Assembly (NCBI RefSeq): GCF_012027615.1
Contig: NZ_SNUT01000003.1
Span: 1 to 64,000, forward strand
Reading direction: 5' to 3'
DNA length: 64,000 nucleotides
Source of the DNA: Thermococcus sp. 21S7
GTDB taxonomy: Archaea > Methanobacteriota_B > Thermococci > Thermococcales > Thermococcaceae
A program made the position numbers and the translations under genes. Shown in pieces: positions 1 through 64,000 of this stretch. The notes under the pieces are model-generated. The model had not been told where the DNA came from. It did no database searches and was given only the letters and a program-made list of their open reading frames with translations. The number at the start of each line of letters is the position of its first letter. Position 1 is the stretch's first letter.

Positions 1-186
1 AGGGTTGTGAAGTGTTCGAATTGTGGGTTTGAGGCTGATAGAGATGTGGTTGGCTCTTGGAATGTTCGTTTGAGAGCCTTGAAGATGTGGGGAGTCACCG
101 TTCCCCCCGAAAGCCCCACGATGAAGACGGGAGTGGGGAAGGTTGTCCGCTACGATTGGTTCACAAGTTCCAAAAGTAGCGGATAA
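1..186 (+). CDS. tnpB: IS605-type TnpB, C-terminal fragment (window edge)
   Basis: Only the last 61 codons are in the window. They contain the first half of the TnpB zinc finger region (KCSNCGFEADRD) and the RuvC-III-like DRDVVGSWNVR stretch, which in complete TnpB proteins supplies the last catalytic Asp. A tail of about 30 residues follows and ends at TAA 184-186. TnpB is an RNA-guided nuclease of IS200/IS605 elements. The usual non-coding right end is not seen after the stop; the next gene begins within a few bases, so the element end is deleted or fused to the neighbour. Whether the protein is whole upstream cannot be seen. Confidence 0.8.
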   Translation, partial: RVVKCSNCGFEADRDVVGSWNVRLRALKMWGVTVPPESPTMKTGVGKVVRYDWFTSSKSSG

Positions 187-188
187 CC

Positions 189-596
189 AGAACGGTCATA
201 GACACGAACGTCCTCATCTGTGATACCTTTGAAGACACGGAGTTCCACAAAAAGGCTGAGGAAATACTTGAATCCCTTGACAGATGGTACGTTCCCGCGA
301 TAGTCGTGCAGGAGTACGTATGGTTCTTCAAAAACAGCGGCTTCTCGGCGGGGGAGGCGCTCAAAGCCCTGAAGGGGTACACGGAAGACCCAAGGTTTAA
401 GGGCCTGAGTGAAGACCCGGGGATAATCAAAAGCGCCCTGAACTTCGTGGTGACTGAAAAGCTTTCGCTATCGCGTTTCAACGATGCGGTAATTCTCCTC
501 CACGCGCTGGAGAAGGGAACGCTCGTTACCTTCGACGCCAAGCTGAGAAAGCTGGCAAAAAGAAGGGGGATAAATGTTCTCCCGGAGGAGCTCTAA
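189..596 (+). CDS. PIN-domain (VapC-like) ribonuclease toxin lacking a start codon
   Basis: The open frame runs from the TAG at 177-179 to TAA at 594-596. The PIN fold starts at once with TVIDTNVLI (first acidic residue, Asp), followed by the Glu of VVQEY, the Asp of SRFNDAV and the Asp of TFDAKL, so the metal-binding acidic set is complete. No ATG, GTG or TTG precedes the first beta strand: the codon where Met is expected reads AGA (189-191). The first possible Met is at 306, which would delete the first catalytic Asp. No antitoxin gene precedes it. The gene looks beheaded by the tnpB element, or uses a non-standard start. It converges on gap with no gap. Confidence 0.7.
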   Translation, partial: RTVIDTNVLICDTFEDTEFHKKAEEILESLDRWYVPAIVVQEYVWFFKNSGFSAGEALKALKGYTEDPRFKGLSEDPGIIKSALNFVVTEKLSLSRFNDAVILLHALEKGTLVTFDAKLRKLAKRRGINVLPEEL

Positions 597-1601
597 TCAC
601 TTCAAAATCCCCAAACTCCTGTTCGTCTTCTTTATGCTCTCCCACTTCTCGGCCATCTCGAACATCGCCCTTATCGCGTCGATGTTCTCCGGAACGACGT
701 CGCTCTCCTGGTGAACCGCCTGGATGTAGAAGAGCCTGTTTCCGCGAACGCTGATGCTCTCCTTCCAGACCGCTATCTCGTAGAGGTTGTTCCACTCGCG
801 GTGCAGGTCGCGGGCGAACTCTATGAGCTGGGCCGTGCTGTCGAAGCCCTTCTCCTTCTCGAAGAGGAGAACGCGCGTGGTGTTCTCGAATATATCAACG
901 ACGTCCTTGGCCCCGACCGGCTTCTTCAGCTCGACCATGATGCTGTGGACGTGCATGAGCGTCGTCGGGACGACAAAGGCGCTCGTCTCGATGTTGATGG
1001 GAATGACGGTCTGGACGTCCGGCCCGTGGTGTGAAGGAACCGTAACGCTCGGGGTTATGGCGTTGACCGGGCCGCGCTTGGCGTCGTTCGGGTCAGCCGC
1101 GCGGCGAATCATGACGGCGTAAACGTAGTCGATGTACTCCCCAATCGCGCTGAGCGTCCTTGTTAGGCCCGTCGTGTTGCAGGAGACGACGCGGACGTAG
1201 TCCTTTCCGAGGGCATTCTCGTAGTTGGCCTGGGCCACGAAGGAGACCTCCGCGACGTTCACCTTCTCGCCGCCCTGGAAAATCGCCTTAACGCCGGCCT
1301 TCTCGTAAAGCTCCTTGTTCTTCGCTCCCATCCCTCCAGGAGTTGCATCAACAATGACGTCAACCTCGTTGAGGAGGTCGTTCAGCGTTCCGGCAACCTC
1401 GAAGCCGGCCTTCTCGAACCTCGGCAGAAACTCCTCGCTGGCGGCGTAGACCGGGATTCCCAGTTCCTTCGCGCGGTACGCTTCAAAGTCCGGCTTCGTC
1501 TTGGTGACGCCTGTGAGCTTCATATCGTCCTGCCTCATGACCGCGTAGGCGACGCGCTTTCCTATCGTTCCGTAACCGTTAATCCCAACCTTCACCTTCA
1601 T
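597..1601 (-). CDS. gap: Archaeal glyceraldehyde-3-phosphate dehydrogenase (phosphorylating)
   Basis: 334 residues, the usual length for the archaeal family. It catalyses the reversible NAD(P)-dependent oxidative phosphorylation of glyceraldehyde 3-phosphate; in Thermococcales it works mainly in gluconeogenesis, because glycolysis uses the ferredoxin enzyme GAPOR. The N-terminus [18 protein letters not shown] is the Rossmann glycine loop, and [10 protein letters not shown] carries the catalytic Cys near residue 140. The start at 1601 is chosen because GGTGGT lies just upstream and the protein starts exactly at the Rossmann strand. The open frame continues 82 codons upstream, but these cross the promoter. 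A TGM-like dyad and TATA box lie upstream (see 1645-1665). Confidence 0.97.
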
Positions 1602-1644
1602 GCTACCACCGGAGAATTTTACCGTGATAAAATACTTAAACGTT

Positions 1645-1665
1645 GTTTTCACTCCTGGTGAAAAC
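1645..1665 (-). promoter_or_regulatory. TGM-like operator upstream of gap
   Basis: A perfect dyad, arms GTTTTCAC and GTGAAAAC separated by 5 bp, lies just upstream of the gap TATA-like box (TTTAAGTATTTT on the minus strand, about 1630-1641). The Thermococcales glycolytic motif bound by Tgr/TrmBL1 is TATCAC-N5-GTGATA. This site fits that layout with one changed base per half. An upstream-of-TATA position is the one used for activation of gluconeogenic genes. The regulator assignment is inference. Confidence 0.6.
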
Positions 1666-1758
1666 TGCCGTCGCAGGGGTCTGATTTTTACATTTTTGTG
1701 CAAAGGACTTCCGCTGGGGTTATAAGTCAGTCTGCCGGAAAGTCTACCGGTGGTTGTG

Positions 1759-2517
1759 ATGTTCGCCGAGATACTGACGATTGGCGATGAACTGCTCACT
1801 GGCAACACCGTGGACAGCAACTCGTCCTTTATCGCCCAGAGGCTCACCGAGAAGGGCTACTGGGTGAGGAGAAAGACAACCGTTGGCGACGACGTTGAGG
1901 AAATCAAGACTGCCGTTCGGGAAATCATCGCGAGAAAACCGGAGATTCTGGTCATCTCCGGCGGCCTCGGCCCGACCCACGACGACGTTACGATGCTCGC
2001 CGTTGCAGAGGCCCTGGAGAAAAATTTTGTCCTCTGTGAACCCTGCCTGGAGAGGATTAAAGCCTTCTACCGCGAGCTCTACGAGAGGGGCCTGATAGAC
2101 GACCCCGAGCTCAACGAGGGGAGGAAGAAGATGGCATATCTTCCTGAAGGGGCCACCCCTCTGGAAAACACCGAGGGGGCGGCGCCAGGAGCGTACATCG
2201 AGCACGAGGGGGTCAGGATATTCGTCCTTCCGGGGATGCCGCGCGAGATGAAGGCAATGCTTGAGCGGGAAGTCCTCCCCCGCCTCGGCGAGAGGAAGTT
2301 CATCCAGAGGAAGCTGCTGGCTGAGATAACCGACGAGAGCAAGCTGGCGCCGATTCTCATCGAGGCCCTCAAAAGGTTCCGCGTGAGGATACACTCATCG
2401 CCGAAGGGCTTCGGCAGGTACATCGGCATCATAATCTTCGGCGAGAGCGAGGATGAGATAGAGAGGGCCAAGGCTTTCATGGAGGAGCGGGGGGTTCGCT
2501 TCGAGGAGGGCTGGTAG
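1759..2517 (+). CDS. CinA/MoeA-like molybdopterin-binding domain protein
   Basis: 252 residues forming a single MoCF_biosynth (MogA/CinA-N) domain followed by a short C-terminal part. Recognisable are [16 protein letters not shown] near residue 6, [12 protein letters not shown] near residue 75 and [11 protein letters not shown] near residue 160, the standard CinA set. The amidase domain of bacterial CinA is absent. CinA-N domains act as ADP-ribose/NAD-metabolite pyrophosphatases in some bacteria; the archaeal role is open, and a link to molybdopterin is possible. The ATG at 1759 follows GGTGGTTGTG, so it is preferred over the in-frame GTG at 1750. Divergent from gap. Confidence 0.88.
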
Positions 2518-2582
2518 CGAAACGCTGATAAGGGAAAAGGCGAATTAACCGCGTTCCGGGCCAATAACGCAAGGTGTTGCCC

Positions 2583-3410
2583 ATGCTTCCTGCAGAGGTT
2601 CGTTCAATCATTGAGGAGATGAGGGCTGAGAGAATCAGGGGCGCCAGCTGGCTCGCCAGGAGGGGCGCCGAGGCGTACATCCTCCTCTCCGAACTGCTTG
2701 AGGGGGAAGAGCTTGAGAGCGCCCTGAGGGAGATGAAGAGGGAAATCCCTGCCGTCAACGGTACGATGGCTTCTCTCTACAACCTCGCGAGGTTCATCCC
2801 GATAACCGGAGACCCCAACGTGGTGAGAACGAAGGCCGAGGAGTTCATCAGGCTCGGGGAGGAAGCGAAGCGCGAGATAGGCAACATCGGGAGCGAGCTG
2901 ATAGACGAAAACGAAGTTGTAATCACGCACTCGTTCTCCTCGGCCGTTCTTGAGGTATTCAAAGCCGCACGAAGGAAGGGCAAGCACTTCAGGGTCATCC
3001 TGACGGAGAGCGTGCCCGACTATGAGGGAATAGCCCTCGCGAGGGAGCTTGACTCCATCGGGATTCCCTTCGAGGTGATAACGGACGCACAGCTGGGTCT
3101 TTTCGCTAAGAAGGCTACCCTCGCGCTGGTCGGGGCAGACAACGTTACGCGCGATGGAGCGGTGGTCAACAAGTCCGGGACTTATCTCCTCGCCCTCTCC
3201 TGTCACGACAGCGGCGTTCCCTTCTACGTCGCCGCCGAGAGCTTCAAGCTCCATCCGAGCCTGAGTTCCGGTGAGGTTGAAATCGTTGAGAGGCCCTACG
3301 TAAGGCAGGGCTACCGGGTGAGGAACTTCCTCTTCGACGTTACGCCCTGGCGGTACATCAGAGGAATCATAACTGAGTTTGGAATTCTGGTGCCCCCGAA
3401 GGAAATCTGA
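2583..3410 (+). CDS. eIF2B alpha/beta/delta-like protein (IF-2B family)
   Basis: 275 residues of the IF-2B superfamily, which also includes methylthioribose-1-phosphate isomerase and the ribose-1,5-bisphosphate isomerase of the archaeal AMP pathway. The C-terminal Rossmann-like half shows ITHSFSSAVLEVF, ILTESVPDYEG and VGADNVTRDGAVVNKSGTY, the last being the characteristic D-x(n)-N-K-x-GT region. It is shorter than the isomerases and its exact activity cannot be told from sequence. The ATG at 2583 lies 6 bp after AAGGTG; an in-frame GTG at 2574 is less likely. A short TATA-bearing gap separates it from the CinA-like gene. Confidence 0.8.
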   Translation: MLPAEVRSIIEEMRAERIRGASWLARRGAEAYILLSELLEGEELESALREMKREIPAVNGTMASLYNLARFIPITGDPNVVRTKAEEFIRLGEEAKREIGNIGSELIDENEVVITHSFSSAVLEVFKAARRKGKHFRVILTESVPDYEGIALARELDSIGIPFEVITDAQLGLFAKKATLALVGADNVTRDGAVVNKSGTYLLALSCHDSGVPFYVAAESFKLHPSLSSGEVEIVERPYVRQGYRVRNFLFDVTPWRYIRGIITEFGILVPPKEI

Positions 3411-3449
3411 AGGCCGACGCGAAAAATCAGAAAGGGAAGAAAAGAAGGT

Positions 3450-6400
3450 TCACTCCTGGTGAGCCAGCCAGAGAAGGACGCCTTTGATAAACGGCCAGTT
3501 GCTCGCAATGTACTTGAAGTGGTAGCTGTCGCTTAACCCCCTGCTCGAACCGTAGGCAACTATTCTGCCGGTTCCCAGGTCAACTGCGGCCGCGACGATC
3601 GGGTTGCTTCCTTTCTCAAGGATAACGTTTCCACCGGCGTCAACGGAGTATGCTGTACCGTAGGCTTTTATGAGCCAGACTGCGTTTCCGCTCAGGGCCA
3701 GGGTCTCACCGTTGTAGTAAATCGTCCAGTCCTCCGGGACAAACTTCATGGCGGGATGGTCCTTGTTGTAGATTCCAATAAACGGATAGTAGGGTCTTCC
3801 GCTGTTTCTGTCGTTGTCCATAAGTTCGTCTGGATTGAAGGTTATTCCATAATCACCGACTATCTCGTTGAAGTTATTAACGTTGGCGTACTTGTACCAT
3901 TCGCCCGCTATCAGCAGACCACCGCCGTTCTCGACGTACTTTTTAATCGCGGCAATCTCCTGGGCAGTGTAGTCAGTCTTGGGATCAAGCAGCACAACGA
4001 CCGTGTATCCCCTGAGCAGGTCGTAGGTAATCGGGGAGTCATAGTTAAAGGCAACCTGCCAGCCAAGCTCGTTCTGTATTTTGTTGACGAGATAGCTGAT
4101 CTCGTTTTTCTCAACGTAGTACTGTCCATGGGAGGCATCTATGAGCACGGATACCTCATTTGAAGGCGTTGGAACGACTATTTGAACGCTTCCGTTGGAT
4201 TCCTCTGCCGCCCTCAGGGCATCCTGAAGCACGGGGTTCCAGCCTTCAAGTCTTTCTGTGAGCTCTTTATAGAGAACGAAGGCCTCTCTAGCATGCCTGA
4301 ATATTGGGTAGACCTTGAACCTGTACCGCGCGAAGTTGAAAATATCCTCCGGAACTTGGGAAAGGTGCTCGCGGTATTCCTCCATCCCTTCCCTTATCTC
4401 ATCGATAGGGACATTGCCGAGGCTGACGTTGTAGCGTTTCAGTTCCGTGGTCAGGTTGGTAAAGTTGGCGTAGAGTCCTTCCAGGTAGGGGGTTCTCTTA
4501 TGGAGATAGAGGGAGTAGTACAGGGAGATGCTGTAGAACGTTGAGATCGCCGTTGGGCTTTCCACAGTTTCAGTGCTTTCAAAGGTCACTACCACCTGTG
4601 TGGGGTCTTTCTTGAGCACGACTACCAGATGGCCGTCTGTGATGTAATAGTAGCCGATTTCGTCGTCAGTGGCATTTTCGTGGAGTGTTACGTTTTCCCC
4701 GTCCTTGACCACTCCGACACCGGTCACTCTGTCCCCCTGGAGGGGAATGACAAAGACTGCGGTGCCATCAGCCTCCATAGCGATGTCGATGGTTAACCTG
4801 GTTGTGGTTGTTCTGACCACCTGTCTCGCGTTTATGCGGTAGGTGGATTCTCCAACGAGTTCGGATGCATAGCCTATCATGGTCGTCTTCCAGTATGCCA
4901 GCAGTGAGGGCTTCCCTGGATTGAAGCCGGTGGCATCGATGAAAACGTTCTTGCCGGGTGTTGAAAACGCGTAGGATTCCCCATCTAGCTCCACAATGAG
5001 GGTTCCGTTCTCCGAGGAAACGTTGGCGTTTCCAATGACCGCAACGGTAACGTTCTCAAAGTTTTTAATCTTCAGTGGAATCGAGTATGTAACGTTGAGG
5101 TACGGTCTGTTGCTTGGATTCTCCCTGGATGCGATCCAGGCTATGTTGTCCATACTCTCGTTGGTCATCCTGAGGGCGACGCTGACGGTTCTGTCCCCCG
5201 ATGCCTCATCCCTTACATAGTCAGTGACGTTCCAGCAGTACCATTCGCCGCTCCTCTCCATGACAGTCACGTTGATTGAATCACCGAGCTTGGGCGGCTC
5301 ACTGGGTTTCTGCTCCTCGCTCCATGAATCATCCACAGCGTATACTCCAACTTCCATCGGAGATTTGACGTAGAACGCATAGACGCAGAGTTTTGCGGAA
5401 GTGACGTTGGCGATTTCGGGTATGGAGTTCAGGTCAAACTTCATGTACGCCCGTTCCATTGAGAACAGGGAACTGTTGCCGACCGCAAGCTCGTAGCGGG
5501 TGTTTTGGTAGATGTAATAGTTCCTCCAGCTGAAGTCAGTGCCTTTGTAGTAGTAGCTGTACGCATCCGCCGTGGGTTCGATGGTGCTCTTCCCGGTCGG
5601 GGAGATTCCGTACTGGGCATACACCCTCTGACCCACTTCACCAACGATGACGCCGCCATACCGTAGGGTTGCGTTTACCGTGTAGTTGCCGTAGCGCGGT
5701 GCCTTCCAGGGGATGGTGAGTCTGAGCTCCTCACCGCTCTCTAGGACGATGCTGTCGTTTGAGTAGAGCGGTTCGCCGTTGACGAGAACCGTGAAGTTCA
5801 CGGTCTTTGCCGCCGAGTAGTTGTTGAACAGCGTGAAGTTGAACTCCACGGGCTCGTCCACCAGCACAACTTTCGGAATTCCATGGGACTTAAGGCCAAC
5901 GCCGTAGTGGACTTCAACGTCCCTAGATTCCGTGTCAAAGAGTTCTCCATCTCTGTTCATTAAGGTGACGTTTATCGTGTAATCTCCCGGCTCAGAGGGG
6001 CTCCATTCGACGGGGATGCTCCTAATCTCGTTTCCGCCGAGAGTCAGGTTCTCCAAGCAGAGCACATCGCCGTTGACTGCAATCCTAAGTGTCACGTTCG
6101 TCGAGACTTCATAGTTGTTTCTGACGGTTACGTTGATAAGTCCCTCCCCCACGTAGTGGCGCGGCACTTCGAGGCTGACTATCTCTGGAATCTTCAAGGA
6201 AAGATCCTCCTCGCCCCTAGGCTCTATCTTAAACTCGCCGTAGGAATAGTAAACGACACCGACTATGTAGTTGAAGACCTCTCCGTTCTGGGCACTGTAG
6301 TGGTACATTAGATCATCTACCCTCACAGGACCGCTTCCATCGTCAACCTGCCATTCTCCGTAGCCGAGGTCAGGGTTCGTGACAGTGGCATTCTCAACCA

Positions 6401-7436
6401 TGACGAGCACGCTCTCCCACTGCTCCTGGGCAACTTCACCGGTGTGGAGAACAACCGGTTCTGGAGTTTCAAGGGGGACACCCTCCGCTCTGATTATTGA
6501 TGACACATGGTCAATCTCGGTCAAACCATAACTCTCAGCGACTTCTCCGGTAACTTTTACTTTATCCCCCACTGAGACTGGAGTTCCGTCATCGTATTTT
6601 GGCTCACGGGTGTAGGTGAAAACGAATATTCCCCTCCACGGCCCGGTGCCGTTTTGGATAAAGAACCCATATAAATCCCGGCCTCTGGATGTCCAGTGAG
6701 CTATCCCAGTCACAATCCCCGCGGTTGTAACTTCCCGTCCAACGTAGGCAGACTTGTCCCCATCCGTCGTGTTGCTCTGAATCTCCCGTATCGGGGTCAC
6801 GGGAGGCACGTAGTAGTCAATCTCCAGGCAGGGGTAATTGTCGTACCTGCTTTCTCTTGAGTTGAAGTAGATATAATCCCTGGTGTCAACGTGGCTGAGG
6901 TTGGAGTGGAGATAAAAGCTTACAACGCCGTCCGACTCGAACTGTTCCCTGACGAAGTTCGTGACATCCCATGTGAAGTTGGCATCCGCATCCCCATCTG
7001 GCAGCGAGATGATCGTCCAGTTTAGAGGGCCGGTGGTTTCAGTGGGTTGGTTGTCCCACCTCAAAGTGGCGTCACTCCAGCTGTCGTTAAGAACACCGTA
7101 GACTGAAACGTTGTGGGAGAGGTCCCCATAGTGGCTGTAAGCATGAAGTTTTAAAACCGCCCTGACTATCACCGCATCTTCCGGGAGCTCCGAGAGATTG
7201 AACTTGAGATATGGACGCTCCTCTTTTCCGTTGTATGTCCCAACCCTGAGACGGTAGTTCCGACTGTCAACGTACCCTCCTTCGTCTATCCATGTGTCCT
7301 CCGAAGCGTAGATTCTGATACCCTGCACCGATGTCCCTTCGGGATTCGGAGATGCAGAAACTGCCGGCTTTATTGCCCACGCGGGTATCAAGCTTAGGAG
7401 CAAAATCAGGGTCACTATTAACGCCCGCCTTTTCAT
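3450..7436 (-). CDS. Giant secreted surface protein with two DNRLRE domains
   Basis: 1328 residues. A signal peptide (MKRRALIVTLILLLSLIPAWA) is followed by a DNRLRE-type domain (YASEDTWIDEGG near residue 45), an OB-like domain (YVGREVTTAGIVTGI, GFFIQNGTG), several CARDB-like beta-sandwich repeats, a second DNRLRE domain (about 620-790), a helical part, and a C-terminal glutamine-amidotransferase-like Rossmann domain (TVVVLLDPKTDYTAQEI, GGGLLIAGEWY). There is no C-terminal membrane anchor, and N-glycosylation sequons (NVS, NLT, NDS) are dense. Start ATG 7436 follows AGGTGGTC. Function unknown; DNRLRE modules occur in secreted polysaccharide-acting archaeal proteins, so a cell-surface or sugar-related role is a guess. 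Monocistronic, divergent from the adenosyltransferase gene. Confidence 0.85.
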   Translation of the reverse strand: MKRRALIVTLILLLSLIPAWAIKPAVSASPNPEGTSVQGIRIYASEDTWIDEGGYVDSRNYRLRVGTYNGKEERPYLKFNLSELPEDAVIVRAVLKLHAYSHYGDLSHNVSVYGVLNDSWSDATLRWDNQPTETTGPLNWTIISLPDGDADANFTWDVTNFVREQFESDGVVSFYLHSNLSHVDTRDYIYFNSRESRYDNYPCLEIDYYVPPVTPIREIQSNTTDGDKSAYVGREVTTAGIVTGIAHWTSRGRDLYGFFIQNGTGPWRGIFVFTYTREPKYDDGTPVSVGDKVKVTGEVAESYGLTEIDHVSSIIRAEGVPLETPEPVVLHTGEVAQEQWESVLVMVENATVTNPDLGYGEWQVDDGSGPVRVDDLMYHYSAQNGEVFNYIVGVVYYSYGEFKIEPRGEEDLSLKIPEIVSLEVPRHYVGEGLINVTVRNNYEVSTNVTLRIAVNGDVLCLENLTLGGNEIRSIPVEWSPSEPGDYTINVTLMNRDGELFDTESRDVEVHYGVGLKSHGIPKVVLVDEPVEFNFTLFNNYSAAKTVNFTVLVNGEPLYSNDSIVLESGEELRLTIPWKAPRYGNYTVNATLRYGGVIVGEVGQRVYAQYGISPTGKSTIEPTADAYSYYYKGTDFSWRNYYIYQNTRYELAVGNSSLFSMERAYMKFDLNSIPEIANVTSAKLCVYAFYVKSPMEVGVYAVDDSWSEEQKPSEPPKLGDSINVTVMERSGEWYCWNVTDYVRDEASGDRTVSVALRMTNESMDNIAWIASRENPSNRPYLNVTYSIPLKIKNFENVTVAVIGNANVSSENGTLIVELDGESYAFSTPGKNVFIDATGFNPGKPSLLAYWKTTMIGYASELVGESTYRINARQVVRTTTTRLTIDIAMEADGTAVFVIPLQGDRVTGVGVVKDGENVTLHENATDDEIGYYYITDGHLVVVLKKDPTQVVVTFESTETVESPTAISTFYSISLYYSLYLHKRTPYLEGLYANFTNLTTELKRYNVSLGNVPIDEIREGMEEYREHLSQVPEDIFNFARYRFKVYPIFRHAREAFVLYKELTERLEGWNPVLQDALRAAEESNGSVQIVVPTPSNEVSVLIDASHGQYYVEKNEISYLVNKIQNELGWQVAFNYDSPITYDLLRGYTVVVLLDPKTDYTAQEIAAIKKYVENGGGLLIAGEWYKYANVNNFNEIVGDYGITFNPDELMDNDRNSGRPYYPFIGIYNKDHPAMKFVPEDWTIYYNGETLALSGNAVWLIKAYGTAYSVDAGGNVILEKGSNPIVAAAVDLGTGRIVAYGSSRGLSDSYHFKYIASNWPFIKGVLLWLAHQE

Positions 7437-7574
7437 AGAGACCACCTAAAAAAGAAGGGTATTCGTGTATAAATAAGTTTTCCACGAAGCGTTTGTTTCA
7501 GTTATCGCCCGGAGTGTTCACAAGCGGCCATAAAGGCTAAAAAGCGCGCGGATACAATTAAAAAGGTGGTCAAA

Positions 7575-8090
7575 ATGTCCATCACTACAAAAACAGGGGA
7601 TAAGGGCATAACCGGTCTCTTCACCGGCGACCGTGTGGCAAAGTTCTCGCCGATCATGGAGGCAAACGGAAACATAGACGAGCTCGACAGTCTCCTGGGG
7701 GAGGCCAAGCATTACGTGCCTGATGAAATGGCGGAGATTCTCGAAAGGGTACAGGTTCAACTCTACGACCTGATGGCGGAGATAGCGAGCAAAGGAAAGT
7801 ACGCGAAGGTCGGGGAGGAAGAGGTCAAATGGCTTGAAGGACTTGTCCATAAATATGAAGGGGAAGTTCAGCTCAAAACCTTTGTACTGCCGGGTTCGAC
7901 CATCGCGAGCGCCAAGCTCGATGTCTGCCGCGCGGTAGCCAGGAGAACTGAGAGGAGCATCGCAAGGCTCGTTCTCGACTACGGGTTTGGCCAAAATGCA
8001 CTCGTATATCTAAACCGGTTAAGCGACTTGCTCTTCATAATGGCGAGGGCGATAGAGAAGAGGGCGGGGAAGCTGAAGGAGGTCAAGTAG
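7575..8090 (+). CDS. ATP:cob(I)alamin adenosyltransferase (PduO type)
   Basis: 171 residues, the normal size for a PduO-type corrinoid adenosyltransferase, which moves the adenosyl group of ATP to cob(I)alamin or cobinamide. Seen are SITTKTGDKGITGLFTGDR at the N-terminus (ATP-binding P-loop-like TKTGDxGxT), the DVCRAVARRTERSI helix with the conserved RxxxRRxER pattern, and NRLSDLLFIMAR. This provides the adenosylation step for the cobalamin salvage genes at 45-58 kb although it lies far from them. ATG 7575 follows GGTGGTC. Its 3' end overlaps the convergent MFS gene by 8 bp. Confidence 0.93.
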   Translation: MSITTKTGDKGITGLFTGDRVAKFSPIMEANGNIDELDSLLGEAKHYVPDEMAEILERVQVQLYDLMAEIASKGKYAKVGEEEVKWLEGLVHKYEGEVQLKTFVLPGSTIASAKLDVCRAVARRTERSIARLVLDYGFGQNALVYLNRLSDLLFIMARAIEKRAGKLKEVK

Positions 8091-9312
8091 CCGCTTCAAC
8101 GTCGGCCAGGAGAACGTCACGGTATCTCAGCCAGTAGTAGGCAACGACGACGGCCATGCCTGCCCAGATGCCAAGGGCGACCAGCCACGCGGGGTACATG
8201 TTCAGGAGGGGGCCAACGAGGACTAGTCCGGCCGGTGTCGCAATCCTCGTGAGGATTCCAAGGGCCGAGAAGACTCTGCCGCGAACCTCGCTCGGAACGG
8301 CTCTCTGGAGTTTGGACTCAATGGGAATGTCTATGAAAGCCTCGGTTATGCCCCAAGTCATTGCAACGGCCGTGAGCATGATGAAGGCCTTGTTCCTTTC
8401 AAGCCCGGCAATGGGGGATATCAACCATATGAATGCAATCATCACGAGACCGTTGATGAGCATTGCCTTGAAGAGGAGCTTCCCAGCCTTTTTACCGAAC
8501 CGAACGGCTATGAGAATGTTCCCAATCAGCGCTCCGCCCATGAAGAAGGTCTCCATGAGGCCGAACTGAAAGCTCGTGAACTTGAGCACCTCTCTCATCG
8601 CGTAGGGGAGAAGCACAGCACCGAAAGGTGCACCGAAGATCCCCATGAATATCGCGAAGGTCATCAAGGTCCTGAGGAAGCCGTGGGCGAAGATGAAGCG
8701 GACGCCCTCCTTTATGTCGCTGAAGACCTGACCGAGTCCCTCTATCGGCCTCGCCTTCCACTCGTATCTTATCAGCATTTCAAACAGTCCCGAGCCGAAG
8801 AAGCTGACCGCGTTTATCAAGATGGCGAGCTTTATCCCACCGATGCCGTAAATCAGCCCGCCGAGGGCCGGACCGACGAGACGCGCCGCGATAGTGAACG
8901 ACGCGACTGTGGAGTTTGCCTTTTCGAGGAGTTCCTGCTCCACTAAATCCGGAAACATCGCGCCAGTTCCGGCAGAGAAGAAGGAGCCCAGAATCGCCAT
9001 TACGATTTGAACTGCTAGGAGCTGGTATATCCCGAGAAAATTGAATGCAATGACCGCGAAGAGCAGAATCCCCCTGATTAGATCGAAGCCGACCATGAGC
9101 CACTTGCGGTTGTACCTGTCCCCAACAACCCCGGCGAAGGGCATGACAATGATTGAGGGGATTATCTCGGCGAGGATAAACAGGGTCATCATCGAGCCGC
9201 TGTGGGTCTGGTCAAGGACGTAGAGGGGCAGTGCAACGTCCTGCACTGCCCATCCAAGCTGGGAAACGAACCTTCCCACAGCAAAGAGCCAGAAGTTTCT
9301 GCCGAGACTCAC
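8083..9312 (-). CDS. MFS transporter (enterobactin-exporter/MdtH-like)
   Basis: 409 residues with about 12 hydrophobic segments. The N-terminus SLGRNFWLFAVGRFVSQLGWAVQD and the loop GVVGDRYNRKWLM (MFS motif A between TM2 and TM3) identify a major facilitator of the MFS_3/EntS-like drug exporter branch. The GTG start at 9312 overlaps the stop of the upstream MFS gene as GTGA and is preceded by GGAGGTGG, so translation is coupled. The two MFS proteins are close paralogs (shared SQxGWxVQDVAxPLYVLD and GGIKLAILINAVSFFGSGLFE) and may act as a pair. Last gene of the ArsR-led operon. Substrate unknown. Confidence 0.9.
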   Translation of the reverse strand: MSLGRNFWLFAVGRFVSQLGWAVQDVALPLYVLDQTHSGSMMTLFILAEIIPSIIVMPFAGVVGDRYNRKWLMVGFDLIRGILLFAVIAFNFLGIYQLLAVQIVMAILGSFFSAGTGAMFPDLVEQELLEKANSTVASFTIAARLVGPALGGLIYGIGGIKLAILINAVSFFGSGLFEMLIRYEWKARPIEGLGQVFSDIKEGVRFIFAHGFLRTLMTFAIFMGIFGAPFGAVLLPYAMREVLKFTSFQFGLMETFFMGGALIGNILIAVRFGKKAGKLLFKAMLINGLVMIAFIWLISPIAGLERNKAFIMLTAVAMTWGITEAFIDIPIESKLQRAVPSEVRGRVFSALGILTRIATPAGLVLVGPLLNMYPAWLVALGIWAGMAVVVAYYWLRYRDVLLADVEAAT

Positions 9313-10556
9313 GGCACCACCTCCGCAGTTTCTGAACCGATGTTTATAACGGTTTCCCTAAAGCGGAGGTAATAGTACAGGGTTATCAGCACGCTCGGAA
9401 CGGTGAGGGCCAGGATTATCACAGTGGTTCCAGCGGCGTCGAGGAGGGGTCCAACGAGGGCCATACCCAGCGGCGTCGTTGCCATCATCACCGTCTCAAA
9501 AGCCGTGAAAAATCTGGAGCGAACCTCATCTGGAACCGCCTTCTGGAGCTTTGTGAAGAGCGGGATGTTAACCAGGGTGTTGAAGAACCCTATCAGGCCG
9601 ATTATTCCCAGCAGGGAAGGATAGGCGAATCCACCGAGTGCAGGGTGCGTCACGAAAGCCAGACACATGATGCTGAAGAGCTGCACAAAGATTGCATGGA
9701 ACAGAAAGTCCTCCGACCTCTCCCCGAGCTTGAGCGCTATGAGGAGGTTTCCGGCCAGCGCCCCCAGGGTTGCCGTCGTCTCGACGCTGCCGAACTTGAC
9801 CGCGGAGAGGCCCAGCTCGATCCTGGCGAGGTAGGGAATGACCACCGCGAACACCGGGTTGAGGAGGGTGTTGAGCAGTATCCCAAAGCTCACGAACACC
9901 ATGAGGTTTTTTGAGTTCCTCATGAAGCGGAAGCCTTCGAGCATGTCGTCCCAGACCTCGCGGATGTTTGAGAGCTCCCGCGTTTCCCTGCGGTACTCGA
10001 TCAGGATTTCGAAGAGGCCGGAGCCGAAGAAGCTGACCGCGTTTATCAGGATAGCCAGCTTAATGCCCCCGAAGGCGTAGATTAGCCCGCCGAGGATGGG
10101 GCCGAGTATCCTGAGTACCTGTCCCCCGCTCTGCAGTATCGAGTTCGCCCTCGCAAGCTGTTCCCTCCCCACCAGGTCGGGAAACATTCCGACTATGCCG
10201 GCCGAGAAGAACGCCCCCATAACGCTCATCGCCATCTGGACTGCCAGGAGCTGGTATATTCCCAGCAGGTTGAACCCTATGACCGCGAAGAGGAGGACTC
10301 CCCTCGCTATATCGAGGCCGTACATGAGCTTCTTCCTGTCGTAGCGGTCGCCTATCACTCCGGCTATGGGGTTCACCAGCAGTCTCGGAACCAGCTCGGC
10401 CATTATGAATAGGCTCATCATCGCCCCGCTGCCCGTCTTGTCGAGCACGTAGAGCGGAACGGCCACATCCTGCACGACCCATCCGGCCTGTGAGATCCAC
10501 CTGCCCACGGTGTAGAGCCAGAAGTTCCGGCCCATCCCCCGGAAATCCTCGAACAT
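9309..10556 (-). CDS. MFS transporter, paralog of the downstream gene
   Basis: 415 residues from ATG 10556, with 12 predicted membrane spans and MFS motif A in GVIGDRYDRKKLM. Strongly similar to the next gene, so the pair arose by tandem duplication. A GTG at 10583 is in frame, but the GGGGGTTAGTGGAG directly before 10556 supports the later start; the paralog also begins close to the common GRNFW. The 36-bp AT-rich spacer upstream holds a small dyad (10583-10600). It is fourth or fifth in the ArsR operon, after the DUF4097 gene. Efflux of a toxic or envelope-active compound is the likely role, by analogy only. Confidence 0.88.
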   Translation of the reverse strand: MFEDFRGMGRNFWLYTVGRWISQAGWVVQDVAVPLYVLDKTGSGAMMSLFIMAELVPRLLVNPIAGVIGDRYDRKKLMYGLDIARGVLLFAVIGFNLLGIYQLLAVQMAMSVMGAFFSAGIVGMFPDLVGREQLARANSILQSGGQVLRILGPILGGLIYAFGGIKLAILINAVSFFGSGLFEILIEYRRETRELSNIREVWDDMLEGFRFMRNSKNLMVFVSFGILLNTLLNPVFAVVIPYLARIELGLSAVKFGSVETTATLGALAGNLLIALKLGERSEDFLFHAIFVQLFSIMCLAFVTHPALGGFAYPSLLGIIGLIGFFNTLVNIPLFTKLQKAVPDEVRSRFFTAFETVMMATTPLGMALVGPLLDAAGTTVIILALTVPSVLITLYYYLRFRETVINIGSETAEVVP

Positions 10557-10582
10557 CTCCACTAACCCCCGTATATTTCTCA

Positions 10583-10600
10583 CTTAATTACCGAATTAAG
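10583..10600. repeat. AT-rich inverted repeat between DUF4097 and MFS genes
   Basis: CTTAATT and AATTAAG form perfect 7-bp arms around ACCG, and the flank continues with repeated AATTAA units to about 10620. It is the only sizeable spacer inside the operon. It could be an RNA hairpin that adjusts MFS expression, an internal operator, or a weak terminator; sequence alone does not decide. Confidence 0.4.
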
Positions 10601-10619
10601 TAATTGAAGAATTAAAGAA

Positions 10620-11273
10620 TTAAATCAGCTCGACCCTCACGTCGCCGTTCACGGTGCTGGCCCTGACCTCGAACTCGCCCGTTCCTATAACGGGGTCGTC
10701 TGGGTCTATGCCGACCAGCCTAACATCTCCGTTGACCCTCTTGCTGACTATCCTGGCATCGCAGAACTCGGTCAGGCGAAGCACGATATCGCCGTTGACG
10801 CAGCTTACCTCGACGTCCCCCTCCAGCTCCTCGATGGTAAGCTCGATTTCCCCGTTCACGGTGGAGGCCTTCAGAGGGCCGGCGACCGTTAGGTGGGCCC
10901 GTATCTCGCCGTTCACGGTGCTGAGCTTCTCAGCCTCGCAGTCCTTCAGGTCTATCTCGCCGTTTACCGTCGTGACGTCCTCAAAGCGCACGCCCCTGGC
11001 CTTAAGCTCGCCGTTCACGTTCTTCGCGCTTATCAGAACGTTCCGAGGAACCTTCACCTCTATCTCCGCCCAGCCGCTCTTCCTGCGCAGGTTCAGGAAC
11101 CCTTTCTTCGGGTCTTCTATGATGACGAGGCTACTTCCCTTCTGCTCAACGGTGACCTCCACCTCGCCGTGGACGGTGTAGTTCACCTCGGCGTAGTCGT
11201 TCTCCCAACCTTCAATCTCGATCTGACCGTTGGTGGCCTTTATATCGACTTCCCGGACGTTTTCAAATATCAT
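10620..11273 (-). CDS. DUF4097-type beta-helix repeat protein
   Basis: 217 residues made of short repeats ending in TVNGEI or VNGDV (at least seven copies between about residues 15 and 215), the pattern of DUF4097/polymer-forming beta-solenoid proteins. No signal peptide or membrane segment is seen, so it is probably cytosolic or membrane-associated through partners. DUF4097 proteins are commonly found next to membrane proteins and HTH regulators in envelope-stress loci; their biochemical role is not established. ATG 11273 overlaps the stop of a 45-codon ORF as ATGA, implying coupled translation. Confidence 0.82.
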   Translation of the reverse strand: MIFENVREVDIKATNGQIEIEGWENDYAEVNYTVHGEVEVTVEQKGSSLVIIEDPKKGFLNLRRKSGWAEIEVKVPRNVLISAKNVNGELKARGVRFEDVTTVNGEIDLKDCEAEKLSTVNGEIRAHLTVAGPLKASTVNGEIELTIEELEGDVEVSCVNGDIVLRLTEFCDARIVSKRVNGDVRLVGIDPDDPVIGTGEFEVRASTVNGDVRVELI

Positions 11274-11407
11274 ATCAAACCCTCCAGCGGATGAAGTTCA
11301 AAATCAAAGAGGGGCCTCTCGTGCCCCGTCCTCTTTTCGCAGTCTTCCTTCCCTCCCCCCGGGGCGGCAAGGGCGCCCTGCACCTCAGGGATTACTGCAG
11401 TCTCCAT
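11270..11407 (-). CDS. Candidate 45-aa small protein in the ArsR operon
   Basis: ATG 11407 opens a 45-codon frame ending in TGA at 11272-11270. The stop overlaps the DUF4097 start as ATGA, and the start lies 5 bp after the stop of the upstream membrane-protein gene, behind GGGGTGAG. The product starts METAVIPEVQGALAAP, then GGGKEDCEKRTGHE and ends RPLFDFELHPLEGLI. It is soluble, has a single Cys and no recognised domain. Its exact fit between two operon genes is the main evidence; without it the operon would have an odd 139-bp gap. It may be a real small protein or a translational-coupling ORF. Confidence 0.55.
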   Translation of the reverse strand: METAVIPEVQGALAAPGGGKEDCEKRTGHERPLFDFELHPLEGLI

Positions 11408-11412
11408 CCCAC

Positions 11413-12714
11413 TCACCCCAGGTAGGCGGTCAGCTCGTCGAGGAGCTCCTTCACGCGCCTGTTGAGCAGGGTTCTGTCTATGCCGAGGCCCTCTATCAGC
11501 TCGGCGCTCTGCTCCTCCACTATCTCCTTCGCCTTCCTGACCACCAGCTTGTAGGCGTCGCCGTTCTCTATGGTGTACGTTTTGCCACCGGTCCTTATGC
11601 GAACCGTGCCGTCTCTGGCGGAGATTACGACGTCCTCGATGCGTATCTTGGCCCTCCCCCTGCCGACGCTGACCGAGACGTCGCCCGAGCGCAGGGATAC
11701 CGTCTCACCAAGGCTGAGGCTCTCGCTTCCGCTCCTGTACACGACCCTCTCACCGTCGACTTCGATGGAGTACTCGTCGGTCTGAACCTTCAGCCTCTCG
11801 CCGACCTTGGTGAGCTGGAAGCCGTTGCGGAGCTCCTTGATAGTCAGCATGTCCTCAGGGGGCATCTCAGGGTTGCCCTCGCGGAACCTCATCGGGCCTA
11901 TCTTGACCTCCTCACCACCCGGTGTCTCTATGACCTCGATGAAGGGCAGCTTCACGTACTCGAAGCCCTCACCCTCGTAGACCTTGATGAAGCCCAGGTC
12001 AACCACGCTGTCCCTCTTGCCCCTCTGGTAGAGCCTCTCTGGGTTCACGAGGTCGTTCACCCTTGAGACGAAGCCGGGGTCCGCGGAGGTCTTCCGCCCG
12101 GCTATCTTCTCCTCTGTCCACACGATGACCGGGCTGAGGAGCCTCTTCGTCACCCTACCGAGCGGCGTATCGGCCTCGACCGTGACCTCCCCGTCCACAA
12201 CCCAGCCGACCCTCTTCCTTCCGAACTTCACGGGATAGGCCTTGCCGGTTCCCTTGAGCTTCACTTCGCCGAAATCGGCGCCTTCGAACTCGTAGGCCTT
12301 GCCTTCAACTTTGATGTCGAGCTTTCTCTCGTCAAACTTTGCCAGCAGGATTCCCGCTATGAGAAGGACGACAGCGTAAGCGAAGGCCGTTCCCGCGTAG
12401 TCGTGGAGGGCTTTGCTCATTCCCAGCCACTGTCCGAAGAACAGGAATATGCTCGTCCAGAAGAAGCCCTTGGCCAAGGCAAAGACTATCCCACTTATCG
12501 TCACCCCGAACCACTTGCCCACCGCGAGCAGCTCGAAGGCGAACAGGAGCGCCACTATGGCGTAGACCAGCTGGTCGTTGTAGGCCTCAAGCCTCAGCGG
12601 CCCCTTGAACAGCCATGCGATGAGCAGTATCGCCGTGAGGGCTTTGAGGTACTCCGCTATCTTAAACCTTGGCCCTTCGTGCGGGACGGCCCGATACTTC
12701 CAACTAAAACTCAT
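11413..12714 (-). CDS. Membrane-anchored protein of unknown function
   Basis: 433 residues. Four hydrophobic segments in the first 140 residues (ALTAILLIAWLF, LVYAIVALLFAFELLAV, GIVFALAKGFFWTSIFLFFG, AYAVVLLIAGILLA) precede a long soluble domain of about 290 residues rich in alternating charged/hydrophobic beta strands, e.g. DVSVSVGRGRAKIRIEDVVI, resembling the repeated strands of the DUF4097 neighbour. I do not recognise the family. It overlaps the ArsR-type regulator by 4 bp (ATGA), so the two are co-translated. Gene order suggests a sensor or scaffold for the two exporters, which is inference only. Confidence 0.8.
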   Translation of the reverse strand: MSFSWKYRAVPHEGPRFKIAEYLKALTAILLIAWLFKGPLRLEAYNDQLVYAIVALLFAFELLAVGKWFGVTISGIVFALAKGFFWTSIFLFFGQWLGMSKALHDYAGTAFAYAVVLLIAGILLAKFDERKLDIKVEGKAYEFEGADFGEVKLKGTGKAYPVKFGRKRVGWVVDGEVTVEADTPLGRVTKRLLSPVIVWTEEKIAGRKTSADPGFVSRVNDLVNPERLYQRGKRDSVVDLGFIKVYEGEGFEYVKLPFIEVIETPGGEEVKIGPMRFREGNPEMPPEDMLTIKELRNGFQLTKVGERLKVQTDEYSIEVDGERVVYRSGSESLSLGETVSLRSGDVSVSVGRGRAKIRIEDVVISARDGTVRIRTGGKTYTIENGDAYKLVVRKAKEIVEEQSAELIEGLGIDRTLLNRRVKELLDELTAYLG

Positions 12715-13121
12715 TCTTCCACCTCCTCAAGGGCAGTTATTATCTCAAGCAAGCGCAAAAAGAGACGTCCGTCGGGCGATATTTCGTACCTTTCTCCCTT
12801 CCTTACCATCCGGGTTTTCACCAGGAGCTTCAGGTGGTGGGAGACCGTGGGGCTTTCCACCCCAAGGGCATCCTTTATCTCCTTGAAGCCCATCGGCCCC
12901 TCGGAAAGCATCTTCAGGATCCTTATCCTGTCCGGGTTGGCGAGGGCCTTGAGGGTCTTGGCAGCCCTTTCCTCGTCTATCTCGGGCAGGCTCCCACCTT
13001 CAAGCTTTCTCCTGAGGCGGGCCTTTATTGAGAGCATGACCTCATCAACGGGGTCAATGCTTTCCTCCAGCACCTCCAGCCTTTTCTTCAGCTCTTCGAG
13101 CTGAACTTTGAGATCCTCCAT
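12711..13121 (-). CDS. ArsR-family winged-helix regulator
   Basis: 136 residues. A coiled-coil N-terminus (LKVQLEELKKRLEVLEESI) is followed by a winged helix: KTLKALANPDRIRILKMLSEG, then GFKEIKDALGVESPTVSHHLKLL (recognition helix) and RKGERYEISPDGRLF (wing). No cysteine metal site is visible, so it is not a classical metal sensor. ATG 13121 follows GGTGGTACC. It is first in the operon with the membrane protein, small ORF, DUF4097 protein and two exporters. A 31-bp palindrome sits over its expected transcription start, pointing to autoregulation. Confidence 0.9.
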   Translation of the reverse strand: MEDLKVQLEELKKRLEVLEESIDPVDEVMLSIKARLRRKLEGGSLPEIDEERAAKTLKALANPDRIRILKMLSEGPMGFKEIKDALGVESPTVSHHLKLLVKTRMVRKGERYEISPDGRLFLRLLEIITALEEVEE

Positions 13122-13132
13122 GGTACCACCAG

Positions 13133-13163
13133 GTACAGATTTTTGTAGTACAATTTTCTGTAC
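13133..13163. promoter_or_regulatory. Palindromic operator of the ArsR-type operon
   Basis: A 31-bp near-palindrome centred on 13148. Outer arms GTACAGA and TCTGTAC and inner TTGTA/TACAA are symmetrical around the central G; 24 of 31 positions match their reverse complement. The minus-strand TATA box CTTTTATATACC lies at about 13179-13191, so transcription should start inside the palindrome, 12-40 bp before the regulator ATG. This placement fits repression by the ArsR-type product. Confidence 0.7.
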
Positions 13164-13267
13164 TTAACTAGTGCGCTAGGTATATAAAAGTTTATCGGTT
13201 GACGGCTGCACTGGGTAAGAGGTGCATTGAAATACCTGGAAGATGAGGGAAGAGAAAAGCAGTTGAA

Positions 13268-13756
13268 TCAGTTCCCTGCGGAAAGTTCGGCCTCTATAGT
13301 CCTTATTTCCTCATCCAGTATATCGCGTATCTTCTTGAGGAGTTCCAGGTACTCAATCACGGTCTCCCTGTCCATGACCTTTCTCTCCCCCATCCTCTCA
13401 AGCTTTTTCTTCAGGGCTTCGTGATAGTTGATTGACGTGTACAGAACCCGAAGGGCCAGTTCGTTGGAAGTTTTCAGGTAATCGAGGCCCCTCTCGGTTA
13501 GACTGTATTTTACGCGCCTCACCCTGCCCCGGTACTCCTCGCGGGGCTCCAGAAGGCCCTCCTCGACCATCTTGTTGAGTATCGTGTACAGATTGCTGTG
13601 GCTGGGCTTCCAGAGGCCGATGGCCAATTTCTCAAGCTCTTTCAGTATCTCGTAGCCATGTGCTTCTCCCTTCAGGCCAACTATGACCAAGATTATGTCC
13701 TTCAGCGGGACCGTGAAGAGGCCCTTGATTATCCTGCGCTCGACATTCTCCCCCAT
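13268..13756 (-). CDS. PadR-family transcriptional regulator
   Basis: 162 residues from ATG 13756, which follows GGTGGTGAC. A PadR winged helix spans about residues 10-95: LKDIILVIVGLKGEAHGYEILKEL, then KPSHSNLYTILNKMVEEGLLE and RRVKYSLTERGLDYL. A long helical dimerisation tail follows (HEALKKKLERMGERKV, LLKKIRDILDEEIRTIEAEL). The longer reading frame to 13906 crosses the shared promoter region and is not credible. Divergent from the RND exporter gene, which it most likely represses, as PadR proteins usually control an adjacent efflux pump. Confidence 0.9.
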   Translation of the reverse strand: MGENVERRIIKGLFTVPLKDIILVIVGLKGEAHGYEILKELEKLAIGLWKPSHSNLYTILNKMVEEGLLEPREEYRGRVRRVKYSLTERGLDYLKTSNELALRVLYTSINYHEALKKKLERMGERKVMDRETVIEYLELLKKIRDILDEEIRTIEAELSAGN

Positions 13757-13770
13757 TGTCACCACCATGG

Positions 13771-13833
13771 TCGAAAGTTGAACCACAATCCTTATAAATG
13801 CTTCTCTCAACGACATGTCGAACTTTGACATGT
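13771..13833. promoter_or_regulatory. Divergent padR/RND promoter region with candidate PadR sites
   Basis: CTTATAAATG at 13789-13798 can serve as a TATA box in both directions. GACATGT occurs at 13812-13818 and 13827-13833, giving ATGT-N9-ACAT, near the ATGT-N8-ACAT pattern known for PadR operators. Related 11-mers TCGAAAGTTGA (13771) and TCGAACTTTGA (13818) lie about 20 bp on either side, near the two predicted start points. Binding by the PadR product is inferred. Confidence 0.5.
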
Positions 13834-13872
13834 TTGAATTCATCATGGTAATGAACGATAATGGTGGTGGAG

Positions 13873-16800
13873 ATGGCTTGGAACGAGTGGATAGTGAAGC
13901 ACGCAAAGGCCATCGTGGCCCTCTGGATTATCGTGGTCATAGCCGCGATGCCCCTTGCGGCAAAGCTGAACGACCTCACCAACTACAGCACGGACCAGTT
14001 CCTGCCCAAGGACGTGGAATCCGTCAAGGTGCAGGATATCCTCACAAAAGAGTTCCCAGATTTCGCGGCCAGCGACAACCGGACGTACATGATAGTGAGC
14101 GGAGTGAACGTGAACGACCCCGCGACGCGGGATGCATATGAGCGCTTCAAGGCCGAGGCGAAGCCCTACGGCTCGAACTTCACCTCCTACTACGATGCCG
14201 TTGACATGCTCCACAACAAGTCCTACGAGATAGCGCTCAACCTCACCAAAACGACCGCCAACCTGACCGGAATCTTCTACGGCTCGGCAATCAACGCCAG
14301 CAGCACTTACGGAACACTCCTTTCTCAGATTGAGAACCTCAGCGTTCAGGTAGGGGAACTCAACGAAACCGTCCCCCAGCTTGCAGGGGCATACCTCGCG
14401 CTTGAGGCCAACCTGAGCGTTCTCTACAACCAGAGTCTAGCCCTCAGGGAAGCACTCAATCAGACGGATTTAGCCTACGTTGAACTCCACAGAAACCTCA
14501 TCAGCGCAAGCGAGCAGTTGAGAACGCTGAACTCAACGATAGCAGGCCTTAACGCGGGCCTCTACAGCCTGCGCGAGAGCTACGCAGAAACCTACCTGGG
14601 AACGATAGGCACCTATGACGCCCTCGTTCAGGCAGGAGCCTATGAGAGCGGCCTGGATGGGGCAACGGCGAAGGCGATAGCCACCCATCTCGGCGTTCCC
14701 GCCGAGTTCGTCTACGCGGTTTACAACGCCACCTACCCGGCCTACTCCGCCTACGGGGCCGGTGCAATAACCGACGGCTTCTTGGCCAACGTTACCAAGG
14801 CGATGGTTCTCGGCCAGATCAGCGACCCGATGCAGAGAACCCTCGCGGAGGCCTACTCGTTTGCATTCTACCGGGGTGTCCTGACGTTTGATGGACAGGC
14901 AGGGAGCAGCTACACCCTCATTCAGCTCGGCGAGAACGCGGTTAGGCCCGTTGATGAGATAGCGAACAACGCCCTCAAAAACCTCCCGCTCGTCATCGAA
15001 GGGGCTGGGGGGAGCTACGAGGTTCCGGGCTTCGGAGAGATTCCCGCCAGCACGCTGGCCCGCATCGTCAACGTCTCGATAAGCCTTGGGGAGAATCCGG
15101 GCGATTCAGTGGTCGAGAACGCAGCGGTTAGGGTCGCCAAGGCCCTCATGGAAGGAAATCCGCTCCTCCAGCTGCCGAACGCAGAGGAGATACTGAGAAC
15201 ACTCCTGATCAATGGCCCGACGAGGAGGCTTGAGGTTAATCTCCTCGCAGGTGCTCTAAAGGAAAGGCTCCCTGACGAGCAGAAAGTTCTCGCCGAGCCT
15301 ATAGCAAGGACAGTCGTCAGCTTCGACGCCAACGCCACAGGTGTTTTAGCTAAGAACCCGGGAGTACTCAGGAAGGCGACCGTTGCCCTGCTGGCTGAGC
15401 TTATGAAGGAACAGGGCGTTGAGCTCCCTGAGAGCGTTATTAACAAGGTCTACGACTCCAACGGGAACGTCGCCCCGATTGCGAGGGAGATTCTGATTCA
15501 AAAGACCTCCGAGGAGGTCGGGAGCGAGGAGGTTGCCGAAACCATCGTCGATGCGGTTCTTAAGAACCCCGAGGAACTGGAGAAAGGCAAGGGCGTTAAA
15601 GAGACCGTCAAGGAGATAATCACGAGCCTGGCCGGAGACGTCCCGATAGACCTCGGCAGGGCTGTGGACGATGTTTACGCAGGAAAGAATCCGGAGGAGA
15701 TAGCCTACAGCCTGTTCGAGCAGGGTGTCGATGAGAAGCTCGCCGACGTCAGCGCGCCGGAGGACGTCAAGGAAACGCTGAGGGAGTTAATGCTCACCGT
15801 CGCCAGGGACTATCCGATGAGAGACTCCGACATAGAGCCCCTTGTGAAGGCGAAAACGGTGAAGCTCGTCGAAAAGTTCGTGGGGGAGATTGACCTCGGG
15901 GTTCCGCTCCACATAAACGCGACCGAGCTTGTGAAGGTCGCCTTCGAATTCAGGGACGACCCCGATGCCATCACCAAAGAGGACGTCGGGCCCATTGAGG
16001 AGCAAGTCTACCCGTCCATTTACAGCCTCGCAAAGAGCTACATCGGCATGCTCAAGGGCAAAGACAACACCACGATGCTCATCCTGTTTAATCCAAAGGG
16101 ACTTGAGGGCGTCAGCGACATTGAAAAGCAGAGCAGGGTTCAGTACGAGAACTCAATCAAAGCAAAGGAGGTAGCCGTGAGGGAGTTCAGAACGGTCTCG
16201 CAGAAAGTCGAGGTATACGTAACCGGAACGCCCATTCAGACCTACGAGGCCATCAAATACGGCAAGGAGGACAACGACAAGACCACGAAGTTCAGCATCG
16301 TTGGGGCGCTCCTCGTACTCCTTATCCTGATGGGGGTGGCGCTGCTAGCGACGCTCCTGCCCTTCACCGGCGTCGCGACGGCAACGCTCACCGCGCTGGG
16401 AATCCTCTACCTGCTCGCAAAGGGCGACTATCTGGACGTCGGGAGCTGGGCCCAGATGCTCACCGTCACGACGGCGCTTGGCCTCGGAATAGACTACTCG
16501 ACCTACTACCTCCACCGCTTCAAGGAGTACCTGGCGGAAGGCTACGACCACAACAGGGCGGCGAGTGAGGCGCTAAAGAGGGCAAAGGACGCGGTTCTGG
16601 CCAGCGCATCAACCGACATCATAGCCTTCGCGAGCTTCATCCTGGCCTGGGAGTTCCCGATATTCAAGACCATCGGCATGATAGCACCCCTGGCGGTCAT
16701 CGTAGTCCTCCTCGCCAGCCTGACGTTCATTCCGGCTATAACGGTTCTCATAGGCGACAAACCGGCCTTCTGGTGGCCGAGGCACATCGAGCACCACATC

Positions 16801-17937
16801 GAGAGGGTGGACATCCACGAGAGGAGCAGAATCGCGGAGTGGGCCGTCAAGCACGCCAAAGTGGTCGTCATCATAGCGCTCCTCGTGGCGGTTCCGGCGG
16901 CCTACAACTTCGTCAACTTCAACGGAACCCACGACATAAAGCTGTTCATCCCCAAGGACAGCGAGACCTACAACTTCCTCCAGCTCAGCGAGAGCACGGT
17001 CGGTGCGGGTGTTACATCCCCGACCTACGTCGTGATTGACCTCGGCCACCCCCTCAGCGACGGCGACCTCAAGATCATCAACGAGCTCGCGGACAGGGTA
17101 TCCTCGGTTGACGGCGTCGAGTACGTCTATACCCTCACCCAGCCCTATGGAAGGCAGGTGAACGTCAGCGTGGACGAGCTGAAGAGCCTTGGCGGAAACC
17201 GCTACATCTCGGAAGACGGCACCAAAGTGCTGATACAGGTTACCGGGAAGTACGAGGCCACCGACGACCGCTCCAAGGACATGGTGAGGGAGATAAGGGA
17301 TATAGTGAAGGACGAGGAGAAGTCGGGAGCAATAAAGTCCGGAATGGTTGGCGGAAGCACTGCACTGGCGCTCGACCTCAGCGACCTCATCAACGACGTC
17401 TTCTGGCACAGAATCTTCCCGGTGGCGCTCCTGCTGATGTTCCTCTCGCTGATACCAACGCTCAAGGGACTGCCCGCGGTCATAACCACAATAGGCACCA
17501 TAGCGGTCGGCGTGCTCCTCAGCATAACCGTCTCCAGCTGGCTCTTCGAGAGGGTCTTCGGCCAGCAGGTCATGTGGTTCCTGCCCATGATGGTCTTCAT
17601 AGTGCTCATGGGAGTCGGCATAGACTACAACAGCTTCTACCTGGTCAAAGCCAGGGACGAGTTCGAGCGCAGGAGTGCGAGAGACGCGCTGGTGGTCGCC
17701 GCCGGAACGATGGACACGCTGGTCGTCGGTCTCGCCGCCGTGCTGGCGGTGACCTACGGCTCGCTGATGACCGGGGCGACGTGGGGAATAAGGGAGATAG
17801 GCTTCGCACTGGCCATCGGAGTGCTCTTGACTGCCACAGCGGCGGTCTACTTCATCGGCCCGGCCACGATGGCCCTCTTCGGTGAAAAAGCCTGGTGGCC
17901 ACTGCACAGGACAAAAAAGGAGCCTAAGAAGGAATGA
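13873..17937 (+). CDS. RND superfamily (MMPL-type) exporter
   Basis: 1354 residues. TM1 (AIVALWIIVVIAAMPLAA) is followed by an unusually long external domain of about 770 residues, partly helical. Five membrane segments follow, containing GLGIDYSTYYLHRFKEY near residue 875, then a second external domain (about 1005-1165) and another membrane block with GVGIDYNSFYLVKARDE near 1255. The paired GxGxDY motifs carry the proton-relay Asp of MMPL/HpnN transporters. ATG 13873 follows GGTGGTGGAG; the in-frame ATG at 13861 is upstream of that site. Both halves are in one chain, so it may work alone. Substrate unknown, perhaps lipids or hydrophobic toxins. Regulated by the divergent PadR gene. Confidence 0.92.
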   Translation: MAWNEWIVKHAKAIVALWIIVVIAAMPLAAKLNDLTNYSTDQFLPKDVESVKVQDILTKEFPDFAASDNRTYMIVSGVNVNDPATRDAYERFKAEAKPYGSNFTSYYDAVDMLHNKSYEIALNLTKTTANLTGIFYGSAINASSTYGTLLSQIENLSVQVGELNETVPQLAGAYLALEANLSVLYNQSLALREALNQTDLAYVELHRNLISASEQLRTLNSTIAGLNAGLYSLRESYAETYLGTIGTYDALVQAGAYESGLDGATAKAIATHLGVPAEFVYAVYNATYPAYSAYGAGAITDGFLANVTKAMVLGQISDPMQRTLAEAYSFAFYRGVLTFDGQAGSSYTLIQLGENAVRPVDEIANNALKNLPLVIEGAGGSYEVPGFGEIPASTLARIVNVSISLGENPGDSVVENAAVRVAKALMEGNPLLQLPNAEEILRTLLINGPTRRLEVNLLAGALKERLPDEQKVLAEPIARTVVSFDANATGVLAKNPGVLRKATVALLAELMKEQGVELPESVINKVYDSNGNVAPIAREILIQKTSEEVGSEEVAETIVDAVLKNPEELEKGKGVKETVKEIITSLAGDVPIDLGRAVDDVYAGKNPEEIAYSLFEQGVDEKLADVSAPEDVKETLRELMLTVARDYPMRDSDIEPLVKAKTVKLVEKFVGEIDLGVPLHINATELVKVAFEFRDDPDAITKEDVGPIEEQVYPSIYSLAKSYIGMLKGKDNTTMLILFNPKGLEGVSDIEKQSRVQYENSIKAKEVAVREFRTVSQKVEVYVTGTPIQTYEAIKYGKEDNDKTTKFSIVGALLVLLILMGVALLATLLPFTGVATATLTALGILYLLAKGDYLDVGSWAQMLTVTTALGLGIDYSTYYLHRFKEYLAEGYDHNRAASEALKRAKDAVLASASTDIIAFASFILAWEFPIFKTIGMIAPLAVIVVLLASLTFIPAITVLIGDKPAFWWPRHIEHHIERVDIHERSRIAEWAVKHAKVVVIIALLVAVPAAYNFVNFNGTHDIKLFIPKDSETYNFLQLSESTVGAGVTSPTYVVIDLGHPLSDGDLKIINELADRVSSVDGVEYVYTLTQPYGRQVNVSVDELKSLGGNRYISEDGTKVLIQVTGKYEATDDRSKDMVREIRDIVKDEEKSGAIKSGMVGGSTALALDLSDLINDVFWHRIFPVALLLMFLSLIPTLKGLPAVITTIGTIAVGVLLSITVSSWLFERVFGQQVMWFLPMMVFIVLMGVGIDYNSFYLVKARDEFERRSARDALVVAAGTMDTLVVGLAAVLAVTYGSLMTGATWGIREIGFALAIGVLLTATAAVYFIGPATMALFGEKAWWPLHRTKKEPKKE

Positions 17938-18022
17938 CCAACCCATTTATTTCTTCTTCCCCCACCCCCTTTCATTTTTTCGTACTCGACAGACTTTTAA
18001 ACGCTGAACCACAGGTTCAAGC

Positions 18023-18901
18023 ATGAACATCGCCGAGATGCTCGCCCTCATAGCGGTCGGCTACGTCCTCAAGAGGCTGGTCAAATCGGAGAAGCCCTTC
18101 GACTACCTTCGAATTCTGGTGAACGACTTTCTCCTCGCCCTGTTCATCTTCGGGAACGTGGCGAGCAAGGACCTGAACTACCTCCTGAGCATAAAGACGG
18201 TCTTCCTCTACGTCTTCCTGATAATCGCGATAAGCCTCGGGTTTTCGTACGTCTACGGCCGCGTCGTCCTTAAAAACGACCCCTGGGCCGGTGCGCTGAT
18301 GGTTCTCTCGGTCTACCCCAACACGGCCGCCCTCGGCTTCCCGATAGCGAGCCTCTTCCTCGACGACATAACGCCGGCCATACTCTACTCCACGACCAAC
18401 TCGATGATAGTCATCCCGATCGTCACTTTCATAGCGGCCCACTACTCCAGCGGAGGCGCGAACGTTAAGGACAGCTTCCTGAAGGCGCTGAAGTTTCCGC
18501 CGACGGTGGCGAACCTCTTCGCCCTTGCACTCGTCATAGGCGGCGTTCATCTTCCTGCCCAAATCCTTGAGCCTATAAGAACCGTCGGTTGGCTCAGCAT
18601 TCCATTGCTCATTATCTACTTCGGCTCGCGGATAACACTGAGGAGCTTCGACTGGCGCAAGCTCGCTGAGGTCGGGGCCTTCAGGATAGCGATTCCCTTC
18701 GCCTTCGTTTTCCTCACCCTCCGCTGGGCGGCCCCGGACGTCTTCTACTCGGTCCTCGTCGAGGCCTCGATGCCCCCAGCCATAGCGGCCAACGCGATTC
18801 TGGCCCAGTACCGCCTGAAGGCCGAGGAGGCGATAAGCGTCACCTTCGTGCTGACCCTGCTCGTCATAGGACTCTTCATGGTTCTCAAGACCTTCGTGTA
18901 A
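18023..18901 (+). CDS. AEC-family transporter
   Basis: 292 residues with about ten hydrophobic segments, beginning MNIAEMLALIAVGYVLKRL. The central SVYPNTAALGFPIASLF and YSTTNSMIVIPIV are typical of auxin-efflux-carrier (AEC) permeases, whose characterised members carry malate, malonate or other organic anions. The C-terminal half repeats the fold (LVIGGVHLPAQILEPIRTVGW, VEASMPPAIAANAILAQY). TATA-like CTTTTAAACG lies about 30 bp upstream. Transcribed alone after a T-rich gap (17975-17982) that may end the RND transcript. Substrate unknown. Confidence 0.88.
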   Translation: MNIAEMLALIAVGYVLKRLVKSEKPFDYLRILVNDFLLALFIFGNVASKDLNYLLSIKTVFLYVFLIIAISLGFSYVYGRVVLKNDPWAGALMVLSVYPNTAALGFPIASLFLDDITPAILYSTTNSMIVIPIVTFIAAHYSSGGANVKDSFLKALKFPPTVANLFALALVIGGVHLPAQILEPIRTVGWLSIPLLIIYFGSRITLRSFDWRKLAEVGAFRIAIPFAFVFLTLRWAAPDVFYSVLVEASMPPAIAANAILAQYRLKAEEAISVTFVLTLLVIGLFMVLKTFV

Positions 18902-18962
18902 GGGTCACGAAAAGGTAATAAAGACGGCGTGCAACTGTTCTAAAACGCATGGATGTGGTCAC

Positions 18963-19343
18963 ATGCTGGGGAATGTTCTGAAAAACATCGTAAGTTCCGA
19001 CCCCGAGGGAATAAAGGAGAATGGAATCAAAGTTTCGGCCGGGGAGGTCCTCTCAAAGTGGTCCGAACTCGCTGCGGAGTACGTCACGAATGGCCGCTCC
19101 GCCCTTAAGATGTATATCGACATCGAGTGGAAGGAAGGCGGCGTCTTTGGAATGGGCGGTACAAAGCACCGTTACAAGGGCACGTACCGTCTGGAGAGCG
19201 CGATGAAGAGCGGGAAGTACGTTCTCCTCAACGTCTATCCCCACGACCCCGACGAGGCATTCACCATCAAGCTCCTTCCGGAACATGAGGTGTACCTCTC
19301 ATCGGGCAATATGAAGCACCTCCGCGGGATTTTCGGACTCTGA
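18963..19343 (+). CDS. Conserved-looking hypothetical protein, 126 aa
   Basis: I do not recognise this family. The protein is soluble, with an N-terminal helix (MLGNVLKNIVSSDPEGI) and a beta-rich middle (SALKMYIDIEWKEGG, KHRYKGTYRLESAMKSG, VLLNVYPHDPDEAFTIKLL). No cysteines or obvious catalytic motif are seen. ATG 18963 follows GGATGTGGTCAC. It lies 61 bp after the AEC gene and 47 bp before the M42 peptidase, which has its own TATA (CTTTTTAACCC, about 19351), so linkage to either is weak. Confidence 0.7.
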   Translation: MLGNVLKNIVSSDPEGIKENGIKVSAGEVLSKWSELAAEYVTNGRSALKMYIDIEWKEGGVFGMGGTKHRYKGTYRLESAMKSGKYVLLNVYPHDPDEAFTIKLLPEHEVYLSSGNMKHLRGIFGL

Positions 19344-19390
19344 CCGATGCCCTTTTTAACCCTTCGACCTTTCTTTTAACGGTGGTCACG

Positions 19391-20410
19391 ATGGAAAGAA
19401 TGATTGAGATTCTCAGGGAAATTTTAGAGATACCGTCCCCGACGGGCTACACAAGGGAGGTTATGGCCTACATAGCCGGACTCCTCAACGAAAACGGCGT
19501 GAAAACCTACTTCACCAACAAGGGTGCCCTGATAGCGGGCAACCATCCGGAGCCGGAGCTGGTTGTGGCGGCCCACGTTGACACCCTCGGCGCGATGGTT
19601 AAAGGAATCCTGCCAAACGGACACCTGAGTTTCACGAGGGTAGGCGGCCTGCACCTTCCGGCCTTCGAGGGCGAGTACTGCACGATAATCACCCGCTCGG
19701 GGAAGAAGTACCGCGGAACGCTCCTCCTCAAGAACCCCAGCGTCCACGTGAACAGGGAAGCTGGAAAGAAGGAGCGCAAGGAGGAGAACATGTACATCCG
19801 CCTGGATGAGCTCGTCGAGAAGAAGGAGGATACGGAGAAGCTCGGCATAAGGCCGGGTGACTTCATAGCCTTCGACCCGAAGTTCGAGTACGTCAACGGC
19901 TTCGTTAAAGCTCACTTCCTCGACGACAAGGCGAGCGCCGCGGTGATGATAGACCTGATGCTCGATCTGGGGGCTGAGGCCCTCGAAAAGCTCCCGGTGG
20001 CGTTCTTCTTCTCGCCCTACGAGGAGGTCGGACACGGCGGTTCGGCGGGCTATCCAATGAGCATGAGGGAACTCCTCGTCGTCGACATGGGCGTCGTCGG
20101 CGATGGCGTCGCGGGCAAGGAAACCGCGGTATCGATAGCGGCCAAGGACTCAAGCGGCCCGTACGACTACGAGATGACGACGAAACTCATCGAGCTGGCC
20201 GAGAGGCATGAGATTCCCCACGTCGTCGACGTATTCCCCTACTACGGCTCCGACGGCTCGGCGGCGCTCAGCGCAGGCTGGGATGTCCGCGTGGCTTTGA
20301 TAGGCCAAGGCGTCCACGCGAGCCACGGCATGGAGAGGACGCACGTCAAGGGCATGATCGCGACGAAGGACCTCATCAGGGTCTACATTGAGGAGAAGTG
20401 GGGGGTCTAA
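19391..20410 (+). CDS. M42-family metal-dependent aminopeptidase
   Basis: 339 residues of the TET/deblocking aminopeptidase family, which forms large dodecameric particles that trim peptides from the proteasome. Metal and catalytic motifs are in order: VVAAHVDTLG near residue 60, the bridging Asp in LDDKASAAVMID near 180, the Glu pair in SPYEEVGHGG near 213, VVDMGVVGD near 235 and the C-terminal His in GQGVHASHGMERTH near 305. The PDZ-like lid (about 70-160) is present. ATG 19391 follows GGTGGTCACG; the in-frame GTG at 19382 is part of that site. Confidence 0.95.
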   Translation: MERMIEILREILEIPSPTGYTREVMAYIAGLLNENGVKTYFTNKGALIAGNHPEPELVVAAHVDTLGAMVKGILPNGHLSFTRVGGLHLPAFEGEYCTIITRSGKKYRGTLLLKNPSVHVNREAGKKERKEENMYIRLDELVEKKEDTEKLGIRPGDFIAFDPKFEYVNGFVKAHFLDDKASAAVMIDLMLDLGAEALEKLPVAFFFSPYEEVGHGGSAGYPMSMRELLVVDMGVVGDGVAGKETAVSIAAKDSSGPYDYEMTTKLIELAERHEIPHVVDVFPYYGSDGSAALSAGWDVRVALIGQGVHASHGMERTHVKGMIATKDLIRVYIEEKWGV

Positions 20411-20457
20411 TACTTTCTCCATATTTTTGAACCCGAGAAAATGGGAAGCCAACGGCT

Positions 20458-22830
20458 TCATCTTTTCCATCTCATCAGGATCACCAGTACCAGTATCAAA
20501 AGGCCCGCCAGGCCAATTGCATGTACGAGCGAGGTGTTGGTGGCCGTTTGGTGGTCATCTGACCCATTAGTTGGTTCCGGATACCCGCTTTGAGGTGATG
20601 GAGTCGAGACCGGGGACGTCGTGGGGGTCGTTGCTGGGGAGGGAATCGAAGATACTCCTCCAAATGCTCTCAGCTCCAGGTACAGGTTCCTCGGCTCACA
20701 CTTCTCGATGTAAAACGGCCCGTTGCTTATGAATGCGTGACCCCTTTCCTCAATCCACTCCACCGCCCGCTCGTAGCCCTCCGTCGGGTCGTCCACGTCC
20801 CCTGCTATCGCACCGGGAACTTCCTTCCTCTCCTCCAGAAGCTTAAGTACCTTCCTCAGGTCCATCGCATGCTCCCTCTCCAGGAGGTTGAGGCACAGGG
20901 GGCCTCTGCTGAACGAGTAATCTCTGACTATCCCGTACTCGCCCGGCCTAGCAACAAGCTCGCCCATGGCGTGGTACAGCTCCCAGGGGAACGTTGGGTA
21001 GTGGAGGTAGTGCCTAGCCGTTACGTCATCGGCAAAGGGGTGGGCGTAGGTACCGTAAACCACGTAGCCGTCGTCGGTGAACTCGAAGCCCAGGACATCT
21101 GAGAGCGATTCGGCCGTGTCGTCCAGGTTCTCGTCGTAGTAGGGGTCGCCCGGGCCGTCCCTGTAGGCCCAGGTGTAGAGGAACGCTAGGTAGTACTTGA
21201 AATCCACCCCCCTAAGCTCCACACCGTCGTGCCACGTCGCCGGGCGGCAGTTGAATGTCACCCTCACCCCCGCAGTCTCACCGGCGTGAAGGGCCGTCCA
21301 GCCCAGGCTCTGGTTGTAAACGACTGCATCTTCCGGGACCGTGAAGTTGCCCCTCTCGACCGTCCAGTTGCACTCGTAGGGTTCATAGAGTCCGCCACTT
21401 CCAACGCGGCCGCCGGGAGCGTGGACGAAGCCCCAGAGGCTGACCGGGACGACGGCGCTGTCAAAACCATCAACCGGGTTGAACGCACCGCAGAGTCCGC
21501 AGGTGGGGACGAAGTACGCCACCCTGAGCACCCCGTCGGGCGTACTCGCCCCCAGCAGGCTCCAGCGGTTGAGGATTCCGGTGGTCGAATCGGGGGTTAC
21601 GCCCTTAACCCTCTCCCTGTTCACGGGTGAGAGTTCCCACTCCTCGACGAGGAAAATCCTGGCGCTCTCCATTATTCCGATGCCAACTGCCATCCTCTGC
21701 AGGTCCCAGTACTGGTCGGCGCTGGTTATCGCGTAGCTCTTGCCGTTCATCCCGGCCCTGAGGTTATGGAGAAGCCTCGTCAGCTCCTCCTCCGTCCAGT
21801 TGAGCATCTCCCCCAGCTCCGAGGCCCTGCCGTAGTACTCGGCACCGATTGCCTTCAGCCCCCTGTCAGGGTTGCCGTTGCCGACTTCTATGAGGAAATC
21901 CAAGACCGTGACGGTGTTCCTGTGCTCCGGCCCAACCCTTCCCGGAAGGTAGCCGTACCATGCCGAGTAGAACCAGGCGGCGTAGTCGTCCATCCAGAGG
22001 CGAGAGCTTTTATCGGCGAACCAGCGGCCGGTGTAGACGTTCCACTCGTAGTCGCTCGGAGGCTCGTTGAATATGACCTTGCTGGCCTTTTGCCTGTCGA
22101 GGTAAACCATCTCCACGGCGAAACCGGCTTTTCTGAGCTGTTCGGCGATGTATACGCCCAGTTTTGCCCTCTCGTCCTCGGTGCGGACGGCGAGCTTGAC
22201 CGTCACCGGCCTGCCATCGAAGTGCCAGGTTCCGTTTACCCTTTCCAGCCTGTGGCCGTACCTGGCGACCTCCCCCGCGGCCTCTTCCATCGCCATCTCT
22301 ATCACCTGGAGGGCGAGTTCCTCGTTCCCCTCGGCCGTGAGGTTCAGGGCGGCATAGACTGGCTCGATGTACCCGCTGGCCGGGTGGCTGGGCCTTACAC
22401 AGCTTAACATCGGTGCAGCATTGCCCCCGTAAATCTCCCGGACCACGTGCTCCCTGCTCACGAGGTAGTTCATCGCGAACCTAACCTCCCTGATGGCAAA
22501 GGGGTTGAGGTAGGTCTCGTCCCCCCGGGTGACGATTGGGGCCTCCTTATCCGGGTCGTGGTAGGTGTTGAAGGTCAGGTCCACGTACGAGACGACGGTC
22601 TTGTAAAGCTCAAGGTTTTCGAGGAGATCCTTACTCAGACCGCGGTAATCCCCGGCAGGGAGGGAGAAGAGTCCGACGTCGTATTCACCGCTGGCCACCC
22701 GTTGAAGGGCAGTCTCGCGGGTCTGAATCCCCTGGAATTTGATTACCTCCACGGGGACCCACTCCCCGGCCTCCGCTAACGGTGCCAGGAGAACGAGCAG
22801 GAGGAGATAAAGGACGATTATCGGCCTCAT
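20458..22830 (-). CDS. Membrane-anchored extracellular solute-binding protein (SBP_bac_5-like)
   Basis: 790 residues. A signal peptide (IIVLYLLLLVLLAPLAEA) precedes a family-5 oligopeptide-binding-like fold: ETALQRVASGEYDVGLFSLP, NPFAIREVRFAMNYLVSREHVVREIYGG and VAYFVPTCGLCGAFNP. A Thr/Ser/Pro linker (about 715-760) and a single C-terminal span (IGLAGLLILVLVILMRWKR) anchor it, the usual archaeal design. No permease or ATPase gene is adjacent, so it is an orphan receptor or partners with a transporter elsewhere. ATG 22830 follows GGTGATGGTGT; TATA TTTATATAG is at about 22893-22903. Convergent with the M42 gene. Confidence 0.88.
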   Translation of the reverse strand: MRPIIVLYLLLLVLLAPLAEAGEWVPVEVIKFQGIQTRETALQRVASGEYDVGLFSLPAGDYRGLSKDLLENLELYKTVVSYVDLTFNTYHDPDKEAPIVTRGDETYLNPFAIREVRFAMNYLVSREHVVREIYGGNAAPMLSCVRPSHPASGYIEPVYAALNLTAEGNEELALQVIEMAMEEAAGEVARYGHRLERVNGTWHFDGRPVTVKLAVRTEDERAKLGVYIAEQLRKAGFAVEMVYLDRQKASKVIFNEPPSDYEWNVYTGRWFADKSSRLWMDDYAAWFYSAWYGYLPGRVGPEHRNTVTVLDFLIEVGNGNPDRGLKAIGAEYYGRASELGEMLNWTEEELTRLLHNLRAGMNGKSYAITSADQYWDLQRMAVGIGIMESARIFLVEEWELSPVNRERVKGVTPDSTTGILNRWSLLGASTPDGVLRVAYFVPTCGLCGAFNPVDGFDSAVVPVSLWGFVHAPGGRVGSGGLYEPYECNWTVERGNFTVPEDAVVYNQSLGWTALHAGETAGVRVTFNCRPATWHDGVELRGVDFKYYLAFLYTWAYRDGPGDPYYDENLDDTAESLSDVLGFEFTDDGYVVYGTYAHPFADDVTARHYLHYPTFPWELYHAMGELVARPGEYGIVRDYSFSRGPLCLNLLEREHAMDLRKVLKLLEERKEVPGAIAGDVDDPTEGYERAVEWIEERGHAFISNGPFYIEKCEPRNLYLELRAFGGVSSIPSPATTPTTSPVSTPSPQSGYPEPTNGSDDHQTATNTSLVHAIGLAGLLILVLVILMRWKR

Positions 22831-22931
22831 ACACCATCACCAGGATGGTACTCGGTTAGGTAAATCCGGCAGAATAACATATCCTCTGGAACTATATAAA
22901 CTTTACCACTGCAAGGAAAAAAGAAGGAGAC

Positions 22932-23936
22932 TCACTCAATCTTCGCACCGCAGACGGGGCAGAACTTCGCCCCTTCCGGAACTATGTGGCCGTTGGGACA
23001 GCGGTGTATCTGGTGTCCGCAGTATGGGCAGAAGCGCGCCCCTGGCGGGATGGGCTTGCCGCAGTAGGGGCAGATTTCCTGCCCTGCTGCTTGAGCCGGT
23101 GCTCCCGGCTGGGCCGGTTGCTGGTATCCCGCCGGCGGAACGCCTCCACCGGCGTAGGGCTGCGCCGGCTGAGCAGGTTGGGCGGGTTGCTGGAGGAGCT
23201 GGGGCATTATAACCATGCCTGTGCCCATAGCGGCCCCTTCACTTTTTCCAAGCTCAGCGGCAACCTGCTTTGCCGTGTCCATCTGCATGACGGCCTGAGC
23301 GTTGCCTGTCTGCATTATCCAGAAGAGCCTCTGGCGCCACTCGTCTGTGGTGTTGACGCCCTCAATCTTGACATCGACCAGCTCAAGGCCGAGCCTGCGG
23401 AAATCCTCGATGAGCTTGACCTTGACCTGTGTGCTGACCATGTCGAGGTTCTGGAAGAGGTCAACTATCGAGTAAGCGCTGAGGTGCTTCATCATGCCCT
23501 CGTTGAAGTATGCCCTGATGAACTTGGTGACGTCGCTCGCCTCGTAGAGGCTCTGGCCGCCAACGACCTCGGTGATGAAGAGAACCGGGTCTGCCACCTT
23601 AAACCAGTAGACGCCGTAGTACTTGACCGGCGCCAATTCTCTCGTCTGCGTCTCCCCACCGTAGCGCCCCTGGAACTGCTTCATGCTGACGAAAATTACG
23701 GTTGCCTTGAAGGGGCTGTTTGAACCGCCAACGAGCTTGTAGAGGAGAGGTAAATTCTGAGTCGTCAGCGTGTGCCTTCCCGGGCCAAGAACGTCGTAGA
23801 TTTTGCCATCGCGCATAAACACAGCGACTTCGTACTCATGGACTATCAGCTGGGCACCCCACTTTATGACCTCGTTGGGGTAGCGCCAGATTATCTCGTC
23901 TTCTCCGGGGTTCACCCATTCTATGACCTGAACCAT
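22932..23936 (-). CDS. SPFH-domain protein with C-terminal double zinc ribbon (YdjI-like)
   Basis: 334 residues. An SPFH/band-7-like domain of the virion-core subtype spans about 1-215 (VIEWVNPGEDEIIWRYP, MRDGKIYDVLGPGRHTL, YYGVYWFKVADP, VDVKIEGVNT). A Pro/Ala/Gln-rich linker (about 245-280) and two zinc ribbons (CPYCGKPIPPGARFCPYC, then CPNGHIVPEGAKFCPVC) follow. No membrane span, so it is probably recruited to the membrane by its operon partners. ATG 23936 follows GGTGAG, which overlaps the upstream stop. In Bacillus subtilis the related YdjI works with YdjG/YdjH to bring PspA to stressed membranes; that parallel is inference. Confidence 0.85.
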   Translation of the reverse strand: MVQVIEWVNPGEDEIIWRYPNEVIKWGAQLIVHEYEVAVFMRDGKIYDVLGPGRHTLTTQNLPLLYKLVGGSNSPFKATVIFVSMKQFQGRYGGETQTRELAPVKYYGVYWFKVADPVLFITEVVGGQSLYEASDVTKFIRAYFNEGMMKHLSAYSIVDLFQNLDMVSTQVKVKLIEDFRRLGLELVDVKIEGVNTTDEWRQRLFWIMQTGNAQAVMQMDTAKQVAAELGKSEGAAMGTGMVIMPQLLQQPAQPAQPAQPYAGGGVPPAGYQQPAQPGAPAQAAGQEICPYCGKPIPPGARFCPYCGHQIHRCPNGHIVPEGAKFCPVCGAKIE

Positions 23937-23937
23937 C

Positions 23938-24432
23938 TCACTCACCCGCCGCGAAGCTCATTCTCTTGCCGAGGACTTCCTCGAAGTTTATCAGCTTGTC
24001 ATCGAGGTTCAGAACCGCCATGCCCAGGGCCTGAGGGTTCGCTATCTGGCCGTTCAGGGCCTTGACCTCGTTGAGTATCTCCTCCGCCAGCTCTATCATC
24101 TTGGCGTCGTATTCCAGGAGCCTGTTGAGCTCCTCCTCCTTGAACTTCACCCTGTCGAAGTAGCCGCGGTAGCCGGCTTCCGCGTGCCTCACCCTGCTCT
24201 CAAGGGCCATGAGCTTCTTCCTCAGGTTGTCTATGGCAACCATCTGAGCGCAGCCCACCATGGCGCACCTCTGAAGGGCGCGCTCCATCTCCCTTCTGGC
24301 GAGGGCGAGCGTATCCGCCACCTTGCCCCGGACGAGCCTGTCGTCTTCCCTTATGAGCTCCTTCTTCTTGTAGCCGTGGAAGCCGGGAATTACGAGCTCA
24401 AGCTTCTCAACTATCGAAGTTTCCTTCCCCAT
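23938..24432 (-). CDS. Helical/coiled-coil protein of the SPFH operon
   Basis: 164 residues, almost wholly helical and charged: GKVADTLALARREMERALQRC, DNLRKKLMALESRVRHAE and KFKEEELNRLLEYDAKMIELAEEIL. I do not recognise a named family; size and position make a PspA-like or clamp role possible. Two Cys near residue 60 (RCAMVGCAQM) are notable. ATG 24432 lies 6 bp after GAGGTG. The stop TGA at 23940-23938 is separated from the SPFH start by one base, so the two are co-translated. Third gene of the four-gene operon. Confidence 0.78.
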   Translation of the reverse strand: MGKETSIVEKLELVIPGFHGYKKKELIREDDRLVRGKVADTLALARREMERALQRCAMVGCAQMVAIDNLRKKLMALESRVRHAEAGYRGYFDRVKFKEEELNRLLEYDAKMIELAEEILNEVKALNGQIANPQALGMAVLNLDDKLINFEEVLGKRMSFAAGE

Positions 24433-24442
24433 AAGCAACACC

Positions 24443-25336
24443 TCACATAGGCTTGAAATACAGGTTGCCCTTGTTGAGCCTCATAACTTCACTGACCTTT
24501 CTCTTCTTGACGGCGCCTTTCCGGAATATGCCGAAGGCCCCGGCACCTCCGGGGATGAGCCCGCCGATGAGCCCCCAGGCGCTTCCGTATGCGCCGGCCG
24601 CGATTATGCCGATTATCAGACCGGCCGCCAGAACGCCGGCACCCAAGAGGCTGGCTTTCTTTCTGGCGCCGCTCATGAGCGGGTACTCCGCCTGGACAAC
24701 CCTTCCGTCGGTTCCATCAACGTATCCCACGAAGTTTTGACCCCCGTATTCGTAGTAAACCTCCCAGAGGGGGTAGTGCACGAGCCCCTGGTACTTCACC
24801 TCAATCTCAACGCCGCCGAGGGATTTGTCCTCCTGGCTCGCTTCGCTTCCGAGGGCGCTCTCCATGATGCTCCTCGCCATCGCTTCGGCCTCCTCCCTGG
24901 ACATCTTGGGCTCGTAGTACTTGCCCTTTCCGACAACTGCCTCATCGAAGAAGCGCTTGCCCCTTATCGGGAACGGGTAATCCTTTAGCAATTTCTGGAA
25001 GGGTGAGCCTGCGGGGATTCCGACGAAGCGAACCTCTTCTATCGTTGACCAGCGCGTGCTCCTACCGTGGAGATAGAAGAAGTAAACCGGCACCCAGTGG
25101 AGCTCCTTTTTCGTTATCTTCGCCCCGGTTATGTCAGCCGGAGCGCCGTACTGCCTGGAGATGAACTTGAGCAGAACTCCTCCCGCGTCCTTCCTTATCG
25201 GCGGGAAGAAGAAGTGTTCGCCGAGTTCTTCCTTCGTTTCGAGCTGGAAGGTCGTTCCGCAGTAGGGACACGTTGCGACGCTCACGGTGTCAGGAACCTT
25301 AAACTTGGCCGAGCAGGTTGGGCACTGAACCTCCAT
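24443..25336 (-). CDS. Zinc-ribbon membrane protein (operon gene 2)
   Basis: 297 residues. An N-terminal zinc ribbon (CPTCSAKFKVPDTVSVATCPYC, four Cys, residues 5-25) leads to a soluble domain with HWVPVYFFYLHGRS and YPLWEVYYEYGGQNFVGYVDG. Then come two hydrophobic stretches (about 230-275: LLGAGVLAAGLIIGIIAAGAYG, IGGLIPGGAGAFGIF) and a basic tail. It has the same architecture as the preceding operon gene, so the pair are divergent paralogs, comparable with YdjG/YdjH of Bacillus. ATG 25336 follows GAGGTGATAGCC; the GTG at 25345 is part of that site. Role unknown. Confidence 0.82.
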   Translation of the reverse strand: MEVQCPTCSAKFKVPDTVSVATCPYCGTTFQLETKEELGEHFFFPPIRKDAGGVLLKFISRQYGAPADITGAKITKKELHWVPVYFFYLHGRSTRWSTIEEVRFVGIPAGSPFQKLLKDYPFPIRGKRFFDEAVVGKGKYYEPKMSREEAEAMARSIMESALGSEASQEDKSLGGVEIEVKYQGLVHYPLWEVYYEYGGQNFVGYVDGTDGRVVQAEYPLMSGARKKASLLGAGVLAAGLIIGIIAAGAYGSAWGLIGGLIPGGAGAFGIFRKGAVKKRKVSEVMRLNKGNLYFKPM

Positions 25337-25341
25337 GGCTA

Positions 25342-26358
25342 TCACCTCTTAAACGCCCCCGTGAAGTGCCCCATGATGCCGGTGCTCCTCTCGGTTCTCT
25401 GCCCCTCCAGAACCAGCGACCCGAAGTAGCCGCTGGCGCCAGCCCCAAGTATCAGCGAGAGCACCGAAACCAGAGCCGAGCCGTTTGCACCGCCGTAGGC
25501 AGCTCCAGCAGCGCCTATGATGACTCCGAGGACGACGCCGGCCATGTACTGGGCGCGCCTCCAGATGGGCATGGGCTCGGTGGCGGCAACGTCCCTTCCG
25601 TCCCAGCCGGCGAAGACGGCATGGTATATAGAGTTTTCATATTTGTAATAGACGGTCCACATCGGCAGGAGAATCAGAGAAACGTTCTGGGGCTCATCGG
25701 CGGTTATATCAAAGCGCTCTATCCTGTCTGCCTTGGCTGAATAGCGGTCCCTTATGACGTCTACCGCATCCTCGCGCATTATCATCTTCGCCTGGGTCTC
25801 GTCTATTTCAGTGTTGAGTATCTCCAGCTTTATCTTTCCCCACTGATCCTCGTCCAGCTCAAGGAGCTTTTTCCCCTTGGGCTTTGCCCTCGAGTAGTGG
25901 ACGATGATGTCATCAACGCCGAAGCTCTTGACCTGCCTCCTTGCGGAGCCGATGAGGCTCAAAACCTCGTCAACGTAGTCGTGGTAGTGCCTCTCGACGG
26001 TGTGGCAGTGGGTTTCGCCCTCCGAGTCAGTGTGGCACTCCTCCTCGCGCACCATGTACTCGACGTCACCCTCAACGTGAACGCTGCCCACCCAGTACGG
26101 GGCGTAGTGGCCTTCGATGTCAACTACCTCGATCCCCTCCTTCATGCGCTTGAGGTCGAAATCCCTGTTGACGCGGTCCCAGAAGGCCTTGGCTATGGCG
26201 TTTTTATCGACGGTCGGGACGATGTAGATGTTCTCCGTTTTCAGGTTTCCACTCACGTGGTTCGGAAAACCGCAGTATGGACAGATTGCAACTATGGTTT
26301 CCGGAGATACTTCGAGGGGCGCACCGCACCTCTCACATTTAAATCCAACGGCCTCCAT
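25342..26358 (-). CDS. Zinc-ribbon membrane protein (operon gene 1)
   Basis: 338 residues. N-terminal zinc ribbon CERCGAPLEVSPETIVAICPYC (residues 8-29), a soluble domain with a Cys/His-rich loop around residues 107-127 (ECHTDSEGETHCHTVERHYH) that looks like a second metal site, then PMWTVYYKYENSIYHAVFAGWDG. Two hydrophobic hairpins near 270-320 end in a soluble tail. First gene of the operon: ATG 26358 follows GGTGATTC, with a TATA-like TTAAATA about 45 bp upstream. Its 3' end is separated by only 5 bp from the next start. The His/Cys loop is absent from the second zinc-ribbon protein. Confidence 0.82.
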   Translation of the reverse strand: MEAVGFKCERCGAPLEVSPETIVAICPYCGFPNHVSGNLKTENIYIVPTVDKNAIAKAFWDRVNRDFDLKRMKEGIEVVDIEGHYAPYWVGSVHVEGDVEYMVREEECHTDSEGETHCHTVERHYHDYVDEVLSLIGSARRQVKSFGVDDIIVHYSRAKPKGKKLLELDEDQWGKIKLEILNTEIDETQAKMIMREDAVDVIRDRYSAKADRIERFDITADEPQNVSLILLPMWTVYYKYENSIYHAVFAGWDGRDVAATEPMPIWRRAQYMAGVVLGVIIGAAGAAYGGANGSALVSVLSLILGAGASGYFGSLVLEGQRTERSTGIMGHFTGAFKR

Positions 26359-26439
26359 GAATCACCACAGTGCACATAACTACTTTGGAGTATTTAAGGG
26401 TGCCGGGGATTTTTATGAACCGTGGTAATACTGGAGGGT

Positions 26440-27102
26440 CTACGGCATTTTTCTTACCAGTTCCACAAGCTCCCGGAGGTTCTCCACGTAATAGTCGGCG
26501 CCCTCGATTTCGCCAAAGCGCGTAACGTTAACCACCTTCATGCCGGCGCGCTTTCCTGCGAGCACGTCGTGGTGGCTGTCGCCTATCATCAGCGCTTCCT
26601 CCGGCTCCAGGCCGAGTGCGTTCAGGGCCTTTTCAACGAGGTAGGGGCTTGGCTTGACGCCGTCCAAGTTCGAATAGTCTTTCCCGTAAACAACCTCAAA
26701 GTACTTCCTCAAATCGAAGAGGTTCAGAACGAACTCCGTGCACTCCTGGGAGGCGTTGCTCACGGCCGCGAGCTTCAGGCCCATCGCTTTCAGCTCTTCG
26801 AGGGCACCAACGTCCGAGAAGGGCCGTATCTTTCCCCGTTCGGCCATCCACCTGCGGTACTGGAGGTTCACGCCATCGACGATTTTCCAGAACTCCACGT
26901 GGTCTACCCCAAAGCGCTCGACGTAGCTCCTCGGAAGCTCGCCGGTTACGGTCTTTCTGTAGGTCTCGTAGTCCAGCTCGATGCCGTGCTCCCGAAGGGC
27001 CGGCATAACCCACCTCTCGTACCATTCCCTGTGGTCGTAGCCCTCGTAGTAAACCAGGGTCTCGTCAACGTCGAAGATTAAACCCCGGAGCATCCTCATC
27101 AT
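26440..27102 (-). CDS. HAD-superfamily hydrolase
   Basis: 220 residues with complete HAD motifs: motif I LIFDVDETLVYY (nucleophile Asp plus Asp), motif II AAVSNAS near residue 115, and the Lys and motif III in GVKPSPYLVEKAL and ALMIGDSHHDVLAGKRAG. A helical cap lies between I and II. It resembles phosphoglycolate-phosphatase or haloacid-dehalogenase-like family members; the substrate cannot be told. Start taken at ATG 27102, but ATG 27093 (MLRGLIFD) is equally possible and begins nearer the fold. Confidence 0.88.
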   Translation of the reverse strand: MMRMLRGLIFDVDETLVYYEGYDHREWYERWVMPALREHGIELDYETYRKTVTGELPRSYVERFGVDHVEFWKIVDGVNLQYRRWMAERGKIRPFSDVGALEELKAMGLKLAAVSNASQECTEFVLNLFDLRKYFEVVYGKDYSNLDGVKPSPYLVEKALNALGLEPEEALMIGDSHHDVLAGKRAGMKVVNVTRFGEIEGADYYVENLRELVELVRKMP

Positions 27103-27137
27103 AGAGGAGGCAACGGTGGAGCTTTAAAATTTGTCGC

Positions 27138-27593
27138 TCAGAGTTCAAGTTTCTTGAGGAGGGCCCACTGCCGCGGTTCCCATGCCAACGGATCCGTGAC
27201 GACGTAAACCCTTGCGTTGGCGAATATAACGTAGTCGCGGATCGTGTTGAGAAACCTCAGAAACGCTTCAAAGCCATTGTGAAGCGCCAGATATTCCGGG
27301 CACGCTATGACCACCGCCCTGTTGGGGTGTCCCTTGAGGCTCGTTATTATGCCGTCGAGGATTCTGTGAAGCTCCCTCGGACCGAAGTAGCCCTTAACCG
27401 AACTCACGGTGATGAGCTTCCAGCCCTGATGGATTCTCATACCTGCCCTGCCGATAACGACAGCGTTTTCCTCCGGAACATCGGAGAATGAACTCACCAG
27501 TTTAAACGAGGGTACTTCAACCTTTTTCGTATCCCTCCCTTTCCATGGTCTCGCCAGCACGGGAATCAAAATCTCAAACACCTCCCCCACCAC
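27138..27593 (-). CDS. Stand-alone DUF835 protein
   Basis: 151 residues, soluble, matching the C-terminal DUF835 domain of the membrane sensor at 61349-62443 (compare VIACPEYLALHNGFEAFLRFL and WEPRQWALLKKLE here with VIIDCLEYLAVYNPWESLLKFL and FEPRQYAQLRKLME there). DUF835 has a RecA/KaiC-like flavour and is largely limited to Thermococcales and relatives; its function is not established. The GTG at 27593 is the first start; GTG 27584 after GGTGGGGGAG is an alternative. It has lost, or never had, a membrane part. Confidence 0.8.
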   Translation of the reverse strand: MVGEVFEILIPVLARPWKGRDTKKVEVPSFKLVSSFSDVPEENAVVIGRAGMRIHQGWKLITVSSVKGYFGPRELHRILDGIITSLKGHPNRAVVIACPEYLALHNGFEAFLRFLNTIRDYVIFANARVYVVTDPLAWEPRQWALLKKLEL

Positions 27594-27655
27594 TTGAAAA
27601 TAAAAGTCATAGTAGGTATTTAAAGCCTTTTTGTAGATGCCTGTGTAGGTGCAGG

Positions 27656-27713
27656 GCCTCGGCCTCCTGGACTGGTCATCACCATTCAGCCGGTTGATCC
27701 CTCGTCATCGGCA
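27656..27713 (-). ncRNA. C/D box sRNA (2'-O-methylation guide)
   Basis: On the minus strand, in order: box C CGATGA (27710-27705), a guide, box D' CTGA (27689-27686), a 4-nt spacer, box C' TGATGA (27681-27676), a second guide, and box D CCGA (27662-27659). Terminal GCC and GGC can pair. Total about 58 nt, the archaeal norm. The guide upstream of D' ends GGGATCAACCGG, which is complementary to CCGGUUGAUCC near the 5' end of archaeal 16S rRNA. By the box D plus 5 rule, the U of CCGGU would be methylated. The target of the second guide (CCAGTCCAGGAGG) is not known to me. It lies between the DUF835 and serK genes. Confidence 0.75.
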
Positions 27714-27743
27714 GAGAAAGTAGAAAAAAGTGGTTAAAAACCT

Positions 27744-28472
27744 TCAGAACAGCTCCTCAAGCTTGACGTCAATCTTGTCCGGGTTGAAGGGCAGGACGTG
27801 CCTGGTGGTCTTCGGGGAGTAGACCTCGCCGCGCTTGACGAGCTCCATGACCTCCTCCTTGCTCGGGGCCTTCCTGATGAAGACGTAGTCGATCTCGCCC
27901 TTGCCCATGTCCTCCCTAGCATCTTCCTTGAGGCCGTAGTAGATGAGCTCGATTTTACCCTCAACGCTCATCTCGTCGAGGACCTTGCTGACCTTCTTCT
28001 GCTCATCGAGACCGCCCGGAACGGCGAAGACCTTCTCACCGACGATGGCGAAGGCAATCTCGCCCCGCTCGGCCTTTTCCTCGGCCTCCGGATCCTCAAC
28101 GACCTCAAGACCTTCTGCCTTAAGCCTATCGATGACCTCATCGAGGTTACCCTTGAAAGCAGGATACCAGGTGTAGACCTTGACGTCGTCGCTGAAGTAG
28201 TCGAGTATGACGGACGGAGCCTTCTTGGCGCCGAGCTTCTGGAGGCCGGCCCAGCGGTGGTGGCCGTCAACGATGAGGTACATGTCCTCACCGGGAACCT
28301 TGGCGAGGAGCATGGGCTTCCAGAAGATTCCACTACCGGTAACGCTCTCGATGAAGGCCTCAAGCTCTTTCTGAACGAGCTGCTCGTGGGGCTTCATCTT
28401 GTCGAGCTCGATAAAAACGTAGTCAACCTTCTTGGTCGGAATGTCGTACTTCGGGACCTTTTCAACTCCCAT
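27744..28472 (-). CDS. serK: Free L-serine kinase, ADP-dependent (SerK)
   Basis: 242 residues, ParB/sulfiredoxin-like fold. It phosphorylates free serine to O-phosphoserine with ADP as donor, feeding cysteine synthesis in Thermococcales (characterised as TK0378 in T. kodakarensis). The start at 28472, 6 bp after GGAGGT, places Glu30 in IELDKMKPHE, the catalytic Glu described for that enzyme, and IVDGHHRWAG near residue 68 is the ParB-type phosphate loop. In-frame codons upstream to 28535 cross the promoter. Divergent from the DUF763 gene. Confidence 0.93.
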   Translation of the reverse strand: MGVEKVPKYDIPTKKVDYVFIELDKMKPHEQLVQKELEAFIESVTGSGIFWKPMLLAKVPGEDMYLIVDGHHRWAGLQKLGAKKAPSVILDYFSDDVKVYTWYPAFKGNLDEVIDRLKAEGLEVVEDPEAEEKAERGEIAFAIVGEKVFAVPGGLDEQKKVSKVLDEMSVEGKIELIYYGLKEDAREDMGKGEIDYVFIRKAPSKEEVMELVKRGEVYSPKTTRHVLPFNPDKIDVKLEELF

Positions 28473-28567
28473 GAGCATACCTCCCGTGGGTTTACGATGG
28501 GGAAAACGCGCCGGGAGATAAAAAGCTTGTGGCAAAGGTTAAATCGTTTTGAGACCAACAGCCAACG

Positions 28568-29713
28568 ATGAGAAACGTAGCGGATTTGCCCCTTCACGGA
28601 GGTCACGTTCCGGCGTGGCTGGCCCGGAGGATGAGAAAGCTCACCCGGTTAGTGCTCGTTCTGGCGGTCGAGGAGTATGGAACAAAGGGTCTCCTTGAGA
28701 GGCTCTCCGACCCGGTCTGGTTCCAGGCCTTCAACAACGTCATCGGGATGGACTGGGACTCATCCGGTTCAACCACCGTGACGGCGGGCATGATAAAGGA
28801 CGCCCTCTGGAGGGAGGAGCTGGGGGTTAAAGCTGCCGGGGGCAAGGGGAAGAAGAGCAGGGCAACGCCAGAGGAGCTGAAGACCATAGCCGAACTCTAC
28901 GAACTCGATCCCGAGCCCTACGTGAGGACATCACGGCTGGTCGCGAAGGTGGACACCGTCGCCCTCCAGACCGGCTACGGGCTCTACCACCACGTCTTCT
29001 TCCTCGATGAGGAGGGCAACTGGGCGGTGGTACAGCAGGGCATGAACGAGGCCGAGAGGATGGCGAGGCGCTTCCACTGGTTCGATGCCGAGACCTTCAC
29101 CCTCGACCCGCACAATGCCATCTCGGGGCTCAGGAGGGAGTTCGCCCTCAACACGGTCTCGAAGGAGTCGAGGGAGTACCAGAAGACGCTCCTCGACGTG
29201 GTGCAGGAAAAGCCGGGGAAGATAGAGCGCGAGCTGGAGAGCCTGAAAGCCATAGCCAAGGGCTACCGGCCACTGGTTTACTACAAGCCCCGCGACGTCG
29301 ATGAGGTTTCCATCCTGAGGCGCTACGAGAGCCTCGGAAGGTTCGAGCTGAACAAGAGGGCTCTGGAGTTCGCCCGGGAGCTGAGCGTGGATAACTACGA
29401 GGAGTTCCTTCTCCTGAAGGGCCTCGGGCCGAGCACGCTTAGGGCCCTCTCGCTCGTCCTTGAGCTGGTCTACGACGTCCATCCGAGCTGGAAGGACCCG
29501 GTAACTCACCCGCCCGACCCCTTCAAGTTCACATACGCCGTCGGAGGCAAGGATCGCGTTCCCTTCCCGATAGACAAGCCCGCCTACGATGAACTCATCT
29601 CCTTCCTTGAGGAGCTCGTCTCAAGACACCCGGAGGAGAAGGCCCTCGTGAGGAACGTGACGCGGATAACGAGGAACTGGAAGTTCTCGGAGGAAGAGAA
29701 GAGACCAACTTAA
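28568..29713 (+). CDS. DUF763 protein
   Basis: 381 residues of the DUF763 family, recognised by the N-terminus MRNVADLPLHGGHVPAWLARRM and the later LQTGYGLYHHVFFLDEEG, GMNEAERMARRFHW and a helix-hairpin-helix-like segment LLLKGLGPSTLRALSLVLELVYD (about residue 275). The HhH-like part and basic N-terminus suggest nucleic-acid contact, but no activity is established. ATG 28568 follows the TATA-like GGTTAAAT by about 30 bp, so the mRNA is probably nearly leaderless. Confidence 0.85.
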   Translation: MRNVADLPLHGGHVPAWLARRMRKLTRLVLVLAVEEYGTKGLLERLSDPVWFQAFNNVIGMDWDSSGSTTVTAGMIKDALWREELGVKAAGGKGKKSRATPEELKTIAELYELDPEPYVRTSRLVAKVDTVALQTGYGLYHHVFFLDEEGNWAVVQQGMNEAERMARRFHWFDAETFTLDPHNAISGLRREFALNTVSKESREYQKTLLDVVQEKPGKIERELESLKAIAKGYRPLVYYKPRDVDEVSILRRYESLGRFELNKRALEFARELSVDNYEEFLLLKGLGPSTLRALSLVLELVYDVHPSWKDPVTHPPDPFKFTYAVGGKDRVPFPIDKPAYDELISFLEELVSRHPEEKALVRNVTRITRNWKFSEEEKRPT

Positions 29714-29749
29714 ACCTTTTTAACTATCGCGGTGGTAGTTTGTACTTTG

Positions 29750-30030
29750 ATGAAGATAGCTTTGGAGCTTGACCGTTTCCTTGAGAAAAGGCCCCTTGCA
29801 AGAAAGCGATGTCTGACCATTCTTCATTCGATAGCCCGCGGAAGAAATACTTGGAGCGAATTGAAAACGGAACTTGAAAAAACGGAAAAGCGCGAGATAA
29901 CAGATGCAACCATTGCAAGACTCCTCAACGCCCTCCTGAAGCCTCTTTTATAGAGAAAAGATGGACGGCAGGAACATTCCCTACAGGATTAGCCGATCCC
30001 GTGTTGGAGTTTGCACTTCTCAAACGCTAG
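29750..30030 (+). pseudogene. Remnant of an archaeal ATPase C-terminal region (frameshifted)
   Basis: From ATG 29750 the frame reads ALELDRFLEKRPLARKRCLTILHSIARG and then a winged-helix-like part WSELKTELEKTEKREITDATIARLLNALLK, and stops at TAG after 68 residues. In the -1 frame from 29941 the sequence continues sensibly, SFIEKRWTAGTFPTGLADPVLEFALLKR, to TAG 30028. This joined reading matches the wing plus DPVL segment after the ATPase core of archaeal AAA ATPases (DUF234-like). The P-loop part is missing. So this is a 5'-truncated, frameshifted relic ending 42 bp before tRNA-Glu. Confidence 0.6.
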
Positions 30031-30072
30031 AAGTCGAAAGATTTTTAAACGCTCGCCCTTCCCTAATATCGA

Positions 30073-30150
30073 GCCCCGGTGGTGTAGCCCGGTCAAACAT
30101 GCGGGCCTTTCGAGCCCGCGCCCCGGGTTCAAATCCCGGCCGGGGCACCA
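30073..30150 (+). tRNA. tRNA-Glu (anticodon UUC)
   Basis: Cloverleaf by eye: acceptor GCCCCGG/CCGGGGC, D stem GTGT/ACAT, anticodon stem CGGGC/GCCCG with loop CTTTCGA (anticodon TTC), T arm CCGGG-TTCAAAT-CCCGG, discriminator A and encoded CCA at 30148-30150. TTTTTAAA at about 30041-30048 is a good TATA box. No intron. The 3' half overlaps a fossil integrase reading frame on the other strand. Confidence 0.95.
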
Positions 30151-30250
30151 GAATTCTGCCTCCAAGCTTATCCACACCTTCTCCAGTTGAGAGCTGCGCT
30201 AAAACAGCATCCTCAATAAAACGAGACCTATTATAAGTAGTTCTACCCAA
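30080..30250 (-). pseudogene. Candidate int(N) remnant of an SSV-type integrase at tRNA-Glu
   Basis: On the minus strand an open frame from TTG 30250 reads MGRTTYNRSRFIEDAVLAQL and STGEGVDKLGGRIL before entering the tRNA 3' half as VPRPGFEPGARARKARMFD. SSV1 integrase has the same kind of PPGFEPG stretch, because its attP lies in the coding region and is copied from a tRNA. The 33 codons outside the tRNA are more AT-rich than nearby genes. The catalytic C-terminal part and a second att copy are not found. The frame could also be chance; PGFEPG by itself is a known tRNA artefact. Confidence 0.4.
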
Positions 30251-30498
30251 AAGTTCGACGACCCCGTTTAGTCCACTTGACTATACTGTCAGTGGATATT
30301 AGTTTTTATTTGAATCTGTGATCGTTAATGCGGGGACATAGGGGCTGTTCCGGCCATCCGAGCTGTCCACGAAGATTAACCGGCTCATTCCACCATCAGC
30401 CGGCTCGACGAGCTCTCCCGAAGGGAGCTTCCCTTTACGGCATATGTCACAGAAGATACTCAGGCAAACTTTTTAAATCTCCGCCCGACCCTCAACCG
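30251..30498. other. Non-coding stretch between tRNA-Glu and trm10
   Basis: No credible gene is seen. A hairpin (AGCTCTCCC-GAA-GGGAGCT, about 30409-30427) lies in it, and the trm10 TATA (CTTTTTAAAT) is at about 30468. A minus-strand frame across 30310-30430 looks weakly protein-like but has no start signal. This is where a provirus would sit if one were integrated at the tRNA. Confidence 0.5.
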
Positions 30499-31617
30499 AT
30501 GGCCATGAAGACGCTCGCCGACCTTTTCAGGGAAGCGCTGATGGAGAAGGGGATAGAGAGCTTTGGGGTGCTCTCAAAGCGCTTCAGAAAGTCAAAGAAC
30601 AAGCTTCAGGACGTGGCAGTGGAGATAATCAACGGAAAGGGGGCAGTATTCCGCGTTCTGGAGAAGACGGCCGTTGCGTGGGACTTGAACGGCAACCACG
30701 TTGAGGGCTCTCATTACGCCTACGCCCCGCTGTGCATGATGGAGAAGTTCGAGCCTGTTCTGACGCCCGAAGAGCTCCGCTCAAAGCTCCCGGAGTGGCC
30801 CTACTTCATAATCGACCTATACCACTGGGACAGGCACACCCAGAAGGAGAAGGGTAAGGTCTGCCTGCAGGTGAGCCAGAGCTACGGCCTGCTGAGGGAC
30901 TACTTCACCGGAAGGGAGCTCGCCGTAACGTGGGCGAACGATGAGTTTAAATCCATGTTCCACGGCCCCATCGAGAGAATAACGACCTACGCCGGACCGA
31001 CGGCAGATTTTCTGAAGGAAAAGGGCATCGATGAGGTCGTTCTCCTCGACCCCTGGGCGGATGATGTCCTGAGCGGGGAGGATTTTGGCGTTGGGGCATT
31101 TATAATCGGCGGCATCGTCGACACCGGCGGGAACAAGAAGAAGACCACCCCTAAAATAGGCCAGGAGCTTGAGAAGGCTGGGATAAAGGTACGCAGGAGG
31201 AAGATCGTCCTCAAAGGCGATGTTGTGGGCGTCCCCGACAGGATAAACCGCATCCTCGGCATAATCCTCAAGATGATGGTGGACGGGAAGTCCATGGATG
31301 AAGCGGTTTACGAGTTCCAGGAGCCGCTACACGCCCGCTGGCGCCTGAGGAAGGAGCTCCCCAAGCGAGCTATCAGGTACAAGGTGAACGGCAAGACTTA
31401 CCGGGTGGTCGAGAAAGAGTTGTTCGATGAGTACTCCAGGTGGCTCAAAATCCGCCCGGAAGACTTCGTTAAAGTTCTCAGGGAGCTTGACCTGATAGCC
31501 CTTGAGAGGAAGAGGATACACCACCTCAACAAGATTTCCAATGCGAGGATAATCAACGGCAAGGCTTACAGGGTAATTCTCCTCAAGAAGGCCGCGATGC
31601 TGTGCTACAACTGCTGA
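30499..31617 (+). CDS. trm10: tRNA (purine-9-N1)-methyltransferase Trm10
   Basis: 372 residues, closely matching T. kodakarensis TK0422, a Trm10 that makes both m1A9 and m1G9 in tRNA. The SPOUT domain is in the middle: FIIDLYHWDRHTQKEK, FIIGGIVDTGGNKKKTTPKIG with the Asp/Thr/Gly cofactor loop, and GVPDRINRILGIILKMM at the knot. The C-terminal RNA-binding part ends KAAMLCYNC. ATG 30499 or ATG 30505 is the start, about 30 bp after TATA CTTTTTAAAT, so the message is close to leaderless. An in-frame upstream extension has no support. Confidence 0.95.
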   Translation: MAMKTLADLFREALMEKGIESFGVLSKRFRKSKNKLQDVAVEIINGKGAVFRVLEKTAVAWDLNGNHVEGSHYAYAPLCMMEKFEPVLTPEELRSKLPEWPYFIIDLYHWDRHTQKEKGKVCLQVSQSYGLLRDYFTGRELAVTWANDEFKSMFHGPIERITTYAGPTADFLKEKGIDEVVLLDPWADDVLSGEDFGVGAFIIGGIVDTGGNKKKTTPKIGQELEKAGIKVRRRKIVLKGDVVGVPDRINRILGIILKMMVDGKSMDEAVYEFQEPLHARWRLRKELPKRAIRYKVNGKTYRVVEKELFDEYSRWLKIRPEDFVKVLRELDLIALERKRIHHLNKISNARIINGKAYRVILLKKAAMLCYNC

Positions 31618-31619
31618 AA

Positions 31620-32186
31620 TCATTTGAAGTACCCCCTCCTAATTCCGGCAAGGATGAGCAGTGCAAGAAAGGCAACACGAAGGGCAAACCTCTGGGCCGC
31701 GGATATCTCTGGGAGTGGAATGTTGAGGTAAACGATCAGGGCCACCACCGCCAGCGCTATAACGATGGCCTTCAGCTTTCTTTTCCACCAGGGGTCTGGA
31801 ACCTCAATCCTGTCCCCCAAAAGATCTTTGGCAAGATTTTCAAAGCCCTTTTCGTTTGTTATTAAAATCTCCGTGTCCCTTGCTTTTAATCTCTTCACAA
31901 CCGTGTTCTTTACTGTGGTAAACTCCACATCATCGGGTTCTTCGCCCTCAGACTCCTCCGATATCGTCAAAATCCTGGCGTTCGGAATCGCGTAGAAATC
32001 TCCGAACAGTCTCACAACAATCACACTTCCGTTCTCCTTGCAGAGCCGGCTCAGGGTATCCGATGCCTGTTCCGAGGTGTAGAGCGGAACAGGGGCGAGT
32101 TCCATCGACTTAAGCTCCCTTGAGAGGGAAACCCACTCCTCCGGCGCGCTGGCTTTGTCAACGTAGTACACCGTCCACCTGGCCAT
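31620..32186 (-). CDS. C-terminal membrane-anchored protein, unknown
   Basis: 188 residues. The N-terminal 130 residues are soluble, with alternating strands and helices (RWTVYYVDKASAPEEW, GSVIVVRLFGDFYAIP, NTVVKRLKARDTEILIT). The C-terminus has two short spans (AIVIALAVVALIVYLNI and FALRVAFLALLILAGI) and a basic end. The fold of the first part may be a Rossmann-like sensor; I do not recognise it. ATG 32186 follows GGTGGTGTG. A small dyad GGATT-AAA-AATCC lies just upstream (about 32201-32213). It ends 2 bp from the trm10 stop. Confidence 0.72.
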   Translation of the reverse strand: MARWTVYYVDKASAPEEWVSLSRELKSMELAPVPLYTSEQASDTLSRLCKENGSVIVVRLFGDFYAIPNARILTISEESEGEEPDDVEFTTVKNTVVKRLKARDTEILITNEKGFENLAKDLLGDRIEVPDPWWKRKLKAIVIALAVVALIVYLNIPLPEISAAQRFALRVAFLALLILAGIRRGYFK

Positions 32187-32272
32187 CACACCACCGGCAG
32201 GATTAAAAATCCAGACTTTAAAAGAATTACGATGTACAATTGTCCAACGAAGAACGGAAAAAGAGTAAAACT

Positions 32273-34945
32273 TCAGAAGAACACCACGACGGCGTCCCCA
32301 ACTACCGCAGTTTCAACCTCTTCGCCCTCGCTGAACACAGCCTTCCTGAGCACGATGTCCTCCTTGCCGAGCTCGACCTTTTCTCCGTCAACCTCAAACT
32401 CGACCTTCCCGGCCTCCTTGAGGGCCCTTGCAACCTCTTCCGCGTTCTCCTTGAGGTAGGCGGTAATCTTCGGCACGAGTTTACCGTAGCGCGGCCCGAC
32501 CGTCCTGAAGTTGGGCTTTATCTCGGTGATGCGCTCTTCGAGTTCAGGCTCGCCCCGGATTATCTCCAGCCTCTCGATGTTCATGGTTCCCGCGATGTCC
32601 TTCTCGATGGCCTTCAGGGCCTCATAGGAGTCGGTAGCGTAGATGGCCACGTGCTTGAGCTTGGCGTTCAAAGCTAAGCCGCGGCTGTTCTTGTAGCGCC
32701 TCATGGCACCGACTATCTCGCGGGCGAGCTCTCCGAGCTTCTCAGCCTCCTCGCTTATCCTGCCCTCGTCGTACTTCGGCCACTCAAGGAGGTGCACGCT
32801 CTTGGCACCAACGTGGGCCTTGAACATCTCCTGGTAGAGCTCCTCAGTTATGTGCGGGGCCAGCGGGGCGAGGAGGAGCATTATGTTGTAGAGCAGCTCG
32901 TAGAGCGCCGCTTTAGCCTTGAGCTTGCTCTCCTCGTCGTCACCGTAGAGGCGGTACTTGATCATCTCGATGTAGTCATCAGCGACCTCGTGCCAGACGA
33001 AGGTCATCAGCTCCCTGGTGAGCAGGTTGAAGCGGTAGCGCTCCATCTCCTCGGTGGCGAACTTGATGACGCGGTGCAGCCTTGAGAGTATCCACCTGTC
33101 AATCGGCTCAAGCTCCTCCGGAGCGCTGCTCGGGTCGAAATCGCTCAGGTGCCTCTCGGCGAAGCGGTAGATGTTCCAGACCTTCTGGAGGAAGCGGTAG
33201 TTGTAGTCGACGGTCTCCCACTTGAACGGGTGATCCTCTCCGGGCGGTGCCAGAGCCGTCCAGAGGCGGAGCGCATCGGCGCCGTACTTCGGAATAACCT
33301 CGTCCGGGGCAACGACGTTGCCGTAGCTCTTGCTCATCTTCCTGCCGTCCGGCCCGGCCACCATTCCGTTGATGAGGACGTCGTCCCAGGGCTTCTCACC
33401 TGTGAGAACCCAGGTTCTGAATATCGTGTAGAATGCCCACGTCCTTATGATGTCCGTTCCCTGCGGCCTGAGCGCGGTCGGGAAGTTGTGCTTGAACCAG
33501 CGCTTGGCCTCTTCGTAGCCCTTGATGGCCTCGTGCCACCGGGTTATGATAAGCGGGGTTATGCTGGAGTCTATCCAGCAGTCGAGGACGTCCGTTACGG
33601 GTTCGAGCTCGGCACCGCAGACCGGGCACTTATCCATGGGCGGCTTGTCGAAGCGCGGGTCGACAGGCAGGTCTTCCTCCTTGGCAGGAACCACGTGGCC
33701 GTTCTTGCAGACCCAGAACGGGAGCGTCGTTCCAAAGACCCTCTGCCTGCTTATAACCCAGTCCCAGTCCATTGAGTCCGCCCAGTCCTTCAGGCGGAGG
33801 AACATGTCGCTCGGGTACCAGTTGATCTCCTTAGCGACCTTCACTATCTCGTCCGTGAAGTCCCTCACCTTGATGAACCACTGGGTCTTGGGGAGCAGCT
33901 CGATGGGGGCCATACATGAGCTCCTCTCGGTGTGCCTCAGCACGCGGTGGTGGACCTTCTTCCTGTCGTAGAGCAGGCCCATCTTTTCGAGGTCTTCGGC
34001 TATTCTCTCGCGCACCTCTTCCGCCTTAAGGCCGGCGTAGGGGCCGGCGTTTTCGTTCATCGTGCCGTCCTCGTTGATTGCTATGATAACCGGCAGGTTG
34101 TAGCGCTTCTGCCAGACGACGTCCTGCTCGTCACCGTAGGTACAGTTGTAGACCGCACCGGTTCCGAATTCGGGGTCAACGTCCTCATCGGCTATAACAG
34201 GCACTTCCCTCTCGAATATCGGGAGCTTTACCTTCTTGCCCACAACGTCCTTGTAGCGCTCGTCATCGGGGTGGACGAAGACGGCAACACAGGCCGGCAT
34301 CAGCTCGGGTCTCGTGGTGGCTATGGGGACGTAGCCGCTTCCATCCGCCAGCGGGAGCTTGATGTAGTAGAGGTAACCATCCTCCTCAACGTAGCCGACT
34401 TCAGCCTTGGCCAGACTCGTCCTGCAGCGCGGGCACCAGTAGACCGGGTGCTTGTCGCGGTAGAGCATACCCTTCTCGTAGAACTCAAGGAGGGACTTCT
34501 GCACGGCAGCCCTGTACCAGTCGTCCATCGTGTGGTACTCCAGGTCCCAGTCTGCGGAGTAACCTATCCTGATAAACTGGTTGCGCATCGCCTCGATGGC
34601 CTGCCAGGTCCACTCAACACACTTCTTGAGGAAGAGCTCGGGCTGGTCTTTGCTGATTCCGAACTCCTTCTCCACCTTAAGCTCGGTCGGCAAGCCGTGG
34701 TTATCGAAGCCCTGCGGGAAGAGCACATTGTAGCCGGTCATTCTCTTATAGCGCGCTATGATGTCGATCCAGGTGTGGCTGAGCACGTGACCGAGGTGGA
34801 GCGTTCCGCTCGTGAACGGGGGTGGAGTGTCTATCGCGTAGCTCGGCCTCTTCTCGTCGAGCTCGTACTTGTAGATTTTCTCATCCAGCCAGAACTTCTG
34901 CCACTTCGGTTCAATCTCGTTCGGGTCGTAGGTCTTAGGAAGCAT
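32273..34945 (-). CDS. valS: Valyl-tRNA synthetase
   Basis: 890 residues. Class I signature HLGH at residues 50-53 and KMSKS in DGRKMSKSYGNVV identify the catalytic core; the editing (CP1) domain and two small zinc-finger-like pieces (VYWCPRCRTS, DKCPVCGAEL) lie between. A C-terminal anticodon-binding region ends the protein; the coiled-coil arm typical of bacterial ValRS is short or absent. ATG 34945 follows AAAGGTGATGCCC; in-frame codons to 34954 are part of that site. Two TATA-like boxes lie upstream, at about 34998 and 35131, the distal one linked to the 18-bp motif. Confidence 0.97.
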   Translation of the reverse strand: MLPKTYDPNEIEPKWQKFWLDEKIYKYELDEKRPSYAIDTPPPFTSGTLHLGHVLSHTWIDIIARYKRMTGYNVLFPQGFDNHGLPTELKVEKEFGISKDQPELFLKKCVEWTWQAIEAMRNQFIRIGYSADWDLEYHTMDDWYRAAVQKSLLEFYEKGMLYRDKHPVYWCPRCRTSLAKAEVGYVEEDGYLYYIKLPLADGSGYVPIATTRPELMPACVAVFVHPDDERYKDVVGKKVKLPIFEREVPVIADEDVDPEFGTGAVYNCTYGDEQDVVWQKRYNLPVIIAINEDGTMNENAGPYAGLKAEEVRERIAEDLEKMGLLYDRKKVHHRVLRHTERSSCMAPIELLPKTQWFIKVRDFTDEIVKVAKEINWYPSDMFLRLKDWADSMDWDWVISRQRVFGTTLPFWVCKNGHVVPAKEEDLPVDPRFDKPPMDKCPVCGAELEPVTDVLDCWIDSSITPLIITRWHEAIKGYEEAKRWFKHNFPTALRPQGTDIIRTWAFYTIFRTWVLTGEKPWDDVLINGMVAGPDGRKMSKSYGNVVAPDEVIPKYGADALRLWTALAPPGEDHPFKWETVDYNYRFLQKVWNIYRFAERHLSDFDPSSAPEELEPIDRWILSRLHRVIKFATEEMERYRFNLLTRELMTFVWHEVADDYIEMIKYRLYGDDEESKLKAKAALYELLYNIMLLLAPLAPHITEELYQEMFKAHVGAKSVHLLEWPKYDEGRISEEAEKLGELAREIVGAMRRYKNSRGLALNAKLKHVAIYATDSYEALKAIEKDIAGTMNIERLEIIRGEPELEERITEIKPNFRTVGPRYGKLVPKITAYLKENAEEVARALKEAGKVEFEVDGEKVELGKEDIVLRKAVFSEGEEVETAVVGDAVVVFF

Positions 34946-35088
34946 GGGCATCACCTTTTCGGTTTTTTGAAGATGGGTTACCCTCAGAAGGGCGGCTTAA
35001 AAATCTTAGCAACGCCGGTGGTGCCGGAGTAAGGGTTAACCAAGAAGCGCGGAACGCATGGGATTCAAAGGTTGAGATCAGCGTTACG

Positions 35089-35106
35089 GTGGACGATAGG
35101 CACCAC
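35089..35106 (-). promoter_or_regulatory. 18-bp dyad motif at the distal valS promoter
   Basis: On the plus strand GTGGACGATAGGCACCAC; arms GTGG and CCAC enclose a 10-bp core. It begins 25 bp downstream (minus sense) of TATA TTTTTAAA at 35131-35138, so it lies at the predicted transcription start. The same core with changed but still complementary arms occurs at 36322-36339. A short ORF of 12 codons begins within the motif on the minus strand. Confidence 0.55.
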
Positions 35107-35165
35107 CAGGGTATAGAAATGAGCCCGAGGTTTAAAAAGTTTGGGGTTAAAAAATGAAAGAAGCC

Positions 35166-36284
35166 TCATCCTTGGTTGAATTTCGAGAGCAACAGCAGTG
35201 GAAGGGCGGAGGCGAGGGCGAGGATTCCTGCCGTTTCGTACGCCACTTCCAGGCCGAAGAAAGAGACCAGCGCCCCGACGAAGATGTTCGCAGCCGCCAT
35301 GAAGCCGCTTGAGATGGTGCTCATTGCCGAATTGACCGTTGACCTGGTTTCAGACGGAATGAAGCCGTTCTTCACGACCGCCATCACTGGAAACCTAGCC
35401 CCCAGTGTGACCTCAATGGCAAAGAGCAGGAAAACGCTGAGTGCAAGGTTCTCCATGATGCCGAGGAGGAATATTCCGAGTCCCCACAGTGCTGTTAATG
35501 CCGCGAGTGCCCTCGGTGTGGGACTGATTTTCTTTGAAATCAATGCTCCACCGGAGGTTGACAGCACCATCAGGGCAAAGAGCAGACCCATGTACGTCTC
35601 CGGAAGTCCCCTGCTGGAGAGCAGTATCATCCAGAAAGTGAAAAACGCTCTGGCGGAGAAGCTGAGGAGGAATGAGGCCGCCAAAAGTAAGTGAATCGCC
35701 CTGTTGCTCCTGAGCTCGCGAAGGCCTTCCCTTAGCACCTCGACGTAGCTCTTTTTCCGGGTCCCATAGTTGTCCGGCAGCATGAGATAAGCGGTGAGAG
35801 CCGATGCTATCGAGAGCACTCCCGCGGCCAGCACGGGCAGGTTCGGTGCAAGTGATGCCAGATAGCCCGCGGAAAGGCCACCGGCAAACCGAACCGGCCC
35901 CGAGAGGGCCCTGACCCTGCCGAGAACGTCCTTGACCCTGCTCCCGTCTCCAAGGGAATCGTACAGCCAGGGTATCATTGTCCCGCTGACCAGCGCCGCC
36001 CCGAGTCCCGTCATCGCTGAACCCAGGAGAATCATCGGAAGGTTCCCTGATAGTGCTATTACCAAGATACCGGTGCCGAAGAGTGCACTCCCCGCTGCGT
36101 ACGTTTTCACCCTGCCGTACCGGTCCGCAAAACCGCCCGTTGGAAAATCCGTTAGGAGCTGAACAATCTCAGAAACGCCCTGAACCAGGCCAATCTCCAA
36201 AAAACTGAGGCCGGCAGTTTTAAGCCACAGGCTCAGGTAGGGACCCAGTACCGCCGAGCCCAGAGAGCTCAGCAGCGCCGTCAC
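35166..36284 (-). CDS. MFS transporter with uncertain start
   Basis: 372 residues from GTG 36284, with about eleven membrane spans; motif A appears as GGFADRYGRVKTYAAGSALFG. It differs from the 8-10 kb pair. The start is doubtful: the in-frame codons before GTG read KRGLEWRYT, which looks like native protein, yet no ATG, GTG or TTG precedes them before the TGA at about 36337. A strong GGGAGGAGG lies just upstream of that stretch, where ATG would be expected. Either the start codon has mutated, or the later GTG is used. An out-of-frame ATG at 36336 lies at the promoter motif. Confidence 0.82.
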   Translation of the reverse strand: MTALLSSLGSAVLGPYLSLWLKTAGLSFLEIGLVQGVSEIVQLLTDFPTGGFADRYGRVKTYAAGSALFGTGILVIALSGNLPMILLGSAMTGLGAALVSGTMIPWLYDSLGDGSRVKDVLGRVRALSGPVRFAGGLSAGYLASLAPNLPVLAAGVLSIASALTAYLMLPDNYGTRKKSYVEVLREGLRELRSNRAIHLLLAASFLLSFSARAFFTFWMILLSSRGLPETYMGLLFALMVLSTSGGALISKKISPTPRALAALTALWGLGIFLLGIMENLALSVFLLFAIEVTLGARFPVMAVVKNGFIPSETRSTVNSAMSTISSGFMAAANIFVGALVSFFGLEVAYETAGILALASALPLLLLSKFNQG

Positions 36285-36321
36285 CGTGTAGCGCCATTCC
36301 AGACCGCGCTTTCCTCCTCCC

Positions 36322-36339
36322 GTGAACGATAGGCATCAC
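36322..36339 (-). promoter_or_regulatory. 18-bp dyad motif at the MFS promoter
   Basis: On the plus strand GTGAACGATAGGCATCAC. It has the same core as the site at 35089, with arms GTGA/TCAC in place of GTGG/CCAC. It lies 24 bp from TATA TTTTTAAA (36363-36370), again at the predicted start of transcription. Confidence 0.55.
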
Positions 36340-36377
36340 CCCTGTACAAAAGGAGGCAGAAATTTAAAAATTTTAGG

Positions 36378-37124
36378 CTACTTCGCCGCCACCAGCCAGT
36401 ACCGCCGGTCGTTGGGCCTCAGCTCGTGGAGGTCTCCGTAGATTTTGACCCGCCTGAAGTGCTTCTCGGCCAAAAGCCTCATCTCCCGTGGGGTGTAGAT
36501 GTTGAGCTCGTCGTCCACCATGAAGGCCCTAACGCTCCCATCGGGCTTCACTATCTGCACGAGCCTCTTGAAGCGGAGCTTCTGAAAAGCCGGCTCTACC
36601 TCGCGCCAGTCAGTTATGACGAGTCTTTCTTTGCCCTTCCGTTCGTCCCATACTATTGGACCGTCCCTTCCGCCGTAGTACCAGCACGGGAAGTCGGCGA
36701 TGAAAATTCCGCCAGGTTTCAGGGCTCGTTTTACAGAATTAAATAATTGCTGAATTGCAGAATCATCGAAATACATAATGGACGAGAAGAACATCGTCAC
36801 GGCGTCAAATTCCTCCTCGAAGTCAAGCTCAAGCGCGTTTCCCTGAATGAACTCGACGCTAAGCCCTTCCCCTTTGGCCTTCTTCTTAGCGACGGCGAGC
36901 ATCTCCTCGTGGAGGTCGAGGCCCGTAACCCTGTAACCGCGCCTCGCGAGTTCGAGCGTTGGAATCCCGGTTCCGCAGGCAAGGTCTAGGATTCGCCGTA
37001 CTTCCCTTTCCGCATCCTCTCTAAAGAGTCCCTCCACGAAGTCTATCTCCTGAGAAACCCGCTCGACCCTCCGTCTGTAAATCGCGTCGTAGTACTCGGC
37101 AAGGGCCGTGTAGAGTTCGTGCAT
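36378..37124 (-). CDS. Class I SAM-dependent methyltransferase
   Basis: 248 residues. Motif I ILDLACGTGIPTLELARRGY near residue 43, motif II VTGLDLHEEML near 67, motif post-II EFIQGNALELDF near 90 and motif IV FDAVTMFFSSIMYFDD near 108 mark a complete Rossmann methyltransferase of the Methyltransf_11/25 type. The substrate is unknown. ATG 37124 follows GGTGGTACC. It stands alone between the MFS gene and the MoxR cassette. Confidence 0.9.
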   Translation of the reverse strand: MHELYTALAEYYDAIYRRRVERVSQEIDFVEGLFREDAEREVRRILDLACGTGIPTLELARRGYRVTGLDLHEEMLAVAKKKAKGEGLSVEFIQGNALELDFEEEFDAVTMFFSSIMYFDDSAIQQLFNSVKRALKPGGIFIADFPCWYYGGRDGPIVWDERKGKERLVITDWREVEPAFQKLRFKRLVQIVKPDGSVRAFMVDDELNIYTPREMRLLAEKHFRRVKIYGDLHELRPNDRRYWLVAAK

Positions 37125-37173
37125 GGTACCACCAGAAATATGGACATATTTTCAAACAAAAGATTTTCGGCGC

Positions 37174-38130
37174 TCAGAACTCAACGGGCCACATGTTGGT
37201 GTACAGCAGGAACCGCGTATCCCCGTCGGTGCTCTCCTTAACCTTCCTAAGCGAAACCCTTTTGGTGGAATCCTCCCCCTCTCCCGTCCCCAAGACCTTA
37301 ACGTAAAGGATCACCCTCTTCGGCGGTTCTTTGACCTCCGTTTCTATCCTCACCTCTCGTTCCCGCATTTCGCCACCTCTGGTCAGCACGGTCACGACGA
37401 GGTTCTCTTCTCCCTCGATTTCCCATGAATAGCCCCTGCCCAGAGGTATTCTGGCTTTGATTACCAGCACGTTGCGCCTGGCCTTCCCACGCCCGAAGAT
37501 GCCCATGCTGAACGACACCCCAAGCGCGAGCAGGAGAAGCGGAGGGGCCAGGTAGTACAGCTCCCCAAAATCCACCCCTCTCCCGGTGAGGTAATCAATC
37601 GCCCACAGGAACACCAGGGCGGACGTTACCGTTGCCACGGCCATCACAAGGAGAGAGGGGTAAACGACGCCCGCAACGTCCTCATCGGGAATTTCCCACT
37701 CACTCATAATCCTCTCCTTCTCAATCAGCTCCCCGAGGTAGTCATCAACTATCGAGACAACAACAAGCACGGGGATGTAGAAGAACGCCCGTGAAGTTGG
37801 GAGCAGCACGTTTTTCTCCAATGCATCCATCAGGGGCGGGTACAGTGTCGGGAACGCTGTTTCGACCAGAGGGGAGGCCCGCGTTATTAGGTACAGAATG
37901 TTTGCAAAGTACGCGAGGGATATCAGCCATCCGGGAGACTCCCCGTTGAGAACTATAAACCCCACCAACGCGGCCACGCCGAGGCGGATCAGCGTTTCTG
38001 GAGCTACGATTCCGAGTCCACCAAGAAACGCCGTCAGGGGAGCTATCGAGGCCAGCATGTCCGAAACTATGAGTATCATTGGCACCAAAACTGCCAGCCT
38101 CAGTGCGGTCAGGACGTGATCAGTTCTCAT
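37174..38130 (-). CDS. Membrane protein at the end of the MoxR cassette
   Basis: 318 residues. About six membrane spans occur in the first 210 residues (LAVLVPMILIVSDMLA, TLIRLGVAALVGFIVL, AFFYIPVLVVVSIVDDYLG, VYPSLLVMAVATVTSALVFLWAIDYL, LYYLAPPLLLLALGVSFSMGIF), then a soluble beta-rich tail of about 100 residues, probably Ig-like. I do not recognise the family. Its start overlaps the DUF58 gene by 4 bp (ATGA), so it belongs to the cassette. Confidence 0.78.
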   Translation of the reverse strand: MRTDHVLTALRLAVLVPMILIVSDMLASIAPLTAFLGGLGIVAPETLIRLGVAALVGFIVLNGESPGWLISLAYFANILYLITRASPLVETAFPTLYPPLMDALEKNVLLPTSRAFFYIPVLVVVSIVDDYLGELIEKERIMSEWEIPDEDVAGVVYPSLLVMAVATVTSALVFLWAIDYLTGRGVDFGELYYLAPPLLLLALGVSFSMGIFGRGKARRNVLVIKARIPLGRGYSWEIEGEENLVVTVLTRGGEMREREVRIETEVKEPPKRVILYVKVLGTGEGEDSTKRVSLRKVKESTDGDTRFLLYTNMWPVEF

Positions 38131-39389
38131 CTTATCAGCCTCACTGTTTTTGTAACGACGGAGGTCACGTCTTCCCTGGTCGGGTCCCAGAGGATTGAGT
38201 ACACCCCAGCCCTTAGAAGGTCGTGCCGGAGGGCCCGCTTCTCCAGCAGTATCAGCGAGCTGACGTCCCTCCCTAAAAGCGAGTACGTGGACACATCGAA
38301 CACGAGCATTGGAAGCCGTTTATCCCTGTATATCGGACGAAGCCTTCTTATGCCCTCCCTGATCTCAGCCAGTCTTTCGGGGAGCAGGTTTGAGACGTAA
38401 ATCACAAGGGGTGTGTAGCGGATAAGCACGTGCTTGAGACCCTCCACGGCGCGAACAAAGTCCTCCTTTTCAACCTCAACCTCTTCAAGCTCCAGGAGCG
38501 TTTTAACCAGGATATACAGCTGCTTTGACCCGGTGGCGGGAAGGATGAGCTTTCCGTGGCCCACTACGTAGAGACCAACGTTGTAGTTCCTCTTTGTGAA
38601 GTAGTACGCCAGGGAAGATACGAGCTGGATGCTGTATTCCAGGGGGTTTTCCACGGAGGAGCCAACTTTGGAGCTCGTTGCGTCTATGATGAAAAGCACC
38701 GTCTTTTTGCCTTCCTTCTCGAACTCGTTTACCAGAACCTCACCCTTCCTGGCGGACGCCTTCCAGTTTATGAAGCGGACGGGGTCGCCCGCGCGGTACT
38801 CCCTTATCTCCCTGAAGTCCGTGGAGGCCACGCCCCTGATGGAGACGCTCGTCACGGGGATGGGAATCTGGGACTTTGTAACGGGCGTTCTGGTCCTCTT
38901 CGGAAGGCTTACGCGCGGCAGCACCGATAGGTAGGTTTCTTCACCAAAAACACCCCACCTGCTCGGTTTGAGCCCAAAGACGTGGTATCCCAGCACCTCA
39001 CTGCGGCCGATGCGGTACCTGCCCCTCTTCGCGGGTTTGATGACGTACTCGTACTCCACCACCAGTTCCCGGGGCCCCTTGAAAAACGCTCGGACGTTGC
39101 TCCCATCCACCAGCGCGAACTCCTCCGGGAGGGTGTCCCTTATCACCACGAAGCCGAGGCCGCGCCTGACCTTGAGGCGCACGCTGACCCTCAGTTCTTC
39201 CCCCACCCGAAGGTTCGTTTTGACGAGCTTCCTCTCAACCGATATTCCCTCAGGGGGATCCACCAAAAGCCCCGCCGCCAGCACCGTCATGGGAATTACC
39301 GCCAGGTACGCCAGTCCCGGCATGGAGAAGATTATCCCTGCTGCGATGAACCAGAGGGCGGTGGAGATGAATGAGCGGGCCGCGGTCAT
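38127..39389 (-). CDS. DUF58 (vWA-like) membrane protein
   Basis: 420 residues. Two N-terminal spans (SFISTALWFIAAGIIFS and GLAYLAVIPMTVLAAGLLV) precede a beta-rich region and the DUF58 domain with DFREIREYRAGDPVRFINWKASAR near residue 200, followed by a vWA-like part (VLFIIDATSS). DUF58 proteins are partners of MoxR ATPases and are thought to help mature or insert a partner protein. The ATG at 39389 overlaps the moxR stop as TGATG. Confidence 0.92.
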   Translation of the reverse strand: MTAARSFISTALWFIAAGIIFSMPGLAYLAVIPMTVLAAGLLVDPPEGISVERKLVKTNLRVGEELRVSVRLKVRRGLGFVVIRDTLPEEFALVDGSNVRAFFKGPRELVVEYEYVIKPAKRGRYRIGRSEVLGYHVFGLKPSRWGVFGEETYLSVLPRVSLPKRTRTPVTKSQIPIPVTSVSIRGVASTDFREIREYRAGDPVRFINWKASARKGEVLVNEFEKEGKKTVLFIIDATSSKVGSSVENPLEYSIQLVSSLAYYFTKRNYNVGLYVVGHGKLILPATGSKQLYILVKTLLELEEVEVEKEDFVRAVEGLKHVLIRYTPLVIYVSNLLPERLAEIREGIRRLRPIYRDKRLPMLVFDVSTYSLLGRDVSSLILLEKRALRHDLLRAGVYSILWDPTREDVTSVVTKTVRLIR

Positions 39390-40363
39390 CACTCCTCACG
39401 CTCGAACTCTTTGGGAACCGGAACCCTCTTAACCGCCGCCTCGACGACCTCCCGACCGCTCACTCCCTCAAAGGCGTACTCAGCCCCGAGAACGATTCTG
39501 TGAGCCAGTGCATCTATGACGTATCTCTTGACATCATCTGGAACAACGAAATCCCTGCCGTTCATCATGGCGTTCGCCTTGGAAACCTTCAGCAGCGCCA
39601 GAGCACCTCTGGGGCTCGGGCCCGCCTCGACCCTTTCGTCCTTCCTGATCTCCCTGACGATTCCCGCGATGTATTTGAGAACCTCGTCGTGTATGAACAC
39701 CTCGTGCTCAACGAACGCCTGCATCTCCAGGAACGTGTCCCTGTCCATGACCGGCTCCATGTCAGCGGTTGGGTCGTCCTTGCCCCACGATATCCTTGCC
39801 TTAAGGATTCCAACTTCGTCATCCAGGCTCTTCGGATATCCCACACTCATTCTGAGGAGGAACCTGTCGAGCTGGGCCTCGGGGAGAGGGTAGGTTCCCT
39901 CGTACTCGATGGGGTTCTGGGTGGCTATCACGAAGAAGGGCCTCTCAAGCTTCAGGGTGTCGCCCTCTATCGTAACCTGGCGCTCCTCCATCGCCTCAAG
40001 CAGCGCGGACTGGGTCTTGGGGGGAGCGCGGTTGATCTCGTCCGCCAGAAGAACGTTCGTGAAAACCGGCCCCTTCAGAAGCTCAAACGTTCCAAGGTTC
40101 TGCCTCCAGACTTTGGTGCCTATGATATCGCTCGGCAGCAGGTCTGGCGTGAACTGAACCCTGCGGTACTCCAAGCCGAGGGCGCGGCCGAAGGCCTTAG
40201 CGAGCAGGGTTTTCCCCAGACCAGGGTGGTCCTCAAAGAGGACGTTTCCATTTACGAGAGCCGCCGCCAGCGTTTTCCTCACAACCTCCTCGTTACCGAT
40301 GTAAACCTTCGAAACCGCCGAGACGACTTCATCACAGAGGGCTGCATAGGACTCCGCTTTCAT
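39389..40363 (-). CDS. MoxR-family AAA+ ATPase
   Basis: 324 residues. Walker A is EDHPGLGKTLLAKAF near residue 44, Walker B VLLADEINRAPPKTQSALLEAMEE near 105, sensor 1 FFVIATQNP near 140 and sensor 2 SPRGALALLKVSKANA near 260. MoxR ATPases act as chaperone-like unfoldases working with DUF58/vWA partners. Starts ATG 40363 with 4-bp overlap (ATGA) with the upstream membrane gene, so all genes from 44914 to 37174 appear co-translated. Confidence 0.95.
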   Translation of the reverse strand: MKAESYAALCDEVVSAVSKVYIGNEEVVRKTLAAALVNGNVLFEDHPGLGKTLLAKAFGRALGLEYRRVQFTPDLLPSDIIGTKVWRQNLGTFELLKGPVFTNVLLADEINRAPPKTQSALLEAMEERQVTIEGDTLKLERPFFVIATQNPIEYEGTYPLPEAQLDRFLLRMSVGYPKSLDDEVGILKARISWGKDDPTADMEPVMDRDTFLEMQAFVEHEVFIHDEVLKYIAGIVREIRKDERVEAGPSPRGALALLKVSKANAMMNGRDFVVPDDVKRYVIDALAHRIVLGAEYAFEGVSGREVVEAAVKRVPVPKEFEREE

Positions 40364-41397
40364 CTTTTACCCCCCATATACTCTTCAATCTTTTCGATGG
40401 CAGATTTAACAAGCTGAAGGCGCCTTTGGAGGCGCTCCCTCTCCCTCTTTCTGACCAGCCAGCTCGGAGTGAACACCGAATAGCACTCCTCCTCGTACTC
40501 CACGATGGGCTCGGTTAGCTCTCTAACTGCTTCAATGTTTCCCAGGGCTTTTATGCCGTAGTATGTCAAGAATGTCACGAGCGGGCCCTTCTTTTTACGG
40601 AGAACGAAGTCCTCCACCGCTTCCTTCACACGCTCGAACTCCTCGTCCCCGGTTACAGATATCTCCATACTGTGCTTTTTCCACTCTCCCACCAGATAGT
40701 TCTCAAGGTTCGCCGCAGAGAGGTGGTTCTGCACGGCCATCGCCGCCAGCAGGGTTGCGAAGCCTATCGTCCCCCACTCTAGGTAAAACACGTACCCCGG
40801 ATAGTTCTCAAGCATGTAGGGCCTGAGCCCGGCGTACAGCCCCAGGAGTACAAAGAGCAGTATGATTCCAGCGGCGTTTCTCTCCACGAAACGGCTTCCT
40901 ATCAGACCGGAGCGTTCAACGGCAACGAGCGCGTACACGACCACCGATGCTGCCGCGGCGTAGAGGAACGCGGGGGCTATAATGTATCCCCTGACCAGCT
41001 GCCCGCTGAAGATGTAGAGGGCGTAGAAGGCGATGGCCACCCCCAGGCCCCGGGTTAGAAGCCCCGGAACCTCCGGGAGCTCCGGCGCGACGCTGGCCGC
41101 GGTAATTCCTGCGGCGAGAAGGGCCAGGGGGAGCTGAAATTCCCAGCGGGTGTACGGTTCGGAGGGGAGGAGATAGAACGCGAGTGCAAAGCCCGCCCCC
41201 TTAAAGAGTTTGGAAGCAACTTCCCCGTAATCGGGGAGCAGAAGCGAGAGCCGGGAGAGGAGGAAAAACAGCAGGAGCACCTCGATGCTTGCCACGAAGT
41301 CCCCCAGGTATCCGCTCAGGAGGGGATATCCCGAAAGGGCATAGACGAGCACCATGAGGATAGGATAGAGAATCAGAGAGGTATCAATCTTCCCCAT
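40360..41397 (-). CDS. Multi-spanning membrane protein of the MoxR cassette
   Basis: 345 residues with eight or more hydrophobic segments in the first 230 residues (e.g. LILYPILMVLVYALSGYPLL, VEVLLLFFLL-like and AGIILLFVLLGLYAGLRPY), then a soluble helical tail with FERVKEAVEDFVLRKKKGPLV and KRERERLQRRLQLVKSAIEKIEEYM. Family not recognised, but hydrophobic partners of this kind are usual next to DUF58/MoxR/TgpA genes. ATG 41397 follows GGAGGTGACTGCT and lies inside the end of the transglutaminase gene (14-bp overlap). Confidence 0.8.
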   Translation of the reverse strand: MGKIDTSLILYPILMVLVYALSGYPLLSGYLGDFVASIEVLLLFFLLSRLSLLLPDYGEVASKLFKGAGFALAFYLLPSEPYTRWEFQLPLALLAAGITAASVAPELPEVPGLLTRGLGVAIAFYALYIFSGQLVRGYIIAPAFLYAAAASVVVYALVAVERSGLIGSRFVERNAAGIILLFVLLGLYAGLRPYMLENYPGYVFYLEWGTIGFATLLAAMAVQNHLSAANLENYLVGEWKKHSMEISVTGDEEFERVKEAVEDFVLRKKKGPLVTFLTYYGIKALGNIEAVRELTEPIVEYEEECYSVFTPSWLVRKRERERLQRRLQLVKSAIEKIEEYMGGKR

Positions 41398-44300
41398 AGC
41401 AGTCACCTCCAACCAGTCGGGACAGGGACCGGTAGAACTCCATGAACTCCCTCCTTCCAACGGGGTAGAGGCTGTACCTGGCGACCTCGAAAAGGTACGT
41501 AACGGTCTTCAGGTCGTTCCAGTCGTATTCGCCCCGCAGTCTGTGGGCGAGTTCCTCCGGGGCGAGGTCCTTGCCCCCCAGTCCCTTTCTCCTGGCGAGT
41601 TCGAGGAAGCATCTGTCGTAGAGCCTCATTATTTCCTCCCTGTAGTCCACAACCCACACTTTGAGCCATCCCTTAACTTTCTCCCCCTTTGCGAGAAGTT
41701 CGTGAACCCCCCTGGGCAGCACCAGTTCGAATTTATTCCCAGTTCCAGCGGGCTTGCCGTCGACGAAAAGCTCAACGGGAACGTCGCTCGTGACGGTGAT
41801 TTTCTCGCCCTCGCCGTAAACCGGCGGCCTTCTGTCGGGATGAAGGATTGGCGAGTAGCGCCTTTTCTCCAGCCCTCTGAGTGCGGAGGCAATTCCAAGC
41901 TTAAGCGCTACGATATCCTCCATCCTCCTGTAGACGAGCACTCCCGCGGGCAGTATGATGAGTCCCGCGAGAATGAGGGTGTAGGGCGGCCGCCCGGCCA
42001 CGGGAACCTCGAACTCAGCGGTGGATGGGAGGTAAAACTCGTCCCCTTCAAAGACCGCCCTGGCCCTATGTCTCCCGCTTTCACCCGGCCGAACCGTGAA
42101 GCGGGCAGTGCCGTTCATGTCCGTCCTGGCGCTGTGGTTGCCGAAGAGGCTGAGGGTGACAATCCTTCCAGGGACAGGATTGCTGAACGCATCCACGAGC
42201 CTGACCGCGATCGTGGCGTTCTCCCCCTCCCGCATCTCGCCGAATTCCACGGTTATGTTGGTGGGGGAGGCAATTGTCACGGGGATGCTCTCCAGAAGAA
42301 CGTCTTCGTAGGTAAAGAAAACGTTGTAAATTCCCGGAGAAACGTTTACGGGAATGGTGAAGTTAAAGCGTCCCCCCTCCAGGACGCTGGTGAAGCGGCC
42401 CATGGGGGTCGAAAGGGACACGCTGCCGGAGTCGACGCCCAGAATCGAGCCGTTGATCGTGATGTTCCTGCCTATTATCCACCTATCAGGAACGGTTGCA
42501 TTGAGCTCAACCGCGGTGATGTTTACCGCTGCCTCAGCATCCAGATAGTACCTGCCTCCCCCGTACGATATCAGAACACGGTGTTCCCCTGGCGTTTCCA
42601 GAAGCAGGTGAGCCGTGAAGACGCCGGCGGAATCGGTGGTAATGTTGATGTGAAAGGTTCCGTCCAGGCTGACCTCAATCGTGGCGTTGGGAACGCCGTT
42701 TCCTGCGGAATCAACGAGCTTTCCCCCGAGTTCAAACTTCCCGGTCTTCGTCACCATCTGCCCCTCAACCTGAATAGCCGTCCTGTCCCTGACGATTACC
42801 TCCGGGTCGCTGTTGGACGGGAGGTAGTAATCGTTTCCTCCGAAGTGGGCCACTATCTGATAGTTTCCGGGGGGAAGGTCAGGAGGAGCGGAGCACTCAA
42901 TGCTGAAACGCCCGTTTATCGAGACTCCTCTGCCGACCACCACACCGGGGGAGTCCTTGCTCTCGTTGAGGGTCACGTACACCGGGCCGTCAACGGGCCC
43001 TCCGTTCTCGTCGGTTACGGTTCCGTTCACCCAGAAGGGCTGGTCCTTCAGTATCTCAGCCGGATAGCCGGTTATCCTTGTCCGGGTGCGCCCGAGAACG
43101 TGTAGGGGAACCTGGAGGACAACCGCTGTGTCGCCGGAGGTTCCGGTTATTTTAACGGTGTAGTCCCCGGGCCTTGAGGGCGCCATTAAGAGGAGGTCGG
43201 ATTCGAAGTCGGGGATTCCCGACTCCTTCAGGAGCCTGTACCTGCCTGGATACTCCACACTCAGGTCAACCCTCCGGGAGTATCCCTCCCCCGTGACGTA
43301 GATCCTTACCCCTCCAAGCCCCCCCGTTGCGAGGGTGAGGTTTTCAGGTTCTGCCGTCAGAGAGAACTTCCCGCCCCGAACTATGACGGTGAACGTTTTC
43401 GATTTCGTTCCGCCCATGGTACCGCAGTATGAAAGGGTGACTTTGACCGTTGGATGATACGTGCCCGGCTCAGGAATTCCGCTCATGCGGAATGGTTTCG
43501 TGATGTTCGGCGCAATCGTGGAGCTGACCGAATACAGCCCGTCCATGCTTATTTTAACGCCGAGTTCCGGTTCGCAGCCGTTTACTTTTCCAAGGCCGTG
43601 AGGAATCACGGTGACGTAGACCTGAAAAGCCCTGCTGACCTCGGTGACAACGGGGTCCGGCTTGATCAGGATGTCGAAATCCGGGCCGGGAAGGCTCTGG
43701 TTCTCCGGTTTCTGCGATTCGCCCACCCCCGCGGGTGCAGTGGCATCAAACGTAACCCATCCAATGCCCTCAAAGGGCACCTCCGCCCACGCGTGGGCCT
43801 GTATCGGGTGCACGGCCTGCTCGGCAGGGGTTTCTTTTATCAGATATCCCGTAACCAGCCTCGCGGGGATTCCGTTCAGTCTGGCCAGAACCACAAAGGC
43901 CGTGTTGAAGTCGATGCAGACCCCTCTCTTCGAATGAAACAGAAACCATTCGAGGGGGTCGATACCTTCGGGGGCGGGGGGCGCGTTCATGTCAAATTCG
44001 TAGTGCGTGCGAAGATAGCTCTCTATCGCCCTCGCCTTCAGGTAGTCCCCTTCGATTCCCGCGGTTATGTTGCGGGCGAGCTCCAGAACCCTCTCACTCA
44101 CGTTCGGAGTCTGGAGGTACCGGGTAGAGGCGGTGGTTTTCGCTCCCTTCAGGAGGGCATCCGGGAATATATAATGCACGGTCTTGAAGGAATAGTTCCA
44201 GACGACCCCGGAGGTTCCGAACAGGTGGCTTTCAGGGTAGTATTTCAGGCCACCCGGTGCGCTCACCTCTTCGGTGTACAGGGCCGTCAGAAGGTTGTCC

Positions 44301-44914
44301 TCGACTATCGGGGACGCCAGAACCACCGTGATGTTGTCAGACACATTTGCATGTTCCACTGTGGGAAGCGGCAGGACACCGCGGTTCCCAGTTATGGGGG
44401 TCTCGTTCAGGCGGTGCCAAGTCCCGTTTAGGTATGTGACGTAGACGCCGCCCCTAAGGTACGCGGTGTGGGCTGCACCTCTCACGGTCATGATGATTCT
44501 CTCGGTGTCCTCCCTGCGGAAGCCGTTTCTACGGAGGTCTATGAACTCGGGCTCCGTGAGGATACCCGTGCTATTGGAACTCATTCCGGGGAGCCGGAAC
44601 TGGGGGGTCATGTTGGTGTATTCCCGGCTGAGATTTGAGGGGGAGCCGTTTGGTCCGCGCGAACTGCCGTTCAGCCAGGGGTAAAACCTGGAGAGGTCGG
44701 GGATACCGTTTTTCATAACAGACTTTCCAGCGGACTGCTCGGGAGTGCTCACACCTAAAAGGTTCTCGACACTGGCAATCCCAGAGCCATTGCCCGCGGG
44801 GGCCCTTTCAGGGGTACCGTAGAGCTTTGTAGGTATCTGGTTTATCGAGGCTATCAGGAGCAGGGTAATCAACATGGCCAGCAATGCGGAAACATACCCC
44901 CTCAAGGGAAACAC
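41384..44914 (-). CDS. Secreted transglutaminase-like protein with Ig-like repeats (TgpA/DUF4129-like)
   Basis: 1176 residues. An N-terminal span (VSALLAMLITLLLIASI) is followed by an extracellular part with a transglutaminase-like core at about 300-400: the catalytic Cys in SKRGVCIDFNTAFVVLARL, His in IQAHAWAEVPF and Asp in GWVTFDATAP. Several beta-sandwich repeats follow (about 420-1000: PEVIVRDRTAIQVEG, VELNATVPDRW, NITVEFGEMREG). Then a second span (PYTLILAGLIILPAGVLVY) and a cytosolic helical tail resembling DUF4129. First gene of the cassette; GTG start at 44914. It likely acts on surface or S-layer proteins; the substrate is not known. Confidence 0.88.
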   Translation of the reverse strand: MFPLRGYVSALLAMLITLLLIASINQIPTKLYGTPERAPAGNGSGIASVENLLGVSTPEQSAGKSVMKNGIPDLSRFYPWLNGSSRGPNGSPSNLSREYTNMTPQFRLPGMSSNSTGILTEPEFIDLRRNGFRREDTERIIMTVRGAAHTAYLRGGVYVTYLNGTWHRLNETPITGNRGVLPLPTVEHANVSDNITVVLASPIVEDNLLTALYTEEVSAPGGLKYYPESHLFGTSGVVWNYSFKTVHYIFPDALLKGAKTTASTRYLQTPNVSERVLELARNITAGIEGDYLKARAIESYLRTHYEFDMNAPPAPEGIDPLEWFLFHSKRGVCIDFNTAFVVLARLNGIPARLVTGYLIKETPAEQAVHPIQAHAWAEVPFEGIGWVTFDATAPAGVGESQKPENQSLPGPDFDILIKPDPVVTEVSRAFQVYVTVIPHGLGKVNGCEPELGVKISMDGLYSVSSTIAPNITKPFRMSGIPEPGTYHPTVKVTLSYCGTMGGTKSKTFTVIVRGGKFSLTAEPENLTLATGGLGGVRIYVTGEGYSRRVDLSVEYPGRYRLLKESGIPDFESDLLLMAPSRPGDYTVKITGTSGDTAVVLQVPLHVLGRTRTRITGYPAEILKDQPFWVNGTVTDENGGPVDGPVYVTLNESKDSPGVVVGRGVSINGRFSIECSAPPDLPPGNYQIVAHFGGNDYYLPSNSDPEVIVRDRTAIQVEGQMVTKTGKFELGGKLVDSAGNGVPNATIEVSLDGTFHINITTDSAGVFTAHLLLETPGEHRVLISYGGGRYYLDAEAAVNITAVELNATVPDRWIIGRNITINGSILGVDSGSVSLSTPMGRFTSVLEGGRFNFTIPVNVSPGIYNVFFTYEDVLLESIPVTIASPTNITVEFGEMREGENATIAVRLVDAFSNPVPGRIVTLSLFGNHSARTDMNGTARFTVRPGESGRHRARAVFEGDEFYLPSTAEFEVPVAGRPPYTLILAGLIILPAGVLVYRRMEDIVALKLGIASALRGLEKRRYSPILHPDRRPPVYGEGEKITVTSDVPVELFVDGKPAGTGNKFELVLPRGVHELLAKGEKVKGWLKVWVVDYREEIMRLYDRCFLELARRKGLGGKDLAPEELAHRLRGEYDWNDLKTVTYLFEVARYSLYPVGRREFMEFYRSLSRLVGGDCYGED

Positions 44915-44988
44915 CGCTCGATCTTTACTAAACGCTGTTGGTATCCCGGTTATTTAACTATTGCTGTCGGTTTCCACAACACGTATTG

Positions 44989-45957
44989 TTAAGCGCCGTT
45001 TAAGACACTCCTGAACCCCGCAATTAGAATATCATTTTCTTCCGGTCTCCTAACCGAAAAGCGGACATATTCAGGCAGACCAAAGCTCGTGCAGTTCCTG
45101 ATAAGGACCCCGTGTTCTTTAAGTCTCTCCACGACTTTCCCTGCATCACCAACGCGCTTGACGAAGAAGTTGGCGTCGCTCCTAACGTCTAATGCTCTTT
45201 CAAGCCTCTCCTTCTCGCGCCAGATGAGGGGCATCGTCTTCCTCAGGTGCTCAAAGCCGTCTTTGAGGAGAAACTCAAGGAAAGCAACCCCAGTCGAGCC
45301 TATGCTCCAGGGCATTCTAACGCTCCTGAAAGCCCTTTCAAAGCCGAGGACGTAGCCGACCCTTATCCCAGGCAAACCGTAGCTCTTGGTGAAGGTCCTG
45401 AGCTTCACGATGTTTTCTCCCTCTGGACTTTCCGGCGTTTTCACGAAGTCTATGAAGGCCTCGTCAAGGATAAGGAGCGCCCCCGTATCCTCCACCGCAT
45501 CGAGAAGGGGCTTAAGTTCCCCCACGCGGTAGAACCTTCCATCGGGGTTGTTGGGGTTGCAGAAAAATACAACGGAGTTCCTCTCGATGAGTTCAGCCAG
45601 CCTTTCTGGCTCGTTCGGGCCTTTGATGGCTTCCGCCCCGAAAATCCGTGCAACCCTCTCGTACTCGCCGTAGGTGTGGCGGGGGATTACGACCCTCCTC
45701 CCGCGGAGCGCGAGGATTCCGAGGAGGTAGAGCGCCTCGGTGATGCCTGCTGTCAGGGTTAGAGGCTCGCCGACAAGCCCTTCCAGCTCCTCCTCAAGCC
45801 CCTCGTAGTAGGGGTAGCGGCCGCTTATCTCTTTGGAGCGCTCAAACATCTCATCGAGCCACTCAGGAGGATAGGGGTTGAGAGATGCCGAGAAGTCGAG
45901 CAGACCTTCCTCCCTTGCACCGCCGTGATATGTTTCGAATTCACGTAACCTGAGCAT
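44989..45957 (-). CDS. cobD: CobD-type L-threonine-O-3-phosphate decarboxylase
   Basis: 322 residues of the fold-type I PLP aminotransferase family. HGGAREEGLLDFSASLNPYPPEW at the N-terminus is the CobD hallmark that separates it from histidinol-phosphate aminotransferase. The PLP Lys lies in RTFTKSYGLPGIRVGY near residue 190, with the Asp in LLILDEAFIDF and Asn in FFCNPNNPDG. CobD makes (R)-1-amino-2-propanol phosphate, which CbiB attaches to cobyric acid. It stands 2 kb from cbiB on the same strand. ATG 45957; no strong ribosome site, TATA-like TTTTTAATATTAT about 25 bp upstream, so probably leaderless. Confidence 0.85.
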   Translation of the reverse strand: MLRLREFETYHGGAREEGLLDFSASLNPYPPEWLDEMFERSKEISGRYPYYEGLEEELEGLVGEPLTLTAGITEALYLLGILALRGRRVVIPRHTYGEYERVARIFGAEAIKGPNEPERLAELIERNSVVFFCNPNNPDGRFYRVGELKPLLDAVEDTGALLILDEAFIDFVKTPESPEGENIVKLRTFTKSYGLPGIRVGYVLGFERAFRSVRMPWSIGSTGVAFLEFLLKDGFEHLRKTMPLIWREKERLERALDVRSDANFFVKRVGDAGKVVERLKEHGVLIRNCTSFGLPEYVRFSVRRPEENDILIAGFRSVLNGA

Positions 45958-46094
45958 GGCACGGATACATGCCTGTTAACATTTTTAATATTATCCTTTT
46001 CTCCGTGATAAGGCCACGGCTGAGAAGCTGTCTCATTCTTCCGTAGCGATTCAGGGCATCTTACGAAGACTTAACGAATGAATGCAGTAGGTTG

Positions 46095-46670
46095 TCATTC
46101 CAACACAAGCCACAGATTTTTGGTACCATTGCGTATAAATACGAAAATCAACGTATTATTGTCTGTGAGAGTCACCAACTTGGATGCTATCGCGAGGCAG
46201 TAAGAGTCCATCTGAACTGGGACATACCAGTATGTAAGCGAACCAACAGGAGTGCCGTCTTTGTAAACCTTAAAATCAACCCTCTGCCCGCCGGTCGTTG
46301 TGATGTTCCTCGGCCGTCCCCAGATAATTGTATATTCTCCTATCCGGACCTTTCCGGAGAAGCTAACATTCCCAATCCCCACAACAACGTATCGGTATTC
46401 CTTTCCTCCCACCTCGGCCGTCGTGCTGTTTAATACACTCATGTTCAGGTACTTCAGGCCCTCTCCCGGCGCTAAAATCCCTTTTGAGCCTGTACCGCAT
46501 TTCTCAAGACGTTCCTTGGCACTGGTGAGGAATGCCGTGATGTCCTTGGGGGAAGAAGACTGCGTGTGGCTGAACCCCTGAGCTGAACTTTTTGATGGAG
46601 AACCGTTTATGCACAGCGAAGAAAAGAGCATCAGGGAGATCAAAAGGATCAGCAGGGGGACTCGCTTCAT
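46095..46670 (-). CDS. Predicted lipoprotein of unknown function
   Basis: 191 residues. MKRVPLLILLISLMLFSSLC carries a lipobox-like LFSSLC and is followed by a Ser/Thr-rich linker, so export and lipid anchoring are likely. The mature part is a beta-rich domain (YRYVVVGIGNVSFSG, QRVDFKVYKDGTPVGSLTYWYVPV, LIFVFIRNGTKNLWLVLE) with two cysteines. No family recognised. ATG 46670 follows GGTGG; ATG 46682 is upstream of that site. Monocistronic, in an AT-rich neighbourhood. Confidence 0.75.
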   Translation of the reverse strand: MKRVPLLILLISLMLFSSLCINGSPSKSSAQGFSHTQSSSPKDITAFLTSAKERLEKCGTGSKGILAPGEGLKYLNMSVLNSTTAEVGGKEYRYVVVGIGNVSFSGKVRIGEYTIIWGRPRNITTTGGQRVDFKVYKDGTPVGSLTYWYVPVQMDSYCLAIASKLVTLTDNNTLIFVFIRNGTKNLWLVLE

Positions 46671-46986
46671 TTTTGCCACCATAACCGATGATTATCTGGT
46701 GGATAATGTTAGACGCAAATGTGACAGCCAACGTGCGTATTCTCCAACTGCCCGGGATGTTCGGTGCAGGACATGCGACCGCCCTGAAAAGTATATGGTC
46801 ATCTACTTAAAAATTTTTCTATTAAAATAACTTAACATCAGAGACTTAATCCATTATTAAGACATACTGTTACAGTTGGAAGCTTGACGATAGCTTCTAA
46901 TTTCCCCTTAATTCCCCTAAGTTCCAATTGGAAGGCGTAGCGGCAATGGATTTTCAGAGCATTATGGGTCCCAGCATGGACACACC
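46671..46986. other. AT-rich intergenic region with two dyads
   Basis: No gene found. A minus-strand TATA (AATTTTTAAG, about 46809-46819) may serve the lipoprotein. GAAGCT and AGCTTC (46879-46897) form a 7-nt-loop hairpin, TTCCCCTTAA and TTCCCCTAAG are tandem near 46901-46920, and TTCCAATTGGAA (46922-46933) is a perfect 12-bp palindrome. It may be the worn end of a mobile element or the 3' end of the cbiB operon. Confidence 0.45.
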
Positions 46987-47739
46987 TCACAGGGCCATCA
47001 TCCTCTCAAACAGGGCCCGAAGGTCGTGGTAAAGGTGGGGTTCAGCCTTGCAGAGCCACTCAATGAGTCTCGCACCGCCCTCGTAGAACGTAACCCTTGA
47101 GAACGGCCTTTCCCCTCCGGCGTGGTTCCCGGGGAGCCCGAAGAGCGCCCGCAGACGGTTCTCAATGAGCCTCGCAAACCCCTCCTTCCATTCCTCCCAG
47201 ACCATGTACTCGAAGTCCTTCTCCGAAAGAACCTCCCGGAGGCCCGCCCTTATCTCCGGGATTCTTTCCAGTTCCCCGCCGAGCAGGACGGAGTAGAGCT
47301 CCACAAACCGCCCGTCTTCGTAGGGGAAGGGATGCTCAAGCTCCCATGAGTAGTCACCCCGCTCCCAGTACTCCCTCGCAATTCTGAGTCCCCTCTTGAG
47401 CTCTATCTCGCAGCACTCCGCCTGGTAGCAGTGCACGAACTCGTGGAGGATGAAGACGAGCCCCTCCTCCGATGAGAGGGCGCGGCGTGACACGACCGCG
47501 GCGGTTTTCCACCCGGTCTCCTTCAGGGGAAACGCGGCGAATATCTCCTCGGGGAGCTCCGCCGGAAAACTGCCGGAGTAGCGGTAGGAACTCCCCTCCG
47601 GCTCAAAGACAAGGAGCTCTCCTCCGCTGAACACCGCCAGCGGGTAAACTCCCCTGAACAGTGGGTGCACCTCCACGGCCTTCTTTTTCATTTCAAGGAG
47701 CTTTGAAATCCCACTTTCAACGTCTTTAAGAAGTAACAT
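46987..47739 (-). CDS. Putative zincin metalloprotease next to cbiB
   Basis: 250 residues, cytosolic. HEFVHCYQAECCEIEL near residue 98 is a classical HExxH zinc site, and EEWKEGFARLIENRL near 205 can supply the third ligand or Glu, as in gluzincins. N- and C-terminal parts are mixed alpha/beta and I do not recognise a named peptidase family. ATG 47739 follows GAGGTGATAGCA and lies 10 bp after the cbiB stop, so it is co-transcribed with udg and cbiB. Any role in cobalamin metabolism is speculative. Confidence 0.65.
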   Translation of the reverse strand: MLLLKDVESGISKLLEMKKKAVEVHPLFRGVYPLAVFSGGELLVFEPEGSSYRYSGSFPAELPEEIFAAFPLKETGWKTAAVVSRRALSSEEGLVFILHEFVHCYQAECCEIELKRGLRIAREYWERGDYSWELEHPFPYEDGRFVELYSVLLGGELERIPEIRAGLREVLSEKDFEYMVWEEWKEGFARLIENRLRALFGLPGNHAGGERPFSRVTFYEGGARLIEWLCKAEPHLYHDLRALFERMMAL

Positions 47740-47749
47740 TGCTATCACC

Positions 47750-48631
47750 TCACATGATATTCAGCGGACGAAACTTAAAGGTTGCGGCGATGGTTATAGC
47801 TACCCATTCGGCAACGACGAACCAGTAGATTCTCAACGCTCGCCTTATATCGTCATTCTCCGGAGCCCTGCCGGGAAACTGATAAACGCCCGGTTTTTCA
47901 AGCCAGACTCCGAGAACCGCACTCATAGCAGCTATCGGCTTGTCGGAATTTATCTTGAACCTCGCGAGGCGGTAGTGTTTGAGAACTTTCCTTCCACCGA
48001 ACGGGAGGTAGAGGAGAACCGTTAAGCGAGCCGGTATGAAGTTGAGGACGTCGTCCAGCCTGGCGGAAAACTTGCCGAAGAACTCGTAGCGCTCGTTCCT
48101 GTAGCCGAGCATGGCATCCAGGGTGTTCACCGCGCGGTAGAGCAACGCGCCCGGAAGGCCGAAGAGGAGGAAGTAGAAGAGCGGAGCGACCACCGAGTCG
48201 TTGAGGTTTTCAGCCAGGCTCTCTATCGCGGCCGAGTTGAGGTGGGTCCCGTCAAGGCTTCTAACGTCCCTGCTCACTATCATCGAGACGGCCTTCCGCT
48301 TCTCCTCGATGTCCCCGGTTAGGGTTTTCGCGACGTGCTCGTGGAGGCTTCTTATCGCGAAGGAACTCTTGAGGAGGTAGACCGCGAGGACATAGTCCAG
48401 CGGGAAGGGGAGATAAGAGGGAAGTAGCGAAAGTGTAAGGGCGAAGCCAATGACGGCGAGGGCCGTTAGAGTCCCCGCGAGGAAATCTGGAAGGGGGCCC
48501 CTCCGCTTCCATCTCCCGTCGAGAAAGCCCGCTATCCTTCCGAACCAGACCACCGGGTGGAGCTTAACCGGCGGCTCGCCGAGGAGGATGTCCCAGAGCA
48601 GTGCAAGGAAGAAAACCGTCAGAACCTCCAT
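47750..48631 (-). CDS. cbiB: Adenosylcobinamide-phosphate synthase CbiB
   Basis: 293 residues, about five membrane spans. The N-terminus [22 protein letters not shown], then [39 protein letters not shown] and [30 protein letters not shown] are CbiB/CobD-like signatures. It joins adenosylcobyric acid to aminopropanol phosphate (made by CobD). The long upstream in-frame extension to 48712 lies inside the udg gene; ATG 48631 (start MEVLTVFFL) is chosen, overlapping the udg end by 13 bp. Confidence 0.93.
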
Positions 48632-49365
48632 TCTCCGAAGGCCTCCCTTATCGCCGAGTACTCCTCCAGCATCTCCCCGTTCGGTTCCCTCAGCCCCCTC
48701 CGCACGTACCATGCCGGGTGTCTGAGGTAGGTGAACTCAAAGCCGAGCCGTTTCAGGGCCTTTTCGGCGGTTCTGCCGATGGCGAAGATGGCCCTCGGCT
48801 TTACAACTTCAAGCTCCCTCCTGAGAAGCTCAAGCTCGCCCTCGCCGAAGCCCCTCAGCCTGTTATCGGGCGGGTTGCACTTCACAACGTTGGTTATGTA
48901 GACGAAGTCCGGATTGACACCCAGGGTGAAGAGCGTCTTTCTCAGCAAGGTACCCGAGGCGTCGCGGTAGAAGCATATCCCAGTCTTTCCGCAGCCCTTT
49001 CTTCCCGGCGCCTCCCCGACGAGGACAACCTCCGAACCGACCCAGCCGTTGGCGAAGGGCAGTCCCTCAAACTTGGCCACCCGGAGCTGATAGCGGTGGT
49101 ATTCCTCGCGGCAGAACCGCAGGGGGTCTTCGAGAAGCTCACGGTAGAGATTTTCAAGCTCCAGGGCGATTCTCTCGTCTCCCTCGTTCACGACGAGAAA
49201 GCGCTCACCGGGGTTGTATATCGTTCTCGCGTAGATTCCGTAGGTCTTCTCGTCCAGGCTCAGAAAGTCCCTCCAGTCGCGGAGGACCAACGGAATGACC
49301 TTGAGGTTGGCAGGGTTTATGTAAAGCTCGCCCACCCTTTTGAGGTTCTCCAGCCTTAAGAGCAT
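48619..49365 (-). CDS. Uracil-DNA glycosylase superfamily protein (family 4/5-like)
   Basis: 248 residues. [26 protein letters not shown] near residue 115 is the water-activating and uracil-binding motif of UDG family 4/5, [16 protein letters not shown] follows, and [13 protein letters not shown] near 220 is the C-terminal HPxxx loop. Cys residues near 83, 125, 130 and 160 could hold the 4Fe-4S cluster usual in these families. It repairs deaminated cytosine or hypoxanthine, important at high temperature. First gene of the udg-cbiB-zincin operon, divergent from the zinc-ribbon/cobZ operon. Confidence 0.85.
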
Positions 49366-49367
49366 AA

Positions 49368-49383
49368 TGGATAAAAAGTCCAG
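49368..49383. promoter_or_regulatory. Candidate cob operator between udg-cbiB and znr-cobZ-cobS
   Basis: TGGATAAAAAGTCCAG, a dyad with arms TGGA and TCCA around TAAAAAG. The identical 16 bp occurs at 55986-56001, between cobQ and cobT. Both sites lie in the only two divergent cob promoter regions of the window. The regulator is unknown. Confidence 0.55.
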
Positions 49384-49408
49384 GGGGTTTATAGGTTTGG
49401 TGGTTCAC

Positions 49409-49660
49409 ATGGTTGAGACGAGGAAGTGTCCCCTCTGTGGGGGCACGATGGTGCCGAGCAAAGTTGAGCGCTACGGATACTCAACGTATTTCTGGATTCC
49501 CCCGTGGAAGAGCAAGGTGACTGGAATGTTCAACAAGGCCGTGTACGGCAGAGCGTGGCTCTGTCTCGACTGCGGGGCACTGATACCGTACGTGGACGGG
49601 GATACAGTCGCAAAACTTAGGGAAGAGTTCGAAACCCTGAAGGCAGAAGGAAAAGCATGA
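49409..49660 (+). CDS. Small zinc-ribbon protein A flanking cobZ
   Basis: 83 residues. [19 protein letters not shown] and [15 protein letters not shown] give two CxxC pairs, separated by the motif FWIPPWKSKVTGMFNKA. It is a clear paralog of the 85-residue protein at 50133. No catalytic motif. ATG 49409 follows GGTGGTTCAC; the frame is open further upstream but crosses the promoter. It overlaps the reading frame leading to cobZ by a few bases and heads the operon cobZ, znr B, cobS. A metal- or corrinoid-handling role is inference. Confidence 0.8.
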   Translation: MVETRKCPLCGGTMVPSKVERYGYSTYFWIPPWKSKVTGMFNKAVYGRAWLCLDCGALIPYVDGDTVAKLREEFETLKAEGKA

Positions 49661-49719
49661 GACGGCCGCGTCTTCCGGGCGAGAGGAGAGATGCTGCCTG
49701 GAAATGGGCTGGTGGGATA

Positions 49720-50133
49720 ATGAGGTCCGAGAAACTCTCCAGCATGCTCGAATCCAAAGGTGTAACCCTCGAAAAGATGCTCGACACCGCGTTAGAGCTC
49801 TACATCGGCGACGAGCGCGAGAAAGTCAGGGAAAGGCTGAGGGGGCTGATGTTGAGGTATCTGGGCGACATCAACGTTCAAGCTCTGCTCCTTTCGGCTC
49901 TCCTGCTCGAAGAGAACTTCAAAGTTGAGGGCGACCCCGTGAACCTTGTGGCCGACGAGTTAATTGGAATAAACATCGCCGAGCTTATAGGCGGGAAGAT
50001 GGCGCTCTTCAACTTCTTCTACTACGACATCAGAAAGCCCGGAATCCTTGCGGAGCTTCCGCCTTTCCTTGACGACGCAGTCGGAGGGTTTATAGCAGGA
50101 TGCATGACTAAGCTCTTTGAAGGTGATGGGTAA
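49720..50133 (+). CDS. cobZ: Alpha-ribazole phosphatase CobZ
   Basis: 137 residues related to phosphatidylglycerophosphatase A (PgpA). The archaeal member CobZ was shown in Methanosarcina mazei to replace the bacterial alpha-ribazole phosphatase CobC. Family motifs VNLVADELIGINIAELIGGK and FLDDAVGGFIAGCMTKL are present. Genomic context (cobS, cobY, cbiB) supports CobZ over a lipid phosphatase. ATG 49720 follows GGTGGGATA; an upstream in-frame ATG at 49657 overlaps the previous gene but lacks such a site. The stop and next start overlap as TAATG. Confidence 0.88.
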   Translation: MRSEKLSSMLESKGVTLEKMLDTALELYIGDEREKVRERLRGLMLRYLGDINVQALLLSALLLEENFKVEGDPVNLVADELIGINIAELIGGKMALFNFFYYDIRKPGILAELPPFLDDAVGGFIAGCMTKLFEGDG

Positions 50134-50390
50134 TGAAAAAGATTGAGACCCGGAAGTGTCCCCTGTGCGGGGGGACGATGGTGAAGAGCAAGACCAAAAG
50201 GGGCGGCTACGCCCGCTTCTTCTGGGCTCCCCCATGGAAGAGCAGGACTACTGGAATGCTGAAGCCGATTATCGAGGCCACGCCATGGCTCTGCCTTGAC
50301 TGTGGAGCGGTTATGGCGTTCGTCGATGACGAAACGAGGGAGACACTAAGGGAGGAGTACGAAAAAGAGCGCGCGACGGGGATTGTATGA
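50133..50390 (+). CDS. Small zinc-ribbon protein B flanking cobZ
   Basis: 85 residues, paralog of the 83-residue protein at 49409: shared [21 protein letters not shown] and WLCLDCGA. Again four Cys in two CxxC pairs. It differs in a more basic middle ([14 protein letters not shown]). Start ATG 50133 overlaps the cobZ stop; its stop overlaps the cobS start as ATGA, so it is embedded between two cobalamin genes and must be made with them. Function unknown. Confidence 0.8.
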
Positions 50391-51082
50391 GGAACCTCCT
50401 GCCATTCTTCACGCGGATTCCGGTCAAAGGCGACTTCGAGAGGGTTAGAAATGAGCTCTGGGCGCTTCCCCTGCTCGCGCCCCTAACTTCCGCCTTGGCG
50501 ACGCTCGTCCTTTACCTGGGACTTCCTCTGAGCAACGTCCTCGCTGTCCTCGCGCTCTACCTCACGATAGGCCTCCTCCACCTCGACGGCTTAGCCGACT
50601 GGGCCGACGGGATGATGGTCAAAGGCAACCGCGAGAGGAAGGTAAAGGCGATGAAGGACGTCAACACCGGCATAGCCGGAGTTTTTGCCGTTGTGATGGT
50701 TCTCTTCCTGCAGGTTTACTCCCTTCCCTTCCTCCCGTTCTACGCTCTCTATCTGGCGGAGCTGAACTCGAAGTTCGCCATGCTTCTCGCGCTTGCCACG
50801 AAGAAGCCCCTCGGCCAAGGACTCGGGGCGTACTTTATGGGGGGGATGAACAGGGGCCAGCTGGCCCTTGGAACGGTTCTCTACCTCCTCCTGCTCCTTC
50901 CAGTTATTTACCTCGAACCGCGCTCGCTAGCTTCCCTCCTCGGTCTTGTGGCTGGAGCCTACGCTATTAGAATCTCGCTGAGGAACTTCGGCGGGCTCAA
51001 CGGTGACTGCATTGGAGCTGTGGCGGAGATAACGCGGGCGGGGACACTGGTGGTTGTGGCCTTTGCGTGGCAATGGATTTAA
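50387..51082 (+). CDS. cobS: Cobalamin synthase CobS (adenosylcobinamide-GDP ribazoletransferase)
   Basis: 231 residues, membrane enzyme. The signature [41 protein letters not shown] holds the metal-binding Asp cluster; about six hydrophobic segments follow or surround it (e.g. [20 protein letters not shown] and [12 protein letters not shown]). It joins AdoCbi-GDP with alpha-ribazole (phosphate) to form the lower ligand loop. Coupled to the zinc-ribbon gene (ATGA overlap). The toxin-antitoxin pair that follows begins 33 bp later. Confidence 0.95.
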
Positions 51083-51115
51083 AGGATAAGGAACAAAGAA
51101 AAGTGCGGTGATGAA

Positions 51116-51325
51116 ATGGAAGAAGTGGAGAGAATATTCGCTAAGCTTCCACCTGAGGCCAAAAGAGAGCTTTTAGACTACGCGGAATTCCTGCTTCAGA
51201 AATACGGGAAGAGGGAAGTTAGAGGATTTAAGTTTACATGGGAAGGAAAGCTGAAGGACGTTAAGATGACCTCCGTGGAGCTTCAGCACAGGGCCTTGGA
51301 GTGGCGGGACGATGTATCTGATTGA
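51116..51325 (+). CDS. DUF2281-type antitoxin
   Basis: 69 residues. VERIFAKLPPEAKRELLDYAEFLLQKY is the DUF2281/VapB-like N-terminal motif; the rest, ending VELQHRALEWRDDVSD, would occupy the toxin. ATG 51116 follows GGTGATGA. It overlaps the PIN toxin gene by 14 bp, a normal TA arrangement. The pair sits between cobS and cobY, splitting the cob operon. Confidence 0.85.
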   Translation: MEEVERIFAKLPPEAKRELLDYAEFLLQKYGKREVRGFKFTWEGKLKDVKMTSVELQHRALEWRDDVSD

Positions 51326-51692
51326 CACCAATATTTTCCTCGAAATTCTGCTGGGTCAGGAAAAATCTGATATCGCAAAGCAATTTCTAAGTTCACACAT
51401 TGGAGAACTTGCAATGAGTGATTTCACGCTTCATTCTATTGGAGTGGTTCTTTTCAGACTCAAGAGACCAGAGCTATTTTTAGAGTTTATCAACGACACA
51501 ATACCCAATATCGAAGTTGTAACGCTTCCAAAGCCAGAGTACTCCCGTGTTATCGAATTCCACGAAAAGTATGGACTCGACTTCGACGATGCTTACCAGT
51601 GCGCAGTCGCAACGTCTTATGACCTAACAATCGTGACCATGGACGAGGACTTCAGAAGGGTCCCCTACTCTGTTAAGGTCGTTTTTCTCTGA
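51312..51692 (+). CDS. PIN-domain toxin (VapC-like), in cob region
   Basis: 126 residues. MYLIDTNIFLEILLG gives the first Asp; Glu in RPELFLEF; Asp pair in LDFDDAYQCAVATSY; and IVTMDEDFRRV the last acidic site, so the magnesium-dependent RNase centre is complete. VapC toxins cut specific tRNAs or rRNA. Partner is the DUF2281 gene just upstream. It ends 15 bp before cobY. Confidence 0.92.
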   Translation: MYLIDTNIFLEILLGQEKSDIAKQFLSSHIGELAMSDFTLHSIGVVLFRLKRPELFLEFINDTIPNIEVVTLPKPEYSRVIEFHEKYGLDFDDAYQCAVATSYDLTIVTMDEDFRRVPYSVKVVFL

Positions 51693-51707
51693 TTCAGGGG
51701 GTTGCCG

Positions 51708-52247
51708 ATGATAGTCATCATGGCCGGCGGGCGGTCGAGCAGGATGGGAAAGGAAAAGCCCGTTCTGAAGGTCGGCGGGATACCGATGCTCCTCCGCGTC
51801 TACCGCGAGGCCGAAAAGGTTGATGAGACCATCACCGCCCTCTCGCGGAACACTCCAAAGACGAGGGAGCTGTGCCTCCGCGAGGGGATTCCCTTCGTTG
51901 AGACGCCTGGAAGGGGCTACGTTGAGGACGTGACCCATCTCCTCCGTGAGTTCGGGCCTTTTATCAGCGTCTCCTCGGATTTGCCCTTCATCAGGGCGGG
52001 CGACTTTTGGGCCATAAAGAAGGCTTTCAACGGGAAGACGAGCCTGACCGGTGTTCTCCCTCTAAAGCTGGTTCCAAAGGATTTGAAGCCTGCAACCTAC
52101 CTGGGCTACGCGATAGTTGGTTTAAACGCCGTCGGAGCGGAAGGTGAGGACTTCTTCGAGCTGAACAACCCTCTGCTGGCTTTGAACGTGAACACGCCGC
52201 AAGAGTTAAAGCTCGCCAACAGGATAGCAGGGATGGTGGGACGATGA
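51708..52247 (+). CDS. cobY: GTP:adenosylcobinamide-phosphate guanylyltransferase CobY
   Basis: 179 residues, the archaeal replacement for the bacterial CobU. MIVIMAGGRSSRMGKEKPVLKVGG is the nucleotidyltransferase loop binding GTP; FISVSSDLPFIRAGD holds the metal-binding Asp. It lacks the kinase half, as expected for CobY, since CbiB delivers a phosphorylated product. ATG 51708 after GGGGTTGCCG is preferred to TTG 51702. ATGA overlap with the small membrane gene. Confidence 0.92.
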   Translation: MIVIMAGGRSSRMGKEKPVLKVGGIPMLLRVYREAEKVDETITALSRNTPKTRELCLREGIPFVETPGRGYVEDVTHLLREFGPFISVSSDLPFIRAGDFWAIKKAFNGKTSLTGVLPLKLVPKDLKPATYLGYAIVGLNAVGAEGEDFFELNNPLLALNVNTPQELKLANRIAGMVGR

Positions 52248-52456
52248 GGGGTGACGAGATTAAAGGGGCGGCCGCCTTTGTCCTCTTCCTGGTCCTCACA
52301 GTCCTGTCCCTCTTCGGTTTCCTGCTCTTCGCCGTGCTCCTGATAGCGGCGGGCATTCTCATTTTCCTCGGGTTCTACGTCTACATCCGCCTTAAGCTCT
52401 GGTGGGCAAAGAGACATCCGCCGAAGGTGCTGGAGGGCCCGGAGGACTACGTTTAA
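52244..52456 (+). CDS. Small membrane protein downstream of cobY
   Basis: 70 residues with two adjacent hydrophobic segments (AAAFVLFLVLTVLSLFGFLLF and AVLLIAAGILIFLGFYVYI), then a basic/aromatic tail (LKLWWAKRHPPKVLEGPEDYV). No family recognised. Translationally coupled to cobY through ATGA, so it might help tether CobY or CobS at the membrane, where the late cobalamin enzymes are thought to work; that is inference. Confidence 0.7.
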   Translation: MRGDEIKGAAAFVLFLVLTVLSLFGFLLFAVLLIAAGILIFLGFYVYIRLKLWWAKRHPPKVLEGPEDYV

Positions 52457-52457
52457 G

Positions 52458-53525
52458 TCATTTAGCCCCTCTCCTGCATACAATAAGAGCCATGGCAGAC
52501 AACCCCAGTACTGCGAGTAACAAGAGAACATTGGAGTTGTTCTTCCTGTTATCCTGATTGGAACTTCTCTGGGCAGTTGTATGGTTGAGTGACTGTGGTT
52601 TTAGAGTGGTGGAAGGAGTGAAAACAACGGAACTGTTTGCAGTGGTGGATGAGGTTATAGATCCGTTTGTAGAGTATGGGGAAGCAAGGTTTTCAAAGCT
52701 GTACTTTGGGGATAGTGCCAGGCTTACCTGTCTCAGGGAAATCTGAACCCGTATAAGGGGTATGGGCCTAACTGAGCTCCCGTTAAAATAAAAGACGTAG
52801 AGAGGTTTTTGGAACATCTCTGTGAGTTCATCCCACGTTACCACACCCTCCTCCTTCCCGGGGCTCCCCCACACAAACCTGCCGTTCATGCTTCCGTTCA
52901 GGTACAGTGGGTACCTGTAGGAAATCCTGTATGTGAAGTTGAAATCGACCAGCGTTGTGCCGACCTTCATTCCTCGTTTTCTAGCAATCGTGAAGTTGTC
53001 CTCAACGATGTCTATGATACCTGTCGGGACAATGACGAGTCCGTTTCCTTCCGGGAACGCTACCAGGGCATTCACCATGTCTTTGCTCCACAGATACGGC
53101 AGTACTTCTCCAACGGGGACGGTGTAGTTTACACCCTCAACACGAAAGATAATATTTCCATCCTCCACGCGCCCAAAAACCGGAAAGACGTGCTTTTTGA
53201 CCCTCTCCAACCTCTCCGTCAGGGTGTTATTTCCGGACCCATACTCATGGTACTGGCCAATGTGGTAGGTGCCGGAGGAGTTAACAATGTAGAAGTGGTC
53301 TAACTGGGTCGTCGGGTCGTAGTCTGGGATGCACTCCCCTGCACTCATGGGTTCGGCTGAATAAAGTCCCGTGCTGACGTAGATAACCCCCCAGTCGGTG
53401 GGGGCAATTCCAATCTCAAATCCCGATGAACAAAATCTCACAGTAATCGTCGGGTCTGCATAGGTTGAAGACTGAAGAATGAAGAAGATCAAAAAGAAAG
53501 ATAGAAACATGCAGGGTCTTCTCAT
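52458..53525 (-). CDS. Secreted, C-terminally anchored protein of the AT-rich island
   Basis: 355 residues. Signal peptide MFLSFFLIFFILQSSTYA, a soluble external domain of about 230 residues with many N-x-S/T sites and four Cys near the start, a Ser/Thr-rich linker (SITSSTTANSSVVFTPST), and a C-terminal span VLLLLAVLGLSAMALIVCRR. No known domain recognised. Start ATG 53525 overlaps the upstream gene stop by 4 bp (ATGA), so it is translated with the DUF4855-like gene. Base use is richer in A and T than the flanking cob genes. Confidence 0.72.
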   Translation of the reverse strand: MRRPCMFLSFFLIFFILQSSTYADPTITVRFCSSGFEIGIAPTDWGVIYVSTGLYSAEPMSAGECIPDYDPTTQLDHFYIVNSSGTYHIGQYHEYGSGNNTLTERLERVKKHVFPVFGRVEDGNIIFRVEGVNYTVPVGEVLPYLWSKDMVNALVAFPEGNGLVIVPTGIIDIVEDNFTIARKRGMKVGTTLVDFNFTYRISYRYPLYLNGSMNGRFVWGSPGKEEGVVTWDELTEMFQKPLYVFYFNGSSVRPIPLIRVQISLRQVSLALSPKYSFENLASPYSTNGSITSSTTANSSVVFTPSTTLKPQSLNHTTAQRSSNQDNRKNNSNVLLLLAVLGLSAMALIVCRRGAK

Positions 53526-54433
53526 ACAACTCCCATCCTCGTAAGGTAGTAGTCAAATACCTTATCCACAACATCAAGCGTTGCCCCAAAATAATATACT
53601 ACCGGATTGTCAAGCCTTCCTAATACTTTCTGCTGTACAAAATAATAATCACTTGCAAGAGTTAGACAGCATTTTTGATTGCCACAGCATCTACAGTTTC
53701 CATGACCCCCAAGCACACATTCATCTGCTTCTAACACAATGTGGGTTTTTCCTGAGCCTATACGCTTAAGAGCTGATAACCAGTCACAGAACTGGGAGAA
53801 AGTAACAGGGTACCTTTCTGCAGAGTTCATGTAATAATTTGATTGCACAAATATGTAATCAAAGGACCTCATAGCAGTAGGGGATGGAATGTCTGTGTTT
53901 TGTAGGGCATAAGTATGCGCAGAGGGAATCCAGATGAATTTAAGTCCCTTCTCATGTATATATGCTGCTATTTTTGAAAGCACTTCTGGCTTTATAGTTG
54001 ATTCTTTTTTACCTTTTTGATAGTCTTTAAACATCCAAGCATATTCTAAATCCCAGTAGAATCCTATAAGACTATTGCTATCCACAGAGAGTACCCCATC
54101 AATCCAATCAAACCAATAATCTCCTGTGTTAATATTTCCCCGTCCATTCTTGTCTTCATGGGTAGGGTCATATGGGTAATATGGGAGTGAAATATAATAT
54201 TCAATCTTTGTACCAAGTTCAGATTTCACAAAAATCGCTAAGTCTCTCCCATCGGCGTATCCATTATGCGTGTATTTGGCATCAAACCCTTCAAGTGTTG
54301 TAACAATTGCAATATCGAAACGACTTTTGAAGTCTTCAACTGTCGCAGGAGACTTGTTCAGCGTCTTTAGTCTTGAATAATATGCGTTCGAACTTTTATC
54401 CCATCTTACGTACCACAATCCGAGTTTATCCAT
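53522..54433 (-). CDS. DUF4855-like (glycosidase-fold) protein
   Basis: 303 residues, clearly more AT-rich than its neighbours. KLGLWYVRWDKSS opens the fold, IGFYWDLEYAWMF near residue 125 resembles the conserved GFYW-x-E motif, and KGLKFIWIPSAH plus FDYIFVQSNYYMN match the DUF4855 pattern of barrel-type, glycosidase-like proteins. A Cys-rich loop (ECVLGGHGNCRCCGNQKCC) lies near 255 and is unusual. No signal peptide. ATG 54433 follows GGGTGAT; TATA TTTTATAAG (about 54468-54476) lies inside the end of cobQ. Probably acquired by transfer. Confidence 0.65.
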   Translation of the reverse strand: MDKLGLWYVRWDKSSNAYYSRLKTLNKSPATVEDFKSRFDIAIVTTLEGFDAKYTHNGYADGRDLAIFVKSELGTKIEYYISLPYYPYDPTHEDKNGRGNINTGDYWFDWIDGVLSVDSNSLIGFYWDLEYAWMFKDYQKGKKESTIKPEVLSKIAAYIHEKGLKFIWIPSAHTYALQNTDIPSPTAMRSFDYIFVQSNYYMNSAERYPVTFSQFCDWLSALKRIGSGKTHIVLEADECVLGGHGNCRCCGNQKCCLTLASDYYFVQQKVLGRLDNPVVYYFGATLDVVDKVFDYYLTRMGVV

Positions 54434-54450
54434 ACGGCATATCACCCACT

Positions 54451-55944
54451 TTATAATATCTGACAATACTTATAAAATTTACTGTTTAAGTTGGATAAAT
54501 TAAAAAAATTAATTAGCGTTGTAATATTGAGGTTCTTTTCCACGACCCTTGCGAACCTCTCTATCTCTTCCTCGATGCTCCAGCCCTCAATGGATATTGG
54601 TTCGAGTCCCTTTTCTCCCCTCAGGAAGTTGAGAAACGCCTCCGTGAAAGCGAAGTTGTGGAAGATGCCGTGTAGGTAGGTTCCGAAGGTCCTCTCGCCC
54701 ATCGCTCCCTCAGGCTCGAAGGTTTTGGCGCCGTTTATTGCATTTATCACCGAGAACGGCCTTTTGGAGACGCTTCTGCCGAATCGTATCTCGTAGCCCT
54801 CAACGGCCATCCCCTCAGCTGGCTCCCAGAGAACCCCCGCACTCAGGTGGTTCGTCCTCTTGGTTTTCTCGAAGACGGTCTTGGCCGGCAGAAGGCCGAT
54901 TCCCCTAACGGTTCCGCGCTTTGATTCGACGATGTCGACAATCTTCTCCCCGAGCATCTGGAAGCCGCCGCAGATTCCAACTACAAAGGAACCCTCGCGG
55001 TGGGCATCGATTATCGCGTCCTCAAAGCCCTCCCTCCTCAGCCAGAGCAGGTCTTCAACCGTGTTCTTGCTCCCTGGGAGTATTATCACGTCTCCCCTGA
55101 GCTCCTCCGGTCTCGTCACGTAGTCAACGCCGTTCGCCCAGTGGAGCGGTTCAAAATCGGTAAAGTTGCTTATGTGGGGGAGCCTGATTATCTGGACCTG
55201 AAGCTCGCCCTTCACCCTGGGGAACTCAGTCAGGGAGTCCTCTTCCGGAAGGCGGTGCTCGACGTAGGGGATAACGCCGAGGGTCGGCTTTCCGTAGCGC
55301 CTCTCAAGGTACTCAAAGCCCGGCCAGAGGAGGGAAGCGTCCCCGCGGAACCTGTTGAAGACGAAGCCGATTATCGCTTCCCTCTCCTCCGGCTTCAAAA
55401 GCTCCATCGTGCCCACTATGCTCGCGAAGCTTCCGCCCCGGTCTATGTCCGTCACGAGGATTCCCTTTGCCTTCGCGTGGAGCATGACTCGCGTGTTGGC
55501 TATGTCGTAGTCCTTGAGGTTAATCTCGACAGGACTGCCGGCGCCTTCGATTATAACGAGGTCGTGCTTCTCCTTCAGCTCATCCAGGACTGCCATAGCC
55601 TTCCTGAAAAGCTCCTCCTTCCGTGAGAGCATGTAGTCCCTTGCCGAAACGCTGCCGATCGGCTTTCCCATGAAGACTACCTGACTTCTCATTCCCCCCT
55701 CTGGCTTGAGCAGAATCGGGTTGAACTTCACGCTCGGTTTTTTCCTGCACGCTATCGCCTGCAGATACTGCGCCCTGCTTATCTCACCGCCCTCGATGCT
55801 CGGCGCTGAGTTCAGGCTCATGTTCTGGCTCTTGAAGGGAACCACATCGTAGCCAAGATTCGAGAAAATCCTGCCCAGTGCAGTAGCGAGGAGCGATTTA
55901 CCAGCGCCGGAGGAAGTTCCAAGGACCATTAATGCGTTTCCCAT
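54451..55944 (-). CDS. cobQ: Cobyric acid synthase CobQ/CbiP
   Basis: 497 residues. N-terminal ATP-binding P-loop-like [45 protein letters not shown] and [15 protein letters not shown]-terminal glutaminase domain with the nucleophile Cys in [15 protein letters not shown] near residue 330 and the His in TYLHGIFHN near 435. It amidates four side chains of the corrin ring to give cobyric acid. The last roughly 25 residues ([20 protein letters not shown]) are AT-rich in coding and look like an extension into the inserted island. Divergent from cobT. Confidence 0.93.
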
Positions 55945-55985
55945 TCTCCCACCGGCTGATGTTGGCCGAAGGGCATATAAACCCT

Positions 55986-56001
55986 TGGATAAAAAGTCCA
56001 G
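55986..56001. promoter_or_regulatory. Candidate cob operator between cobQ and cobT
   Basis: TGGATAAAAAGTCCAG, identical over 16 bp to the site at 49368-49383, arms TGGA/TCCA. It lies just downstream of CATATAAACCC (about 55972-55982), which can act as TATA in either direction, so the dyad covers the start of cobT transcription. Confidence 0.55.
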
Positions 56002-56012
56002 CGGTGGTTGGA

Positions 56013-57023
56013 ATGGAGAGCCTCTTCCTTCTCGTCCTGGGCAACACCGAGATAAGCACCGTTCCGGGGATAAGCGTTGCCGGAGCGACGCCCGAACTGA
56101 CGAAGCTCACACCGGTAGCTGATGCGGAGTACCTCTTCCACGAAAAGCCCCTGACGATTGACGTTATTCCCGTGACTCCCGAGGGCCATCCGACGCCGGC
56201 CATAATCACGAAGGCCGCGAAAGAGCTGGCAGGCTTTCCGGTTCTCGCCGTCAGGGGAGGGACTTACCTCGCCCCTCTCGTCCCGCACGTCCACATCAGC
56301 GACGCCGTGGGGAGGGACTTCAGGAAGGGCCCGGCTCTGCCGGAGTTCGGGGAGATAATCAAGCGCGCCAAGCTCTTCGGCGAGGAGCTGAACAAAACGC
56401 CGGTTGAAGAACTTGTAATCGGTGAGTCAACGCCAGGTGGGACTACAACGGCCCAGGCCGTCCTTTGGGCGCTCGGCTACGACGCCAGAACGAGCTCGGC
56501 CTCACCGGACAACCCCCAGAGCCTGAAGGAAAAGGTCCTCGCGGAGGCCTTTGAGAGGGCCGGAGTCGGGAAGGGCGGGCTGAGGAACAATCCTCTGGAG
56601 GCCCTCAGGCAGTTCGGCGACCCGATGATGGCGACGGTAATAGGTCTATCGCTTGGCTTCAGAAGGAAGATTGTTTTAGCCGGCGGGACTCAGATGCTGG
56701 CAGTCTCAGCCCTCATCAAGGCCCTTGGAGAAAGCCTAGATAGGTTCATGATCGCAACGACCAGGTGGGTTGTAAACGACAGGAGTGCGACGTTCCTCGA
56801 AACGGCGAAAGAAATCGGGATAGTGACGTACGCAGCGGATCTGGACTTCTCGAAGAGCGAGTTCAAGGGATTGCGGGACTACGAGAATGGTTACGTCAAG
56901 GAGGGCGTTGGAGCGGGAGGTGCAACGTGGCTCGCCGTCAAGGCCGGCTTTTCTCCGGAGGACGTGAGCGAAAATGTCGAGGAGCTTTACGGAAGGCTCA
57001 TGGAGATGAAGTCATCTCCCTGA
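56013..57023 (+). CDS. cobT: Archaeal CobT-like phosphoribosyltransferase
   Basis: 336 residues, the archaeal TIGR00303 branch of nicotinate-nucleotide:dimethylbenzimidazole phosphoribosyltransferase, which activates the lower-ligand base to alpha-ribazole phosphate. Glycine-rich phosphate-binding segments are visible: [17 protein letters not shown] near residue 135, and [20 protein letters not shown] near 228; [19 protein letters not shown] near 295 is conserved. Divergent from cobQ. ATG 56013 follows GGTGGTTGGA; the frame upstream crosses the promoter. The 3' end overlaps the PIN gene by 26 bp. Confidence 0.88.
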
Positions 57024-57462
57024 GGAGTTCCGCCTTTATTCCCGCCTTTACAGCTTTCTCGTACATCTTTTTGTCGTCTGTGATGAGCTTTGAGCGGCTC
57101 ATCGCGGCACATGCCAGAAACAGAACGTCAAAACCGCTTGCCTTTGTAGTAATCCCAAGGTCAATAGCTGTTTCAAGAAGATAAACGTCCGAGTACAGCA
57201 GAGAATGTTCGGTAATAAAACTAACCGCAAGCCTGGAGAGGGCAGGATTGCTGGAGAGGCGTGAGACAACAGAAGCTGTTTCCACAAGCATAACAACTGG
57301 TTCGTGCAACAGTATTCTACCCATGGCCACTTCATCGAGAATGGACTTTGCTTTTCTGTGAAGTGCAAGCCGGGAGTAGTAAACTTCGTCCCTTTTCTTG
57401 CGCTTTGGCGGGACAAAGCCCTTCACGAATACACTCGTGTCGAGAACGAGGTCAGTAGTCAT
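56998..57462 (-). CDS. PIN-domain toxin (VapC-like)
   Basis: 154 residues. [22 protein letters not shown] starts the PIN core; Glu in [11 protein letters not shown]; Asp in [14 protein letters not shown]; and [15 protein letters not shown] the last acidic site. It overlaps its antitoxin gene by 11 bp and invades the 3' end of cobT by 26 bp on the opposite strand. The cobT reading frame is intact despite the overlap. Confidence 0.9.
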
Positions 57463-57658
57463 AGTCCCTCTCCCTCATCTCCCGTATCATCTCGGTTATG
57501 TCCTCCACTTCTTCCGTGTACTCCGTCTCCTCTTCCGCAAGTCGAATTAGTTCCTCAAGGGTAACCCTGCCCTTCCGAATCTCCTTAAGCCGTATTTTCA
57601 GCAGGAGGTTCTGTGCATCAAGGAACAGCCTCTCAACCTGGGCCTCAACGTCCTCCAT
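57452..57658 (-). CDS. Antitoxin partner of the PIN toxin
   Basis: 68 residues, highly charged and helical: MEDVEAQVERLFLDAQNLLLKIRLKEIRKG, then [37 protein letters not shown]. No ribbon-helix-helix or AbrB fold is obvious, as is common for archaeal antitoxins of this type. Start ATG 57658 with a short upstream GGTGAGA. Overlap with the toxin indicates a two-gene operon. Confidence 0.8.
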   Translation of the reverse strand: MEDVEAQVERLFLDAQNLLLKIRLKEIRKGRVTLEELIRLAEEETEYTEEVEDITEMIREMRERDYDY

Positions 57659-57687
57659 TCTCTCACCGGTATCAATAGGAATCGAAG

Positions 57688-58281
57688 CTATTTAACACTT
57701 CTCGTCCTCTCCCACTTCCTCAAACTCTCCTCAAGCGCCTCCCTCACAGCTTTTCCAATGCATATTCCAAGCTCCGTTGCCGTTCCGGCCCACTCGGTCT
57801 TTCCATCAAAGGCAAAAACCCCGATGCCGTCGCTCGTCGTTCCGGTCGCGTTGTAGCCGAGGCTCAGAAGGGTGTAGGTTTTCGCCTCCGTGGCGGTCAT
57901 TATCGCGTTGGCCATCGCCCCAACCTTTAGGCCCTCCTCGATGACGAGGGCGATGTTTATCGTCCCCGGTTCCCACGGGGGTGGCTCATCACCCGCTATT
58001 GCTGGATTTGTGATACCAGCCGTCACGTAGGCCGTAACGTTCCCTCTCCTTGAAACCGAGAGCACCTTGCCGATGTCTGCGGCCGTCATGAAGCCCACGA
58101 AGTTTTTGAGTCCATATGCCCTCTCAAAGCTTGCGCAGTCCCTCCTGTAGTCGCCGGAGTAGTTCTTGGGAACCATCATGAAGAAGAAGCCGTTTGCCTC
58201 CGTCAAGCCTCCCCGGTGGGGCGCGTTGCTCAGAGCCAACATCGGCTCGTCGAAGTGTCGTATAAAGTGCTCAAACTCCAT
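57688..58281 (-). CDS. cbiZ: Adenosylcobinamide amidohydrolase CbiZ
   Basis: 197 residues. Family segments LALSNAPHRGGLTEANGFFFMMVP, MTAADIGKVLSVSRRGNVTAYVTAGITNPA and LLSLGYNATGTTSDGIGVF are typical of CbiZ, which cuts the aminopropanol arm from cobinamide or pseudocobalamin to give cobyric acid, allowing scavenged corrinoids to be rebuilt. It occurs mostly in archaea. ATG 58281 has no strong ribosome site, and TATA-like ATATAACG lies about 25 bp upstream, so the mRNA is probably leaderless. Confidence 0.92.
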   Translation of the reverse strand: MEFEHFIRHFDEPMLALSNAPHRGGLTEANGFFFMMVPKNYSGDYRRDCASFERAYGLKNFVGFMTAADIGKVLSVSRRGNVTAYVTAGITNPAIAGDEPPPWEPGTINIALVIEEGLKVGAMANAIMTATEAKTYTLLSLGYNATGTTSDGIGVFAFDGKTEWAGTATELGICIGKAVREALEESLRKWERTRSVK

Positions 58282-58382
58282 GTATGCACATCCACCGGCG
58301 GGGATATAACGCTTGCGCCGTTAAACGCTTCCGTTTGCTGAAAGGTTATTAAGTTCAGGGACGAGCTTAATCGGGTGATGGT

Positions 58383-58898
58383 ATGGGAGCGGAAGAACAC
58401 AAGAAGAAGGCCCCCAAGAGGTTCAAGTTCGCGGTCATAACGGTGAGCGACACGGCCAGCCGGGGAGAGAAAGAGGACAAGAGCGGAAAGTTTCTCATCG
58501 AAGAGCTGGAGAAAGCCGGACATGAGAGGGTTTACTACTCCGTTGTTCCCGACGAGAAGATGGAGATAATCGGGGCAATAGTTGAGGCCTTCAAAGCGGG
58601 TGCCGACGTTCTCGTAACCTCCGGCGGGACCGGGATGGCGCCCAGGGACGTCACGGTGGAGAGCGTCAGGCCGCTTTTGGACAAGGAGCTGACGGGCTTC
58701 GGAGAAATCTTCAGGCTTCTGAGCTACGAGGAGATTGGAACCGCCGCGGTCATGACGAGGGCAACGGCAGGAATAATCAGGAGTTCCGACAGGGTCATGG
58801 CGGTCTTCTGCCTGCCGGGAAGCCTCGGCGCGGCAAAGACCGGGGTTAAGATAATTCTGAACGAGGCTGGCCACGTGCTGAAGCACGCGGGGGAGTAA
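58383..58898 (+). CDS. moaB: MoaB/Mog-type molybdopterin adenylyltransferase family protein
   Basis: 171 residues with the complete fold: FAVITVSDTASRGEKEDKSG near residue 17, VTSGGTGMAPRDVTVESVRPLL near 80, and LPGSLGAAKTGVKIIL near 148. In archaea MoaB-type proteins adenylylate molybdopterin before insertion of Mo or W by MoeA; Thermococcales need the tungsten cofactor. A basic N-terminus (EEHKKKAPKRF) precedes the domain. GGTGATGGTATG gives the ribosome site. moeA follows 640 bp later on the same strand, separated by a toxin-antitoxin pair. Confidence 0.93.
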   Translation: MGAEEHKKKAPKRFKFAVITVSDTASRGEKEDKSGKFLIEELEKAGHERVYYSVVPDEKMEIIGAIVEAFKAGADVLVTSGGTGMAPRDVTVESVRPLLDKELTGFGEIFRLLSYEEIGTAAVMTRATAGIIRSSDRVMAVFCLPGSLGAAKTGVKIILNEAGHVLKHAGE

Positions 58899-58939
58899 GG
58901 TTAATATTCAGTCGAGGGAAGAAACTAGTGGTGGTAAGA

Positions 58940-59083
58940 ATGGAGAACCTCAATGAGCCGAGGAAACAATCAGTGCACACGGAGGACAAAAAACTTGAGA
59001 GGCTGAGGCGCTTTAGGGGCGCACTCGGAACGTTTGACGAGAAGACAATCAAGTGGGTCATTGAGGAGGCTGAAGAGCTTTGA
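58940..59083 (+). CDS. Short antitoxin upstream of a PIN toxin
   Basis: 47 residues starting at ATG 58940, 6 bp after GTGGTGGT. Charged helical peptide MENLNEPRKQSVHTEDKK, then LERLRRFRGALGTFDEKTIKWVIEEAEEL. It ends at TGA 59081-59083, overlapping the TTG start of the PIN gene. Size, charge and coupling fit an antitoxin; no named family recognised. Confidence 0.78.
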   Translation: MENLNEPRKQSVHTEDKKLERLRRFRGALGTFDEKTIKWVIEEAEEL

Positions 59084-59538
59084 AAGACGTCATCTTCATT
59101 GACACTTCTGTTATCGTCGAGTACATCCTCAATGGAGAGAGTGCTGACGCGGCCGAGATGGTTCTTTTGGGTGGGGATACCAAGGTCACGTCAATGCTCG
59201 TGTACAGGGAATCCCTCGGAGCCCTCGCAATGGCATTCGGGCGTGAGAAGTTTGGGATAAAGGGCAAGCACAGCCTGCGGAAGTTCATTAGAAAAAACGG
59301 GTGGAAGCCGTTCAAACCCGTTCTGGACGTTCTCGATGGCCTTCTTGACGAGGCAGGCGTTGTTATACTCCAGGATGTCCAGCAGACACGGGAGCTTAGG
59401 CTTATTATGGAAAAATACAATCTTTTGCCTTCCGACGCCCAGATAGCCCTGACCTGTAAAAGCTACGGCATCGAGAGGATAGTCACATTTGATTCAGACT
59501 TCAAACGTGTTGAGTTCCTAAAAACTGTGGGGGTATGA
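59080..59538 (+). CDS. PIN-domain toxin (VapC-like) between moaB and moeA
   Basis: 152 residues. VIFIDTSVIVEYIL, then Glu in VYRESLGALAMAF, the Asp in LPSDAQIALTCKSYG and the Asp of VTFDSDFKRVE supply the acidic site. Starts with TTG at 59080 overlapping the antitoxin stop (TTGA), preceded by GGAGGCTGAAGAG. Its TGA is next to or overlapping the moeA start region, so the pair has been inserted cleanly between two cofactor genes. Confidence 0.9.
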   Translation: MKDVIFIDTSVIVEYILNGESADAAEMVLLGGDTKVTSMLVYRESLGALAMAFGREKFGIKGKHSLRKFIRKNGWKPFKPVLDVLDGLLDEAGVVILQDVQQTRELRLIMEKYNLLPSDAQIALTCKSYGIERIVTFDSDFKRVEFLKTVGV

Positions 59539-59540
59539 GA

Positions 59541-60731
59541 ATGAAGGAGTTCAAACGACTCACTCCCTACGGGGAGGCCTTAAAGCTACTACTCAACGAT
59601 TTAGCCGAGGTCCCCGATGCGGAGGAACTTCCCCTGAATGAGGCCCTCGGCAGGGTCCTGGCGGAGGACGTGACTTCCCCTATAGACAGCCCGCCCTTTG
59701 ACAGGTCTGCCGTTGACGGCTACGCCCTCCGGGCTGAGGACACGTTTCCGGCGAGGGAGTACAGCCCGGTCGAGCTCAGGGTGATAGACGAGATCACCGC
59801 GGGAGAGGAGAGCGGAGTCAAGGTTGAGCCCGGAACCGCTGTAAAGCTCATGACGGGGGCAAAGATGCCGGAGGGAGCGAATGCCGTCATCATGCAGGAG
59901 ATGGTAGAGCGCGAGGGGGACCTCATAAGGGTTCTCCGGCCGGTTGCCCCGGGCGGGAACGTGGCCTTCGCGGGAGAGGACGTGAAGAAGGGCGAGGTTG
60001 TTCTGAGAAAGGGCCAGATTTTAAGGCCTCAGGACCTTGCACTCCTCAAGAGCCTCGGCTTTAAGACGGTAAAGGTCAAGAAGAAGCCCCGCGTTGGGAT
60101 AATAATAACCGGCGACGAGCTGATTGAGGAGTTCGATGAGGACGCACTGAGGTCTGGAAAAATCATGGAGAGCAACTCCGCCATGCTGACCGGCCTGGTC
60201 AGAGAGTACTTTGGAGAGCCGGTTTTCTACGGCGTCGTCCCCGATGAGGAAGATGCCATCGGGTCTGCAATAGGGAGGGCAAAGGCCGAGAACGACCTCG
60301 TCCTCGTCACGGGAGGTTCCGCCTTCGGCGACAAGGATTTTGCCCACCGCTTTGTCAAACCCCTCTTCCACGGGACGACGATAAAACCGGGAAGGCCAAT
60401 AGGCTACGGAGAGAGGGTCTTCATAATGAGCGGCTACCCTGCGGCCGTTTTCGCCCAGTTCCACCTCTACGTCAAACACGCCCTGGCGAAGCTGGTGGGA
60501 GCCAGGGACTACGAGGTGAAGGTTTACGCCCGGCTCACCGAGCGCGTTTCGAGCCAGCTCGGGAGACACGAGTTCGTGAAGGTGTGGTACGAGAACGGTA
60601 AGGTGAGGCCGATCAGGAAGAAGGGCAGCGGGATAATAAGCTCGCTGGTGGAGAGCAACGGCTACATAGTCATTCCAGAGGACAGCGAGGGGCACCTTGA
60701 AGGGGAGACCGTCGAGGTTGTGCTGTATTAG
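59541..60731 (+). CDS. moeA: Molybdopterin molybdenumtransferase MoeA
   Basis: 396 residues. Domain order as in MoeA: LPLNEALGRVLAEDVTSPIDSPPFDRSAVDGYA near residue 30-60, the catalytic MTGAKMPEGANAVIMQE near 105, the MoCF domain with IITGDELIEE near 188 and VTGGSAFGDKDFA near 255, GRPIGYGERVFIMSGYPAAVFAQFHL near 285, and the C-terminal barrel. It inserts molybdate or, here more likely, tungstate into adenylylated pterin. ATG 59541 lies 7 bp after GGGGG; ATG 59535 is possible. Confidence 0.94.
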   Translation: MKEFKRLTPYGEALKLLLNDLAEVPDAEELPLNEALGRVLAEDVTSPIDSPPFDRSAVDGYALRAEDTFPAREYSPVELRVIDEITAGEESGVKVEPGTAVKLMTGAKMPEGANAVIMQEMVEREGDLIRVLRPVAPGGNVAFAGEDVKKGEVVLRKGQILRPQDLALLKSLGFKTVKVKKKPRVGIIITGDELIEEFDEDALRSGKIMESNSAMLTGLVREYFGEPVFYGVVPDEEDAIGSAIGRAKAENDLVLVTGGSAFGDKDFAHRFVKPLFHGTTIKPGRPIGYGERVFIMSGYPAAVFAQFHLYVKHALAKLVGARDYEVKVYARLTERVSSQLGRHEFVKVWYENGKVRPIRKKGSGIISSLVESNGYIVIPEDSEGHLEGETVEVVLY

Positions 60732-60739
60732 CTGGCATC

Positions 60740-60955
60740 TCAGGCCTCCTGAAGAAAAGATTCCAGCCTGATGAACTTCAGGATGGCACGGACTTCCTCG
60801 GGGATGTCCCCCAGCCTCCGGGGGTCTCCCAGCATCTCAAATACCTCGATAACTTCCGTCGTTTTCCGCTCTCCCCTCTTCTTTGGAGGGTACCCCTGCC
60901 AAGGGGGATAGTACCTCACGAACAGCTCCCACTTCCTCCTCCCGGATATCCTCAT
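60740..60955 (-). CDS. Small protein of unknown function, 71 aa
   Basis: From ATG 60955, which follows GGAGATAGTG: RISGRRKWELFVRYYPPWQG, KKRGERKTTEVIEVFEML and DIPEEVRAILKFIRLESFLQEA. Soluble and basic, with no recognised domain. Upstream in-frame starts reach 61081 but enter the non-coding region with the TnpB-like hairpin. Convergent with moeA at a gap of 8 bp. Confidence 0.55.
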   Translation of the reverse strand: MRISGRRKWELFVRYYPPWQGYPPKKRGERKTTEVIEVFEMLGDPRRLGDIPEEVRAILKFIRLESFLQEA

Positions 60956-61054
60956 CACTATCTCCATAGGGGAATTGGCGGTTATCCTAAATAAAGCTTT
61001 TCTGACCGGATTTTGATGACCACTATAAATGGTTACCAAAAATTCTGACCTCCT

Positions 61055-61074
61055 CCCCACCCTAAAGGGCGGGG
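61055..61074. repeat. TnpB/IS605-type end hairpin, solo remnant
   Basis: CCCC-A-CCC, loop TAAA, GGG-C-GGGG. Together with the flanking TCTGACCTCCT and GGCTTTC it resembles the right-end hairpin seen at the 3' end of many tnpB genes and their guide RNAs. No transposase gene is present here. The window begins with a tnpB fragment that lacks such an end, but 60 kb separates them and no direct link is claimed. Confidence 0.4.
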
Positions 61075-61099
61075 CTTTCAAAAGAAAAATGTAAAACTT

Positions 61100-61318
61100 G
61101 AATATCGCCCGCCCGTAACACCCGCCCCCATCGGTGCCCAGCGGCGAGCTCGGGCGGGCTAACCCAGGCGGGCGGTTTGTGCCCGGTCTGGGTTTCCCGC
61201 GGTCATCGCGCTCCGTAACGCGGAAGGCCCTCCCGCGGGGACCTCGCTGAGACCGGGCTGTGGCCCCCGCATCGCCCCCCGGTTCATTCTCCCCGGGGTC
61301 CTCGCGCGGGGGCGTTTT
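61100..61318 (-). ncRNA. Triple-hairpin H/ACA guide sRNA
   Basis: A very GC-rich minus-strand transcript with three H/ACA units. Unit 1: GCCCCCGC (61313-61306) pairs with GCGGGGGC (61270-61263), upper stem CCCCGG/CCGGGG, loop with GA...UGA (K-loop), box ACA at 61261-61259. Unit 2: 9-bp GCCCGGTCT (61258-61250) with AGACCGGGC (61189-61181), upper CCCGCGG/CCGCGGG, K-turn GATGA at 61207-61203, ACA at 61180-61178. Unit 3: CGCCCGCC (61174-61167) with GGCGGGCG (61113-61106), upper CCCGCCC/GGGCGGG, box ATA at 61105-61103. TATA TTTATATAC at about 61335-61344 and a T-rich end (61081-61097) fit. Unit 3 pocket (GUUA; GUUAC) fits GUAAC-U-A-UAAC, the 23S site of E. coli U1915; unit 2 (GGUC; AACCC) fits GGGUU-U-A-GACC near U2586. 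Confidence 0.85.
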
Positions 61319-61334
61319 AAAGTTGGGCAGGGGG

Positions 61335-61345
61335 TATATAAAGGT
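61335..61345 (-). promoter_or_regulatory. TATA box of the H/ACA RNA gene
   Basis: CTTTATATACC on the minus strand, about 25 bp before the 5' end of hairpin 1, located at the 3' end of the DUF835 sensor gene. It gives the RNA its own promoter. Confidence 0.65.
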
Positions 61346-61348
61346 GCC

Positions 61349-62443
61349 TCACTCCATGAGTTTCCTGAGCTGGGCGTACTGTCTTGGCTCAAAGCTTGTC
61401 TTCTCAGCGACGAGGATAAGGGTTCCGTTGTTAACGACCACAAAGTCCCGGAGCTTGGAGAGGAATTTCAGCAGGCTCTCCCAGGGATTATAAACCGCCA
61501 GATACTCAAGGCAGTCTATTATGACTACCCCGCGGTCTCCCACCCTAGCCAGTCCATCGAGATACTTGTAAGAAAGCTCGGTCATCCTAGTTAGGTTTGT
61601 GGGATCTATCGTATCCTTGAAGGTTCCTTGGAACGGTATAGTGGTCACGAAGTAGTACTGCCACCCGTCCGGAACTTGGGTAACGTCCCGGACGAATGCC
61701 AGAACCGGCCTATCCTTGAGCTTCTCCTTAATCGCCTGATACTCCTTCCCGTTAACGATCATAACGCCAGGCTTCAGATCAACTGGAGCGGTGACCTTTC
61801 CTTTCTGTGGTGTAAATGACTCGGAGGATGTAAGCTTTACCATGGCCACTACCATGCTAACTATCAGTATCGTAGAGATGGTAAAGCCCACCGCCTTGTA
61901 CCACTCGGTGATGCCAAAGAGCGCAGCGGGGACCAGGTGAAGGCCAAAGAGTATGACACTTATGTACAGATACCTCACGGCGCTCTTGTAAATCTCCTCC
62001 GTCTCCTTCAGCAGAAGTCCTCCCGCTATAACAAACACACCAGTTATACCCAGAGTGGCGGCACTTGTTATGGTCCACACGGCGTCTTCAGTATACAGAT
62101 ACACGCCAACTATGTACGCCATAAACGCCACAGGCATTATCGCCAGAATGGCCAGGGTTCTGTGTCTAACGGTGATTGATTCTTCCTCAAGAAACTTCAC
62201 CGCGCCGTAGAATATAAAGGCGGAGAACGCAGGCAGTAGCACGATGCCAATCATCTGCACGATGGGGTTTGTAATGGTGGTAGAGAGAATGGCCAGAAAA
62301 TCAAAGATCCACGCTATGGAGAAGGCCAAGGCGGATTTTCTTCTGTTGCGGAGGTATATACGGAATATCCATCCAGCGGCCATGAGGTCCGCGATCAGGA
62401 CCATTACTGCCTCAGCAAACACGAGTGCCTGGATGCCATCCAA
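61349..62443 (-). CDS. Seven-TM sensor with C-terminal DUF835 domain
   Basis: 364 residues. About seven hydrophobic segments in the first 215 residues (ALVFAEAVMVLIADLMAAGW, AFSIAWIFDFLAILSTT, IVQMIGIVLLPAFSAFIFYG, LAILAIMPVAFMAYIVGVYLY, TSAATLGITGVFVIAGGLLL, YLYISVILFGLHLVPAALFG, TISTILIVSMVVAMVKL), then a cytosolic DUF835 domain (about 230-364) with GVVIIDCLEYLAVYNPWESL and FEPRQYAQLRKLME. Probably a membrane receptor feeding an unknown pathway. It lies 6 bp after the adenylate-forming gene, in one operon. Confidence 0.85.
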   Translation of the reverse strand: MDGIQALVFAEAVMVLIADLMAAGWIFRIYLRNRRKSALAFSIAWIFDFLAILSTTITNPIVQMIGIVLLPAFSAFIFYGAVKFLEEESITVRHRTLAILAIMPVAFMAYIVGVYLYTEDAVWTITSAATLGITGVFVIAGGLLLKETEEIYKSAVRYLYISVILFGLHLVPAALFGITEWYKAVGFTISTILIVSMVVAMVKLTSSESFTPQKGKVTAPVDLKPGVMIVNGKEYQAIKEKLKDRPVLAFVRDVTQVPDGWQYYFVTTIPFQGTFKDTIDPTNLTRMTELSYKYLDGLARVGDRGVVIIDCLEYLAVYNPWESLLKFLSKLRDFVVVNNGTLILVAEKTSFEPRQYAQLRKLME

Positions 62444-62449
62444 TACATC

Positions 62450-63508
62450 TCACCCCACTTTTCTTTCGGGGTTCCCGAACCCATCCCATCTAAACGGTCC
62501 GTGCGGTGGAGTTCTGAGTGCGGTTTCGTCCTCAATTTTGACAACCAGGACCTCGGGCCTGGCTATCAGCATGGCCACCCTTCCGCGTTCGTGGCGCTTC
62601 ACTATCCGGTATCCATCGTCCTCTTTTTCCATCGGGAAGATTATCGTAAACGGATAGTTGGGATAGTACCAGAACTCCTTGCCCCTGCGTATGCCCATAA
62701 GGTCTCCAATGAGATAATAGCCGTAGAGAGGTATAAGCTTTGTGCCTTCAAATTTCGCGCTAAGTGCCTCGAAGAATTCGTGGTTAACACCGACGCCGCT
62801 GATGATCGCCGTCTCAATGTCTTCGCTGTGCGATTCAAAAAGAGCCATCAAAGGCGGTGCCGAGCGTACCGTGTTTATGGAGTCCCTCTCCAGAATCCGG
62901 TTTGTGTATCTAACCAACGGATCAAGGATCCTCAAAACCGCCTCCAGCCCCTGAGTCTCATAGACCTTTTTCAGCCCATCCGTCTCCATGCCGATGAAGT
63001 AAAGCAGACCTCCGTAGCCCCACACCAGCTCACTGATTTCCTCCTGAAACCATCCGTATGGGCCGTGAGCGATCGCTCTCATCCGGTGAGTCTCATCGTA
63101 AGTTTTATCGAGGGCATAGATTTCGTCGAGAGCCGCTTTTAGGTATCTGTGAACCGCAAACAGGTACTCTCTGTCCCAGTGACCTATGGCCCTTTCCCTG
63201 GTGGTTCCCGAAGATTGATAGAACCTAATTCTCCCGGGATATCTATCGGGGACGAATTCCACCCAGTTGTGTCTGAGGTATCCTTCCTCAACGGCAAGTC
63301 CGGAATTAAAAATATTCTCAAAAACAGTCTCCAGCTTTCCCTGGAAGATCTCATCCAGGTTAACCTCTGTGCCACTACGAATTCCCCTCCAATATGGGGT
63401 TTCGCAAAAATGAAACTCGAAAACCCTCCTGAGGTATTCTACCGAATCGTCCCTACCCACCTTCAGAGGCTTTTGATACACGGTCTCCAAAATTTCTCTG
63501 TAGTTCAT
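62450..63508 (-). CDS. Short adenylate-forming enzyme (PaaK/LuxE-like)
   Basis: 352 residues. IRFYQSSGTTRERAIGHWDREYLFAVHRYL near residue 95 is the phosphate-binding SSGTT motif of AMP-forming ligases; LIPLYGYYLIGDLMG near 245 and the later GRVAMLIARPEVLVV correspond to the aromatic/Asp core motifs. The full C-terminal mobile domain seems absent, as in LuxE-type acyl-protein synthetases. It would activate a carboxylate with ATP and pass it to CoA or a protein. ATG 63508 is close to a TATA (TTTTTATAC, about 63535), so leaderless. Operon with the DUF835 sensor. Confidence 0.75.
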   Translation of the reverse strand: MNYREILETVYQKPLKVGRDDSVEYLRRVFEFHFCETPYWRGIRSGTEVNLDEIFQGKLETVFENIFNSGLAVEEGYLRHNWVEFVPDRYPGRIRFYQSSGTTRERAIGHWDREYLFAVHRYLKAALDEIYALDKTYDETHRMRAIAHGPYGWFQEEISELVWGYGGLLYFIGMETDGLKKVYETQGLEAVLRILDPLVRYTNRILERDSINTVRSAPPLMALFESHSEDIETAIISGVGVNHEFFEALSAKFEGTKLIPLYGYYLIGDLMGIRRGKEFWYYPNYPFTIIFPMEKEDDGYRIVKRHERGRVAMLIARPEVLVVKIEDETALRTPPHGPFRWDGFGNPERKVG

Positions 63509-63625
63509 AACGGCAGTTTAACAACGACAGTATAAAAACCTTTTCTATTGTGGTTCATCCAAAGAGTCTTGGGCAAACCCCAACAATTATATACTTTAAG
63601 TCAGTTAGTACTCTGGTGAGTACTC

Positions 63626-64000
63626 TTGGTCCTGATCGTTGGGAGAACAGATAAAAAAAGGATTGGCGACCTCAGGTACACCCTTGAAAAAGCCCTAGAG
63701 ACGACGAAGTTCTGGCAGGAAAAATTATCGGACGTTGACCCTGATGGAGTATCCTTCGAAGACATCGCCAGCCACGTCGATACTGTAAGAATAACCCCCC
63801 ATGATCTCTATGACGTTGATAAAGTATGGCCGGATTACATCCAGCGGGCCCAAATCTTCTACACTGTGATGAGGACAAGTGGGACGACCGGAAAGCCAAA
63901 GAGGGTGGCATACACGCGGGACGACCGCTTCAGAACGGCCCGACAGGTAGAGCCTTGGATTAGAGGATACATGGACAAAGGAGACAGAATAGCCTCGTTC
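63626..64000 (+). CDS. Adenylate-forming enzyme, N-terminal part (window edge)
   Basis: TTG 63626 follows GGTGAG by 5 bp and the frame runs open to the window end (125 codons seen). Residues near 85-95 read MRTSGTTGKPKRVAYTRDDRFR, the P-loop-like motif of AMP-binding ligases; the N-terminus KKRIGDLRYTLEKALETTKFWQEKL matches phenylacetate-CoA-ligase-like proteins. Divergent from the 352-residue relative with separate TATA boxes (plus strand ATTATATACTTTAAG, about 63584). The remaining gene and substrate are outside the window. Confidence 0.8.
   Translation, partial: MVLIVGRTDKKRIGDLRYTLEKALETTKFWQEKLSDVDPDGVSFEDIASHVDTVRITPHDLYDVDKVWPDYIQRAQIFYTVMRTSGTTGKPKRVAYTRDDRFRTARQVEPWIRGYMDKGDRIASF

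Follow-up and report, generated by a model that had tools for sequence, protein, structure and literature searches.

The window analyzed here, a stretch of 64,000 nucleotides from Thermococcus sp. 21S7, contains an RNA gene on the minus strand that matched the HgcG model (RF00064) over its full length in an Rfam scan of the window (61098..61369, –). The match covers model positions 1–276 and scored 210 bits (cmscan, E = 9.8e-60) against a gathering threshold of 77. Approximately the first 56 model positions correspond to the promoter and 5' flank, and the first RNA base is at 61313. The minus-strand RNA from 61313 to 61098 is therefore HgcG, also known as Pab40 or Pf7, an sRNA already catalogued in Thermococcus and Pyrococcus. 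An earlier note on this DNA had recognized a triple H/ACA guide RNA and had proposed a search with models of this type. The class was right, and the search added what the note lacked, namely that the locus belongs to a catalogued family. HgcG was the single match in its own genome and was above cut-off in all 37 same-genus genomes searched. Weaker second matches occur in relatives. These were rejected as further copies of HgcG because in both of the two that were checked the match had the same place as the HgcE guide.

A TATA box (TTTATATA) lies at 61342-61335 on the same strand, 22-29 nt before the first RNA base and immediately after the upstream DUF835 gene's stop codon. A TATA-like box was seen at a similar location in the 30 sequences inspected. 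Transcription of Pab40 in P. abyssi begins with the first base of unit 1 (PMC4652768), and the predicted start of this RNA is the same. Downstream of HgcG there is a 74-aa open reading frame (60740-60964, –) that has no Pfam match and is apparently conserved beside HgcG at three other loci (L006, L011, and L016).

Directly behind the RNA gene is a 46-bp terminal-only IS200/IS605 (PATE-like) element (ATTTTTCTTTTGAAAGCCCCGCCCTTTAGGGTGGGGAGGAGGTCAG; 61047..61092, –), which is inserted directly after TTAC and is not part of HgcG. The tract ATTTTTCTTTT found at the gene's 3' end comes from this element. Thus, the T-rich end described earlier is present, but most of it is ATTTTTCTTTT within the inserted repeat. 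The left end of the element has 33 near copies in the genome and none in a backward control, and the left-end sequence occurs in 24 of the 37 same-genus genomes searched. Among 30 copies inspected, about 14 consist of a left end fused to a right end and at least seven run on as left ends of longer elements. Other copies of the 46-bp element are found, for example, at L095, L096, L099, L101, and L102, and several right ends adjoin TnpB genes. Because the hairpins at the left and right ends hardly differ, deletion between them would yield exactly the 46-bp form, which resembles the terminal-only PATEs of 52 bp described in Haloquadratum (PMC3119063). One relative (L016) has an apparent empty site. 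The element also explains a partial match to the HgcC model (RF00062) downstream of HgcG, which we rejected as a second guide RNA. Of the five HgcC transcripts expressed in T. kodakarensis, three originate from transposase genes (PMC4247193). A second insertion beside HgcG was observed in another species (G004; L020 1-96), where an IS200/IS605 right end lies in the opposite orientation in the HgcG 3' flank at the contig end.

The RNA itself consists of three stem-pocket-stem units on the minus strand between 61313 and 61103. Unit 1 (61259..61313) has the lower stem GCCCCCGC/GCGGGGGC, a K-loop with the GA/UGA signature, the pockets GCGAGGA (61305-61299) and GGCGAU (61276-61271), and an ACA box at 61261-61259. 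Unit 2 (61178..61258) has the lower stem GCCCGGUC/GACCGGGC, a GA/UGA signature, the pockets UCAGCGAGGUC (61250-61240) and AAACCCA (61195-61189), and an ACA box at 61180-61178. Its 5' pocket is unusually long at 11 nt. Unit 3 (61103..61174) has the lower stem CGCCCGCCU/GGGCGGGCG, the pockets GGGUUA (61165-61160) and GUUAC (61119-61115), and an AUA box at 61105-61103. The three boxes are where they had been placed from the sequence, with a distance from upper stem to box of 15, 15, and 14 nt in units 1, 2, and 3, respectively. Productive archaeal guides follow a rule of 14-15 nt (PMC4652768), and this spacing lies within it. Only units 1 and 2 have the full GA/UGA pairs that had been described above the pockets; the reading in unit 3 is GA/UGG, and in the 30 sequences compared UGG occurs in 5 and UGA in 25. 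The boxes of units 1 and 2 are ACA in 30/30 sequences, and that of unit 3 is AUA in 18/30 and ACA in 12/30. In this genus units 1 and 2 share a common segment, GCGAGG-N-CCCC.

To this we can add the results of folding and covariation. Folding of the minus strand, as the earlier note had recommended, gave an energy of -128.4 kcal/mol (z = -3.8), and none of 200 shuffled sequences was equally stable. In an alignment of 30 Thermococcales orthologues, 97.3% of the cells of the 51 proposed pairs were standard pairs. Changes on both sides were found in 12 pairs, compared with a mean of 5.7 in shuffled alignments, and this number was reached in 0/500 shuffles. Compensatory changes in related genomes, whose lack would have counted against the structure, are therefore present. 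When the partners were slid out of register, pairing fell to 32-53%. Across the 30 genomes the pocket nucleotides are nearly all invariant and the stems are variable.

The genome encodes Cbf5 (452 bits) and Gar1 (37 bits). In the proposed mechanism L7Ae would contact the K-turn or K-loop of each hairpin, and Cbf5-Nop10-Gar1 would bind the hairpin at the stem and the ANA box. The two-sided pocket would then pair around a single 23S rRNA uridine, which Cbf5 would isomerize to pseudouridine. The structure, its covariation and conservation, the complementarity between pockets and rRNA, and the Cbf5 and Gar1 genes are established directly in this analysis; by analogy with related RNAs, HgcG probably acts as a guide in Thermococcus sp. 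21S7.

We compared the pockets with the genome's own 16S and 23S rRNA. The top-scoring sites were U2592 for unit 1, U2682 for unit 2, and U2020 for unit 3. All three pockets thus match the genome's own 23S rRNA, a comparison that had been suggested beforehand, with the match of unit 1 being statistically weak when taken alone. Shuffled pockets gave an equal score in 30/300 cases for unit 1, in 5/300 for unit 2, and in 0/300 for unit 3. Duplex energies alone, with pocket geometry ignored, did not single out the right sites of units 1 and 3. In the peptidyl-transferase center of the 23S rRNA, the position corresponding to E. coli A2503 is a C (own 23S 2599, L031). This C is shared by the genus (ACCUCGCUGUCGG) and by the class's other families where readable (relatives L042-L058, L059, and L060).

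Because its pocket score was equaled so often by shuffled pockets, and the match by itself is not significant, the assignment of unit 1 leans on outside evidence. Pab40 guides modification of P. abyssi U2588 in vitro, and in T. kodakarensis the pseudouridine at U2592 is lost without Cbf5, Nop10, or Gar1 (PMC6138745). The pair Pa40.1-L2588 is called a true pair in PMC4652768. The unit 1 pocket GCGAGGAC is unchanged in distant homologues outside the genus, where it sits on wholly different stems, and the rRNA target CUUGCUACCUCGCUG is unchanged across the class where readable. The target of unit 1, which had been left unassigned, is thus the U2592 (P. abyssi U2588) of the Pab40.1 assignment in the literature, and by analogy unit 1 would guide 23S U2592 (E. 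coli 2496) in Thermococcus sp. 21S7.

For unit 3 the earlier proposal of E. coli U1915 proved correct. Its equivalent, U2020, was the top site, and PMC4652768 gives the corresponding position, L2016, as the target of Pa40.3 and its orthologues. The 23S sequence at this target is GUAACUAUAACCCUC in the genus, and other families within the class have GUAACUAUAACUCUC. In the genus, rRNA UAACCC is matched by GGGUUA in the guide. In genus g5, rRNA UAACUC is matched by GAGUUA, with the guide taken from L073 and the rRNA from a different genome of the same genus (L060). Guide and target have changed together in compensatory fashion. These sequence comparisons suggest that unit 3 guides 23S U2020 (E. 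coli 1915) in this strain.

Unit 2 is less straightforward. Its best pairing is with U2682 (E. coli 2586), where the 3' pocket forms six pairs and the 5' pocket pairs through GACC and UCGU around one bulged G. The E. coli 2586 equivalent has been proposed for the haloarchaeal homologue and for an alternative fold of Pab40 (PMC2584109). The earlier note had named this target, and it is indeed the best pairing found here. However, PMC2584109 cites data in which pseudouridine at the 2586 equivalent was not found in P. abyssi, and PMC4652768 lists L1932 as the target of Pa40.2. Since these two sources go against U2682, this target of unit 2 is unproven in Thermococcales. Most likely it is one of two sites that are preceded by GGGUU, U2682 or U1936 (P. 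abyssi L1932). The odds seem about even that unit 2 guides U1936 and not U2682, using an alternative fold with a much longer single-stranded side. Along with the missing modification in P. abyssi, the Pa40.2-L1932 listing and the 23-nt guide side given there for Pa40.2 point this way, and the AGGGUU upstream of U1936 in the genome's own 23S rRNA fits the AAACCC pocket. By contrast, the 5' pocket of the canonical fold pairs better downstream of U2682, and U1936 was absent from the best-scoring sites in the scan of the genome's own rRNA.

We consider it doubtful that in Thermococcales the middle unit serves the peptidyl-transferase center, either as the guide of U2682 (with none reported) or as the missing guide of 2589 through its complement to 2593-2602 (9-10 bp). 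The second of these ideas is very improbable when taken separately. It holds that unit 2 is guide or helper at the orphan pseudouridine 2589 via its 5' pocket CAGCGAGGU, which is perfectly complementary to 23S 2593-2601 over 9 bp (9-10 bp) and is invariant in 30 genomes; this pseudouridine needs L7Ae, Cbf5, Nop10, Gar1, and an unidentified RNA (PMC6138745). However, shuffled pockets gave 9 bp in 330/1000 cases and, for the longer variant, 10 bp in 75/1000, the likeness of units 1 and 2 in that segment could account for the complementarity, and the 3' pocket has no fit upstream of U2589. In addition, six P. abyssi H/ACA sRNAs were each assembled into particles in vitro, and none of these modified the equivalent U2585 (PMC6138745). 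We therefore rejected unit 2 as the guide of 2589 on the basis of the shuffle statistics and these published negative tests. It is scarcely credible that the hairpins as a whole arise from chance folding of GC-rich sequence, or that they are a transcribed repeat with no guide role: high-G+C helices do form readily, with shuffles averaging -109 kcal/mol, but the covariation, invariant pockets, box spacing, family match, and experimentally studied orthologues all contradict it.

Two distant homologues outside the genus (L071 and L072, from G041 and G057) keep units 1 and 3, but their middle hairpin differs and its pockets are unrelated. This suggests that unit 2 may have been replaced or be of separate origin.

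The closest known systems are the HgcG, Pab40, and Pf7 RNAs of Thermococcales. These match over the full length and have the three units in equal order, and the targets 2592 and 2020 correspond to 2588 and 2016 of Pab40. The differences are ordinary sequence drift only, with UGG in the unit 3 K-turn and the 46-bp IS element directly behind the gene in this strain. A triple unit in one transcript is uncommon, as had been remarked, although Pab40 and Pab35 are precedents. Archaeoglobus Afu4 also has three H/ACA motifs per RNA, and its third motif is related to Pab40.3 and targets the E. coli 1915 equivalent, whereas its units 1 and 2 are directed elsewhere (PMC4652768). In Haloferax volcanii, the homologues described for stems II and III of Pf7 are Hvo1 and Hvo2, which target the Haloarcula positions 2621 (E. 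coli 2586) and 1956/1958. By contrast with HgcG, the H. volcanii RNA has two hairpins separated by a long spacer and is without unit 1 (PMC2584109).

Together, these data indicate, with a probability of roughly 95%, that the locus is the HgcG gene, a stand-alone transcript of three H/ACA hairpins in which units 1 and 3 would be directed to U2592 and U2020 and unit 2 most likely to U2682 or U1936. The pockets of unit 2 are invariant in the 30 genomes aligned, and yet its published targets disagree. Unit 1, by comparison with its earlier standing, now has an assigned target. The value of these results is otherwise confirmatory: Thermococcus sp. 21S7 keeps an intact copy of a modification guide that is well studied in archaea.
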